A stretch of DNA of 43,576 bases, from positions 1 to 43,576 of the IMG/VR virus record IMGVR_UViG_3300041964_000017; one strand, given 5' to 3'. The stretch is from a virus. The number at the start of each line of letters is the position of its first letter. Within the stretch, counting starts at the first letter, position 1. The position numbers and the translations under genes are program-made. Below the pieces are notes generated by a model. It saw only the letters and a list, made by a program, of their open reading frames with translations. It was not told where the DNA came from and did not search any database. Positions 1-43,576 of the stretch are shown piece by piece.

Positions 1-283
1 GCTCGACACGGTGGAGCGGCGGTTCGGCCTGCGGACGCGGACGCTGAGCCTAGGCATGATCGCGGCGGCGGACCGGCTGTTCACGATCAATGAGGGCAAT
101 GTGCTGTCGTCGGCTTTTCATCAGGCGGTGTGGCCCGGCGAGCTCGGCCTCGACAATGCGATCGACGTTGGCACGACGGTGGCCTGGCGCGTGAAGGCGC
201 CGCCGCGCGGGAGCGTGGCCGGTGGCGGTGGCGCGGGCGGCGGCGGCGGCGGTGGTCTCTTCAACGTAGCCGCGCTGAGCTGA
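1..283 (+). CDS. Tail-tip protein, C-terminal part (continues from 43230)
   Basis: Open from the first base, with no start of its own near the edge. It encodes about 94 residues ending in a Gly-rich tail (a run of about 13 Gly/Ala near residues 70-83) and the stop at 281-283. Appending base 1 to the two bases left over at 43575-43576 completes a codon, and the reading frame then continues without a stop from the gene starting at 43230. I therefore read this as the second part of one tail protein of about 209 residues spanning the arbitrary cut of a circular genome. The position, directly before a peptidase-like tail gene and a large tail-tip protein, fits the distal-tail/hub module of siphoviruses. 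The exact family is not recognised. Confidence 0.75.
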   Translation, partial: LDTVERRFGLRTRTLSLGMIAAADRLFTINEGNVLSSAFHQAVWPGELGLDNAIDVGTTVAWRVKAPPRGSVAGGGGAGGGGGGGLFNVAALS

Positions 284-284
284 G

Positions 285-722
285 ATGATGCCCAAGCGCA
301 AGAAAACGCCGGAGCTCATCCGGCGGCAGCGGGCGCTCGCCTTCGTGGTGGGGAAGTACAAGGGCCGCGCCTGCGACTTCAGGACCGCCGATTGCGTGCG
401 CATGGCGCGCACCCTGCTGGTGAAGATGGGTCATCGGAAGCTGCCGAAGCTGCCGCGCTATTCCTCGCTGGTAGGCGCGAAGCGGGCGCTGGCGCAGCGC
501 GGATGGAAGGGCACCGCCGAGATGCTCGACGCGGTCCTGCCGGGCCGCCGGATTGCGCCCTCCACCATGTGGCCCGGTGACCTGGCCGTGGTGCCGGATG
601 ACCAAGGGCTGGGGGCAATCTGGATCAGGGTCGACAATGGCCGAATGCTCGGCTGGCATCAGGATGCGGAGGAGGCGGTGATCATCGCCCCGCACCGGAT
701 CGACATGGCGTGGAGGGTCTAA
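285..722 (+). CDS. Tail-tip peptidase-like protein (NlpC/P60 or DUF6950-like)
   Basis: 145 residues. The N-terminus is basic (MMPKRKK), followed near residue 36 by an Asp-Cys motif (TADCVRMART). This resembles the active-site Cys region of the small tail-associated peptidases that precede the large tail-tip protein in lambda-like and GTA-like tails. The C-terminal half has a MWPGDLAVV segment, typical of the strand and His part of that fold. It starts at tandem ATG codons, two bases after the previous stop, so it is translationally coupled to the preceding tail gene. Family assignment rests on motif and synteny only. A degenerate, non-catalytic member is possible. Confidence 0.5.
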   Translation: MMPKRKKTPELIRRQRALAFVVGKYKGRACDFRTADCVRMARTLLVKMGHRKLPKLPRYSSLVGAKRALAQRGWKGTAEMLDAVLPGRRIAPSTMWPGDLAVVPDDQGLGAIWIRVDNGRMLGWHQDAEEAVIIAPHRIDMAWRV

Positions 723-723
723 C

Positions 724-1503
724 GTGACGCCACTGGCTCACCGCATCGTCAAAGAGCTGACGCTGCCGGCGAAGGACCGGGGGATGACGGTTCACGATCC
801 AGATGGGGTGGCGCGGCTTCTGTCCGACACGCACTGTTTTGATTTCTCCAATGTGATGCCCCTCTTGCAAGAGGTGCGATGCCTGCTGCCCGAGCGGGGC
901 TCTCTCGCCAATGCATGCCAAACTCTAGGCGAAAGGGCTTTCCTACCCGCCGACAAGACCTGGATAGAGTGCGTGATGCCCGGCTCCCGCCTTGGGTATC
1001 TCTTGGTTCGGCACGGCTCAGGAGCGGCCTTGTTCACGGCAATCGCCGGCGACACCGGACTGGCTGGAGCTATGTTTGTCGGCCACATTCCCATCGAAGA
1101 TTCCAGCTTCATTCCTAGGCTTCACAAGAACTGGACAGCAGAACAATTGGCAGGGGACATGTCGCGCATCTACGCGGCCCTAGCGATCATCAACACGCCC
1201 CGCCTCATTGGTCGCAAGCAGCACATGCCGCATCGGGGGCTGGAGCGGAGGCTAGCGAACGCAAAGGGGCTCGTGGGTAAGTTCCCGCTTCACGCGTGGA
1301 CTGAACTGACTCTGTCGGTGTCCGCCATGATGACGGAAGCGGACGGCACGGTTCACGAGGCCCACTACACTGGCGAGAAGTGCTTGCATTTCTGCCGAGC
1401 TCACTTGCGGGTGAGGAACGGACGGCTCGAGCAGGTGAAGGCTCACTGGCGCGGCAACCCGGCACTTGGGATCAAGCGCACCCGCTACAGGTTGGCGGCC
1501 TGA
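724..1503 (+). CDS. Conserved phage hypothetical protein in tail module
   Basis: 259 residues from a GTG codon one base after the previous stop; no in-frame ATG lies close to the gene junction. There is no signal peptide or clear membrane segment. The C-terminal 50 residues contain a Cys/His-containing stretch (KCLHFCRAHLRVRNGRLE) followed by HWRGNPALGIKRTRY. I have the impression that this ending recurs in uncharacterised tailed-phage proteins, but no function is attached to it. It sits between the peptidase-like gene and the large tail-tip protein, which is unusual because those two are normally adjacent. It could be an inserted accessory gene rather than a structural one. Confidence 0.6.
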   Translation: MTPLAHRIVKELTLPAKDRGMTVHDPDGVARLLSDTHCFDFSNVMPLLQEVRCLLPERGSLANACQTLGERAFLPADKTWIECVMPGSRLGYLLVRHGSGAALFTAIAGDTGLAGAMFVGHIPIEDSSFIPRLHKNWTAEQLAGDMSRIYAALAIINTPRLIGRKQHMPHRGLERRLANAKGLVGKFPLHAWTELTLSVSAMMTEADGTVHEAHYTGEKCLHFCRAHLRVRNGRLEQVKAHWRGNPALGIKRTRYRLAA

Positions 1504-1504
1504 C

Positions 1505-3373
1505 GTGGCCAAGGCGCTAGGCTTCGTCGGGACAGTCGTGGGGCTGGCCGCCTCGGTTCTGCCGAGCCCACTCCAGCCCTTCGCCATTGCGGCGTCTGTC
1601 GCCCTGAATATCGGTTCGGGCCTGCTTCAGAAGAAGCCGCCGGTGCTGGGCTCGCCCAACGACATCAGGATAGGGTCCAACAATCCGACGCCCTGCATCC
1701 TGGGGCGCACTTATACCGGCGCCACGATGGTGCACGACGTCGGCTATGGGCCGACCAGCGGCGGCATCCCCAACCCGTATCGGTCCATGGTCTTCGTCGG
1801 CAGCGTCGGCCCGATCGAGCAGTTTGAGAGCTTTCAGGTGGAGCACGCGCCCGTCGCATTCAGCGGCGGCAATGCGGTCGGCTACTATCACAATTTCATG
1901 TACCTCGCGACGAAGCTGGGTGCGACGCCGGACACGGCGCTGGCCGGGCCGTTCGGCGCGATCACCGGCTGGGGCGCCAGTCACAAGCTATCCGGCAAAG
2001 CCTCATGGCTGGTGACGCTGAAGGACGACCGGGAGGGGAAGACCTATTCGAGCGGGGTGCCTCGGCTCGGCGCGATTATCAAAGGGCCGAAGGTCTACGA
2101 TCCGCGGCAGGACGGCACCTATCCGGGCGGCTCAGGGCCGTGCCGCGCGCTCCAGGAGGCCACTTATGTCGGCGGCGCGGCGGCGCAGAACCCGGCCTGC
2201 CACGGCCTCACCTATGCGCTTGGCCGCTGGCAGAACGGGAAGAAGGTGTTCGGCGTCGGGCTGGCCGTCGACAGCATCGACTGGCCCGCGTGGGTCGAGT
2301 TCGCGAACATCTGCGACGCCAATGGATGGGCGATCGGCGGCAGGATCGAGGAGCCCGGCAGCCGGTGGGATAATCTGAAGCGGATCTGCGAGGCCGGCGG
2401 CGGCAAGCCCGCGTGGGTTGGCGGCAAGCTCACGGTGATCTTCCCGCGGCCGCGCGTCGCGCTCGACACGATCGAAGCGGATGACCTGGCCGAGGGCGAG
2501 GGGTCGATCCTCGACATTCGCGGCTGGAAAGACCGGCAGAATATCCTGGTCCCGAAGATCAGGCTGGAGACCCACAAGTGGGAGCCCGTGCAGCTCGATC
2601 CGGTGCGGGTCGAGGCGTTCATCGCGGCAGATGGAGAGGAGAAGAAGCAGGAGTTCCCGATTGAGCTGGTCCAGGACAAGGACCAGGCGGCCGAACTTGC
2701 CGGCTACGAGCTGTGGAACCGGCGCGAGAGAGGGCCGATCGTCCTCAACTGCAAGGTGCGGATGATCGAGTTCAAGGTCGGTGACGCGCTCGCTTTGGGC
2801 ACCGCGCTGATCGAAGAGCTAGACCCGGAAGGAATGCTGGGACTGGAGGGCATGGCGTACCCGATCATCGGGCGGCGGCTGGACCCTGCCACCGCGACGG
2901 TGGAATTGACGCTGGAGACGGACACGGCCGCCAAGCATGTGGCGGTGCTGGGCAGTGCGGGGGGTGCGCCGCCGGCCCCCGCAATCATGACTGGCGAGGA
3001 GATGGACGCCGCAGCAGCAGCCCAACGCGGAGCCTGGAAGGTGCTGAGCCGCGACGTCACCTGGCCTTTCACGCCGGGTGACGGATCGATCACCATTGCC
3101 GCGCACACCGGCGTCATTGAGGACGGCCGGACCATCACCTTCCCAGCGGATACGATCACCGACCTGACCGAGAGCGTCGCCTACGGCCTGTTCTGGGACT
3201 TGGTAGCGGAGGATTATGTGGCCGAGCTGCACCCTGCGCTCGCAGGAAGCGCTAACCGAGCCTTCGTCTTCCTGGGGTGGTCCACGACCTCGAGTGGTGG
3301 GACGTTCCCGCCTGGCGAGCCGCCACCCCCCGGGTGGGGTGGGGACGGGCCTGTGAACGACCAGCCAATCTAG
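1505..3373 (+). CDS. Large tail-tip / host-specificity protein (central hub)
   Basis: 622 residues from the GTG at 1505, one base after the previous stop; the longer ATG at 1466 overlaps the upstream gene and adds nothing conserved. The N-terminus has a hydrophobic segment (about residues 5-40, ALGFVGTVVGLAASVL), as is common in the tail-tip proteins of GTA-like and Sphingomonas phages. The middle has the gpJ-like pattern of a hub domain (RWDNLKRICEAGGGKPAWVGGKL), and the C-terminus is Pro/Gly-rich. Its role is to form the tip of the tail and contact the host envelope. Identification is by size, order after the tape measure and tail-tip genes, and general sequence character. Confidence 0.75.
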   Translation: MAKALGFVGTVVGLAASVLPSPLQPFAIAASVALNIGSGLLQKKPPVLGSPNDIRIGSNNPTPCILGRTYTGATMVHDVGYGPTSGGIPNPYRSMVFVGSVGPIEQFESFQVEHAPVAFSGGNAVGYYHNFMYLATKLGATPDTALAGPFGAITGWGASHKLSGKASWLVTLKDDREGKTYSSGVPRLGAIIKGPKVYDPRQDGTYPGGSGPCRALQEATYVGGAAAQNPACHGLTYALGRWQNGKKVFGVGLAVDSIDWPAWVEFANICDANGWAIGGRIEEPGSRWDNLKRICEAGGGKPAWVGGKLTVIFPRPRVALDTIEADDLAEGEGSILDIRGWKDRQNILVPKIRLETHKWEPVQLDPVRVEAFIAADGEEKKQEFPIELVQDKDQAAELAGYELWNRRERGPIVLNCKVRMIEFKVGDALALGTALIEELDPEGMLGLEGMAYPIIGRRLDPATATVELTLETDTAAKHVAVLGSAGGAPPAPAIMTGEEMDAAAAAQRGAWKVLSRDVTWPFTPGDGSITIAAHTGVIEDGRTITFPADTITDLTESVAYGLFWDLVAEDYVAELHPALAGSANRAFVFLGWSTTSSGGTFPPGEPPPPGWGGDGPVNDQPI

Positions 3374-3396
3374 CCTGCCATCAACCGGAGAGATCA

Positions 3397-3846
3397 ATGC
3401 CAAGCACAGGACGGCGCGACTTGGTCGCGAACCGATGGGAGCCGTTTGTCCACGTCTTCCGCTTCGAAGGGCAGGGGCTGACTGGCGCGACCTTCGCAGC
3501 GGAGGTTCGCGACCGGAAGGACGGTGGGTTCGCGCGGGCGGTTCTCGCAACCGTTGGGAGCGCCGGGACCGAAGGCATCACGCTCGTGTCGGTCGCCAAT
3601 GAGGACGTCGACTTCGGCGGCGACATCGGCGTGGTGAACGTCCCCGTCTCCACCGTCTCGATGCGGATCAACGAGCCGACCATGGAAGCCATGGGAACCG
3701 CTCATCTCGCCGCTGGCGCGGCTGAGGTTGGGGACGATGGCTCCATCTGGTGGGACATGCAGATCACGCCAGCGGGCGGCGTCAAATATCGCGCGCTTGA
3801 GGGGCAGTTCACGGTGAAAGCCGGAGTGACGGGGAGCAGCGCATAA
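3397..3846 (+). CDS. Tail-tip accessory structural protein
   Basis: 149 residues. I chose the ATG at 3397 because GGAGAG lies just upstream and the longer frame reads back into the end of the tail-tip gene. The N-terminal part (VFRFEGQGLTGATFAAEVRD) resembles small beta-rich proteins placed between the tail hub and the fibre in alphaproteobacterial siphophages. The rest is beta-strand rich, with no Cys and no membrane segment. Its stop overlaps the ATG of the large tail-spike gene (TAATG), so the two are co-translated. It may be an adaptor holding the spike. No family name can be given with confidence. Confidence 0.6.
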   Translation: MPSTGRRDLVANRWEPFVHVFRFEGQGLTGATFAAEVRDRKDGGFARAVLATVGSAGTEGITLVSVANEDVDFGGDIGVVNVPVSTVSMRINEPTMEAMGTAHLAAGAAEVGDDGSIWWDMQITPAGGVKYRALEGQFTVKAGVTGSSA

Positions 3847-6410
3847 TGGCTGATACGATTGTTCAGGTGCGCGCGGAGAAGACGCTCGTCATCGTCTCGG
3901 GCAGTGAGTTGCTATCGCCGCTGGTTTCGGCGGCTGATGCAGCTCGTGTCGGGTCCGAGGCTGCACAGGTCGGTGCTGTTGCTGCTCGCACGGGCGCAGA
4001 GACCGCACAGGCCGCCGCCGCCGCCATAGTTCCCACACTCGCCGCGGATCTCGACGGGCTGCCTTGGCTTGCTGCCGAGGCGCTCACGCTCACGGGCGTT
4101 GCCGCCGGCCTCGCCTGGAATGCGTCTCTCCGGCAGGTCGCCACTGCGATCAAGTCGACCGACTATGACGGCAGCGCAGTGAGCGGCACCGAGACCTATT
4201 ACATCGGCGTGTTCAGTCATGGCGACGCGACCTTCGGCGACCGGATCATAGTTCGCCGAGCCTCCGATAATGTGCAAGTCGCAGATACCGGGACCGCCAC
4301 TGTGACAAAATCAGCGAGTGGACCCACGCGGAGGGTCGCTGGCGGAAGCGGCTACGAGTTCATATTCGACATCGATTATCGGGACATCTCGACCACAGGG
4401 GTGATTGTAAACTCCGGGACCAAGACGCCGCTGATGATAAGTCGCGGCATTGGTAAAGCGCATCGCAACCTGGCGGCCCGGAGCGGCTTTCGAGCTCGCA
4501 ACATCGCCTTCAACCCGGCTGCACTTTCCACTTTGTCGAACCCGACTGTTCAGGGCGGCGGCACCATGCCGAGCCCGGCTGCGGCGAACGCCGCCCTAAC
4601 TGCGCGCGGAGTGGAGCGGTCCTACGCAATCGGCACCGGCAGCACCGCAACCGCCCTGTACAAGCGTGACCTCTTGCCGAATCCAGCGCGGGCCAACGGT
4701 AAATATCTCTACGTTTCCGCCCTCGTATATTCCGCGACCGGGACCAATTGGCCTTCGGGACAATTGGCGGTCTACCTCTATGACGCCGCGACCGGCGGGA
4801 ATTCCGTGTCGGGCGTCGGCCAGCAGGCCAGCGGCTTCATCCAGATCTCCGCAAACCTGCGCAGCTATTGGACCAAGCTGCGCTTGCCCACTGTCGGGAC
4901 GCTGGTGGCCGCTGCCTATGGGTTCGATAGCCTCGTAGCCGGCTCTGCTGCGGAGGTCGGCGGATGGACGATGGCCGTGTCGGACGGCTCCATTTGGCCG
5001 GAGATGGTGGCCGAGGACGACTGGGTTGGTCACAGCACCCGCGATAGCTGGAGGGACGGCATCGACACGTCCGTCGCCGGTCTCCAAGCCAACAGCCTAG
5101 TCAATTATCCATATTTCAATCTCATGCCGAACGGGAACTTCGATCCGAACGGCCTCACGGGAACCTTCCTTGCAACTCCCGTCTATACTGCACCCACGTC
5201 TGCGGAGTTCACGCTTCGCAACATCAAACGCGCGACGAAGATGGGCAGTGGAGGCGCTCAATCCTGGGTGAGCGAACGGGTTCTGGATGCCAGCGCCAGC
5301 GGGCAATTCTACTTCGCTTCGATGTACGTCTACTCTGCGGACGGCGTCACCTGGGGCGCTCCCGCAATCTACTATTACTCAGGCTGGCCGACCCTCACGC
5401 AAGTTGCCGGCATCGCGATGACGTCGTTTGTGCAGATCAGCGCTAACGTCCGCCTCTACTACCGCACCGGTCAATTCACCGTCCGCTCGGACCTTTCGGT
5501 TGTCCGTCTCGGCACCGAATCCAGCATCACCGGCTCCGGGGTGAACGTCGAGTATGGCGGCTTCACGTTCGCGCGCCACTCCGCCGCGCTTTCGCTGACC
5601 AACACCGCTCGCGATGAATGGTATGGACGCAACACCCGCCCGGAGACGGTGGCCAACGCCGTTGCTCGCAACAACTACGGCACGGCGGGCGTGGCTTACT
5701 TCGGCGACAGCATAACGCACGATTATGGCATCCCGGCTCTGCTGCAAAACCGCATCGGCGCCACGGTTCACAATTTAGGTTTCAGAGGCACCCGCTGGGG
5801 TCGCACCACAACCGCGACGGCTCCGACCAGCTACAACAACGACATGTCGATGGTTGCTATTGCCGAGTGCATCAGGACGGGAAATTTCACGCCCCTGACC
5901 GACGCGGCGGCAAATTACTTCACCGCGACTGGGGACGATTTGCGCGCGCAGGCGGCAGCGGTTGCCGCACTCAATTGGTCGGCGATAACGCATATTCTTT
6001 GCGACTATGGGACCAATGATTTCGCGTCCGCGCGCGCGATCGGCGCCGACAACTCCGCGCTGGAGACGGACTTCCGAGGGTCGATCAATCTCACGGTGAG
6101 CCGCATCCTGGCCACCTATCCGACTATTCAGCTCGGCTTCGTCACGCCGCAGTGGAGAGGCCCGGCCGCAACGCACGGCGACAGCAACATCAATGCGAAC
6201 GGCTCAGGTCTGTACCTGGCGGACTATCAAAACGAGATCGCCAAGGCCGGTCGCTTCCACCAAGTGCCTGTCTGCCGAACGCATGAGCTGATCGGCATCA
6301 ATCTAACCAACAGGGCGACTTACCTCAGCGCGGACGATCTGCACCCGACCTCCTCCGGAGCGAGCCGGAAAGCAACGCGCCTCGGCAAGTGGTTTCAGTC
6401 GGTTTTCTGA
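3846..6410 (+). CDS. Tail spike/fibre with C-terminal SGNH hydrolase domain
   Basis: 854 residues. The N-terminus (1-75) is Ala-rich and probably helical, as expected for a tail-attachment part. The middle (about 80-610) is rich in Ser/Thr/Gly/Tyr and includes two related modules, each running from ATxxYxxDLL or a VSERVLDASASGQFYFAS-like segment to a Gly-rich strand region. The last 240 residues hold SGNH-hydrolase signatures: GDSIT with Ser622, GTND with Asn724, and DDLHPT with Asp830 and His833. Together these supply the Ser, Asn, Asp and His positions; the block II Gly is in NLGFRG. Such domains de-esterify surface polysaccharide, so the protein probably recognises and trims the host capsule or O-antigen. 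The substrate cannot be predicted. Confidence 0.85.
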   Translation: MADTIVQVRAEKTLVIVSGSELLSPLVSAADAARVGSEAAQVGAVAARTGAETAQAAAAAIVPTLAADLDGLPWLAAEALTLTGVAAGLAWNASLRQVATAIKSTDYDGSAVSGTETYYIGVFSHGDATFGDRIIVRRASDNVQVADTGTATVTKSASGPTRRVAGGSGYEFIFDIDYRDISTTGVIVNSGTKTPLMISRGIGKAHRNLAARSGFRARNIAFNPAALSTLSNPTVQGGGTMPSPAAANAALTARGVERSYAIGTGSTATALYKRDLLPNPARANGKYLYVSALVYSATGTNWPSGQLAVYLYDAATGGNSVSGVGQQASGFIQISANLRSYWTKLRLPTVGTLVAAAYGFDSLVAGSAAEVGGWTMAVSDGSIWPEMVAEDDWVGHSTRDSWRDGIDTSVAGLQANSLVNYPYFNLMPNGNFDPNGLTGTFLATPVYTAPTSAEFTLRNIKRATKMGSGGAQSWVSERVLDASASGQFYFASMYVYSADGVTWGAPAIYYYSGWPTLTQVAGIAMTSFVQISANVRLYYRTGQFTVRSDLSVVRLGTESSITGSGVNVEYGGFTFARHSAALSLTNTARDEWYGRNTRPETVANAVARNNYGTAGVAYFGDSITHDYGIPALLQNRIGATVHNLGFRGTRWGRTTTATAPTSYNNDMSMVAIAECIRTGNFTPLTDAAANYFTATGDDLRAQAAAVAALNWSAITHILCDYGTNDFASARAIGADNSALETDFRGSINLTVSRILATYPTIQLGFVTPQWRGPAATHGDSNINANGSGLYLADYQNEIAKAGRFHQVPVCRTHELIGINLTNRATYLSADDLHPTSSGASRKATRLGKWFQSVF

Positions 6411-6471
6411 GCGTGGCTTATGAAGCTTTGCGGGGCCGGCTGCGCTGCTCGGAATTTAGGAGGATCGCGCC

Positions 6472-6522
6472 ATGATCCAGGCCCTCATCATCCTGTCGGG
6501 CGTGCACCGCCCAAGTTCCTAG
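6472..6522 (+). CDS. 16-residue ORF (possible leader peptide)
   Basis: MIQALIILSGVHRPSS, preceded by a near-perfect Shine-Dalgarno (AGGAGG at 6459-6464, 7 bases before ATG). Its TAG stop lies at 6520-6522 and overlaps the next AGGAGGAG, which serves the GTG at 6532. This arrangement suggests translational coupling, with the peptide feeding ribosomes to the downstream membrane gene. It may also be a remnant of a longer gene. Whether the peptide itself acts cannot be judged. Confidence 0.4.
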   Translation: MIQALIILSGVHRPSS

Positions 6523-6531
6523 GAGGAGTCG

Positions 6532-6879
6532 GTGACATGCCACCTGGCAACCCGCATCTTCGGCTTATCCGGCCTGATCCTTTCGCAAACGGCAGCTGCG
6601 CCTGTGGCGATGCCCGATGTGACCGCCGCTGGGAGGGCAGCAGCCACCCTGTCGGACTGGCAGACCATAACCTACTTCCTGCTCATCCTGCTGGCCGTGG
6701 CGACAGTGGAGCGCATCGTCTCCGCATGGCTGACCAACGCCTCCCGCAAGGCCGAGCGGCAGATGACCGCCCAGGCGCTGGAGCGGCTGGCCGACGCGAT
6801 GGAGCTGAAATCAAACGACCTGACCGTGAACCTGGCGCTTATTCAGGATACGCTCGGGCGGTGGGAGCGCCGCCAATGA
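6532..6879 (+). CDS. Small membrane protein, holin or spanin-like candidate
   Basis: 115 residues from a GTG with AGGAGGAG five bases upstream. The N-terminus (MTCHLATRIFGLSGLILSQTAAAP) looks like a signal sequence or first membrane segment. A second, strong segment is TITYFLLILLAVATVERIVSAWL (about 46-68). A charged, helical cytoplasmic tail follows (KAERQMTAQALERLADAMELK). It heads a tightly overlapping run of membrane-protein genes leading to the endolysin, so a role in host lysis is likely. The exact role (holin, antiholin or inner-membrane spanin) cannot be told from sequence. Confidence 0.6.
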   Translation: MTCHLATRIFGLSGLILSQTAAAPVAMPDVTAAGRAAATLSDWQTITYFLLILLAVATVERIVSAWLTNASRKAERQMTAQALERLADAMELKSNDLTVNLALIQDTLGRWERRQ

Positions 6880-7073
6880 GTGAACCCCACTCGCTGATTG
6901 GCTCTTGCCTTCGCGCCGTCTGGAACAAGGCCGTTACGCGCTACACCGACCCCGCCCTGCGGGCTTCGGTGGAGCGCCTGAACACCATCACTTCTGAGAT
7001 TTTAGACCATCGGGACTCCCCCGCCGACACGATCGACGAGGCGATGCGCCAGATGTTGCGGGAGAGGCATTGA
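6876..7073 (+). CDS. Small lysis-cassette protein of unknown function
   Basis: 65 residues from the ATG at 6876, which overlaps the previous stop (ATGA). The upstream extension to 6420 is in the same frame but only shadows the previous gene. The protein is soluble and probably helical (ASVERLNTITSEILDHRDSPADTIDEAMRQML), with no membrane segment or Cys cluster beyond Cys8. Overlaps on both sides put it in the lysis operon. I do not recognise a family. Confidence 0.6.
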   Translation: MSEPHSLIGSCLRAVWNKAVTRYTDPALRASVERLNTITSEILDHRDSPADTIDEAMRQMLRERH

Positions 7074-7492
7074 TGCGCCTGTTTCTGTTCGTGTTCGTCT
7101 ACGGGATGCTCGCCCTGACCGGCGCCGCCCTGGCGTGGATCTGGACCCGCATAGCTGTGAAGCGAGTGAACGTGCTCGCCCGGGGCGAGCTTATGGGTGA
7201 CCGCTACTTCTGGCTTGCTGCTGCCCTGGGCGTCAACTCCATCGGCTCCGTGGTGCTGTTCGGGACGCGCGCCTGGGGGAACATGACCGAAGGCATGACG
7301 CCTATGCTCTTTGGCATCGACGGGGCGCTGATCTTCTTCGGCTTGGCCGTGGTGCTGGCAGCCAAGGGCATGATGGTTTGGCTGGCCGATCTGGAGCGCG
7401 AACACCCGCGCTGGCTGTGGGGCATGGGCTTAACGACCATCGTGTGGGGCAGCTTTTGCGCCTGGATGGCAAACGAGGGGGGTTTGGGATGA
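7073..7492 (+). CDS. Four-segment membrane protein in lysis cassette (holin candidate)
   Basis: 139 residues. The ATG at 7073 overlaps the previous TGA (TGATG). Four hydrophobic segments are visible: LFLFVFVYGMLALTGAALAW (about 3-23), YFWLAAALGVNSIGSVVLFG (about 45-65), LFGIDGALIFFGLAVVLAAKG (about 80-102) and WGMGLTTIVWGSFCAW (about 118-134). It lies directly upstream of the endolysin with an ATGA overlap, the classical holin position. Four segments are more than the two or three usual for holins, so it could also be a superinfection-exclusion-type membrane protein. Confidence 0.6.
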   Translation: MRLFLFVFVYGMLALTGAALAWIWTRIAVKRVNVLARGELMGDRYFWLAAALGVNSIGSVVLFGTRAWGNMTEGMTPMLFGIDGALIFFGLAVVLAAKGMMVWLADLEREHPRWLWGMGLTTIVWGSFCAWMANEGGLG

Positions 7493-8250
7493 GCGCGCAG
7501 AAAAGGTTGTTCGACGCGATTCGCGAAGTGAAGGGCTCGCCCCTCACCCAAGCGGACGTGGACCGCATCAACAAGGCCTTCCTGCCCCCGGCAGTGGAAG
7601 TGCCGCGCGGGCTACAAACGGCCCCTGTGGCGGCCCCTGGGCGCGATTATGAGGCGCTTCTGGTCCGGGCTGCAGGTAGGAAGGCCGACGCGAAGATCAG
7701 CGCCGTAGCCGCCGCCCTGGCAAAGCACGCGCCCGTCTACGGGCAGGACGCCACGCCGGCCCGCCTGGCTGAGTTCGTGGCGCAGATCGCCAATGAGACG
7801 GGCGGCTTCTCCACCTTTGAAGAGAACCTGAATTACCGCGCGGCTCGCCTCGTGCAGGTGTGGCCGAACCGCTTTCCGAACACCGCTGCCGCCGCGCCTT
7901 ACGCGAACAATCCTGAGGCGCTGGCGAACAAAACCTATGGCGGGCGCATGGGCAATACCGAGCTCGGCGACGGGTGGCGCTTTCGCGGTCGCGGCGCGCT
8001 GCAGCTAACGGGCCGCGACAATTACCGGCGCTATGGCCGGCTGCTCAATCTTCCCCTGGAGGACAATCCCGACCTTGCGAGCGACCCTGCGGTGTCGGTC
8101 CAGATCGCGCTGGAGTTCTTCAAGCAGGCGGGCGTCAATGCCGCAATCGACCGCGGCGACTTCAGGCAGGCGCGCAAGCTCACCAACGGCGGCTATATCG
8201 GCGTCGATGAAGTGGCCCGCATCCGCAACCGGCTCCTGCAGGTGCTGTGA
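7489..8250 (+). CDS. Endolysin, glycoside hydrolase family 19 (chitinase-like)
   Basis: 253 residues from the ATG overlapping the previous stop. Residues 1-60 are a linker or cell-wall-binding extension. The catalytic domain from about 60 has the GH19 hallmarks: LAEFVAQIANETGGF with the acid Glu103, a second acidic pair at Glu111-Glu112 (FEENLNY), and FRGRGALQLTGRDNY at about 165-179. It should cleave peptidoglycan glycan strands. No signal peptide is visible, so export would depend on a holin, which fits the membrane-protein genes on both sides. Family assignment is firm; the exact bond cut is not certain. Confidence 0.9.
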   Translation: MSAQKRLFDAIREVKGSPLTQADVDRINKAFLPPAVEVPRGLQTAPVAAPGRDYEALLVRAAGRKADAKISAVAAALAKHAPVYGQDATPARLAEFVAQIANETGGFSTFEENLNYRAARLVQVWPNRFPNTAAAAPYANNPEALANKTYGGRMGNTELGDGWRFRGRGALQLTGRDNYRRYGRLLNLPLEDNPDLASDPAVSVQIALEFFKQAGVNAAIDRGDFRQARKLTNGGYIGVDEVARIRNRLLQVL

Positions 8251-8513
8251 TGAACGACAAAGACCGCCCCCGCCTCGCTGTCACCGCGGCGCTGATCGGC
8301 CTGTTCGGCTTTGCGGTGGTCGCCCACTATTCAGATGGTCTCGAGGAAACGCTGAAAGCCCTGGTCCTGCTCGCTGCTGGCTATTGGCTGGGCAGCTCCA
8401 AGGGCAGCGCGGACAAGAGCGGTGCCCTGCAGGACATCACCCGCGACGGCATCGAGATCAAGCAGCCGGCCAACAACCCGGTTCCGATCAAGGACGTTCA
8501 ACACGGAGAATGA
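8250..8513 (+). CDS. Two-segment membrane protein downstream of endolysin
   Basis: 87 residues from the ATG overlapping the endolysin stop (TGATG). Hydrophobic stretches are LAVTAALIGLFGFAVVAHY (about 9-27) and LKALVLLAAGYWLGSS (about 35-50), followed by a soluble, charged tail (GSADKSGALQDITRDGIEIK). The shape matches small phage proteins of the holin or Rz-like class. No lipobox is present. Its function is inferred from context only. Confidence 0.65.
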   Translation: MNDKDRPRLAVTAALIGLFGFAVVAHYSDGLEETLKALVLLAAGYWLGSSKGSADKSGALQDITRDGIEIKQPANNPVPIKDVQHGE

Positions 8514-8653
8514 AGATGAAGATCGACCTGAAAAAGCTGCTCGGCATAGCGACGGCAGCCTACCTGCTCTATCAGTCGAACAAGCCCCAGATTGACGGGC
8601 TGGTGCGCGCCGGCAGGGATGCGGTGAAGCCTAAGCCGAGGGCGGGGAAGTAG
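8510..8653 (+). CDS. 47-residue basic membrane-associated protein
   Basis: MKMKIDLKKLLGIATAAYLLYQ and following. It is a basic N-terminus, one short hydrophobic stretch (LLGIATAAYLLY) and a basic C-terminus (KPKPRAGK). The start overlaps the previous stop (ATGA); the second ATG at 8516 is also possible. It is the last gene of the late rightward operon before the tRNA genes. It is too small for family assignment. Confidence 0.55.
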   Translation: MKMKIDLKKLLGIATAAYLLYQSNKPQIDGLVRAGRDAVKPKPRAGK

Positions 8654-8875
8654 GTTGCGGGCCGGGCTTGATACCGGCTGGGAGCGACCTGTCGGGGCAA
8701 TGGCTCCACCTCCCGACTTCATCCGGCCATGCGTGTCCATCCACGCCGCCGCAACCGCTCTCTAAATAGCACGAGGGGCTTGCCAAGTCCAGAGTCGGCG
8801 TGCTAGCGACCCTCATGCGCTGCATTCGATCATCCTCCGTACGAACACGGTAGGCGACTAGCGCGCCTGCCTGAC
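8654..8875. other. Non-coding gap between lysis cassette and tRNA genes
   Basis: I see no supported gene in these 222 bases. Weak inverted repeats exist (for example GCCGG/CCGGC at about 8659-8681), but no T-run follows, so I cannot call a terminator. Confidence 0.5.
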
Positions 8876-8961
8876 GGCGGGTGGCGCTCAGCGGTGGGCA
8901 ACCGGTCCCGAAAACCGGGCTATCTGCAAGGATAGGGGTTCGACTCCTCCACCCGCCGCCA
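8876..8961 (+). tRNA. tRNA-Ser-like (anticodon CGA), 8+4 bp acceptor/T branch
   Basis: The acceptor strands 8876-8883 and 8950-8957 pair over 8 bp, followed by G73 (8958) and an encoded CCA. The D stem GCTC/GGGC is at 8886-8889 and 8896-8899. The anticodon stem CCGGT/ACCGG flanks the loop 8907-8913, with CGA at 8909-8911. A 4-bp variable arm (8921-8924 with 8931-8934) and a 4-bp T stem (8935-8938 with 8946-8949) follow, with loop TTCGACT. A conventional 7+5 fold leaves an A-C mismatch and three linker bases; the 8+4 fold pairs everything. The long variable arm and G73 are serine features. Position 33 is C instead of the nearly universal U, and position 8 is not U, so function is uncertain. 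Confidence 0.65.
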
Positions 8962-8965
8962 CATT

Positions 8966-9041
8966 GGGGAAGTAGCTCAGCGGCCAGAGCGGTTGCCCTG
9001 CAAGCAATTGGTCGAGGGTTCGAGTCCCTCCTTCTCCACCA
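8966..9041 (+). tRNA. tRNA-Ala (anticodon TGC)
   Basis: A full cloverleaf: acceptor GGGGAAG/CTTCTCC including the G3-U70 pair that marks alanine tRNAs, A73 and encoded CCA. The D stem is GCTC/GAGC, the anticodon stem GTTGC/GCAAT and the anticodon TGC at 8999-9001. The T stem is a perfect GAGGG/CCCTC. As in the neighbouring Ser-like gene, position 33 is C (8998) rather than U. It lies 4 bases after the Ser gene, so the two are probably co-transcribed. Confidence 0.8.
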
Positions 9042-9121
9042 ATCCTCGTACCTAGTAGCCAGGTCACAGAGGCTACGGCGCTTGCCCGCCCGCTGGAGTA
9101 GAAGCCAGCGACGAACATTTA

Positions 9122-9195
9122 GCCGGTGTAGCTCAATGGCAGAGCAGCGCTTTCGTAAGACGAAGACGGGGGTTCGATTCCTCTCGCCGGCTCCA
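9122..9195 (+). tRNA. tRNA-Thr (anticodon CGT)
   Basis: Acceptor GCCGGTG/CGCCGGC (one G-U pair), discriminator T (9192) and encoded CCA. D stem GCTC/GAGC. The anticodon loop TTCGTAA has U33 and anticodon CGT at 9154-9156. T arm GGGGG/CCTCT with two G-U pairs. The anticodon stem is weak, with a G27-A43 and a C30-A40 mismatch. The 3' end is two bases from the stop of the leftward operon (9198), so the two transcription units converge here. Confidence 0.75.
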
Positions 9196-9197
9196 TC

Positions 9198-9380
9198 TCA
9201 TTCGCCGAAATCCCGACCCGTCAACCACGCCACCATCTTCTCGCAAGCCTCCTCAGTAGGCCCTAGCTCTGTCATGCGGCCCTTACCGTCCACGACGTAG
9301 AGGAAGCCACCTGTCTCCTCAAACTCCCACGGGGGCATGGAGTAGAGTTCTTCGTCAGAGGGCGGGGACGTTTTAGGCAT
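9198..9380 (-). CDS. Small acidic hypothetical protein
   Basis: 60 residues (MPKTSPPSDEELYSMPPWEFEETGGFLYVVDGK...). Acidic, soluble and Trp/Tyr-rich, with a strand-like FLYVVDG core and helix-like EEACEKMVAWL. GAGG is five bases upstream of ATG. It is the last gene of the leftward operon. Family not recognised. Confidence 0.55.
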   Translation of the reverse strand: MPKTSPPSDEELYSMPPWEFEETGGFLYVVDGKGRMTELGPTEEACEKMVAWLTGRDFGE

Positions 9381-9386
9381 GTTACC

Positions 9387-9479
9387 TCACCAGAGCAGTT
9401 CGATCGCCGACGCCACCAGGCACACGGCTATGAGCCCGATCAGCAGACAGAAGCCGGCGGTGCCAAGGTCGCGGTTCAT
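9387..9479 (-). CDS. 30-residue single-pass membrane protein
   Basis: MNRDLGTAGFCLLIGLIAVC and onward: a short polar N-terminus, one hydrophobic helix (GFCLLIGLIAVCLVASAIELLW) and the stop. It lies seven bases upstream of the next leftward gene. It is similar in size and shape to the 29-residue gene at 9520-9609, so the pair look like duplicated or analogous micro-membrane proteins. No strong ribosome site is visible. Confidence 0.4.
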   Translation of the reverse strand: MNRDLGTAGFCLLIGLIAVCLVASAIELLW

Positions 9480-9519
9480 GGCTGCTTTCTGGATCACTTT
9501 GCCGGCGGCGGCAAACCGA

Positions 9520-9609
9520 TCAGCTCGGATGCGGCCACAGCCAGACCACCATCCCAGCGATCAGCAGGATAGTGAGGGCTCCGGATAGGAATTGGTTGGG
9601 GCCAGTCAT
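9520..9609 (-). CDS. 29-residue single-pass membrane protein
   Basis: MTGPNQFLSGALTILLIAGM and onward: one membrane helix (about 9-25) ending in WLWPHPS. Its ATG (9609-9607) overlaps the stop of the 166-residue gene upstream (ATGA), which supports it being translated. Function unknown. Confidence 0.45.
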   Translation of the reverse strand: MTGPNQFLSGALTILLIAGMVVWLWPHPS

Positions 9610-10106
9610 TGGCGATGCCCTTCCAGGCCCACGCTACCCTTGCTTCGCACTGAGCCCGTACCGGCCTCGGCCTGACGGCGGGTATCGCTATCGCGGAAAA
9701 TGTGGCAGTCGCAGTTCCACTCCCACACACCTTCGCCCGCCCGAGAAGCCGGCTTTAGGCAGCCACTGCATTTTGGCCGCCGTCGTGCGTTGATGATTTT
9801 TGCGCCAAACCCAAAGTCTAGCAAAACTTCCTGCACAGCGGCGCCGCGAGCGTTCACGCGCCGCAGGAAGGATTGGGCATCTACATCGACCAAAGGCACG
9901 CGGCCGATCGCCGTCCCGCTCCAACCCATCGGGAGAGGGTGGTCCGTCCAGCCGCTTGGATATGCGGCGAAGGCGGGGCGATACTCCTGCGGCAGGGAAG
10001 CTGCAACGCGCGCCGGATCGAAGCCCGTCAGGGTCGAGACCGCAGGGCTCGGTTCACGAGAGCCGTCAGCAACGCCGACGCGCCCATCATCCTGTTCCAT
10101 AATCAT
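9606..10106 (-). CDS. Cys-motif protein with CxxC...GEGVWEWNCDCH signature
   Basis: 166 residues; GGGGAGAG lies upstream, and the ATG at 10106 or 10100 could be used. The N-terminal third contains FDPARVAASL; the C-terminal third contains CSGCLKPASRAGEGVWEWNC followed by DCH, a likely zinc or metal site. Both segments have counterparts in the 390-residue protein at 13513-14685 (FDPAKVREAL; CAKCHTAAAKVGEGVWDWNC then DCH), but in the opposite order along the chain. The function is unknown, and the repeated signature suggests a shared module. Confidence 0.55.
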   Translation of the reverse strand: MIMEQDDGRVGVADGSREPSPAVSTLTGFDPARVAASLPQEYRPAFAAYPSGWTDHPLPMGWSGTAIGRVPLVDVDAQSFLRRVNARGAAVQEVLLDFGFGAKIINARRRPKCSGCLKPASRAGEGVWEWNCDCHIFRDSDTRRQAEAGTGSVRSKGSVGLEGHRQ

Positions 10107-10149
10107 CTCTCCCCATAAAAAGACTTAGACACTCCCGTTGGGGGAGGGG

Positions 10150-10443
10150 TTAGGCTGAAACGAGTTTCATGCTCGATACCGCAGATCGCCAGTCATCGGC
10201 GGGTGTGGCTGGCAGCCCAAGGTCGCCAGGGTGAGCAATCGGCATGGCCAACAGGAGGTCGCCGGCCTCCATCTCCCGGATGCCCGAAGCCTCTCTTCGC
10301 CGCCGCCGGTGCACATCCTCCATTTGCTCGACGTGGCGGCGCACTGCCGCGATCCCTCCGCCTTCACGCAAGATGGCTTCGGCCGCGCGGAGACCAATCG
10401 TGACGCCTGCCTCGAAAGCTTCTTGCTCAGTCCAGGCCATCAT
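10150..10443 (-). CDS. Hypothetical helical protein
   Basis: 97 residues starting at tandem ATG codons preceded by GGAGGACG. Mostly helical and charged (EQEAFEAGVTIGLRAAEAILREGG, RRHVEQMEDVHRRRRRE). No Cys pairs or membrane segments. It lies in the leftward operon between the Cys-motif gene and a small gene coupled to the methyltransferase. Family not recognised. Confidence 0.5.
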   Translation of the reverse strand: MMAWTEQEAFEAGVTIGLRAAEAILREGGGIAAVRRHVEQMEDVHRRRRREASGIREMEAGDLLLAMPIAHPGDLGLPATPADDWRSAVSSMKLVSA

Positions 10444-10480
10444 CGTCCTCCACTATTAAACTCACCCTCTGGGGAGGGGG

Positions 10481-10717
10481 TCATGCTGCTTGCTCGGCAG
10501 CGAAGTACACGCCGATGATGTTGTGCTGGCAGAACTCGGCCTCGCACACGTCGCCCTTCCAAACGCGGACGTAGGGCAGGTTCGCGTGCAGACCGGACTT
10601 GAAGGTGGCTTCGATGTGCGTGACGCCATTGCGGCCAACGACGTAGCCGCCTTGGACATCGGGAATGCTGTCGATGTCTATCGCCCTGATAGGCTGCTGG
10701 ACGGGATGCTCTTCCAT
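10481..10717 (-). CDS. Small hypothetical protein coupled to methyltransferase
   Basis: 78 residues. The ATG at 10717 has an excellent ribosome site (AAGGAGGTGG) and overlaps the methyltransferase stop (TAATG). A beta-rich core is likely (GGYVVGRNGVTHIEATFKSG, LPYVRVWKGDVCEAEF). Translational coupling suggests it is made together with the methyltransferase. No known family recognised. Confidence 0.6.
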   Translation of the reverse strand: MEEHPVQQPIRAIDIDSIPDVQGGYVVGRNGVTHIEATFKSGLHANLPYVRVWKGDVCEAEFCQHNIIGVYFAAEQAA

Positions 10718-11397
10718 TATGCCACCTCCTTGAAAAGTTGCCCCTGACGTTGGGCTTCCTCGATGCGCCGGCACGCGATGTCGAAATAGGCGGGGATCAC
10801 CTCAACGCCGACGAACGGCCGCTGCTCGGCAGCACAGGCCACGCCGGTTGAGCCCGAACCCATGAAGGGGTCGCAAATCAGCCCAGAAGGCAGGCTCTGC
10901 AGCAGGATGCGGAGCAACCCCACCGGCTTCTCATTCGGATGCTGGCGACCATTCTTCGCCATGCTCTGCACGGGCGGATGATAGACGACTGCCCCCTTGT
11001 CGCGCCTGCCCACAAAGCCCCGGTTGATGACGTAGATTTCTTCGGTGGTCGGCTTCCACGGCAGCGTCAGGTCGCCCATGCCGAGTGCAGGCCCCTTGTC
11101 CCAGGTCAGCGTCATCTTGTGCTTGGGTGGCAGCGGCGCCTTACGCGAACCGAACATGAGCATCGGCACCTCACCAAGCATGTTGATCGCAGCATCCCGC
11201 GCGGCCGTGCATTCGTCGCCCGCAATGAGGTCGCCGCCGGACCAAAGCTCAGCTGTCGCGTGTCCGCTCTTGTAGCCGATGCCGAAAGGAGGGTCCGACA
11301 AGACGGCCGCCACACCCCGCAGCATGGGCAGCACGGCCCGGCAGTCCGCTAGGTAGAGCGCAGCGTTGCCGATCTGCTCGCGCCGGAGGTTAGACAA
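10717..11397 (-). CDS. DNA methyltransferase, beta class (N6-adenine or N4-cytosine)
   Basis: 226 residues from a TTG codon with GGGAGAG upstream. Catalytic motif IV DPPF (35-38) comes first and the AdoMet motif DPFMGSGSTG (176-185) comes last, the order of the beta class that includes CcrM- and DpnA-like enzymes. NEKPVGLL (155-162) is the usual motif just before it. No restriction nuclease lies nearby, so a solitary enzyme is likely. It may protect phage DNA from host restriction or mark it for regulation. Its start codon lies inside one copy of the 11-bp repeat found at the integrase end. Confidence 0.85.
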   Translation of the reverse strand: MSNLRREQIGNAALYLADCRAVLPMLRGVAAVLSDPPFGIGYKSGHATAELWSGGDLIAGDECTAARDAAINMLGEVPMLMFGSRKAPLPPKHKMTLTWDKGPALGMGDLTLPWKPTTEEIYVINRGFVGRRDKGAVVYHPPVQSMAKNGRQHPNEKPVGLLRILLQSLPSGLICDPFMGSGSTGVACAAEQRPFVGVEVIPAYFDIACRRIEEAQRQGQLFKEVA

Positions 11398-11573
11398 TGC
11401 CGCTCTCCCGCGCTGGGGTGGAAAAGCGCGGAAAAAGCTCGGTTAGACAGGGATCGCGTTGAAAAGGCTCACTTGTTGCCGTCCCTCCACTCCTGCCAAC
11501 CTGCCCGGAAAACCCTTTTGTCATCGCGACTTAGCTCCTCTGATTGTCTAACCCAAAAAATAGGTTAGACAAT
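11388..11573. repeat. Cluster of 11-bp ATTGTCTAACC elements; candidate attP region
   Basis: GGTTAGACAAT occurs at 11388-11398 and 11563-11573, a 9-of-11 match lies at 11441-11451, and the inverted copy ATTGTCTAACC is at 11543-11553. The last pair forms an 11-bp inverted repeat around a 9-base A-rich spacer (11554-11562) overlapping the integrase stop codon. Tyrosine-recombinase core sites have this form (two arms around a 6-9 bp crossover) and attP commonly abuts int. There is no GC-rich stem or trailing T-run, so a terminator is less likely. The remainder of 11398-11564 holds no gene. Confidence 0.45.
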
Positions 11574-12650
11574 GTTCTTTCCGGTTCCCGCTTCGGACAC
11601 TTCCTGTTCCCAAGCCACAACAGCGTCCAATGCGCCCGCCGCAAGCCGCCGCTGATTGGCCCCGGCGACATAGAGCGCCACCTCCCGATCGCCGCTCCAT
11701 TGCCCAAGCGCCTTCAAACCCTGCTGAGTCGCGCCCTGGTCGGCCGCGCGCCTGGCGAGCGCCTTGCGGAGCCCGTGAAGCGTGCATTGCGGAAGCCCGG
11801 CCTTCTCGCACTTGTCCTTGAACCAGTTCCCAAAGGAGGCTGGCGAGGCGAACGGCTTGCCGTAGTCCGTCACCAGCAGGGTGGTGAGGCCCACTGCCGG
11901 CATCGCCTTGATCGCTTCATTCAGGGCGGGCGCAACGGGGAGGCTCTGGTCCTTGCCGGTCTTTTTCGCCGTGAAGGCGATGCGGCCACCCTTGGGTGTC
12001 GTGGCCCGGTGAACGTCGCTCCGGCGCTGGCCGGTCCATAGGACCATCTCCATCGCAAGGCGGGGCTTGGTGCCCAGCTTCCAATGCTCCCGGAACTTGG
12101 CGATATCTTCCTCGGTCCAAGGGTAGAAGCCGGGGCCGCTATGCTCGACCTGTTCAGCGTCGGTGACCGGATTGCGTTCGATCCACTCCAGTTTGATGGC
12201 GAACCGGAACAGCAGGTCCAGTTGCTCGCGCAGCCTGGCAGCCGCCGCGGTGCCGCCCACGGTGCGATTGCCGACGCGGCGCTTCTCCATCTTATTGGAG
12301 AGGATCACCTCGATATCCTTGGTGCGGAACGCAGCCACGGGATCGCGGCCATATTCCTCCCGGAACGACTCCAGCAGCTGGCGCCGGATAGCACGCCACG
12401 CATCGCCACCTTTCTTGAAGCCGATGCTGCCGTAGAAGCGGGGCAGAAGGTCGTTGATGGTCCGTGAGGCTGTCTCGACTGGCTCGGGGGGCAGGGACGC
12501 CAGCGCGCGGCGGTAGGCTTCCTTGTACTCGCGCGTGGACGGGTGAGGCAGGGGGCAGGAGAAGCCCCGGCGCCTGAACCGGCAGCGTTCCCTGCCGTGC
12601 CGATCGACGTAGAGTGAGACGAAGGGGTCGCGCTGAGCTTTCTTAGCCAT
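11565..12650 (-). CDS. int: Tyrosine recombinase / phage integrase
   Basis: 361 residues. The N-terminal arm-binding part is 1-60 and the core-binding SAM-like helices are at about 65-165. The catalytic domain carries Arg209 (TGQRRSD), Lys230 (TAKKTGK), His292 and Arg295 (HGLRK), a QW at 317-318 in the place of the usual second His, and the nucleophile Tyr327 (ALYVAG). It would integrate and excise the phage genome by site-specific recombination. The start overlaps the preceding gene by eight bases. The stop lies inside an inverted repeat that may be the attachment core. It identifies the phage as temperate. Confidence 0.92.
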   Translation of the reverse strand: MAKKAQRDPFVSLYVDRHGRERCRFRRRGFSCPLPHPSTREYKEAYRRALASLPPEPVETASRTINDLLPRFYGSIGFKKGGDAWRAIRRQLLESFREEYGRDPVAAFRTKDIEVILSNKMEKRRVGNRTVGGTAAAARLREQLDLLFRFAIKLEWIERNPVTDAEQVEHSGPGFYPWTEEDIAKFREHWKLGTKPRLAMEMVLWTGQRRSDVHRATTPKGGRIAFTAKKTGKDQSLPVAPALNEAIKAMPAVGLTTLLVTDYGKPFASPASFGNWFKDKCEKAGLPQCTLHGLRKALARRAADQGATQQGLKALGQWSGDREVALYVAGANQRRLAAGALDAVVAWEQEVSEAGTGKNIV

Positions 12651-12819
12651 GGAGCCGGTCCAATGGGTTTCTGTCGTTGGCTGGACTTGCTACCCCAGTC
12701 AGCACGGTGATTGAACCGTCTGGTTCGATTTTGGCCCCCGCCACCGCGCAGCCGGCCTTCCGCATCGCCTGGATAGCGCGCGTTAGATCAGCTTGGGTGA
12801 AGCGGACGGCCTTGGTCAC
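12643..12819 (-). CDS. Small protein upstream of integrase
   Basis: 58 residues from the GTG at 12819, which overlaps the previous stop (GTGA) and has GGGGAAGG upstream; an ATG at 12855 is possible but would overlap more. Sequence: helix (FTQADLTRAIQAMRKAGC) then strands (AGAKIEPDGSITVLTG). Small proteins of this pattern often precede integrases in alphaproteobacterial prophages. An excisionase-like role is conceivable but not shown; there is no clear winged-helix motif. Confidence 0.6.
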   Translation of the reverse strand: MTKAVRFTQADLTRAIQAMRKAGCAVAGAKIEPDGSITVLTGVASPANDRNPLDRLHG

Positions 12820-12989
12820 CGCGCCTTCCCCAACTTCCGCAGGCACCCGGCGCACGTCACTTCATCGGCGGGGAGCCATGTGCGTCCTACGGGGGCGATA
12901 GTTCCGCACAGGGCGGTGCGGGTGAGGTGGGGCACGAGCGAGTGCGCGACCTTGGCGCCCTTCGTGTCGAGCTTGGCGGCGTTATTCAC
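12816..12989 (-). CDS. Small Cys/His protein, likely zinc-binding
   Basis: 57 residues from the GTG at 12989. It has a His-containing N-terminal half (VAHSLVPHL), then TALCGTI, a Trp, and VTCAGCLRKLG. Together the Cys25, Cys49 and Cys52 area and the His residues resemble the small phage zinc-ribbon proteins that end in a VTCxxCL motif. It overlaps both neighbours (eight bases upstream, GTGA downstream). It may bind nucleic acid or protein; the role is unknown. Confidence 0.55.
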   Translation of the reverse strand: MNNAAKLDTKGAKVAHSLVPHLTRTALCGTIAPVGRTWLPADEVTCAGCLRKLGKAR

Positions 12990-13203
12990 CGGCTTTCACC
13001 TGAGAGCGGGCGCGGAGAGCGGCGATGGCGGCGCGGGCCTTGACGCAGTACTGGTCGCGCCAACAAATCCCTTCGGGATACCCGCCCGGATACCTTACCC
13101 GCGCAGGCGCGTCGGGGTCTTTCCCGTCCGCTACCGCCAGCGCCAGCGCCACGGCTTCAACCTCCTGTGCCGCAGCCAGCTCGCTCATCGTGTCGCCGGT
13201 CAT
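12982..13203 (-). CDS. Hypothetical protein with YPxGYPEGICWRDQY motif
   Basis: 73 residues; the ATG at 13203 overlaps the previous stop, and an internal ATG at 13188 is also possible. An acidic helical N-terminus is followed by a Tyr/Trp/Cys-rich core (PGGYPEGICWRDQYCVKARA). This looks like a conserved phage module of unknown function. No membrane segment. Confidence 0.55.
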   Translation of the reverse strand: MTGDTMSELAAAQEVEAVALALAVADGKDPDAPARVRYPGGYPEGICWRDQYCVKARAAIAALRARSQVKAGE

Positions 13204-13523
13204 GGTTCGTTCCTAAGGGTGGCGATGGCTTGGGCGATGTTTTCGGCTGCCCGAAAGGCGCCCACTGAAAGCTCAAAGCCTTCGTCCGCCATTCCGCGCT
13301 CTTGTTCCGCCTCATTCCTCGCCACCTGCTCGGCTTCCTCCAGAGCTGCGCGGCGGGCTTCGGTGCGGTGGCGGGCGAGTATTTGGCGCAAGTGTGCGGC
13401 GAAATATCCGGCGCCAGCAGCCCACTCAATCTCAAGGGTCTCTGCTATTTCAGCCGCCGTATCCCGGTCGCATTGCTCCACGGTGAGCGCCTTCTCGGTG
13501 AGAGCCGCGCCATTATCCGGCAT
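13200..13523 (-). CDS. Helical hypothetical protein
   Basis: 107 residues from the ATG at 13523, preceded by GAAGGAG; the longer frame to 13592 overlaps the upstream gene without a ribosome site. Nearly all helix, Ala/Glu/Arg-rich, with likely coiled-coil character at about 55-100 (ARHRTEARRAALEEAEQVARNEAEQERG). It overlaps both neighbours in the operon. Family not recognised. Confidence 0.55.
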   Translation of the reverse strand: MPDNGAALTEKALTVEQCDRDTAAEIAETLEIEWAAGAGYFAAHLRQILARHRTEARRAALEEAEQVARNEAEQERGMADEGFELSVGAFRAAENIAQAIATLRNEP

Positions 13524-14685
13524 GATCCATCTCCTTCGTCGAGGGGTGGGCAGCGAGGAGGGTGGCACGTATAGCGGCGGCGATTTCTCCACACCGTTTG
13601 TAGAACATCGTTAGCTCGCCTCCAGACGCGGCGACGTGATCCAAGTCCTCAAGCGCCTCCCTCAGCCCCTCCGGCACGACGGGCGTGGGGGTGGGCTGAG
13701 TGGAGCGAGCCACGGCATTGAAGAAGTTCTCCAGATCAAACCGAGCATGATCCAGCTGCTTACGCTGCATTATGTGGGTGCGGACGCTTTCCCATGCTCT
13801 CAAAGCCTCCCGCACCTTCGCAGGATCGAAGTCGTCGGGGATCGTCTCAGCCGAGACGGGGTGAGCGGGGGTGGTGTGGCAATCGCAATTCCAGTCCCAG
13901 ACGCCCTCGCCAACCTTGGCGGCGGCGGTGTGGCATTTAGCGCAGCTCGGCCCCGCGCTTTCCGGGGTTGAGCGGAATGCGAGGAAAATGCGGATGCGGG
14001 GGAGGATTTCGTCGTCATCGTCGAGGTCGCGCTCGCCCGCCTCAATGATCGCCGCAATGCTTCGGGCTGCATCCTCACCACCGACCGGCACGTTTCTGGC
14101 GGCGAGGGCGGCGATCTCACGCCAGTAGTCCCGAACCTGGCCCTCGCTGTCGTCGAACAGTGGCGCCTCTTCCTGCCTCGCCATAATGCGCGGCAGTTCT
14201 GCATCGCAGAGCAACCGGGCGAGGTTCTCCACCTCATCACCCCCCGCCTGAGCGGAGAGGCGGGCGTGTAGGTCTAGCTGCTCAAGATACTGGCCCCAGC
14301 CTTCCTCGGCAGCGTCATGATCTACTAAACCGCAGCCGTCCTCATAGCCTTCGTTGTAGCCAGTTTTGTAAGCGAGCCGCAGAGCCTCCACGCGGCACTC
14401 ATCCTCACCACCGACCGGAACGCTTCTGGCGGCGATGGCGGCGATGGCGAGCTTGAGGTAACGCTCCTTGGTGCTCGGACCCTCGGTTGCCCAATCGTCG
14501 AACAGCAAGCCGTCTGCCAGGTAGAGCGCGATTGCCATCTGCTCCACCTCATCACCCCCCGCCTGAGCGGAGAGGCGGGCGTGTAGATCGCAGACAGCAT
14601 CATAGGCTTCCTGCGCGCCTGCCAGCGGGGCTGCTGCTATGATGAACGGCTTAACAAGGTCCAGCACGTCCAATATCTCGCTCAT
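13513..14685 (-). CDS. 390-residue mosaic protein with internal duplication and Cys motif
   Basis: Two copies of LHARLSAQAGGDEVE (about residues 34-48 and 138-152) and two copies of AARxVPVGGED (near 85 and 197) show an internal duplication of about 105 residues. It is visible in DNA as near-identical 40-base blocks about 318 bases apart (near 14229 and 14547). Near residue 248 lies CAKCHTAAAKVGEGVWDWNC then DCH, the same signature as in the gene at 9606-10106, followed by FDPAKVREAL. The C-terminal 100 residues are helical. The function is unknown; the modular repeats suggest assembly from several small phage domains. Confidence 0.6.
   Translation of the reverse strand: MSEILDVLDLVKPFIIAAAPLAGAQEAYDAVCDLHARLSAQAGGDEVEQMAIALYLADGLLFDDWATEGPSTKERYLKLAIAAIAARSVPVGGEDECRVEALRLAYKTGYNEGYEDGCGLVDHDAAEEGWGQYLEQLDLHARLSAQAGGDEVENLARLLCDAELPRIMARQEEAPLFDDSEGQVRDYWREIAALAARNVPVGGEDAARSIAAIIEAGERDLDDDDEILPRIRIFLAFRSTPESAGPSCAKCHTAAAKVGEGVWDWNCDCHTTPAHPVSAETIPDDFDPAKVREALRAWESVRTHIMQRKQLDHARFDLENFFNAVARSTQPTPTPVVPEGLREALEDLDHVAASGGELTMFYKRCGEIAAAIRATLLAAHPSTKEMDHAG
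14226..14590. repeat. Intragenic direct repeat blocks, about 318 bases apart
   Basis: Blocks starting near 14229 and 14547 share CCTCATCACCCCCCGCCTGA and about 20 further identical bases. A second pair of blocks (near 14085 and 14402) shares CTCACCACCGACCGG and flanking bases. Spacing is the same in both pairs, so a single duplication of about 318 bp (106 codons, in frame) that has since diverged explains them. Confidence 0.6.
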
Positions 14686-14771
14686 CTCTTTACCTTCTCA
14701 CCGCAGCGGCGGCATATTGGCCCGATAAGCCAGTTGATGGAGTGACCTTTAAGGAGGCAGCGGAGGGTCAC
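14682..14771 (-). CDS. 29-residue zinc-knuckle-like micro-protein
   Basis: GTG at 14771 overlaps the previous stop (GTGA), and its TGA overlaps the next ATG. Sequence MTLRCLLKGHSINWLIGPIC and onward, with Cys5, His10, Cys20 and Cys23 (CxxxxH ... CxxC). This resembles the small DUF1660-like phage zinc proteins that begin CxxxGH and end CxRCG. Coupling at both ends argues that it is a real gene despite its size. Confidence 0.5.
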   Translation of the reverse strand: MTLRCLLKGHSINWLIGPICRRCGEKVKR

Positions 14772-15022
14772 GAGGACAGCCCCACAAGTTCTTCGTCGGC
14801 TGTTTCGATGGCGTCGAGGGCGCGCTTCAGAGCCTCGTCGATTCCGCTCTCGCTTGGCTGCGCGAGGTCGCCCCTCAGTTTCTCGACGGAGAAATAAGCG
14901 CGGGCCAGCGTCGGGCTTGCCCAACCGGCGGCCGGCATTGGCGATGCCGCGCACGGACCTTCGTGGCCAGATGGCCGGCTGCAACTCCAGCCCGCAGGCG
15001 GGACCGTACAATGCGTGTTCAT
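14768..15022 (-). CDS. Small Cys-containing hypothetical protein
   Basis: 84 residues from the ATG at 15022, which overlaps the PP-loop gene stop (ATGA). The N-terminus MNTHCTVPPAGWSCSRPSGH then EGPCA supplies Cys and His residues in a pattern seen in short phage zinc proteins (CxxP..GWxC......GHxGPC). The C-terminal half is an acidic helix. Function unknown. Confidence 0.55.
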   Translation of the reverse strand: MNTHCTVPPAGWSCSRPSGHEGPCAASPMPAAGWASPTLARAYFSVEKLRGDLAQPSESGIDEALKRALDAIETADEELVGLSS

Positions 15023-15855
15023 GCTGCAATGTCCTGTTCTGCGATGTGGCAGAGGAAGTCGCACGCCGGCGCGATTGGGTTCAGCGTCGGCCAGTCGGCA
15101 GGGATTTCGTCGATGAAGATGCGCTCGTCATTGATACGAGCGAGGCGCGCCCCAAGCTCCCGCGACAGGGCCACCATGCGGGCAAACTCGGCGGGGAAGT
15201 GTAGCCGGATCGCCGCCCAATAGTTCGGGCTGGTCGCCTTCGGGCAGGGAATGCAATTGTTGTTCTGAAAGCCCAGGCCATACATGGCCGGAAGCTCTAG
15301 GCCTGCGCCTTGCACCATAGCGAGGCAGGCTTCCTTGTTCAGCCCCTTCTCAATGAGAGGAAAGCGTACAGTCAGAGCAGGGTTGTTCAGCAGGAACAGT
15401 TTCGCACGATCTGCTTCGTCCGCTGTGTAGCCGAAGACATGAATATCGCCCGGCCTCTGGAAAGCGATGCGCGGAGCCTTCTTTAGTGCCCCGGTGCAGG
15501 GGGCACCCGCAATCCCCGCGATGTAGCGGCGGTCCTCCCACACATGCCAGGTGTCGAGATATTCGGTGCTCGATAGCCGCTGGATCGGCGCGTTGAACCA
15601 GCGCACGCAATCGGCCATGAATCTCTCATTGTCCGGGTGCTCGGAATTGGTCTCACAATAGGCGAGAATGGCGTGCGGGCATTCGCGCAGGGTGAGCTTA
15701 GCAGCCACGGCGCTGGCGGCGCCGCACGAGAACCAGCAGAGCGTGCGGCCCGCGTTAGCGGCAGCGGGCTTTGCTGGAGACGCGCTTGCGGCTCCACCCG
15801 TAGGGCCGCAGAGCGGCGGCACCTGTGCCGCAACGCCGTGTCTCAAGCCGCTCAT
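15019..15855 (-). CDS. PP-loop ATPase, PAPS-reductase-like family
   Basis: 278 residues from the ATG overlapping the previous stop. The PP-loop-like nucleotide motif is FSCGAASAVAAKL (Ser43 to Ser48 region), followed by NSEHPDNERF and DCVRWF. A Cys pair is in NNNCIPCPKA, and the C-terminus contains CDFLCH. This is the adenine-nucleotide alpha-hydrolase-like architecture of PAPS reductases and related sulfur-transfer or nucleotide-activating enzymes, common in phage early regions. A role in base modification or sulfur chemistry is possible, but no DndA, DndE or other modification partner lies nearby. Substrate unknown. Confidence 0.75.
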   Translation of the reverse strand: MSGLRHGVAAQVPPLCGPTGGAASASPAKPAAANAGRTLCWFSCGAASAVAAKLTLRECPHAILAYCETNSEHPDNERFMADCVRWFNAPIQRLSSTEYLDTWHVWEDRRYIAGIAGAPCTGALKKAPRIAFQRPGDIHVFGYTADEADRAKLFLLNNPALTVRFPLIEKGLNKEACLAMVQGAGLELPAMYGLGFQNNNCIPCPKATSPNYWAAIRLHFPAEFARMVALSRELGARLARINDERIFIDEIPADWPTLNPIAPACDFLCHIAEQDIAA

Positions 15856-16145
15856 TTGGTGCGCTCCAGATAGGCGCGGACGGCGAGCGCCAGCGGCTTC
15901 AACTGCTCCCATCCGTCGATGAAGGATGACAGGCCAGCGGGGCTGTGCATGCCGCGGGTCGCGAGCCAGTAATCCACACCGGCAATTTCGACGTGGAGGT
16001 GTTCAGGGTGATCCCACCATTCCTCGCACGGTTCTTTCGCTACCCTTTCGAGCGTCGGATCGGCTGCTAATAGCCACGCCCGCTGATCGGCCGTCAGCCC
16101 CCGCGCCACCTCGGCCACCTTTGAGGGGTCCAGTGGATTAGACAT
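15852..16145 (-). CDS. Hypothetical protein
   Basis: 97 residues from the ATG at 16145; the longer frame is a shadow of the upstream gene. It begins MSNPLDPSKVAEVARGLTAD, then a Trp/His-rich segment (CEEWWDHPEHLHVEIAGVDYWLATRG), and ends in a helix. No metal pairs beyond a single Cys. Overlaps at both ends place it in the leftward operon. Family not recognised. Confidence 0.55.
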   Translation of the reverse strand: MSNPLDPSKVAEVARGLTADQRAWLLAADPTLERVAKEPCEEWWDHPEHLHVEIAGVDYWLATRGMHSPAGLSSFIDGWEQLKPLALAVRAYLERTK

Positions 16146-16345
16146 CACGCCGCCCTCGCCATCTGCCGCTTCACGGTGATGACCCGCGCTACCAATGCGG
16201 TGTTCTCTATCGTCGGGCCGATCTCGCTGCTGCGGTCGAGGGAGATGATCAGCCGATGCTTGCTGCCGGCGCAGTGATTCCATTGAGGCCGGGGCCGCAC
16301 GTCGCGGACCAGGTGAGGGCGGTTGGCGATGGTGGGGGAGATCAT
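16145..16345 (-). CDS. Small basic hypothetical protein
   Basis: 66 residues from the ATG at 16345, overlapping the NinB gene stop (TGATG). Basic and beta-rich (HRLIISLDRSSEIGP, ALVARVITVKRQM). It may bind nucleic acid. No family recognised. Confidence 0.5.
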   Translation of the reverse strand: MISPTIANRPHLVRDVRPRPQWNHCAGSKHRLIISLDRSSEIGPTIENTALVARVITVKRQMARAA

Positions 16346-16818
16346 CACGCGGCTTCCCTTTCCGGCTTGGCGCGATAGCGCGCTTGATATGCGGCTAGGC
16401 TGGGATCGGGGGCGGTCAGTGCCACCCCATGCTCCCGGCACTCGGCTTGAACAGCGTCGTGGAAGCGCACCATCTGGCGCACCTTCATGTCGCTGGTGAC
16501 GGGGATAAAGCGCATCGCCTCCAGCTTCTCAGGATACGACAAGCCCTTCAGGTGCCGATCGTAGAAGGCGCGGAACTCATCGCTGTCCTCGCGCAGGATC
16601 GGCACGCCGTGATGTAGCTTCCAGCGCCGCTGGACTTCGTCGGCTGTTTCGCCGATCTGCTGACCGGCTTCGGCAGCCCACAGCCACATGAGCTTGTTCT
16701 GCTCGGTGGTGCGGTCGCGCCCGTCGATTGCTGAGACGGTCTGAGGTAAGTTGCGGGAGCGGAGGAAGGTGATCCACAGCTCCATTTCAGCTGGCGTGCT
16801 AAGGATGCGCTCAGCCAC
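16345..16818 (-). CDS. ninB: NinB-like recombination protein (lambda Orf family)
   Basis: 157 residues from the GTG at 16818, with GGGAGG six bases upstream. It has the NinB/Orf features: DGRDRTTEQNKLMWLWAAEA near the N-terminus, then RRWKLHHGVPIL, FYDRHLKGLSYPEKLEAMRF and VTSDMKVRQMVRFHDAVQAE. Lambda Orf is a recombination mediator that loads an annealase on SSB-coated DNA. Here it lies in one operon with SSB and a RAD52-like annealase, which fits that role well. Confidence 0.85.
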   Translation of the reverse strand: MAERILSTPAEMELWITFLRSRNLPQTVSAIDGRDRTTEQNKLMWLWAAEAGQQIGETADEVQRRWKLHHGVPILREDSDEFRAFYDRHLKGLSYPEKLEAMRFIPVTSDMKVRQMVRFHDAVQAECREHGVALTAPDPSLAAYQARYRAKPEREAA

Positions 16819-17173
16819 GTTCTGCCTCCCATAGGTGGCGGTGAGGGCTGGCAGCGGCGTAGGCTCTCCACGCGCTGTCCAGATTGACGCCCCAGGTGCG
16901 CTGCCATGTTGCGGCGCCATGCTGGTGATAGAGCCGGTGAGCTTCAGAGCAGCCGGGGACCGCTTTGTAATCCGCGACCTTGAGGCCCATTCCCTTGCCG
17001 CCCGCACCATCGACGTGCATGGCTTCCATCTTGCCTTCGCAGGCGTGGCCGAAGTGACCCTCCAGGATGCACGGGCGCCCGCGCAGCCACTTGAGGTGGC
17101 TTGGGAATGAACGCTCGGCAGCAGCCCTGTGGCTGTTGCGCTGGCGCGGGCGGAAGGCGGTTCTGCTGAGCAT
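16811..17173 (-). CDS. YbcO/DUF968-like HNH-type nuclease
   Basis: 120 residues from the ATG at 17173; a TTG at 17182 overlapping the SSB stop is the alternative. Core: RPCILEGHFGHACEGKMEAM, HVDGAGGKGMGLKVADYKAVPG, CSEAHRLYHQHG. This is the Cys/His plus GKGMGLK pattern of the phage YbcO/DUF968 group, structure-specific nucleases found next to ninB and rusA. It probably acts in recombination intermediates. One Cys of the usual CxxC pairs is replaced, so metal binding may differ. Confidence 0.65.
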   Translation of the reverse strand: MLSRTAFRPRQRNSHRAAAERSFPSHLKWLRGRPCILEGHFGHACEGKMEAMHVDGAGGKGMGLKVADYKAVPGCSEAHRLYHQHGAATWQRTWGVNLDSAWRAYAAASPHRHLWEAERG

Positions 17174-17178
17174 GGTGA

Positions 17179-17589
17179 TCAATAGGGCACGGCGTCATCG
17201 AACGACGGCGCGGACTGTCGCTGCGCTTGCGGAGCTGATCCGCCCTCCCGGCTGTCCAGCATCGTGAGGGAGCCGCGGAACCGCTGCAGCACCACTTCCG
17301 TGATCTTCTGCTTGGCGCCGTTAGAGTCATCATATTCCCGGCTCTGAAGTGCGCCCTCCAGATAGACCTTGGCGCCCTTCTTCAGGTAGCGCTCGGCAAC
17401 CTCCGCGATCTTCTCGTCATAGATCACCACGTTGTGCCATTCGGTGCGCTCCTGGCGCTGACCGTCCTTGGTCCAGCTTTCGGAGGTGGCGAGGCTGAAC
17501 TTCACCACCTTGCCGCCGTTGGCGAACGATCGCGCTTCGGGGTCACGGCCAAGATTGCCGACCAAAATGACTTTGTTCACGCTTCCCAA
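17179..17589 (-). CDS. ssb: Single-stranded DNA-binding protein
   Basis: 136 residues from the TTG at 17589, which has AGGAGAG six bases upstream and gives the typical MGSVNKVILVGNLGRDPEAR start; a GTG at 17580 is the alternative. The OB-fold core is complete (FSLATSESWTKDGQRQERTE, WHNVVIYDEKIAEVAERYLK, GAKVYLEGALQSREY), and the C-terminal tail ends SFDDAVPY, close to the DDIPF tip that recruits partner proteins. It coats single-stranded DNA for replication and for the annealase in the same operon. Confidence 0.93.
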   Translation of the reverse strand: MGSVNKVILVGNLGRDPEARSFANGGKVVKFSLATSESWTKDGQRQERTEWHNVVIYDEKIAEVAERYLKKGAKVYLEGALQSREYDDSNGAKQKITEVVLQRFRGSLTMLDSREGGSAPQAQRQSAPSFDDAVPY

Positions 17590-17599
17590 TGTTTCTCTC

Positions 17600-18247
17600 C
17601 TATCCGGCGGTAAGTGTGGAGACGGCGGTGATCGCGGCTTTGCGCTGGTTCCACGCGTCGGTGATCTGATCGGCGCGGGCGCTTGCGAGGGCGACCTGCT
17701 TGTTTCGCAACAGCCACTCATTCAGAGATTGGACCGTTTGGCACGCCTCGATGCCTTCCAGCATAATGCGGTCGCTCTCGGCTAATTCGGGCTCCGCCAC
17801 GCCGACGTTCGCCCTGCTTTTGTCGTACAGCGCGAGCCCGAAGGCGTTGCCGAAGGTGCGGGCGGCGCGTTTCAGCGCATCGGTGGCAGCCTCTTTCGTC
17901 GCGCCCTCAACAGCATCGCCAATCAACTTCGCGAAGCCGGAGCCGAACCCGACATCCTGGCGCGTTACCTCGCCCACCTTGAGGGTGCAGATGCAGGTGT
18001 AGGCGGCTTGCCACTGCATCTCAGGGGCCCTGCCCTGCTTGATAACCTCAACATGGTCGAGGGCATCCCGCGACAGCTCAATGGTGTATGACCAGCCGTC
18101 GAAGCCAAAGACGCGGTTCATCTCATTGATGACGTGCCAGCCCTCCAGATAGTCACCCTTGGGGCCGAAAGAGCCTGAAGGCTTCTTGACGTGTGCCGGA
18201 TCAAGCGGGGCAACGAGCGCAGCCACCTGCTGTTCGGTGAAGCTCAT
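17600..18247 (-). CDS. RAD52-family single-strand annealing protein
   Basis: 215 residues from the ATG at 18247, overlapping the previous stop (ATGA). The RAD52/22 core is clear: LVAPLDPAHVKKPSGSFGPK then YLEGWHVINEMNRVFGFDGWS and YTCICTLKVGEVTRQDVGFGSG, ending in EGATKEAATDALKRAARTFGNAFGLALYD. It should anneal complementary single strands during phage recombination, together with SSB and NinB downstream. The C-terminal 60 residues are helical and may contact SSB. Confidence 0.85.
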   Translation of the reverse strand: MSFTEQQVAALVAPLDPAHVKKPSGSFGPKGDYLEGWHVINEMNRVFGFDGWSYTIELSRDALDHVEVIKQGRAPEMQWQAAYTCICTLKVGEVTRQDVGFGSGFAKLIGDAVEGATKEAATDALKRAARTFGNAFGLALYDKSRANVGVAEPELAESDRIMLEGIEACQTVQSLNEWLLRNKQVALASARADQITDAWNQRKAAITAVSTLTAG

Positions 18248-18963
18248 ACCGCGATCCTCACTTCCTGATATTCGACGCCAGGGACGTTCCGCAGGGAGCG
18301 GCGCGCATCGCCGTCCACCTGCTCCTGGAGCCACGCAGCAAGGTCATCGGGGCGGATGCGGGCGTAGTGGTTGAGTGCGGCGCGACGATCGACAATCTCA
18401 GCTACCCAGCGGGTCCGCAGCGTTGTCGCGCGCTCACCGCCCTTGGCCTGAACCTTCTGCTTTTCAGCCTTGGCAGCGGCCTTGTTCGCCTCATCTGCAA
18501 TCAGGTGGAGCGAACGCACCGTGGTCTGGCTGGCGAGGTCATCGCCCCGCGCTTGCTCGGCAGCTTGGCGGGCGGCTTCTGCCTTCTGGCGTGCCTCCTC
18601 TTGTGCGGCCTCAACCGCCCGCCTGCGCTCGGCCTCCTGGACTTCCAGAAAGGGGGCCAGGGCGCGTTTGCATGTTTGTGCCGCAAGGTCCGCTTTGCTC
18701 AGCAACGGCTTCCATCGGGCCTGTATGGCCGCCCCTGCATCGTCGTGGGGCTTCTTCTCGACCTTGCGCTGTTCGTCGGCGTCGTTCGATGCCTTGCGCA
18801 GCCGGTTCAGCAGGGCCGAAACCGCATCCGCTTGCGCTTGATTGGCGATCGGCTCCCCGTCGAGGAAGTTGGTGGCCTCCTCAAACAGGTCGTCGATATG
18901 CAAGGCGAACGCCTTGTGCGGGTCTGCCGGGGCATTGCTGCCAAAGGTGGCGACGGCGTTCAT
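18244..18963 (-). CDS. Coiled-coil protein upstream of annealase
   Basis: 239 residues from the ATG at 18963. Long helices dominate, with strong coiled-coil composition at about 95-175 (EVQEAERRRAVEAAQEEARQ, KAEAARQAAEQARGDD). The C-terminal domain (TTLRTRWVAEIVDRRAALNHYARIRPDDLAAWL...) is globular. Proteins of this build often accompany phage annealases. A role in recombination or nuclease control is plausible from position only. Confidence 0.6.
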   Translation of the reverse strand: MNAVATFGSNAPADPHKAFALHIDDLFEEATNFLDGEPIANQAQADAVSALLNRLRKASNDADEQRKVEKKPHDDAGAAIQARWKPLLSKADLAAQTCKRALAPFLEVQEAERRRAVEAAQEEARQKAEAARQAAEQARGDDLASQTTVRSLHLIADEANKAAAKAEKQKVQAKGGERATTLRTRWVAEIVDRRAALNHYARIRPDDLAAWLQEQVDGDARRSLRNVPGVEYQEVRIAV

Positions 18964-19169
18964 CACGCGGCCTTCGCGCTGAGCTTGGCGACCGCATCGT
19001 GGATTGCTTCCTCGATGGTGGCGCCGCGCCCCATGCCATTTACAGCCATGGTGACGCCGCGGGGCCATGCGTGGAACACGTTGCCTGGCGACAGGTCGGT
19101 GGGCTCGACATAGACGACGCGAGCAATGCCGTGGCGCTTCATCAGGTCGGATGCGCTGGGCGTGTTCAT
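18963..19169 (-). CDS. Small hypothetical protein
   Basis: 68 residues from the ATG at 19169. Contains ARVVYVEPTDLSPGNVFHAW and MAVNGMGRGATIEEAIHDAV, suggesting a strand-strand-helix fold. It overlaps the next gene by one base (TGATG). Family not recognised. Confidence 0.55.
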   Translation of the reverse strand: MNTPSASDLMKRHGIARVVYVEPTDLSPGNVFHAWPRGVTMAVNGMGRGATIEEAIHDAVAKLSAKAA

Positions 19170-19339
19170 CGCGCGGCTCCTTTTCCAAAGTTGTCGGACA
19201 GCTTGGCCACCTTCACCCGGATGCGGGGGAGGGGCTGGATGGTGCGGGCGCGATCGACCTTGCAGCCGAACTTGCCGAGGGGGCGCTGGGCAGACTCTTC
19301 CCCGATCTCCAGGGCTGTGATGGTGCGTGCGCTGGTCAC
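19166..19339 (-). CDS. Small basic hypothetical protein
   Basis: 57 residues from the GTG at 19339, overlapping the stop of the micro-protein upstream (GTGA) and the ATG of the next gene. Beta-rich and basic (TSARTITALEIGEESAQRPL, CKVDRARTIQPLPRIRVKVA). No family recognised. Confidence 0.5.
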   Translation of the reverse strand: MTSARTITALEIGEESAQRPLGKFGCKVDRARTIQPLPRIRVKVAKLSDNFGKGAAR

Positions 19340-19422
19340 TGGACGCACTCCGTGATGATCTTGAGAACCGGCAGCCCGTAGAAGGGCGCACCTAGGATGA
19401 GGGCTTGGAAGAGGAGCTTCAT
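19336..19422 (-). CDS. 28-residue hydrophobic micro-protein
   Basis: MKLLFQALILGAPFYGLPVL and onward. Its ATG overlaps the stop of the alanine-repeat gene upstream (ATGA), and its own TGA overlaps the next GTG. One short hydrophobic segment could insert in a membrane. Two-sided coupling is the main support. Confidence 0.45.
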   Translation of the reverse strand: MKLLFQALILGAPFYGLPVLKIITECVQ

Positions 19423-20258
19423 GCCGCAATCCTTTCGGGTAGAGCGGGAAGCGCCAGCGGCTCGGGCTCGGGGTCACTCAGCCAGGCTATGAGCTGGTCG
19501 AACTGCCACTGTTCTTCGGCGCCCCCAGCGGCGGCCCTAGCGGCGGCCCTAGCGGCGTCCCCAGCGGCGGCCCTAGCGGCGGCCCTAGCGGCGTCCCTAG
19601 CGGCGGCCCTAGCGGCGGCCCAAGCGGCGTCCCAAGCGGCGGCCCTAGCGGCGTCCCTAGCGGCGTCCCTAGCGGCGGCCCTAGCGGCGTCCCTAGCGGC
19701 GTCCCTAGCGGCGGCCCTAGCGGCGGCCCAAGCGGCGTCCCAAGCGGCGGCCCTAGCGGCGGCCCAAGCGGCGTCCCCAGCGGCGGCCCAAGCGGCGGCC
19801 CTAGCGGCGGCCCAAGCGGCGGCCCTAGCGGCGTCCCTAGCGGCGTCCCCAGCGGCGGCCCAAGCGGCGGCCCTAGCGGCGGCCCAAGCGGCGGCCCTAG
19901 CGGCGTCCCTAGCGGCGGCGTCGCTCCTGCCATCCGCGAAGTCATGGGCCGCTTGAATGGCCGCACGAACTCGCATGTCTTCCGGCCGCTCGCGCTCATA
20001 AATGTGCAGCACGCGGGCGGCACAATCGGCCATCCAGTGGCGTAGGCGGCGTTCTAGCCCTTTGTCGTTGAGCGATGCGGCAGAGGCTGCCCACACGACA
20101 TCTTCAAAGGTGCAACCGGCCTCCCGCGCCTCGGCGGCGGTGAAGCAGTGGCCCTTGTCGGCATTGAACTTGCGCAGCGCAGCGCGGACACGACGCCCGC
20201 TTTCTGCGCATGGGGACAGCTTGTTCAGCTGGGCCATCGTGATGCAGGGAGCGCTCAT
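19419..20258 (-). CDS. Alanine-repeat protein, copy 1 (32 tetrapeptide units)
   Basis: 279 residues: a 116-residue N-terminal domain, 32 four-residue units of the form [R/W/G][A/D]AA, and a 35-residue C-terminal part (GGAEEQWQFDQLIAWLSDPE...). The N-terminal domain contains AALRKFNADKGHCFTAAEAR and HWMADCAARVLHIYERERPE. Its combination with the Ala-rich helical run recalls the Imm5-type putative immunity proteins, though I hold that loosely. Each unit is 12 bp (NGG GMC GCC GCT), varying only at N and M. It is nearly identical to the next gene upstream except for unit number. Function unknown. Confidence 0.65.
   Translation of the reverse strand: MSAPCITMAQLNKLSPCAESGRRVRAALRKFNADKGHCFTAAEAREAGCTFEDVVWAASAASLNDKGLERRLRHWMADCAARVLHIYERERPEDMRVRAAIQAAHDFADGRSDAAARDAARAAAWAAARAAAWAAAGDAARDAARAAAWAAARAAAWAAAGDAAWAAARAAAWDAAWAAARAAARDAARDAARAAARDAARDAARAAAWDAAWAAARAAARDAARAAARAAAGDAARAAARAAAGGAEEQWQFDQLIAWLSDPEPEPLALPALPERIAA
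19527..19910 (-). repeat. 12-bp coding minisatellite, 32 units
   Basis: Read on the minus strand, each unit is NGG-GMC-GCC-GCT (N = A, T or G; M = C or A) and encodes Arg, Trp or Gly, then Ala or Asp, then Ala-Ala. There are no frame breaks over 384 bases. All six frames stay open across it, so the long overlapping ORFs on both strands are artefacts of the repeat. Confidence 0.85.
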
Positions 20259-20926
20259 GCTGCAATCCTTTCGGGTAGAGCGGGAAGCGCCAGCGGCTCG
20301 GGCTCGGGGTCACTCAGCCAGGCTATGAGCTGGTCGAACTGCCACTGTTCTTCGGCGCCCCCAGCGGCGGCCCTAGCGGCGGCCCTAGCGGCGTCCCCAG
20401 CGGCGTCCCTAGCGGCGGCCCTAGCGGCGGCCCAAGCGGCGTCCCAAGCGGCGGCCCTAGCGGCGGCCCAAGCGGCGTCCCCAGCGGCGGCCCAAGCGGC
20501 GGCCCTAGCGGCGGCCCAAGCGGCGGCCCTAGCGGCGTCCCTAGCGGCGTCCCCAGCGGCGGCCCAAGCGGCGGCCCTAGCGGCGGCGTCGCTCCTGCCA
20601 TCCGCGAAGTCATGGGCCGCTTGAATGGCCGCACGAACTCGCATGTCTTCCGGCCGCTCGCGCTCATAAATGTGCAGCACGCGGGCGGCACAATCGGCCA
20701 TCCAGTGGCGTAGGCGGCGTTCTAGCCCTTTGTCGTTGAGCGATGCGGCAGAGGCTGCCCACACGACATCTTCAAAGGTGCAACCGGCCTCCCGCGCCTC
20801 GGCGGCGGTGAAGCAGTGGCCCTTGTCGGCATTGAACTTGCGCAGCGCAGCGCGGACACGACGCCCGCTTTCTGCGCATGGGGACAGCTTGTTCAGCTGG
20901 GCGATCGTGATGCAGGGAGCGCTCAT
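20255..20926 (-). CDS. Alanine-repeat protein, copy 2 (18 tetrapeptide units)
   Basis: 223 residues from the ATG at 20926 (overlapping the previous stop, ATGA). Domain plan as in copy 1: 116 N-terminal residues, here with 18 repeat units, then the same 35 C-terminal residues. In the N-terminal domain I see a single amino-acid difference from copy 1 (Ile8 for Met8, one base). The length difference of 56 residues equals exactly 14 units. The pair therefore arose by a very recent tandem duplication followed or accompanied by repeat-number change. Confidence 0.65.
   Translation of the reverse strand: MSAPCITIAQLNKLSPCAESGRRVRAALRKFNADKGHCFTAAEAREAGCTFEDVVWAASAASLNDKGLERRLRHWMADCAARVLHIYERERPEDMRVRAAIQAAHDFADGRSDAAARAAAWAAAGDAARDAARAAAWAAARAAAWAAAGDAAWAAARAAAWDAAWAAARAAARDAAGDAARAAARAAAGGAEEQWQFDQLIAWLSDPEPEPLALPALPERIAA
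20363..20578 (-). repeat. 12-bp coding minisatellite, 18 units
   Basis: Same unit and same two variable positions as the 32-unit array in the neighbouring gene; 216 bases, in frame throughout. Runs of units are shared in order between the two arrays, so one derives from the other by loss or gain of blocks. Confidence 0.85.
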
Positions 20927-21117
20927 GCTGCAATCCTTTCGGGCACGATGTCGGTGACGCCCCAGCCGAAGCAGGTGTCGCACCGCACCTCACGGGCAGA
21001 GGGGTCGTTCCACTCGCCAAGGATGACCGTGCCGACCCCATCGCAGTCGAAGCACGGCTCGGTGTCGCCATCGCTGCGCTCGGTAAGGGGCAGGGTGGTG
21101 GAGAGGGGGCGGTTCAT
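20923..21117 (-). CDS. Small zinc-finger protein (half DnaJ-type)
   Basis: 64 residues. Two CxxC pairs with Gly spacing: CFDCDGVGTV (about 22-31) and CDTCFGWGVT (about 46-55). This is the CxxCxGxG pattern of a single DnaJ-type zinc module. Small proteins of this kind are frequent in phage early operons; partner unknown. The stop overlaps the ATG of the alanine-repeat copy 2. Confidence 0.6.
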   Translation of the reverse strand: MNRPLSTTLPLTERSDGDTEPCFDCDGVGTVILGEWNDPSAREVRCDTCFGWGVTDIVPERIAA

Positions 21118-21120
21118 CGC

Positions 21121-21339
21121 TCAGGCCGCCATCAGCCAGCGCGTGACGCGCAGGGCAGCCCAATCGGTCACGCTCGGCTCATCGTAGGACATGCCGCAAT
21201 CCATTGCGGCGTCGAGCAGGCGGCTCTCCGTGCGGGCGGGATTGTAGTCGCGGGTCCAGCTCGCCTCATCGGCCATTTCGCAGCGCAGATGCGCGTCGTA
21301 GGCGGTGGAGAGGGTTTCGAGCTTGAAGAGGCTGGTCAT
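21121..21339 (-). CDS. First gene of the leftward operon, hypothetical
   Basis: 72 residues from the ATG at 21339, with GGAG nine bases upstream. The longer start at 21387 would lie within the operator and promoter region, so I reject it. Helical, acidic (MTSLFKLETLSTAYDAHLRC, DYNPARTESRLLDAAMDCGM). As the promoter-proximal gene it is made first after induction. Family not recognised. Confidence 0.6.
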   Translation of the reverse strand: MTSLFKLETLSTAYDAHLRCEMADEASWTRDYNPARTESRLLDAAMDCGMSYDEPSVTDWAALRVTRWLMAA

Positions 21340-21369
21340 CGGTCCGGCTCCGCGTTGTTCGCTGGAGCC

Positions 21370-21425
21370 AATGTGCATGACATTCACATATTGGTCAACA
21401 GAAAAGTGTGAACCTCATGCACAAT
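21370..21425 (-). promoter_or_regulatory. Leftward early promoter with two repressor operators
   Basis: Operator A on the minus strand is GTGAATGTCATGCACATT (21387-21370); operator B on the plus strand is GTGAACCTCATGCACAAT (21408-21425). Both fit GTGAAYNTCATGCACAWT, an imperfect dyad GTGNAY-N3-ATGCAC. Between them, on the minus strand, TTGACC (21398-21393) is a good -35. Operator A then covers the -10 region, for which I see only a weak CACATT. Binding at A would occlude the promoter. A third copy lies at 22924-22941, beside cro. Confidence 0.6.
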
Positions 21426-21682
21426 CTTTAGCGCACGGGCGACGCTACATGATTCAGCATGTGTAGGAAATGCCCTGTTATCCTCCTAGAATGGGCATCT
21501 GCGCCTTGCGATCTCCGGCTGAAACGACTAAGCGACAAGGGCGGTTGGCACCTGGCGATAAGAGCCCCTGGGCTCTTCCATTTGGATAGCTGGGAGTGCG
21601 GCCGCAACAGTTTCCCGGTTGCCCGGAGCGCGTCTCTAGCGTGTTGAGGTTTCGGCCTCGCCGGGCGTCCGGGAACACTCCA
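21426..21682. other. Gap between leftward promoter and toxin gene
   Basis: No supported gene. A hairpin with 8-bp arms AAGAGCCC/GGGCTCTT lies at 21560-21577, followed by CCATTT. It could end the leftward toxin-antitoxin transcript, but the T-run is poor. A 62-codon plus-strand ORF here has no ribosome site and looks non-coding. Confidence 0.4.
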
Positions 21683-21940
21683 TCACTGAAGCTGTATCGC
21701 TTCAATGGAAACTACGCGCTCCCACCCATCGACAGTGTAGAACACTCTCAGGCGCGGCCGCTTGGTAAGGCGCGGCGTCTCATATGCTCGATAGTCGAGG
21801 AAGTCGTGGGCAATGCCAACGGGTGAGCCGATGGAGTAGGGATCACGCTCCAGGGCTTCGTGGATCAAAGCCAACTCTTCGCAGGCAAGCGGATTGTTAC
21901 AGATGCCGCTCAAGTAGGCTTGCTCTGAAAGCTCGCTCAC
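21683..21940 (-). CDS. Putative toxin of Panacea-type toxin-antitoxin pair
   Basis: 85 residues from the GTG at 21940 (a GTG at 21946 is also possible), overlapping the antitoxin gene end by 44 bases. The C-terminal RPRLRVFYTVDGWERVVSIE plus AI resembles the last strands of ParE/RelE-like toxins; the N-terminal part is helical (ACEELALIHEALERDPY). Position downstream of and overlapping a Panacea-domain gene is the standard order. The toxin fold is tentative, since Panacea antitoxins pair with many unrelated toxins. The target cannot be stated. Confidence 0.5.
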   Translation of the reverse strand: MSELSEQAYLSGICNNPLACEELALIHEALERDPYSIGSPVGIAHDFLDYRAYETPRLTKRPRLRVFYTVDGWERVVSIEAIQLQ

Positions 21941-22442
21941 GCGCACCGTCCAGATATCGGGAGGGGCTCGCCTCAACTTGCGCGGCCATTTGCCGGGCCC
22001 AAGCCATCGTTGGGGCTGAAGGCTCGAAGATGTCGCGCCAGTCCTGTCGCATGGCGTCGAGTGAGATTGATCTGCTTCCCGCTTGCCGCGCACGATCCCA
22101 CGCCCCCAACGGTCGATGGGTGAGCGTCACCATCTCCCCGCTGGTCAAATGATGGGTGAGCGTCCAAGCTTCGTGGACGGCCAGCTGCCCAGTGGTGGCC
22201 GGCTCGAACGGATCTGCGTCCAGCTCGGTTACACGGCTTCGACCAAAGGGCCGGAGCTTCCGATAAAGGGTCGGGACTACGGGGCCAAAGTTCCACGCTT
22301 CGATCGGATCGGCAAAGAGTGAATCGCCATACCGGCCTAGATGGATCAGCTGGGCGACGTAGAGCCGCTTCTGCATATCGAGTGGGGTGAGGACCCATCC
22401 ACTCTCTTGCGCCATGGTCCGCGCTGCGCTCAGGACCGACAT
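21897..22442 (-). CDS. Panacea-domain (DUF4065, SocA-like) antitoxin
   Basis: 181 residues from the ATG at 22442, with GGAG upstream. The Panacea signature is clear in the first 70 residues: LTPLDMQKRLYVAQLIHLGR then YGDSLFADPIEAWNFGPVVP followed by TLYRKLRPFG. Panacea proteins act as antitoxins for a wide range of toxins (PanAT systems) and SocA is a proteolytic adaptor antitoxin. Here it lies between the repressor and the leftward promoter, transcribed leftward. In a prophage such a pair may stabilise lysogeny or exclude other phages. Confidence 0.75.
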   Translation of the reverse strand: MSVLSAARTMAQESGWVLTPLDMQKRLYVAQLIHLGRYGDSLFADPIEAWNFGPVVPTLYRKLRPFGRSRVTELDADPFEPATTGQLAVHEAWTLTHHLTSGEMVTLTHRPLGAWDRARQAGSRSISLDAMRQDWRDIFEPSAPTMAWARQMAAQVEASPSRYLDGARERAFRASLLERHL

Positions 22443-22542
22443 TCACCAACTCCACATTCGACAGCTTGCCATACCTGATAACAGTTGACTCGTCCATAAT
22501 CTTCGCTGGCACCATTGCGCGTCACAAGCCCCTGGGGGCCAA

Positions 22543-22860
22543 TCAACCAGAGGTTCCGGTGCGCTGAATCAGAGCTTCGGCCACGGCAACGATCTGCTGC
22601 CGCTCTCCGGGCTGCGCGCGATCCCATAGCGACCAGATCGACTCCGGCTCCAGTGGATTGCGGATCAAAAGATCAACGGGGGCGCACATGTAGAGGTCTG
22701 CCAGCGCGTCAAGCAGGTCCTCATTATAGGGTACTTGGCCCCGCTCAATGCGAGACAGATTGCCATGCGTCATGTGAAGATGCTCGGCTACTTGAACCAG
22801 GGTTTTGCCCCGGTGCTTGCGCCACTCGCGTAGGAACGTTTTGCGCTTGCCCATGCACAT
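22543..22860 (-). CDS. cI-like repressor, XRE-family HTH
   Basis: 105 residues from the ATG at 22860 (a second ATG at 22854 is possible). The helix-turn-helix is at about 14-55: REWRKHRGKTLVQVAEHLHM then THGNLSRIERGQVPYNEDLL. The C-terminus is short, with no LexA-like peptidase, so induction would not be by RecA-stimulated self-cleavage. It is divergent from the Cro-like gene across an 88-base gap holding one operator. By position it is the lysogeny repressor. Confidence 0.7.
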   Translation of the reverse strand: MCMGKRKTFLREWRKHRGKTLVQVAEHLHMTHGNLSRIERGQVPYNEDLLDALADLYMCAPVDLLIRNPLEPESIWSLWDRAQPGERQQIVAVAEALIQRTGTSG

Positions 22861-22923
22861 AGTATCGCCGGGCATCGCGAATCGGCGAATAGCGCCCGAT
22901 GCACAAACAAGGTTGCGTCGAAT

Positions 22924-22941
22924 GTGAATATCATGCACATT
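22924..22941 (+). promoter_or_regulatory. Operator between repressor and cro
   Basis: GTGAATATCATGCACATT, the third copy of the 18-bp element found at the leftward promoter. It ends seven bases before the cro ATG, and TATCAT within it could be a -10. Additional ATGCACA half-sites lie at 22853-22859 and 22899-22905. Repressor or Cro bound here would control the divergent pair. No clear Shine-Dalgarno precedes cro, so its transcript may be short-leadered. Confidence 0.55.
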
Positions 22942-22948
22942 CACCGGC

Positions 22949-23161
22949 ATGACGCTTCAGGAATGGATGGCAGCCCACGACCACGACGATGTGTCGTTCG
23001 GCGCGCTGGTTGGGCGAGACCGCTCACAAATCTACCGCATCCGCAACGGGGGCTCGCGCCCATCCGATGCCCTGAAGGTTAAAATCTCTGAGGTGACGAA
23101 AGGGGCGGTGCCGCCCGAGGCTTGGTTCCGTGACGTCCCCGAACAAGCCGCAGCCGCATGA
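22949..23161 (+). CDS. Cro-like / YdaS-like HTH regulator
   Basis: 70 residues. HTH core: FGALVGRDRSQIYRIRNGGS followed by RPSDALKVKISEVTKGAVPP. This is the pattern of small Cro/YdaS-type regulators (ALVGRDRSxIxRIRxGxxRPS). It starts the rightward early operon, divergent from the repressor, and likely binds the same GTGAAYNTCATGCACAWT operators to turn off the repressor. Confidence 0.75.
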   Translation: MTLQEWMAAHDHDDVSFGALVGRDRSQIYRIRNGGSRPSDALKVKISEVTKGAVPPEAWFRDVPEQAAAA

Positions 23162-23235
23162 TCTTGGCAGCCCTCATCCTCGCCGCATTGCTGGCAGCCG
23201 CCTGCATCTGCGCCAATTATCGCACGAGGGGCTGA
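23158..23235 (+). CDS. 25-residue hydrophobic micro-protein
   Basis: MILAALILAALLAAACICAN and onward; one membrane helix. The ATG overlaps the cro stop (ATGA), which supports translation by coupling. Function unknown. Confidence 0.45.
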   Translation: MILAALILAALLAAACICANYRTRG

Positions 23236-23238
23236 GCG

Positions 23239-23379
23239 ATGGGCGCGCCCCTCACTCCAGAACAGGAAGAGCGGGTCAGATTGCTGGCGGATTATGGCCG
23301 GCGTCAGCTCCAGCGCCGCGAAACATCTCTTCCACCTCGTGGACCATCCGGTGGAGGCGATCATGACCGCCGGGACTGA
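23239..23379 (+). CDS. 46-residue small ORF
   Basis: Starts three bases after the previous stop: MGAPLTPEQEERVRLLADYG, then Arg/Gly/Pro-rich. The first 25 codons look coding, the rest less so. It may be a real short protein or the head of a gene interrupted by a frameshift into the overlapping frame at 23294-23617. Confidence 0.35.
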   Translation: MGAPLTPEQEERVRLLADYGRRQLQRRETSLPPRGPSGGGDHDRRD

Positions 23380-23533
23380 GTTCGCCCCCGAACATGAGTT
23401 CGAGCGACTTGCATATCCGCTCGCGCGCAGCCCGTCGATCAGCCGGGTACGCGTGCACCTCTCTGATGAGATCGACGACGACAAGTTTGATGGCGAGCAT
23501 TTCGTCGTCAATGGTCTGCAAGTCGCGTCCCAA
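23276..23533 (-). CDS. Antisense-oriented hypothetical protein inside rightward operon
   Basis: 85 residues from a TTG with AGGAGA six bases upstream (an internal ATG at 23500 is possible). The protein looks real: IDDEMLAIKLVVVDLIREVH, DRRAARERICKSLELMFGGE, HDRLHRMVHEVEEMFRG are well-formed amphipathic helices. The competing plus-strand frame at 23294-23617 has high GC3 but no ribosome site, and its protein looks less natural. Only one of the two is likely to be used; I favour the minus strand slightly. Confidence 0.4.
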   Translation of the reverse strand: MGRDLQTIDDEMLAIKLVVVDLIREVHAYPADRRAARERICKSLELMFGGELSPGGHDRLHRMVHEVEEMFRGAGADAGHNPPAI

Positions 23534-23575
23534 GTTTCGTCTCCTGCTGGTCTCGACAACCGCAGGTTAGCCGAA

Positions 23576-23602
23576 GGGGCAGGGGAGTCCATCTCCTGCC
23601 CC
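23576..23602 (+). promoter_or_regulatory. Hairpin just upstream of a strong ribosome site
   Basis: Arms GGGGCAGG and CCTGCCCC with an 11-base loop. The right arm ends directly before GGAGGTGCCGC-ATG at 23614. There is no T-run, so it is not a terminator; it may tune translation of the next gene. The same two arms recur after the capsid gene (34932-34956). Confidence 0.35.
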
Positions 23603-23613
23603 GGAGGTGCCGC

Positions 23614-23874
23614 ATGATCGGCCCCACCGCCGCCAAGGGGCGCTTCCCCTATCCGCACCGCACCGTCGCTCAGGTCGACAACCTCCGCGCCCTGTTCTCG
23701 CAGTTCCGCGCCTCCATCGCTGCCGAGCCTGCCAACGATCATGGCGGCAAGCTCCCCCACACTGACAGCCTCCCGCTCGCCAGCGATGTGCGCGCTGCTC
23801 TGAATGGAGTCGATGGGGTGCCCTGTTTCCATGCCGCACCATTAGCCCCGGAGGGTCAACGCGATCATGTGTGA
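23614..23874 (+). CDS. Hypothetical early protein
   Basis: 86 residues with an excellent ribosome site (GGAGGTGCCGC-ATG). Codon third positions are strongly GC-biased, as in neighbouring genes. N-terminus MIGPTAAKGRFPYPHRTVAQ then VDNLRALFSQFRASIAA. No metal or membrane features. It overlaps the next gene by eight bases. Confidence 0.5.
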   Translation: MIGPTAAKGRFPYPHRTVAQVDNLRALFSQFRASIAAEPANDHGGKLPHTDSLPLASDVRAALNGVDGVPCFHAAPLAPEGQRDHV

Positions 23875-24316
23875 TGAAGCGTTCAAAGGCCGCGTTCTTG
23901 AACGTCAGGTCGAGATGTTCCGCCTCGCTGCCAAGGCAGACTGGAGCCAGGCCCGCATCGCCCGCAACAGCGACTTCGGCGTCACCACCATCTCGTCGTG
24001 GGCAAAGGGCGGGTCCAGCATGGATATGTGGGCCTTCGCAAAGCTGTGCGAGTTCCTGCCTGACAGCCTGACTTCAATCATGCTGGAGCCTGCGGGCAAG
24101 CATGTATCCACCGGCCCGGAACATGCCACTGGCGATGACGACATAGACGAACTGTTCGACCGCGCCAGCAACGTGGTGTGCGTCATCGGCCGCGCTCGGC
24201 AGAAGAAGAGCCCTGGAGGCCCGGCAATCGTCCCTAGCGAGCGGGCGGACATTCAGGATGCGACCCGCGACCTGCTGACCCCCGCGAATCGCGTGGTGAG
24301 GATGCAGAAGGCATGA
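23867..24316 (+). CDS. HTH regulator, CII-like candidate
   Basis: 149 residues. The N-terminal HTH resembles lambda CII and related regulators: LERQVEMFRLAAKADWSQAR then IARNSDFGVTTISSWAKGGS and MDMWAFAKLCEFLPDSL. The rest is acidic and less ordered. Its place after cro in the rightward operon fits a CII-like activator or a replication-linked regulator. ATGA overlap with the next gene. Confidence 0.5.
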   Translation: MCDEAFKGRVLERQVEMFRLAAKADWSQARIARNSDFGVTTISSWAKGGSSMDMWAFAKLCEFLPDSLTSIMLEPAGKHVSTGPEHATGDDDIDELFDRASNVVCVIGRARQKKSPGGPAIVPSERADIQDATRDLLTPANRVVRMQKA

Positions 24317-24495
24317 AGCTCGGCCGCCGCCCTGATCCGCAAACCCCCGCGCGCCGCCAAGCCCGGCTGGACGCATTTGCTGAAGCACTGCGCGATCACC
24401 GGGGCGACGTGGCCCTGACTGCCCGCTCGCTGTGCATGACCATCTGCATGGCTGAGCAGCATGAGCGGCAGCTGAGAAGGGAGGGGCTGCTGTGA
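24313..24495 (+). CDS. Small basic helical protein
   Basis: 60 residues, coupled at both ends (ATGA, GTGA). Arg-rich N-terminus (MKLGRRPDPQTPARRQARLD), then DVALTARSLCMTICMAEQHERQL, which could be a short HTH. Likely nucleic-acid-binding; family not recognised. Confidence 0.55.
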   Translation: MKLGRRPDPQTPARRQARLDAFAEALRDHRGDVALTARSLCMTICMAEQHERQLRREGLL

Positions 24496-24779
24496 GCGAT
24501 CCCGGCCTCATTGGGCGGATGGTCTGTCGCGCTGCCGCGATGGCCAGGCTGGAGCCGTCTGACTTCACCGGGAAAGGGCGCAGGCAATACATCGTTCGCC
24601 CACGTCAAGCCATCATGCTTGCCGCCCGCCGCCGCGGCAAAACGCTCAATCAGATCGGCGCGGCGCTAGGCGGCAAGGATCACACCACGATCCTGTACGG
24701 CGCCCGCAGGGCTGAGCGTCGGGAGGCAGAACACAAGCTGTTCGCCGCCCTCGTGCGCGATTTGGAGTGCGTGCCGTGA
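24492..24779 (+). CDS. Stand-alone DnaA domain IV-like protein
   Basis: 95 residues from the GTG overlapping the previous stop. The segment PRQAIMLAARRRGKTLNQIG then AALGGKDHTTILYGARRAER matches the C-terminal DNA-binding domain of DnaA, including the GGxDHTT signature that contacts DnaA boxes. There is no AAA+ domain. It may recruit replication to the phage origin or compete with host DnaA at its boxes. Its place before rusA and the primase-helicase supports a replication role. Confidence 0.75.
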   Translation: MSDPGLIGRMVCRAAAMARLEPSDFTGKGRRQYIVRPRQAIMLAARRRGKTLNQIGAALGGKDHTTILYGARRAERREAEHKLFAALVRDLECVP

Positions 24780-24970
24780 TGCGCCCCCAGCGCCATGACG
24801 GCGGGTTCGATCAGGACCATGTTCGCCGGACCGCGGCCGAACTCGGTTCTCGCGAGCTGCTGAAGCGCATTCATGCACTGCTCTCAGGGGCCAAGATTGT
24901 GAATGTCGGGGATGAATCGCCCGCTGGTGATTCAATTGCTGCCGTTAATCTGAAAGAGAATTGTCGATGA
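24779..24970 (+). CDS. Hypothetical early protein
   Basis: 63 residues from the ATG at 24779 overlapping the previous stop (TGATG), ending in overlap with rusA. Contains HVRRTAAELGSRELLKRIHA, a helix. No recognisable family. Confidence 0.5.
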   Translation: MRPQRHDGGFDQDHVRRTAAELGSRELLKRIHALLSGAKIVNVGDESPAGDSIAAVNLKENCR

Positions 24971-25398
24971 CGATTCTCACCCTCACCATCGCCGGCGCAC
25001 CAGTAGCAAAGGGGCGTCCGAAGATCACCACCAAGGGTGGATTTGCGCGTGCTTATACGCCCGCAAAGACACGCCATTACGAAGACTTGATCCGGTGCGC
25101 CGCGGCCGATCAGATGGGCGACAGTCCACCGCTTGATGAGCCCGTTGCTGTTTGCGTCACAGCTTACGTGAAGTGCCCGAAGGCGGTGAAGGGGCAGAAG
25201 CGCCTGGACGCCATGGAAGGCGTTCTGAAGCCTGTCACGCGCCCCGACCTGGACAATTACGCCAAGGCCGCGCTCGACGGCTGCAATTCGATCATTTTCC
25301 GCGACGATAGCTTGGTCACTGACCTGATCGTGCGGAAGAGATTTAGTGAGCGCCCGCGCCTCGTCATCACCGTTGAGACGGAGGCGGAATATGGCTGA
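24967..25398 (+). CDS. rusA: RusA-family Holliday junction resolvase
   Basis: 143 residues from the ATG overlapping the previous stop (ATGA). RusA features: N-terminal GAPVAKGRPKITTKGGFARA, then TRPDLDNYAKAALDGCNSII and FRDDSLVTDLIVRKRF, which carry the conserved catalytic Asp residues (RPDxDN and RDDxxV). It resolves four-way junctions before packaging and complements the RAD52/NinB module in the leftward operon. The next gene overlaps its end by eight bases. Confidence 0.9.
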   Translation: MTILTLTIAGAPVAKGRPKITTKGGFARAYTPAKTRHYEDLIRCAAADQMGDSPPLDEPVAVCVTAYVKCPKAVKGQKRLDAMEGVLKPVTRPDLDNYAKAALDGCNSIIFRDDSLVTDLIVRKRFSERPRLVITVETEAEYG

Positions 25399-26074
25399 GT
25401 TCCCGGCGCTCCCGCTGTGGACGGACGCCTATCTGGGCGACACCACGCACCTCACCACGATCGAGCATGGCGCCTACCTGCTATTGCTCATGACGGCATG
25501 GCGCACGCGCGACTGTCGGCTGCCGGATGATGACAAATTGTTGGCCCGATATGCCCGCTGCAATGCCGGTCAGTGGAAGCGGTTACGGCCGATTTTGGAG
25601 CCATTCTTCGTCGTAGAAAACGGCCAATGGTGGCAGCGCCGTTTAACAGACGAGGCTAGTGCCGTCAGACAGCGCAAGGAGTCTGCGGCAGCGAACGGGC
25701 GCGCTAGTGCATTGAAAAGAAAGGGCCGGCACTCAACGGAGCGTGAGCAGAGCGTCAACGAAACTCCAGCGAAGCGCCAACGAGAATCCAACTTAACCAG
25801 TAACCAGTACCAAGTACCGTTAGATAAATCTAACGGGGCTGCGCCCTCATCCGACAAGCATTTTTGGGACGGGGCGAAGCAATATCTCGGCCCGTCCAAC
25901 GCCAGCCTGATCGGCAAGTGGATCAAGGATCACGGCAAGGTTGAGACGGCGCGGGCAATCACCGCGGCGCAGATCGAACGGGCCGTCGATCCAGTGGCTT
26001 ACGTCCACGGCTACTTCCGCAAAAACACCACTCAGGAGACGGGCTATGCACGGGGGCTCAGCGTCCCATGCTGA
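25391..26074 (+). CDS. DUF1376 (YdaU-like) replication protein
   Basis: 227 residues from the ATG at 25391. DUF1376 core in the first 100: FPALPLWTDAYLGDTTHLTT then IEHGAYLLLLMTAWRTRDCR, LPDDDKLLARYARC and RLTDEASAVRQRKESAAANG. A polar linker and a C-terminal helical domain (VETARAITAAQIERAVDPVAYVHGYF) follow. Such proteins sit upstream of phage primase/helicase genes and probably load or open DNA. It overlaps the zinc-domain ORF by 29 bases. Confidence 0.8.
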   Translation: MAEFPALPLWTDAYLGDTTHLTTIEHGAYLLLLMTAWRTRDCRLPDDDKLLARYARCNAGQWKRLRPILEPFFVVENGQWWQRRLTDEASAVRQRKESAAANGRASALKRKGRHSTEREQSVNETPAKRQRESNLTSNQYQVPLDKSNGAAPSSDKHFWDGAKQYLGPSNASLIGKWIKDHGKVETARAITAAQIERAVDPVAYVHGYFRKNTTQETGYARGLSVPC

Positions 26075-26224
26075 CTGGCGACCATCACGGCCCGGCAAGC
26101 AGCTCTGCCCGGAATGCTCGGACAGCCGGCGCAACAAACGGGACCGCTGCCTCAGCGTCACCGACACCGGGGAGGGCTTCGTTTGGCTCTGCCACAACTG
26201 CGGATTCAAGGGAGGGACGGGCGA
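26046..26224 (+). CDS. Primase zinc-ribbon domain in separate frame
   Basis: From the ATG at 26046 this frame encodes GKQLCPECSDSRRNKRDRCL and FVWLCHNCGFKGG, a CxxC...CxxC zinc ribbon like the N-terminus of T7-type primase-helicases. The frame then turns to nonsense and runs to 26558. The TOPRIM-helicase follows one frame away (+1). Removing one G of the GGGAGGG at 26210-26216 would join them into FKGGRAMLHDRHRGW. So either this is a split gene with a separately made zinc protein, or one base is extra in this sequence. Confidence 0.5.
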
Positions 26225-27642
26225 TGCTTCACGACAGACACCGCGGCTGGATCGAACAGCGCGGGATTTCCGTCGAGCTGGCCGAGAAGCTGGGCCTAGA
26301 AACGGTCAGCCTCAACGGCGCCAATTGGCTGTCGGTGCCCTACGTCAGCGACGGGAAAACCATCAACCACAAGTACCGGCTGACGAGCGACAAGCGGCAC
26401 CAGATGGACCCGGACGCCCCATTGGCGCTCTGGAACGAGGATTGCCTGCGGGAGCAATCGCACCGGCCCGTGGTCATCTGCGAAGGCGAGTGGGATGCGA
26501 TCGTCGCCCTGCAGATGGGTTGGCGGGCTGTCTCCGTACCGAACGGCGCCCCGGCTGAAGCGACCGACGATCCTGGTTCGTCGAAGCGGTATCAGTACCT
26601 CTGGCGCGCACAGGAACTGCTCAACCGCGTCGAGAAGTTCATCCTCGCCACCGATGACGATCCAGCCGGCAGGGCACTCCGCGCTGATCTGGTAGCCATG
26701 TTGGGTGCCGAGCGCTGCTCGTTCGTGGAATATCCGTTCCCGGCGAAGGACCTCAACGAGGTGCTGCTCGAGCATGGACCGGAAGGCGTGGCTGCCGCTC
26801 TCAACACCGCCAAGCCCGTCCCCATTCGCGGCCTCTACCGGGTGAGCGACTTCCCAGATCCAGGACCGCTCCAGACCATTCCCATCGGCATCCCCGGCTT
26901 GTCCGACCTCATCAGCGTGGTGCTTGGCTCGTTCACCGTCCTGACGGGCTGGGCAGGGGAGGGGAAAACCAGCCTCACCATGGCGATGATTGGGCACTTG
27001 ATCCGCCACAACGTGGCCGTGTGCATCGGCACGTTCGAGACCATGCCTCGCCCTGTGCTGGAGCGAAAGCTGCGGGCTGCGATCATGGAATGTGGCGAGT
27101 TCACGATAACAGCGGCGCAGGCCCGGGAAGCCGATCAGCTCATCCAGGACAATCTCAGCATCATCGCCCAGATGGTGGACGAGGATCAGGAGATGAGCCT
27201 GGAGGACGTGCTGGAGTTCGCAGCCACGGCGGTGAAGCGCGATAGCAGCAAGCTCCTCTTGCTCGACCCTTGGAACGAGATTGAGCACAAGAAGCGGAAG
27301 GACGAAACCGAGACGGAATATACCGGCCGCGCCATTCGCGCGTTGAAGCGGTTCGCTCGCCAGCATCAGGTTGCCGTTTGGGTGGTCGCACATCCTGCAA
27401 AGCCCGGCGAAGGCAAGCGCGGCACTCCCGGCCTCTACAGCATTAGCGGCTCAGCCAATTGGGCAAACAAGCCCGATTACGGCCTGGTCTTCACCCGCAA
27501 TCGTGAGACCAACATCGCCAAGGTCCATGTGACCAAGGTTCGCATGGGAATGCCCGGACGCGAAGGCGAAGTGGAGCTGGAGTTCGACTGGCGAACGTCG
27601 AGTTATCGCACCGCACCGAGCCACATCGGAGCCCCCCAATGA
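26224..27642 (+). CDS. Primase-helicase (TOPRIM plus RecA/DnaB-type helicase)
   Basis: 472 residues from the ATG at 26224, which has GGGAGGG seven bases upstream. TOPRIM domain: VVICEGEWDAIVAL (Glu87, Glu89 region) and ILATDDDPAGRAL (143-149 DDD). Helicase domain: Walker A GWAGEGKT (242-249), Walker B-like SKLLLLDPWNEIE, and VWVVAHPAKPGEG. This is the T7 gp4/Twinkle-like organisation and drives phage DNA replication. The zinc ribbon normally fused in front is encoded just upstream in another frame. Helicase function looks intact. Confidence 0.88.
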   Translation: MLHDRHRGWIEQRGISVELAEKLGLETVSLNGANWLSVPYVSDGKTINHKYRLTSDKRHQMDPDAPLALWNEDCLREQSHRPVVICEGEWDAIVALQMGWRAVSVPNGAPAEATDDPGSSKRYQYLWRAQELLNRVEKFILATDDDPAGRALRADLVAMLGAERCSFVEYPFPAKDLNEVLLEHGPEGVAAALNTAKPVPIRGLYRVSDFPDPGPLQTIPIGIPGLSDLISVVLGSFTVLTGWAGEGKTSLTMAMIGHLIRHNVAVCIGTFETMPRPVLERKLRAAIMECGEFTITAAQAREADQLIQDNLSIIAQMVDEDQEMSLEDVLEFAATAVKRDSSKLLLLDPWNEIEHKKRKDETETEYTGRAIRALKRFARQHQVAVWVVAHPAKPGEGKRGTPGLYSISGSANWANKPDYGLVFTRNRETNIAKVHVTKVRMGMPGREGEVELEFDWRTSSYRTAPSHIGAPQ

Positions 27643-27707
27643 ACACCCGCTATCCCAGCCCCGAAAGCGTGGCGACAAACTTTACATCCAAACGGAGGGA
27701 CGCATGA
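27639..27707 (+). CDS. 22-residue coupling ORF
   Basis: MNTRYPSPESVATNFTSKRR and DA. Its ATG overlaps the helicase stop, and its TGA overlaps the next ATG. The ribosome site of the next gene (ACGGAGGG) lies inside it. Probably a translational relay; a functional peptide is possible. Confidence 0.35.
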   Translation: MNTRYPSPESVATNFTSKRRDA

Positions 27708-28258
27708 GGAAGCGAGGCGCCAAGCGGGTGGATGCCGTAGCGCCCACGCCAGAGCAGCAAGCCCGCGGTGAGTATGACCTGGGGGACGTGATCGACCGCG
27801 ATGGCGCCAAGGCCCTGCGGGTGGGCAAAGCATACCGGCGGGTCCGCATGGTCGAACTGCTTCAGAAGCGAGGCGCGTTCAGTGCGGAGGATGCGGCTGC
27901 CTTGAAGCACTACCGGCACCACGCCGACATGATTGATCGCAGCCCTGTACGCGACAGTCTCAACCAGCACCGCGGCGGCAATGGGGCGGGGCCGGCCTTC
28001 TCGCTTCTGGTTGCCGAGCAGGTTGTCCGGGACGTGGAGCGCGCTGCGGGCTCACTCAGGGACGTGCTGCGCGCTGTGGTGGTTGATGACGTGTCGCTCG
28101 CTCAGTGGGCGATCAGGCAAGCGGGTGCCATTGACGACTGCCGCACCATCAAGGGCGTTCGCGTCTGCCGCATTCGCCCGCGCAAATACGCGCTGGAGTC
28201 AGCCGAGCTGGAGATCAGAATGGCGGCTTGTCGGGTGAGGGGAGAATTGGACGCTTGA
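27704..28258 (+). CDS. Hypothetical late-boundary protein
   Basis: 184 residues. Arg-rich with a helical core: RVRMVELLQKRGAFSAEDAA, LVAEQVVRDVERAAGSLRDV and IKGVRVCRIRPRKYALESAE. It is the last gene of the rightward early block before the late genes. That position often holds a late antiterminator or activator, but no Q-protein motif is visible, so this is a guess from place only. Confidence 0.6.
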   Translation: MRKRGAKRVDAVAPTPEQQARGEYDLGDVIDRDGAKALRVGKAYRRVRMVELLQKRGAFSAEDAAALKHYRHHADMIDRSPVRDSLNQHRGGNGAGPAFSLLVAEQVVRDVERAAGSLRDVLRAVVVDDVSLAQWAIRQAGAIDDCRTIKGVRVCRIRPRKYALESAELEIRMAACRVRGELDA

Positions 28259-28449
28259 CCCCGCGTGCGTAATGTGCAATCCGGTCGATATTGCTGGCGC
28301 ACTGCGTCAGATAGAGGTCCGCCATCGCGCGGGCCTTTTTCGTATCCGGCTTAGCCGGTCCCGCCGCCCTCAACCGAATGCACGTACAGCTCTTCCCCTT
28401 AGCTAGAGCAGACGGCGCTGTGGCGCGGCGGGCTATATTCGAGGTGCCC
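28259..28449. other. Early/late boundary, non-coding
   Basis: No convincing gene on the plus strand. TATATT at about 28434-28439 could be a -10 element but lacks a clear -35. A minus-strand frame ending at 28215 gives a protein-like 36-residue tail (MADLYLTQCASNIDRIAHYA...) without a good ribosome site. I do not call it. Confidence 0.35.
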
Positions 28450-28767
28450 ATGCCAGTTGAGCGCCTCCGGGGCCGACGTGGTGTGGAGCAGCGCAAGCCT
28501 GAACATAAGCGGTGGTACAAGACGGCTCGGTGGCAGAAGCTCAGGCTGGATCAACTGAGGCGCGAGCCCACCTGCGCCATGTGCAAGCCAAGGATCGCAG
28601 CAGCTTCGGTATGCGATCACGTTGAGCCCCATCGGGGCAATGAGGCCAAGTTTTGGGCCGGGCCATTCCAGTCGCTCTGTTCGACCTGCCATAACAGCGA
28701 CAAGCAGCGGATAGAGAAGGGCGGAAAGCCTAGACCGCGCATTGGCGTTGATGGCTGGCCTGAATGA
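28450..28767 (+). CDS. HNH endonuclease near terminase
   Basis: 105 residues from the ATG at 28450 (GAGGTG upstream). HNH core: CAMCKPRIAAASVCDHVEPH, then GPFQSLCSTCHNSDKQR, which has the two CxxC zinc pairs, the DH of the first strand and the Asn/His of the helix. Small HNH proteins adjoining terminase genes are required for cos cleavage in HK97-like phages, which fits this position. It could also be a homing enzyme. Confidence 0.8.
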   Translation: MPVERLRGRRGVEQRKPEHKRWYKTARWQKLRLDQLRREPTCAMCKPRIAAASVCDHVEPHRGNEAKFWAGPFQSLCSTCHNSDKQRIEKGGKPRPRIGVDGWPE

Positions 28768-28843
28768 GAATAGAGTAAGCGGACCGAGGTGAGACGCCAA
28801 TCTCAACCCCGGCCCTAACCACCACCGAACGGCGAGGTTCGAG

Positions 28844-29488
28844 ATGGCTAACAAGTACATACATGAGCAAGTGAAGCCGTGCCAAGTGTGCGGCTCAGAC
28901 ACCAGCAAGCCGATGTACTGCAGCAACGCCTGCAAGGTGCGCGCCTATCGGAAGGCCCGGCCTGCTGCAGTCGCAGCCTTTCGCCAGACTGAGGCCGATC
29001 GTAGGCAGATAGCGGATGCGTTTAGGGTCCGGGCCACAGTCCTGCGAGGCAGGCCCAAGCCCGAACCGAAGGAGCCTGAGCCTAAGCGGTGCCGGGATTG
29101 CCCGGCCACAGTGGGCAAGTATCAGCATCGCTGCCAGTTGTGTCGGGAGATAGCGGAAGCAGAGGCGCTACGGCGCGTCCGGGCCAGCCCAAGCTATCGA
29201 GCATCGAAAGCTAAGCGCAAGGCGTGCGAGCGAGGGCGGGCAGAGGGTGCTGAGCGTTTCGATCCACTTGAGGTGCTGGAGCGAGATGGTTGGCGCTGCC
29301 ATATTTGTGGAACCCGAACCCCCAAGCGCTTGCGCGGCACCTACGATGATAGGGCACCAGAGTTAGACCACATCAACCCACTGGCCGTCGGCGGGAAGCA
29401 CACGCGGCAGAACACGGCTTGTTGCTGTCGGAAGTGTAATCAATCGAAGGGATCGAAGCCTCTGGGGCAGCTTCGGCTAGTCGCATAG
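28844..29488 (+). CDS. Second HNH endonuclease with N-terminal zinc motifs
   Basis: 214 residues. An N-terminal zinc motif (CQVCGSDTSKPMYCSNACKV) and a middle one (CRDCPATVGKYQHRCQLC) precede an HNH domain: RDGWRCHICGTRTPKRLRGT, DDRAPELDHINPLAVGGKHT and CCCRKCNQSKGSK. The architecture and the free-standing position between the first HNH gene and terS suggest a homing endonuclease. Gene boundaries are clear: 76 bases before it and 113 after it are non-coding. Confidence 0.8.
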   Translation: MANKYIHEQVKPCQVCGSDTSKPMYCSNACKVRAYRKARPAAVAAFRQTEADRRQIADAFRVRATVLRGRPKPEPKEPEPKRCRDCPATVGKYQHRCQLCREIAEAEALRRVRASPSYRASKAKRKACERGRAEGAERFDPLEVLERDGWRCHICGTRTPKRLRGTYDDRAPELDHINPLAVGGKHTRQNTACCCRKCNQSKGSKPLGQLRLVA

Positions 29489-29601
29489 GCCGGGGGGAGG
29501 TCAGAAGCCTGGCGCCTCCAGCTTCCTAGACCGCCGCCCAGCTTTCGTTTTCTAACTCGTAACACCACTCGCGCGCGTGCGTGACATTGACGGAGCATGG
29601 C
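29489..29601. other. Non-coding stretch before small terminase; candidate packaging site
   Basis: 113 bases with an imperfect inverted repeat GGAGG/CCTCC (about 29496-29520) and an alternating GC run near 29570-29580. A cos site commonly lies just upstream of terS, so this is the natural candidate. No overhang can be read from sequence alone. Confidence 0.3.
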
Positions 29602-30024
29602 ATGGCAGGGCGCAAGTCAACGGCGGCCCTATCGGTTGTGGCCGGAACCGAGATCGATGGGCGCCCCAAGGCTCCAGCTGATTTGACCCCGTTCCAGCGT
29701 GAGGTTTGGGAGCGGACAGTCGCCAATGAGGCGAGCGACGTGTTCAAGACGGCCGCGCTTCAGCAACTGCTCAAGGAATATTGCCGGCACGTCGAGACGG
29801 CGGATCGGCTGGCCAAACAGGTCGACCGCGCAACGGGCGAAGGCTCGAATATGGAACTGGGCGAGATCGATGTTCTGCTGCGGATGCGGGATCGCGAGAC
29901 GAAGGCGCTGGCCGACAAGGCGACGAAGCTGCGGCTGACCAACCAGGCTCGCTACACGCCTGGCGCGGCCGGCACAGCGGCGAAGAAATCGGCGGAGCGC
30001 AAGCCTTGGCAGATGACGGGCTGA
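29602..30024 (+). CDS. terS: Terminase small subunit (P27-like)
   Basis: 140 residues from the ATG at 29602 (GGAG six bases upstream). MAGRKSTAALSVVAGTEIDG then RPKAPADLTPFQREVWERTV and LKEYCRHVETADRLAKQVDR are typical of P27-type small terminases. Intact, unlike the large subunit that follows and overlaps it. It recognises the packaging site and recruits TerL. Confidence 0.85.
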   Translation: MAGRKSTAALSVVAGTEIDGRPKAPADLTPFQREVWERTVANEASDVFKTAALQQLLKEYCRHVETADRLAKQVDRATGEGSNMELGEIDVLLRMRDRETKALADKATKLRLTNQARYTPGAAGTAAKKSAERKPWQMTG

Positions 30025-31544
30025 AGCGCGCCAACCGCAACATCCGGTGGGTGGAGCAATATTGCCGTGTTCCCGAAGGCCGGGATGTGGGGAAGCCAGT
30101 CAAACTGCGGCCCTGGCAGAAGAAGATCATCAAGGAGATTTACGGCTCTCCGACCCGCAGAGCCATCATCAGCTTTGGCCGCAAGAACGGGAAGACAGCG
30201 CTCGCCGCTTTCCTGCTATTGCTCCACCTATGCGGTCCGGAGGCGCGGCCTAATTCGCAGCTCTACAGCGCGGCGCAGTCGAGGGAGCAGGCGGCGGTTC
30301 TGTTCGGCCTGGCTGCCAAATGCGTGCGGATGTCGCCCGATCTGAGTTCGGTTATCATCGTTCGGGACACTGCCAAAGAACTGCTGTGCCAGGAGATCGG
30401 CACTAAATATCGGGCCCCTCTCGGCTGAAGCGTCGACGGCTTACGGGCTTTCTCCGGTGTTCACTGTTCATGATGAACTCGGACAGGTGAAGGGGCCGAG
30501 ATCAGAGCTTTACGAAGCGCTAGAGACCGCGAGCGGTGCGCATGATGAGCCGCTGTCGGTCATCATCTCAACGCAGGCGCCGACGGACGCGGACTTGCTT
30601 TCTGTCCTGATCGAGGATGCTCAGAAGGGCGCGGATCCCAAGGTAAAGCTGGCGATGTTCAGCGCGCCGGATGATCTGGACCCATTCAGCAAGGAGGCGA
30701 TCACGGCTGCCAACCCGGCCTTTGGAGACTTTCAGAACGCTGACGAGACGCTGGCGATGGCTGAAGATGCCCGCCGGATGCCGAGCCGTGAGAACGAGTA
30801 TCGGAACCTCATCCTCAACCAGAGGGTCGACAAGAACAGCCCCTTCATCAGCCGCGCCATCTGGCAGGCGAATGGCGGCGAGCCGGCAACGGACTGGGCT
30901 GGAGCGCCCGTCTATGCTGGCCTCGACCTGAGCTCCACGGCCGACCTGACCGCCTTCGTGCCGATCTGCCATGTGGATGGCGCCTGGGAGACGCGGCCGA
31001 CCTTCTGGCTGCCGGGACAAGGGCTGGCGGAGAAGTCCCGCGCTGACCGGGTGCCGTATGACCAGTGGGCCAAAGAGGGTTTCCTCGAGGCGCCGGACAG
31101 CCGGTCAATCGAATACGAATACGTCGCCCGGTGGATCTACGATTTCTGCCAGACCGAGAATGTCCGCCGGATCGCGTTCGATCGCTGGGGCATGAAATAC
31201 CTGCGGCCCTGGCTGCTGCAGGCGGGCTTCACCGAAGAGCGTCTGGACGATCTGTTCGTGGAGTTCGGGCAGGGCTTCCAATCCATGTCCCCGGCGCTGC
31301 GCGACCTAGAATCGGTGCTGCTGAACGGAAGCCTGCGGCACGGCGGCCACCCGGTCCTGACGATGTGCGCAGCGAATGCGGTGGTGACAAGCGACCCGGC
31401 CGGGGGGCGCAAGCTGAACAGGCCAAGGCGGCGGGCCGCATCGACGGTATGGTGGCCCTCACAATGGCGTTCGGCATTGCGCCGCTCGACGAGCCTGAAG
31501 AGGGCCCGTCTGTTTACGAAGAGCGCGGAATGCTGGTTCTCTGA
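30006..31544 (+). CDS. terL: Terminase large subunit, interrupted by two frameshifts
   Basis: The intended product is about 512 residues in three pieces. Piece 1 (30006-30428, TTG start) has Walker A GRKNGKT (58-64). An extra C in the CCCC run at about 30414-30417 ends it with a premature stop. Piece 2 (to about 31421) has the Walker B-like FTVHDELGQ and the nuclease-side YAGLDLSSTADLTAF. One A is missing in AACAGG near 31421, after RKLN. Piece 3 reads KAKAAGRIDGMVALTMAFGI and ends MLVL at 31544. Restoring both gives a normal Terminase_1-type ATPase-nuclease. Whether these are sequencing errors or real inactivation is discussed in the findings. Confidence 0.8.
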
Positions 31545-31555
31545 AGGGAGGTCGA

Positions 31556-32794
31556 ATGGGATTCTTCGACCGCCTCTTTGGATCAAACGACACCGCCTCG
31601 GCCGCTCCGTCGGGGAAGATCCAAGCATATTCCACCCACAGCCTGGCGGAACTGGACGGGGACTTTCTGAGGTCCGGCGGCAGGTCCGCAGCCGGCAAGG
31701 TGGTGACGGAGAAGTCGGCGCTCGCAAACGCGACGCTGTTCCGGGCCGTCAACCTGATGGCTGGCGTCGTGGGGATGCTCCCGACGAACCTCCACCGGCA
31801 GCTGCCGAGCGGCGATGTTGAGAAGGCCACCGAACACAACGTGCACCGCCTGCTCCGCAAGCGGCCGAACGGGTGGCAGACGCCGCTTCAGTTCAAGTCG
31901 TACATGCAGGGCCGGGCCATACTCTACGGCAACGCCTACGCCTTCAAGGTGCGGGATCCTCTGGGGTTCAGTCGCTGGTCCCGCTTGATCCATGCCGCGT
32001 TGCGCCGAAGCTGAGCGACGATTGGCGAATGACATACGAATGGCAGCCCAAGACAGGCGCCAAGCGGACGTTTCAACAGGATCAGATTTTCCACTTGCGG
32101 GCGCCGTGGTCGAGCGACGGCATCAGCGGCGACGCGCTGCTGAAGGTTGCCGCGGAGGCGCTCGGGCTGGCCGAACTGACGGACGAAGCTGCGGCCCGCC
32201 TGCTTCGGAACGGCGCCTATGTCGGTGGCGTCCTGAAGCACCCGAAGTCGCTTTCGAAGGAGGCCGTCAACCGGCTGCGGGACCAGTTCTCTGAGCGCTT
32301 TGAGGGTGCGGAGAATGCGGGCCGCTGGATGGTGGCCGAAGAGGGCTGGATCCGCACCCGTTCGGATTGACCGGCAGAGACGCGGAGGGGTTGGCCCAGC
32401 GTAAGCACCAAGCCGAGGAAGTGTCGCGCTACACCGGCGTTCCGCGGCCGCTGCTGATGTTTGACGAGACCAGTTGGGGCACCGGGATTGAGCAGCTCGG
32501 GCTGTTCTTGATCACCTACTGCTGATGCCGTGGTTCGTCGCCTGGGAAGAGGTGATCGCGCAGTCTCTTCTGACCGAAACGGAGCGCGAGACGCACTACG
32601 CGAAGTTCAACGAGGCGGCGCTGTTGCGCGGCTCCCTCAAGGATCAGGCGGAATTCCTGTCCAGGGCGCTCGGCGGCCCCGGGGCCAAGGGCTTCATGAC
32701 GCAGAACGAGGCTCGCGACAAATTCGACATGAACCGGCACGCCGACGGCGACGGGTTGAACGCGGAGGCTCCGGCCCAAGGAGGCAGTGAATGA
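31556..32794 (+). CDS. Portal protein, interrupted by three frameshifts
   Basis: The intended product is about 413 residues, a normal HK97-type portal. Pieces: 31556 to about 31960 (MGFFDRLFGSNDTASAAPSG ... AYAFKVRD), to about 32349 (VQSLVPLDPCRVAPKLSDDW ... VAEEGW), to about 32521 (PFGLTGRDAEGLAQRKHQAE ... GLFLITY), to 32794 (MPWFVAWEEVIAQSLLTETE ...). Each break is repaired by adding one base: a C near 31955, a G in TGGATCC at 32347-32353, a C in TACTGCTGATG near 32520. All three are -1, so the sum restores one codon. The stop overlaps the protease start. Confidence 0.8.
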
Positions 32795-33663
32795 AGAAGC
32801 CCAACCTGCTGCGGGTGGATGCCCGCGAGCGTCCGCCAGCGATCGGCGAAGTGGCGCACTCAGCCGACTGGCAGTTCGAGACGCGCGCGCTGGCCGAAGA
32901 CTTCGCCAAGTTCGAGGTGACCGCGCTGGCCGGCACCACGCCGACCATCTCGATCTTCGACTATATCGGCGACGACGGAATGGGCGGCGGCGTGCCGCTC
33001 GCGAAGGTTGCGGCCGCGCTGCGGTCGATCGGCAACCAGCCGGTCACCGTCGAGATCAACTCCCCGGGCGGCAACTATTTCGAGGGCGTCGCGATCTACA
33101 ATCTGCTGCGCCGCCACACCCAAGCGGTGAACGTCCAGGTGCTGGGCATCGCCGCATCCGCCGCGTCGATCATCGCGATGGCCGGTGACACGATCGCCAT
33201 CGCGCACAATGCCGAGATCATGATCCACCAGGCGCGCGGCCTGTTCATGGGCACGGCCGACGAGATGGGCGACGCGATGGCGACGCTCCAGAAGCTGGAT
33301 GGCGCGATGGCGGATACCTACGCCGCCCGCACCGGGCTCGACCGCGCCAAGCTGATGGCCATGATGAAGGCCGAAACCTACATCGGAGGGCAGGATGCGG
33401 TCGCCCAGGGCTTCGCCGACGAAGTGATGGAGCGCGAGGCGCAGCCCGTCGTCTATGCGTCCGCAGACGAATTCCCGAGCGACCAGGCGTCGCTCGACAA
33501 GTTTCTCGCCAAGAAAGCCAACATGCCGCGAGCCGAGCGGCGTGAGCTTTTCAAGGCGCTGAAGGCCGGCACGCCGAACGCTGCCGATCCCGCCACGCTG
33601 AACGCTGGCGGAGAACCGGAGGCCGACGTGTCGGCGCTCCTTCAGGCATTGTCTCTCAGCTAA
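32791..33663 (+). CDS. Head maturation protease, ClpP-like (S14)
   Basis: 290 residues. ClpP-fold features: VEINSPGGNYFEGVAIYN (oxyanion Gly region), GIAASAASIIAMAG with catalytic Ser123, EIMIHQARG with His146. The acidic partner is probably Asp in the DGAMADTYA region. The C-terminal 80 residues are a charged linker and may act as an internal scaffold. It processes the capsid protein during head assembly. GGAGG precedes ATG, and the gene overlaps the portal stop. Confidence 0.88.
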   Translation: MKKPNLLRVDARERPPAIGEVAHSADWQFETRALAEDFAKFEVTALAGTTPTISIFDYIGDDGMGGGVPLAKVAAALRSIGNQPVTVEINSPGGNYFEGVAIYNLLRRHTQAVNVQVLGIAASAASIIAMAGDTIAIAHNAEIMIHQARGLFMGTADEMGDAMATLQKLDGAMADTYAARTGLDRAKLMAMMKAETYIGGQDAVAQGFADEVMEREAQPVVYASADEFPSDQASLDKFLAKKANMPRAERRELFKALKAGTPNAADPATLNAGGEPEADVSALLQALSLS

Positions 33664-33674
33664 AGGAATTCAGA

Positions 33675-34925
33675 ATGAACATGCACAGTCAGCGTGGCTT
33701 CGGCCGCGCGGGCCTCCTCGCCGTGCGCGCCGAGGCCGCTCCCAAGACCGGCACCGTTGCCGATCTCGCCGTCGCTTTTGAGGCGTTCAAGACGGCTCAC
33801 ACGGCGCAGCTCGACGAGTTGAAGACCGGCAAGGCCGACGTGGTGACCGCCGAGAAGGTCGACCGCATCGACGCCGAGGTGGCCAATCTCCAGGCGTTCA
33901 TCGACAAGCAGGCGGCTCTCACCGCCTCCGCGACGCTGAACGGCGGCAAGGAAGCGCCGCGCGACCCGGAATACACGGCCCAGTTCGAGGCTTACTTCAA
34001 GCGCGGCGTCGAAACCGCCAAGCTCGAGGAAGTGCGCGCGGCCGCCACGAAGACGGACGGCGAGGGCGGATACCTCGCCCCGATCGAATGGGACCGCACC
34101 GTCGGCAAGCGGCTGAAGCAGGTCTCCCCGATCCGGCAGTTCGCTTCGGTGCAGACGATCAGCGGTGCGGGCTATCGCACCCTCTTTTCGGATCGCAACG
34201 TCGGCTCCGGCTGGGTCGGCGAGACCGGCGCGCGACCGGCGACCACCACCCCCGGCCTGACCTCGCTCGATTTCGGGCTGGGTGAGCTCTACGCCAACCC
34301 GGCAGCCAGCCAGGGGCTGATCGACGACGCCGAAGTGAACATCGAGGAGTGGCTGGCCGACGAGGTCAGCGTCGAGTTCGACCGGCAGGAGGGCATCGCC
34401 TTCCTTTCCGGTGACGGGGTGAACAAGCCCCACGGCGTGCTGACCTATATCACGGGCGGCGCCAACGCGGCTCGTCACCCCTACGGGGCAATCACGACCG
34501 TCAACTCCGGCGCCGCGTCGGCGCTGACCGGCGATGGTCTGCTGAACCTCATCTACGCGCTGCCGGCGGAATATACCGGCAACGCGCGGTTCTTCATGAA
34601 CCGGGGGACTCAGTCAGCGGCTCGCAAGCTGAAGGATGGGCAGGGCAATTACCTGTGGCAGCCGAGCTTCGCGGCCGGACAGCCTTCCACCCTGGCCGGT
34701 GAGGCGATCATCGACATCCCTGCGATGCCCGCGGTCGCCGCCTCCGCGGTGGCGGCGCTCTACGGCGACATGGCCGAGACCTACCAGGTCATCGACCGCA
34801 TCGGGATCCGCGTCCTTCGTGATCCGTACACGAACAAGCCGTTCGTGCACTTCTACACGACCAAGCGGGTCGGCGGCGGGGTCAAGAACCCCGACGCGAT
34901 GAAGGCTCTGGTGATCGCCGCCTAA
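33675..34925 (+). CDS. Major capsid protein, HK97 fold
   Basis: 416 residues from the ATG at 33675. The first 100 residues are helical (delta-domain, LAVAFEAFKTAHTAQLDELK) and are expected to be removed by the protease upstream. The mature part holds typical HK97 capsid motifs: GGYLAPIEWDRTVGKRLKQV, SPIRQFASVQTISGAGYRTL, EVSVEFDRQEGIAFLSGDGV, NKPHGVLTYI, and the C-terminal VIDRIGIRVLRDPYTNKPFV with GGGVKNPDAMKAL. The gene is intact. Confidence 0.92.
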   Translation: MNMHSQRGFGRAGLLAVRAEAAPKTGTVADLAVAFEAFKTAHTAQLDELKTGKADVVTAEKVDRIDAEVANLQAFIDKQAALTASATLNGGKEAPRDPEYTAQFEAYFKRGVETAKLEEVRAAATKTDGEGGYLAPIEWDRTVGKRLKQVSPIRQFASVQTISGAGYRTLFSDRNVGSGWVGETGARPATTTPGLTSLDFGLGELYANPAASQGLIDDAEVNIEEWLADEVSVEFDRQEGIAFLSGDGVNKPHGVLTYITGGANAARHPYGAITTVNSGAASALTGDGLLNLIYALPAEYTGNARFFMNRGTQSAARKLKDGQGNYLWQPSFAAGQPSTLAGEAIIDIPAMPAVAASAVAALYGDMAETYQVIDRIGIRVLRDPYTNKPFVHFYTTKRVGGGVKNPDAMKALVIAA

Positions 34926-34931
34926 GCCGCT

Positions 34932-34956
34932 GGGGCAGGGCTTCGCGTCCTGCCCC
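34932..34956 (+). terminator. Hairpin after major capsid gene
   Basis: Arms GGGGCAGG/CCTGCCCC (extended by one T-A pair) around a 9-base loop, seven bases after the capsid stop. A T-run is lacking (CACCAACCTTTCG follows), so it may be an RNA-stability or partial-termination element that keeps capsid mRNA high relative to downstream genes. Confidence 0.4.
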
Positions 34957-34984
34957 ACCAACCTTTCGAACGAGGAACAGCACC

Positions 34985-35272
34985 ATGACCTCCACCAAGA
35001 AGACCGTGGACACCACGAATGTGAATCTCTCCGACCGGCCCGGCGTGCCCGACACCAAGGGCATGACCGAAGACAACCTGGCACCGGCTACCGAAATGGC
35101 GGCGTCGGGCGCCTTCATCGAGCCGACCATCGTGGAGCGGATCGACACGTCGCACCCGGCGGTCGACAATGCGCCGCGCAAGGGCCAGCCGGTCGTTTCG
35201 AACCAGATCGACTTCAACGATCCGACGCTCGGCGATGCCGATGCCGTTGCTGAAAATCTGAAGGCCCGCTAA
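34985..35272 (+). CDS. Small acidic protein downstream of capsid
   Basis: 95 residues. Polar, low complexity (MTSTKKTVDTTNVNLSDRPG, PRKGQPVVSNQIDFNDPTLG), with no folded-domain signature. Its position after the capsid gene suggests a head decoration or minor capsid factor, but nothing more can be seen. A hairpin follows its stop. Confidence 0.55.
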   Translation: MTSTKKTVDTTNVNLSDRPGVPDTKGMTEDNLAPATEMAASGAFIEPTIVERIDTSHPAVDNAPRKGQPVVSNQIDFNDPTLGDADAVAENLKAR

Positions 35273-35278
35273 GGTAAC

Positions 35279-35312
35279 GAGGCCCGGAAGGACGCTAATC
35301 CGACCGGGCCTC
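35279..35312 (+). terminator. Hairpin before inserted HNH gene
   Basis: Nine-base arms GAGGCCCGG/CCGGGCCTC around 16 bases, right after the stop of the previous gene and 26 bases before the HNH start. Without a T-run it may only attenuate transcription or stabilise the upstream message. Confidence 0.35.
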
Positions 35313-35338
35313 TACACCAACGAACTGGCGGGTTCGCG

Positions 35339-36052
35339 ATGCTAATCAAGGATAGCCCGAGGCGCAGGGTCTCTCAAGCGCCGCCCAAAGAAACCACCTG
35401 TTTCGCTGGCTGCGGCGCGGCCGTTCTGTACCGCACGAACCCTCGGGTCTGTTGCCCGCCTTGCCAGCGGTCGCGCCGGCTTGAGCGGGCTCGCAAGACG
35501 GCGGAGCGCCTTCGCCGGGGCCGGGGAGTGGAGCCGGTAAAAGGCACCGCGATCACCTGTCAGAGGTGTGGCTGCGACTTCATCCGGAAGGGAATTGCCG
35601 CCAAGTTCTGCGCCACCTGCCGGCCGCTTCACATTTTGGAGGAGGCCAGAGAGGCTTCAAAGCTCAAAGCCGGAACGGAAGCTGGGAGGGAATATTCCCG
35701 ACAATGGAGCCGTCTGAAGCGAGACCGGGACCCGGGCTTCCGGGTGTCTGCCCACATGCGGACGATGATGCATCGGGCGTTCGGCTCCGGCAAAGCTGGC
35801 CGCAGCTGGAAGACATTCGTGCCGTACACGCTCGCTCAGCTGATGGAGCACCTGGAGCGACAATTCCTCCCGCGCATGACGTGGGAAAACCAAGGCGAGT
35901 GGCACATCGATCATGTGCGGCCGCTATCAAGTTTCAAATTCGACAAGCCTGAAGACGCCGCGTTCCAAGAGGCTTGGGCGCTTTCCAATCTGCGGCCGCT
36001 CTGGGGCCTAGACAACATTCGCAAGCAGGCGAGGAGGACGCACCTCCTCTGA
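35339..36052 (+). CDS. HNH homing-type endonuclease inserted in head operon
   Basis: 237 residues. N-terminal zinc pairs (CFAGCGAAVLYRTNPRVCCP then PCQRSRR; CQRCGCDFIRKGIAAKFCAT then CRP). The C-terminal HNH-like core is EWHIDHVRPLSSFKF then AWALSNLRPLWGLDNIRKQA. This HIDHxxPLSxF...NLRPLW form is common in free-standing phage homing enzymes. It interrupts the capsid to head-joining gene order, so it is probably a mobile insertion. Third HNH gene in the window. Confidence 0.82.
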   Translation: MLIKDSPRRRVSQAPPKETTCFAGCGAAVLYRTNPRVCCPPCQRSRRLERARKTAERLRRGRGVEPVKGTAITCQRCGCDFIRKGIAAKFCATCRPLHILEEAREASKLKAGTEAGREYSRQWSRLKRDRDPGFRVSAHMRTMMHRAFGSGKAGRSWKTFVPYTLAQLMEHLERQFLPRMTWENQGEWHIDHVRPLSSFKFDKPEDAAFQEAWALSNLRPLWGLDNIRKQARRTHLL

Positions 36053-36062
36053 AGGAGGTGGC

Positions 36063-36578
36063 ATGTCCGAGCCGGTCAGCCTCGAACTAGCGAAACAGCA
36101 CCTGAGGGTGCTTGACGGCGGCGAAGACGCGCTGATCCAGGGCTACATCACCGCCGCGCGCCGGTGGGTCGAGAACTACACCGGCCACATCCTGGTGCAG
36201 CGCGAGGTCACCGAGCATCACCCGGCGTTCGGGCGCTTCTTCGACCTGCGCTGGCGGCCCTTCGATCCGGAGACGGTGGAGATCGGCTACACGGATGCGG
36301 ACGGCGCGGGGCAGAGCGTGTCGGGCCTCACCGCATCCGGCTCGCGGGTCTATCCCGCCTTCAACACCTGGTGGCCAGCGACGCGGCTGAACACCGGGAT
36401 CACGATCACCTACACGGCGGGATACGATCCCGGTGAGGAGCCGGAGGAGCTGCTGCAGGCGATCCTGCTGCTGGTCGGGCACTGGTATCTCAACCGTGAA
36501 GCGGTCGGGCAGGGAATGAATGAGGCACCATTCGCGGTAACCGCCTTGGCTGATCAGCGCCGGGTGCCCGGGCTCTGA
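36063..36578 (+). CDS. Head-tail connector protein (gp6-like)
   Basis: 171 residues. The N-terminal half matches gp6-type connectors: SLELAKQHLRVLDGGEDALI then QGYITAARRWVENYTGHILV. A beta-rich insertion follows, and then helix PEELLQAILLLVGHWYLNRE. It forms the ring below the portal. GAAGGAGGTGGC lies upstream of ATG. The stop overlaps the next start (TGATG). Confidence 0.82.
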   Translation: MSEPVSLELAKQHLRVLDGGEDALIQGYITAARRWVENYTGHILVQREVTEHHPAFGRFFDLRWRPFDPETVEIGYTDADGAGQSVSGLTASGSRVYPAFNTWWPATRLNTGITITYTAGYDPGEEPEELLQAILLLVGHWYLNREAVGQGMNEAPFAVTALADQRRVPGL

Positions 36579-36943
36579 TGGCCATTCCCACCCTCGCAGC
36601 TGGCCGGCTGCGCGAAAAAATCACCATCCGGCGCCAGGCCGATGTCCCAGATGGCGAAGGGGGTTTCGTGCGGAGCTGGACGGACTTCGCAACGGTGTGG
36701 GCGGAGGTCTGGAATCAATCGGGGCGGGAAGCGGTAATTGGCGCCACCCTAACCGGCGTCTCCACATTCCGGATCACTATCAGAATGCAGCCCGTATGGC
36801 GCAACGGGGGAGGCCCTCAGGCGGCCGACCAGGTGCTTTGGCGAGGTCTGGAGCTCAACATCATTGCGCCGCCGGCAGACCCAACAGGCCGGGGTGAGGC
36901 GCTCATGTTCATGGCGGATACGTCTGCCCCGCAAGGGGCCTAA
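36578..36943 (+). CDS. Head closure protein (SPP1 gp16-like)
   Basis: 121 residues. Typical head-closure pattern: GRLREKITIRRQADVPDGEG then GFVRSWTDFATVWAEVWNQS GREAVI and later DQVLWRGLELNIIAPP. It seals the head after packaging and docks the tail. Coupled to the connector gene. Confidence 0.82.
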   Translation: MAIPTLAAGRLREKITIRRQADVPDGEGGFVRSWTDFATVWAEVWNQSGREAVIGATLTGVSTFRITIRMQPVWRNGGGPQAADQVLWRGLELNIIAPPADPTGRGEALMFMADTSAPQGA

Positions 36944-36956
36944 TAGGAGAGAGAAT

Positions 36957-37133
36957 ATGGCCGAGGTGAAAGCGACACGTGGTTTCCAGCACGGCTATTA
37001 CGGCACCAAGGAGAAGGGCGACAAGTTCGACTATCCGGTGACGGAGGATCCTCACGGCCTGTTGGCGGACGGGTTCGTCGAGCGGGCGGCGGGCGGCGGC
37101 ACGAGCACTGCGAAATCCGGACAGGATAGCTGA
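36957..37133 (+). CDS. Small neck-region hypothetical protein
   Basis: 58 residues with GGAGAGAGAAT-ATG. Sequence MAEVKATRGFQHGYYGTKEK GDKFDYPVTEDPHGLL: a short beta protein of the head-tail joining region. Family not named. Confidence 0.6.
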   Translation: MAEVKATRGFQHGYYGTKEKGDKFDYPVTEDPHGLLADGFVERAAGGGTSTAKSGQDS

Positions 37134-37139
37134 CCCTCG

Positions 37140-37613
37140 ATGGCGACGGGCGGCCGCGCCGGCGTTCGGGGAAAGAGCGCAATCCGCAAGCTGCTTAAGG
37201 CTCTGCCGGACGATGCCCGCACTGAAATTGCGGAGGTTCTTGAGGTCGGGGGCCGGCAGATTCTTGCTGCGCAGCGGGCCTCCGCGCGACGCCGGTCGGG
37301 CAAGCTGGCGGCGGGGCTGCGGATGCGGTTCGCGAAGAAGTCCCTGTCGTTGAAGATCGGCATCGTCGGCAAGGCTTCGGCGCGGAAGCTCTTCTATGCC
37401 CGCATCCTGGGGGGTGGCCGAAAGGCGCAGACGGTCCAGGTTCGTCGCCAAGGCGCGGCTCCTTACGCACTGAGAGTTAAGTCGCGCGATCCGGAACCGG
37501 TGATTGATCCCCCTGGCGCGAAGGCAGCGCGGCGCAAGGTTCTGAGCAACCTCAAAGAGGTTTGGGCGAAGGCTATCGCAAGCCATCCCCCGGGAGGGCC
37601 GAATGGCGATTGA
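37140..37613 (+). CDS. HK97 gp10-like tail completion protein
   Basis: 157 residues. Helical, basic N-terminus (IRKLLKALPDDARTEIAEVL then EVGGRQILAAQRASARRRSG KLAAGL) followed by a strand-rich part containing KLFYARILGGGRKA, the usual gp10-like signature (FYAxxxE/GFG). It participates in joining or completing the tail. The last 11 bases overlap the next gene. Confidence 0.78.
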   Translation: MATGGRAGVRGKSAIRKLLKALPDDARTEIAEVLEVGGRQILAAQRASARRRSGKLAAGLRMRFAKKSLSLKIGIVGKASARKLFYARILGGGRKAQTVQVRRQGAAPYALRVKSRDPEPVIDPPGAKAARRKVLSNLKEVWAKAIASHPPGGPNGD

Positions 37614-38004
37614 TGCGGCGGCTGCGGTACAGCAGGCGGTGTTCGGCGCGCTTAGCGTTCCTGCGCTGACAGGAATGGCGACGGTGACCCAGCATGTCCG
37701 CCAAAGCGAACAGCCGCCATTGGTAGTGATTGGCGCTATCACTTTGGACCCCCAGGGCGGGAAGGACGGCGGGCTCGATCAGGCGCGATTCGACGTCCTG
37801 ACCTATGTGCGGGAGCCTGGGCGGGCCCCCCTTTACGCCCGGATGAACATCGTGCGCGAGATGCTGGACGGGGTGAAGATCATCGCTCCTGCGGGCGTCT
37901 CGCTCACCGAGCCCGTGCTGGAAAGCCAAGCCGACGACTTGCTGGAAGACGGCCAGACTTACGAGGGCACGCAGACCTTCAGCTTGTTCGTGCAGCCCGC
38001 CTGA
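37603..38004 (+). CDS. Tail terminator/completion protein (DUF3168-like)
   Basis: 133 residues. DUF3168 pattern: AAVQQAVFGALSVPALTG near the start, PPLVVIGAITLDPQGGKDGG then RFDVLTYVREPGRAPLYARM and ESQADDLLEDGQTYEGTQTF SLFVQPA. It caps the tail tube. The gene is followed by 97 bases containing a terminator. Confidence 0.8.
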   Translation: MAIDAAAAVQQAVFGALSVPALTGMATVTQHVRQSEQPPLVVIGAITLDPQGGKDGGLDQARFDVLTYVREPGRAPLYARMNIVREMLDGVKIIAPAGVSLTEPVLESQADDLLEDGQTYEGTQTFSLFVQPA

Positions 38005-38065
38005 GAATCCAGAGACGCCGGGGCAAATAGGGGGCGCAACCCTAGAGGCGAGCCATTGAACTTTG

Positions 38066-38086
38066 ACCCGCCGCCGGCGGGTTTTT
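38066..38086 (+). terminator. Rho-independent terminator before major tail gene
   Basis: Arms ACCCGCC/GGCGGGT (7 bp, all but one G-C) with a 3-base loop, followed by TTTTT at 38082-38086. It lies 16 bases before the major tail protein start, inside the late operon. Full termination would silence the tail genes, so either it leaks or late transcription is antiterminated. Confidence 0.7.
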
Positions 38087-38101
38087 CTATGGAGAATCGA
38101 A

Positions 38102-38542
38102 ATGGCCAAGAAACTGGGCAACGACTACCGGCTGTGGATCGAAAGCGCCACGCCGGGCACCTATAACGAGATCAAGGGCAACACGACGCTCACCCGCAAT
38201 CGCAGCGGGTCAACGATCGACACGTCCTCGAAGGAAAACTTCCCCTACGGGACCCAAGCGGCCGGCATGCGCACGATGTCGATCGGCGCGACGTTCCGCC
38301 CCGATCTTCCCGACGCCAACGGCTACGGCCGCCTGGAGACACTGGCGAACAGCGCCACCGCGACGCCGTTCAATGTGCAGATCCGCAAGGGCGGCTCCGC
38401 CGGCGCCACCCCCGGCGATGTGGTGTTCGCAGGGTCGGTTTACGTGACCGACTTCAGCGACTCCCAGAACCAGAATGCCGTGGTGGAGGTCACCTGCACC
38501 TTCGTCCTGGCGGCCGCGCCTGAAACCGACACGCTGCTTTAA
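38102..38542 (+). CDS. Major tail tube protein
   Basis: 146 residues from the ATG at 38102 (GGAGAATCGAA-ATG). MAKKLGNDYRLWIESATPGT then YNEIKGNTTLTRNRSGSTID TSSKENF and VYVTDFSDSQNQNAVVEVTCTFVLAAAPE are typical of the tail tube family of alphaproteobacterial siphophages and GTAs. Intact and directly before the tail chaperone. Confidence 0.88.
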   Translation: MAKKLGNDYRLWIESATPGTYNEIKGNTTLTRNRSGSTIDTSSKENFPYGTQAAGMRTMSIGATFRPDLPDANGYGRLETLANSATATPFNVQIRKGGSAGATPGDVVFAGSVYVTDFSDSQNQNAVVEVTCTFVLAAAPETDTLL

Positions 38543-38544
38543 CC

Positions 38545-38976
38545 ATGGCGTCTAAAGAGAAGGCGTCCCCGGTCGATCGCCGCGGGCAGATACAGATCGA
38601 GCTGGAGGGCGTGGCCTACGGGCTGCGCCCCAGCTTCGCCGCGATCGAGGTGATCGAAGCCCAATGCCGGCCTCTCGGCGAGCTGGTGGCGGCCCTGAAC
38701 GATCACCGGCTGCCGATCCGCGAAATGGGCATCATCACCGCCGAGCTCATGCGGGCTTTCGGAGAAGCGCACCCGAACGATCCCAACATTTCCACATACC
38801 GTGGTGCGCAGGCGCGCAAGCTGGCGGAGCTGATCTATGACGAGGGCACCGCCAAGGCGCGCGTGATCCTCTTCATCGTTCTCGCTGAGGCGATGGGCGG
38901 GGGCTTCACCGCGTCGGGGGAAGCGAAGCCGGCGACGGAGACGAAGGCGACCCCCGGCGCCGGCAAGCAGGAATAG
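38545..38976 (+). CDS. Tail assembly chaperone G-like (GTA TAC-like), zero-frame product
   Basis: 143 residues. IQIELEGVAYGLRPSFAAIE then VIEAQCRPLGELVAALNDHR and AQARKLAELIYDEGTAKARV match the tail-chaperone family upstream of the tape measure. The C-terminal tail (FTASGEAKPATETKATPGAG) is low complexity. Runs of five G (38916-38920) and five C (38951-38955) lie before the stop, where a -1 shift would enter the next frame. Confidence 0.8.
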   Translation: MASKEKASPVDRRGQIQIELEGVAYGLRPSFAAIEVIEAQCRPLGELVAALNDHRLPIREMGIITAELMRAFGEAHPNDPNISTYRGAQARKLAELIYDEGTAKARVILFIVLAEAMGGGFTASGEAKPATETKATPGAGKQE

Positions 38977-39086
38977 CTACGTCCCAGTGGGGGTGGCCGC
39001 CGGAGTCGTTCTGGCGCGCGACCCCGCATGAATGGTTTGCGGCTTACGAGAGCTACAGGGAGGCGAATAAGGCGGAGGAGAATTAA
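38889..39086 (+). CDS. Tail chaperone T extension, reached by -1 frameshift
   Basis: This frame is open from after a stop at 38886-38888 to the TAA at 39084-39086 and contains no ATG, GTG or TTG. It still encodes a protein-like ending (SQWGWPPESFWRATPHEWFA then AYESYREANKAEEN) that matches the WxPxxFWxATPxE signature of GTA-type tail chaperone second parts. It must therefore be read by frameshifting out of the gene at 38545, as with lambda G to GT. The shift sites GGGGG and CCCCC are both plausible. Confidence 0.65.
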   Translation, partial: GDGRGLHRVGGSEAGDGDEGDPRRRQAGIATSQWGWPPESFWRATPHEWFAAYESYREANKAEEN

Positions 39087-39298
39087 TCCCGGGCTGGCAA
39101 CCGGTTGCGAACCTCATGGGCGACCGTCAGCAGCCGGTGCCGCTGTGCTATCCCGCAGAGGCAGTACGGCACAACCGCCACAGCGACGCCGAGAGCAAGG
39201 CCCTCAGGGCTTGGGGTTTTGTAGATGATCCAGCCGCCGACGAGCGCGCCGAGTGCGGCAATGCCTTCGAGTATCAACACAAGTGCCGTAGAAAGCAT
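39083..39298 (-). CDS. Leftward membrane protein between chaperone and tape measure
   Basis: 71 residues from the ATG at 39298 with GGAGCG upstream. Two membrane segments: TALVLILEGIAALGALVGGW IIY (about 4-26) and LALGVAVAVVPYCLCGIA (about 34-51), and a basic tail. It is the only leftward gene among the late genes, and its stop overlaps the chaperone stop on the other strand. It looks like a moron, an independently expressed accessory gene, possibly acting in lysogeny or exclusion. Confidence 0.55.
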   Translation of the reverse strand: MLSTALVLILEGIAALGALVGGWIIYKTPSPEGLALGVAVAVVPYCLCGIAQRHRLLTVAHEVRNRLPARD

Positions 39299-39464
39299 GC
39301 GGAGCGCTCCAGCAGCGGGTGAACGCAAGCAGCTACCGGTTAGTGAGCGCCTTTTCCAGTAACTGTCGCACAGCCTCGTCGCCCCGGCAGCGGGGTTGGC
39401 TAAGCGAAAAGGTATGTAGGGTGGCCAGCAACGGCCGCCCTTTCTGCATTTGGAGAGTGTCAGA

Positions 39465-42400
39465 ATGGCCGTGGGCGAGAATCTCCGCGAACTGGTGCTG
39501 AAATTTTCAGCGCAGACGGAACTCGCGCGCAAAGCCATTCGGGACCTGCGCGAGAGCCTTGATCGCGACACCGACAAGATGGACAAGGACCTCGACAAGG
39601 TCTCCCGCTCCAGCGACGCCGCGTCGGAGAAAATGAACCGTGCGTTCCGCACCGTCGCCGGAACACTGGCGGGCGTGATCAGCGTCGGCGCCGCGGCAGC
39701 TGCGGCACGAAGCTTCCTAAAAATCGCCGATGACGCCAAGCAGCTGGAGTCGCAGCTTCGACTCGCGACGAAGGAGCTTGGCACCTTCACCGCTGCCCAG
39801 GCCGATGTGCGGCGCATCTCGGAGGAAACCCGCACCGCGTTGGCGGATACGGGCCAGCTCTACGCCGCGTTCATGAGAAACGCGGTCGAGCTTGGGATCA
39901 GCCAAGAGCAGGCTGCGCGCTCCACGGAGACGGTCAACAAGGCCTTCCTGATCTCAGGCACCTCGGCCGAGGACGCGGGGAATTCCATTCGACAGCTGCT
40001 GCAGGCGTTTCAATCGGGCACCCTGCGCGGCGACGAATTCAATTCGATGATGGAGGGCGCCCCCCGATTGGCCAAGCTGCTCGCCGACAGCCTGGGCGTG
40101 CCGATCGGGCAGCTTCGGAAGATGGCCGAAGCGGGGCAGCTCACCTCTGCCAAGCTGACCACCGCCTTCACCGACGCCCGCTTCACGAAGGCGCTGGACG
40201 AGGAATTCAAGACGCTGCCGATCACGTTCGACCAGGCGATGCAGCAGGTCAGCAACTCGGCGCAGATCACCTTCTCCGCCTTCGACCGCGGTGGCCAGTT
40301 CAGCAACAGCATCGCCGAGTTCTTCGCCGGCGGCGCGGATGGCATGGCCTCGATGGAGCAGAAGGCCGAGGAAATGGGCATCTCCATCTCCTCCACGCTC
40401 GGCGGGCTCTACAACGCCTGGGATCCGTTCGGGGAAGGGGCGGGCAACATATTCCAGATGATTGCGGAGGATTTCCGCGTCACGGCCCGAGGCATTATGG
40501 GGCTGATGGACGAAATTGGCGCCTACTGGAAAACGATCAGCGACAGCTTCGACTTCTCGGGCGGCGGCACCTTCGGCCACGCTCGAAGCGACGAAAAGGC
40601 TCAGGGTATGTGGTCGCCGCAGGGCGGCCACCAGGTCGTTACCTACACCGGCGAGGAAGACGCGCGCTGGTGGATGCCTGAGCGACGGGAAACCGGTCGG
40701 CGCGCGATGACGCCAGGTGAGGTCCGCGAGTTCGAGCGCGACCCCGCCAACTTCAGGCCGAACAGCAACGTCACGCAATTTGACGTAGGCTCCGGAGACA
40801 GCGAAGAGCGACTGCGCGTAGCCCAAGGGCGGCGCAGCGCGGGGGCCTCTCTCGACGTGGCGCTGGGGCTCCTCGGCGCCGGCGACCGCCGCGCTCCGCC
40901 CCGCCGCGCCCCAGCCAGAAGTGGCAGCGGTAGCGGCGGGACCGGCGGCTCGAGCAGAACCCGCGCCACTGACGTCTGGGGTCGCGTCATCAGCCGGCCT
41001 GGCGCCGCGCGCGACGGCGGGAGGCGGGTCCACCAAGGCTATGACATCGCACCGTTGAGCGATCCGGCATGGCGACCGGGCCAAGATTTCAGGGTGGAGC
41101 GGCCGCGTAACGGCGCCCGATCCGGCCTAACCGCAGACGTGATCCTGGCCGACGGCACGAAGATGACGTTGATGCACTTGGCACAGCCCGCCACGGCCGG
41201 CAGCTATCGCGCCGGGCAGGTTGCCGCCATTGCCGGAAACACGGGGAACGCGAGAACCACCCCCACACACTTCCATGTGGAAGCGAGCCGGGGCGGGCAG
41301 CGGATCGACCCTAGCAAGTATTTCACCGGGCCCGGCTCCCGTCCCCCTACCGGCGTCGTGTCGGCTGCTGACAAGGCCCAACGTGATGCCGAGCGGCTTG
41401 CGGACATCCAGCTGCGACATGCCGAGCAGATGGAGCGGGAGGCCCGTCAGATCGGGGCCCGCTACCTCAGCGCCCAGGAGCGCCTGGCCACCGCAGCGGA
41501 GGACCGCGAATATCTCGCCGCGGAGCAGATAAGGCGCGAGCAAGCTTTCTTCGAAGCGGACATTCGGCGTGACGCGGACGAGCGTTCGGCGGAGGATCCT
41601 CAAAACGCCGAGCGCTACCGGCTGCATGCGGCGCAGCTGGTGCTGCTGAACAGCCAAGTCGCAGATCTGGAGGTGCAGGCGATCGCCGACGCGCAGATGG
41701 CGCGGCTGAACGCGGATGCCCGGCAGGTGCGTCTGGCTTCCCTGGAGGACGAGCAAGCCTTGCTCCAACTGCAGGGCAGCTTGGCGGAGACGCAGGCCGA
41801 TCGGGAGCGGATCGGACAGCGCCTTCTCAACCTATCGATGGAGCAGGAGCGGCTTCAACTCCAGGAGATCATTTCCGAGAAGGAGAGGCTCGGCATGGTC
41901 GACGGCGAGCTGCGAATTGCTCGTAGCCGCCTCGCCAGTCTGGGAGAGCGCGGGGCCCTTCAACAGGAGGCTCTTGATCGGGAGAACGAGGGTCCGCGCG
42001 ACCGCTACATGCGCGAGCTGCGAAACGGGGCCGCCAATGTCGATGAAGAGCTGGAGCAGCTCGGCGTCGACGCGATGCGCGGTCTGAAGGAAGAGACCGC
42101 GGGCGCGATCACGGCCATGCTGGGCCTCAAGGGCGCGATCGGCGGCGTGGCCGAACGGCTGCTCTCAATGGCGCTGGATCGAGGTATCATGATGCTGCTG
42201 GAGGCACTCGGCGGTGGCAGGTCGGCTGGGACCGGCGGGGCCGACTGGGCCAGCGGCTTACTGGGTGAGATTGGTGGGATGTTTGGGGGCCTCTTCGGAG
42301 GTGGCGGGGGTGTGCCGCCCGGGTTCAGCCCGCGGGAACATGGCGGCCCCGTGGAAGCGGGCATGGCTTATCTTGTGGGTGAAAGGAGGCCCGAGCTGTT

Positions 42401-42635
42401 CGTGCCCCGCCAGTCCGGCTTCATCGTGCCGAAAGTCCCGTCGATCAGCGTGGGCGGCGGCGGCCGCGGCGGCGGCGCGGTTCATCACCACCACAACCAC
42501 TTTCAGGGCAACCTGATGACGCCCGAGTTCTGGGGAGTGATCCAGCAGGGCGATATGGCTGCCAAAAGCGGCGGCGCGGCGGAGGGCGTGTCCCGGCTGC
42601 GGCGTAGCGCCGCTCGACGGTTTCCGGGAAGCTGA
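39465..42635 (+). CDS. Tape measure protein with internal M23 peptidase domain
   Basis: 1056 residues. The N-terminal coiled coil (3-70) and the tape-measure core ADDAKQLESQLRLATKELGT, GDEFNSMMEGAPRLAKLLAD identify it. An M23 (LytM) metallopeptidase sits at about 505-620, with HQGYD (His523, Asp527) and HFHVE (His602, His604). This would cut peptidoglycan cross-links during DNA entry. Long helical repeats follow (about 640-870), then a Gly-rich C-terminus ending in HHHHNHF and helices. Length sets tail length, and the 1056 residues predict a tail of roughly 150 nm by the usual 0.15 nm per residue rule. Confidence 0.9.
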   Translation: MAVGENLRELVLKFSAQTELARKAIRDLRESLDRDTDKMDKDLDKVSRSSDAASEKMNRAFRTVAGTLAGVISVGAAAAAARSFLKIADDAKQLESQLRLATKELGTFTAAQADVRRISEETRTALADTGQLYAAFMRNAVELGISQEQAARSTETVNKAFLISGTSAEDAGNSIRQLLQAFQSGTLRGDEFNSMMEGAPRLAKLLADSLGVPIGQLRKMAEAGQLTSAKLTTAFTDARFTKALDEEFKTLPITFDQAMQQVSNSAQITFSAFDRGGQFSNSIAEFFAGGADGMASMEQKAEEMGISISSTLGGLYNAWDPFGEGAGNIFQMIAEDFRVTARGIMGLMDEIGAYWKTISDSFDFSGGGTFGHARSDEKAQGMWSPQGGHQVVTYTGEEDARWWMPERRETGRRAMTPGEVREFERDPANFRPNSNVTQFDVGSGDSEERLRVAQGRRSAGASLDVALGLLGAGDRRAPPRRAPARSGSGSGGTGGSSRTRATDVWGRVISRPGAARDGGRRVHQGYDIAPLSDPAWRPGQDFRVERPRNGARSGLTADVILADGTKMTLMHLAQPATAGSYRAGQVAAIAGNTGNARTTPTHFHVEASRGGQRIDPSKYFTGPGSRPPTGVVSAADKAQRDAERLADIQLRHAEQMEREARQIGARYLSAQERLATAAEDREYLAAEQIRREQAFFEADIRRDADERSAEDPQNAERYRLHAAQLVLLNSQVADLEVQAIADAQMARLNADARQVRLASLEDEQALLQLQGSLAETQADRERIGQRLLNLSMEQERLQLQEIISEKERLGMVDGELRIARSRLASLGERGALQQEALDRENEGPRDRYMRELRNGAANVDEELEQLGVDAMRGLKEETAGAITAMLGLKGAIGGVAERLLSMALDRGIMMLLEALGGGRSAGTGGADWASGLLGEIGGMFGGLFGGGGGVPPGFSPREHGGPVEAGMAYLVGERRPELFVPRQSGFIVPKVPSISVGGGGRGGGAVHHHHNHFQGNLMTPEFWGVIQQGDMAAKSGGAAEGVSRLRRSAARRFPGS

Positions 42636-42636
42636 A

Positions 42637-43233
42637 ATGGCAGCTGTGGACCTCAGCGCCTACCCGTTCCGAACGGCTGGTCCGCGCATGATCGACATGG
42701 GTGGCGAACAGACTTCGCCGTTCGGTTCGTCCACTCGGGTAAACCGCATGGGGAACCACTTCGCCATCGAGCTGGAGCTGCCGCCGATCAGGGAAGAGCC
42801 GGACGGCCGGACGCTGTCGGCGCTCCTTCGGCTCGCAAAGCGGGAGGGGGCGCTCTACCGGTTCCCCCAGCCAGGGCTTGCGATCGGTGTCCCCGGCAGC
42901 CCGGTGGTGGATGGGACCGTGGCGGGGGGCACTTCGTTGCCGCTGCGGGGGCTGACGCCGCACTATGCGATCCGGTTCGGCCAGTTCCTGTCCCTCGTTC
43001 ATGCGGGGGTCCGCTATCTCCACTCGGCGGCCGCCGCAGTTATTGCCGATGCTTCCGGCGAGGCGACGGTCACTGTCGATCCGATGCTGCGGACCAACCT
43101 CAGCGACGGCGACACCGTGGAGCTGGCCAAGCCGATGATTGAAGGCTGGTTGGGCGGCGATAGTGTGGGGTGGCGGGCGATGACCGAGCCGTTCACCTCC
43201 TACGAGGCGATCGTCATCACGGAGGGATCATGA
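42637..43233 (+). CDS. Distal tail protein after tape measure
   Basis: 198 residues, one base after the tape-measure stop. Beta-rich: NHFAIELELPPIREEPDGRT LSALLRLAKREGALYRFPQP, GRVR-type turns, then VDPMLRTNLSDGDTVELAKP and MIEGWLGGDSVGWRAMTEPF. By position and character it is the distal tail or tail-hub protein of a lambda-like tail tip. Overlaps the next gene (ATGA). Confidence 0.7.
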   Translation: MAAVDLSAYPFRTAGPRMIDMGGEQTSPFGSSTRVNRMGNHFAIELELPPIREEPDGRTLSALLRLAKREGALYRFPQPGLAIGVPGSPVVDGTVAGGTSLPLRGLTPHYAIRFGQFLSLVHAGVRYLHSAAAAVIADASGEATVTVDPMLRTNLSDGDTVELAKPMIEGWLGGDSVGWRAMTEPFTSYEAIVITEGS

Positions 43234-43576
43234 CCTTCGCCGGCCGCTCCGTCACCCTGGCCGGCATAGTCGACATCGAACTGCCCGAGGCAACGCTGCG
43301 CCTGTGCGACGGTGGCTACATAACCTTCGCCGGGGAGTCCTACCGCGCCAAGGACCCCGAGTGGGGCACGCTGGGCGAGATGGAGCCGTTCCAGGAGGCG
43401 GTGGGGGACGAGGCGCCCGGAGGATCGATGCAGTTCCTCCCGGTCTCGGCTGCGGCTGCGGCACGGCTCGCTCAGCCGGCCAACCAGATGGCCCCGATGC
43501 GCTTCCGGCTGGTGCGGGTGGATCAGGAGACCGGAGCGGCTGACGAGGCTTCGGCCGAACTGATCGCCGACATGCT
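43230..43576 (+). CDS. Tail-tip protein, N-terminal part (continues at position 1)
   Basis: 115 residues to the edge from the ATG overlapping the previous stop. MTFAGRSVTLAGIVDIELPE, RLCDGGYITFAGESYRAKDP, PMRFRLVRVDQETGAADEAS. Two bases remain at the edge and base 1 completes the codon, after which the frame stays open to 283. The family resembles DUF2163-like tail-tip proteins only weakly. Together the two parts make 209 residues. Confidence 0.75.
   Translation, partial: MTFAGRSVTLAGIVDIELPEATLRLCDGGYITFAGESYRAKDPEWGTLGEMEPFQEAVGDEAPGGSMQFLPVSAAAAARLAQPANQMAPMRFRLVRVDQETGAADEASAELIADM

Follow-up and report, generated by a model that had tools for sequence, protein, structure and literature searches.

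Here we show that positions 8876 to 8961 (+ strand) of a 43,576-base virus record—the whole stretch analyzed, hereafter the window—encode a tRNA-Ser(CGA) with an 8-bp acceptor stem and a 4-bp T stem, a member of a family of 8/4 serine tRNAs that is common and diverse in phages and is often overlooked by gene finders and annotators. Most probably, the gene provides a functional, phage-borne supplementary serine tRNA that would be charged by the host SerRS and would read UCG codons during infection. The window carries genes for terminase, major capsid, tape measure, tail, endolysin, integrase, and primase/helicase proteins, and downstream of the endolysin gene (7510 to 8250, + strand; PHROG 181, E 1e-60) ARAGORN finds three + strand tRNA genes: the Ser(CGA) gene, also recovered by our covariance models R1 to R3, a tRNA-Ala(TGC) of conventional fold (8966 to 9041), and a tRNA-Thr(CGT) with a conventional branch (9122 to 9195). 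No sigma-70-like promoter was seen near the cluster, in a scan that other promoter types escape, and a terminator scan was uninformative.

Read as an 8/4 tRNA, the gene pairs every stem completely. The 5′ strand of the acceptor stem (GGCGGGTG, 8 nt, 8876 to 8883) faces the 3′ strand (CACCCGCC, 8 nt, 8950 to 8957), giving eight pairs in the RNA (GGCGGGUG/CACCCGCC), and is followed by the two-base linker GC. The remaining parts are a D arm (8886 to 8899; stem GCUC/GGGC, loop AGCGGT in the gene; an A-U closure can lengthen the stem to 5 bp and leave the loop GCGG), an anticodon arm (8902 to 8918; stem CCGGU/ACCGG) with anticodon CGA at 8909 to 8911, a long variable arm (8919 to 8934; stem UAUC/GAUA), a T arm (8935 to 8949; stem GGGG/CUCC with one G-U pair, loop UUCGACU), and the discriminator G73 with an encoded CCA tail (8958 to 8961). 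The anticodon loop, CCCGAAA, reads C32 C33 C34 G35 A36 A37 A38, with a C at position 33 (8908) where U is normal. Forced into the 7/5 arrangement, the same sequence places A49 opposite C65 and leaves three bases (GGC) ahead of the D stem. The drawn 8/4 fold has an energy of −34.4 kcal/mol, compared to −31.1 kcal/mol for a version with a 7-bp acceptor and −29.6 kcal/mol for the mismatched 7/5 fold, an advantage of 3 to 5 kcal/mol, and the 8-65 pair forms with a probability of 0.999. The structural claims of the sequence-only reading—full pairing with a two-base linker in the 8/4 fold, a mismatch and three linker bases in the conventional one, serine type, G73, a long variable arm, and C33—are thus all borne out.

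The pairing is upheld by relatives, which we collected by permissive BLAST of phage records and by degenerate pattern scans; exact matching of window-specific strings to viral and genome contigs returned nothing, and a plasmid search gave just one weak match, in Nostoc. The phage relatives are found in Salmonella phages Arash and FSL SP-058, Escherichia phage EC106, phage 4A, Sphingobium phage Lacusarx, Streptomyces phage WRightOn, and Mycobacterium phages Sparky and Daffodil, and most of 42 pattern-matched IMG/VR contigs carry relatives too. The family therefore extends over phages of enterobacteria, Sphingobium, Streptomyces, and Mycobacterium, IMG/VR contigs, and a few alphaproteobacterial genomes, where it lies in a prophage or in tRNA arrays. 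In an alignment of 27 sequences, the window included, positions 8 and 65 pair in every one (G-C in 24, U-A in 2, G-U in 1), whereas the 49-65 pair specific to the 7/5 fold forms in 5 and is unpaired in 22. For most aligned contigs the search pattern fixed G8 and left 65 and 49 free, so the G-C count at 8-65 overstates the independence of the 5′ side; both U-A cases come from the BLAST-found set, which is free of this bias. Ten copies outside the alignment keep all eight acceptor pairs, and position 8-65 is U-A in one outside copy (L183) and A-U in another (the second copy of L130). The window itself has C3-G70, a compensated change from the A3-U70 present in 25 of the 27. Because relatives carry such compensatory changes, the 8/4 pairing stands above chance; compensation that might have backed a 7/5 fold favors 8/4 instead. 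All aligned relatives have the anticodon AGA, CGA, or TGA, and 25 of 27 have G73.

Serine identity is conferred by G73 and a long variable arm (PMC7609411, in part). Together with the UCN anticodons of the relatives, the presence of both features in the window gene points to charging by the host SerRS and decoding of UCN codons. In the mechanism that we favor, the 8/4 tRNA would keep a 12-bp acceptor/T helix, host SerRS would attach serine by way of G73 and the variable arm, EF-Tu would carry the product as it does any elongator tRNA, and the tRNA would then read UCG codons in infected cells. Work for such a tRNA exists, since UCG makes up 23% of the serine codons in 19 window ORFs. Both 8/4 and 9/3 allo-tRNAs function in E. 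coli translation, and 8/4 allo-tRNAs insert serine (PMC7609411, in part). One bacterial genome (G002) holds one 8/4 copy and a conventional tRNA-Ser(UGA), so in that genome the 8/4 gene supplements the usual set instead of replacing it. Where the sequence-only reading offered a decoding or a regulatory tRNA, decoding is the simplest reading, and we found no support for the regulatory half.

U33 is near-universal in tRNAs. Among the 27 aligned copies it is kept in 24, and C33 occurs only in the window gene, in a Xanthobacteraceae MAG (L126), and in Pseudaminobacter soli (L127); no C33 was seen in any other copy examined from phages or viral contigs. Searches with model R1 gave positives in 3 of 297 genomes from the order of G002, 8 of 297 from the family of G001, and 1 of 385 from the class, counts that include query or repeat genomes (G001, G002, and G080). 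Ten distinct Hyphomicrobiales genomic copies divide into seven with C33 (L171, L172, L178, L180, L183, L184, and L185) and three with U33 (L179, L181, and L182). One C33 copy lies inside a clear prophage (L191), judged from its translated terminase, portal, and protease-like genes; L183 to L185 belong to dense arrays of tRNA genes, and L171, L172, and L180 adjoin a Ser(GCT) gene. These copies, and the C33 of the neighboring tRNA-Ala(TGC) (loop CCTGCAA), which the sequence-only reading did not record, rule out that C33 is unique to the window gene. C33 is a lineage-specific change of the alphaproteobacterial copies, probably tolerated or locally favored. In 30 of the loci related to this phage through capsid and endolysin, ARAGORN detected no Ser/Ala/Thr cluster, so C33 is not traceable in close kin; no phage record matched the first 25 kb of the window by megablast. 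We found no description in the literature of natural C33 in phage tRNAs, of the recurrence of C33 in this alphaproteobacterial branch, or of the breadth of the phage family. The recurrence within one host group offers a testable case for the role of position 33 in natural elongator tRNAs. Alphaproteobacterial loci L186 to L190 are dense arrays of 13 to 30 tRNAs in which C33 recurs in numerous isotypes, most conspicuously in Val(GAC), Ile(GAT), Gly(GCC), and Leu(GAG). In the P. soli genome, a second tRNA cluster holds another 8/4-like sequence (L173:1501-1583, − strand) that scores 51.5 bits with R1 and is not called by ARAGORN.

C33, and perhaps the 8/4 body, could alternatively serve to evade host nucleases that cut tRNAs, with the gene mainly replacing cleaved host tRNA-Ser. 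We regard this as possible but unlikely as the main role, and it adds to the decoding explanation instead of excluding it, as the tRNA still decodes. Van den Berg et al. proposed that loop changes make phage tRNAs resistant to anticodon nucleases (PMC10264068, in part). In keeping with such a role, C33 extends across several isotypes, in 18 of 106 tRNAs from seven larger alphaproteobacterial loci holding the 8/4 tRNA-Ser family, as well as in the window tRNA-Ala, and the anticodon stem of the window tRNA-Thr is disrupted. In a larger sample of loci, 28 of 323 tRNAs have C33; both samples were picked for nearness to this family and are not a fair census. On the other side, U33 is retained in most aligned copies, this analysis identified no nuclease known to require U33 of tRNA-Ser(CGA), and the accessible part of PMC10264068 does not mention position 33. 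In the tRNA-Thr(CGT), three of five anticodon-stem pairs form, with G27-A43 and C30-A40 mismatched; the tRNA-Thr(CGT) of phage Lacusarx likewise has three of five.

The same source says that mycobacteriophages rarely encode, and hence avoid, tRNA-Ser with anticodons gga, tga, cga, and aga, which are cut inside the anticodon (PMC10264068, in part). By megablast, 125 records of phages of Mycobacterium or Mycolicibacterium contain the Daffodil copy of the 8/4 Ser(CGA) gene, 104 of them at no less than 99% identity, and in 36 of the 60 records listed the gene is unannotated. ARAGORN misses both the Daffodil and the Sparky copies; at L007:392-477, as in the 124 other phage records, an 8/4 Ser(CGA) gene adjoins Ser(GCT), and in L007 it is missed by ARAGORN. 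These 125 records are in tension with the avoidance of UCN-serine tRNAs in C1 mycobacteriophages, as presented in the accessible part of PMC10264068, and do not refute it; the inference affected is the one in which missing UCN-serine tRNAs are read as avoidance of VapC-cleaved anticodons. A bolder proposal joins these threads: C33 would be an adaptive and recurrent trait of alphaproteobacterial mobile-element tRNAs (this 8/4 tRNA-Ser, the adjoining tRNA-Ala, and roughly one tRNA in six at related loci), selected for nuclease protection or retuned decoding, and 8/4 tRNA-Ser would be a widely missed phage class that alters conclusions on codon coverage. Taken as a whole, we consider this doubtful.

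That the gene is a decaying pseudogene, with C33 as the mark of decay, appears very improbable. The near-universality of U33 and the lack of C33 in every other copy examined from phages or viral contigs would fit such decay; against it, all stems are intact, CCA is encoded, the 3-70 pair was compensated in the window lineage, and C33 is common to seven of ten Hyphomicrobiales copies of varied sequence.

An ordinary 7/5 tRNA-Ser with a single A-C mismatch in the T stem is scarcely credible. The standard model of ARAGORN does find the gene, and a 7/5 covariance model (R3) gives it 91.4 bits; the 8/4 counterpart (R2), built from the same 22 relatives with the window held out and differing in structure alone, gives 93.2 bits. 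The 1.8-bit difference is small, as expected for one pair. All 12 tested 8/4 copies prefer R2, whereas for the controls L175 and L176, both conventional tRNA-Ser, R3 scores about 5 bits higher. Model scoring of the two folds thus sides with 8/4, and the counts at 8-65 and 49-65, with their compensatory changes, largely refute the 7/5 fold. At its curated cut-off, the Rfam tRNA family finds the Ala and Thr genes and not the Ser(CGA) gene, whose best Rfam match at a permissive threshold is the tRNA-Sec family, with 34.3 bits where the cut-off is 47; both results mark the gene as structurally unusual.

That match, the 8-bp acceptor, and a D stem that an extra pair can bring to 5 bp around a 4-base loop are what might suggest a selenocysteine, suppressor, or regulatory tRNA, an identity made highly improbable by the anticodon (CGA, not UCA), the 12-bp (8/4) and not 13-bp (8/5) branch, and the serine anticodons of all aligned relatives. 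The likeness to bacterial tRNA-Sec (Rfam RF01852) is confined to the long acceptor, the long variable arm, and the compact D arm. Conventional 7/5 tRNA-Ser shares G73, the long variable arm, and a UCN anticodon with the window gene and differs in the acceptor/T split, the D arm, the paired base 8, and position 33.

Serine and histidine tRNAs of 8/4 type are reportedly used by certain bacteria and their phages. The serine members, as Mukai et al. are said to have described them in 2017, combine an 8-bp acceptor and a 4-bp T stem with a long variable arm, G73, a serine anticodon, and a phage location; the window gene shares all of these and differs by C33. The kind of tRNA is thus already reported, and the window gene adds to it. 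The accessible parts of two allo-tRNA reviews (PMC7609411 and PMC11231383) do not mention phages. The sequence-only reading likened the gene to allo-tRNAs, a label that fits loosely: the 12-bp branch split 8/4, G73, the long variable arm, and serine identity agree, whereas allo-tRNAs mostly have non-serine anticodons (PMC7609411, in part) and the 9/3 type has a 6-bp D stem with a 4-base loop (PMC11231383, in part), compared to the serine anticodon CGA and the four conserved D-stem pairs plus a possible A-U (at most 5 bp) seen here. The gene is better called an 8/4 tRNA-Ser, given its 8-65 pair, its 4-bp T stem without a 49-65 pair, and its serine identity.

The D arm is intermediate between that of conventional tRNA-Ser and the form with six stem pairs reported for allo-tRNAs and tRNA-Sec (for tRNA-Sec, PMC7609411, in part). 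Its inner stem pairs covary in the 27-sequence alignment, and the extra pair closing the four-base loop is A-U in 26 of 27; outside the alignment it is G-C or C-G in L181, L182, and L179 and A-C in L178 and L180. The usual U8-A14 contact is unavailable where base 8 belongs to the acceptor stem, and its loss may free A14 for the extra D-arm pair.

Two observations concern the surrounding phage genes. Four phage contigs found through their endolysin (L074, L076, L092, and L093) have tmRNA genes shortly downstream of it. In the window, two neighboring genes at 19419 to 20983 (− strand) both belong to PHROG 18326, and the first of them encodes a long Ala/Arg/Asp/Trp repeat of the AARDAAWAA type.
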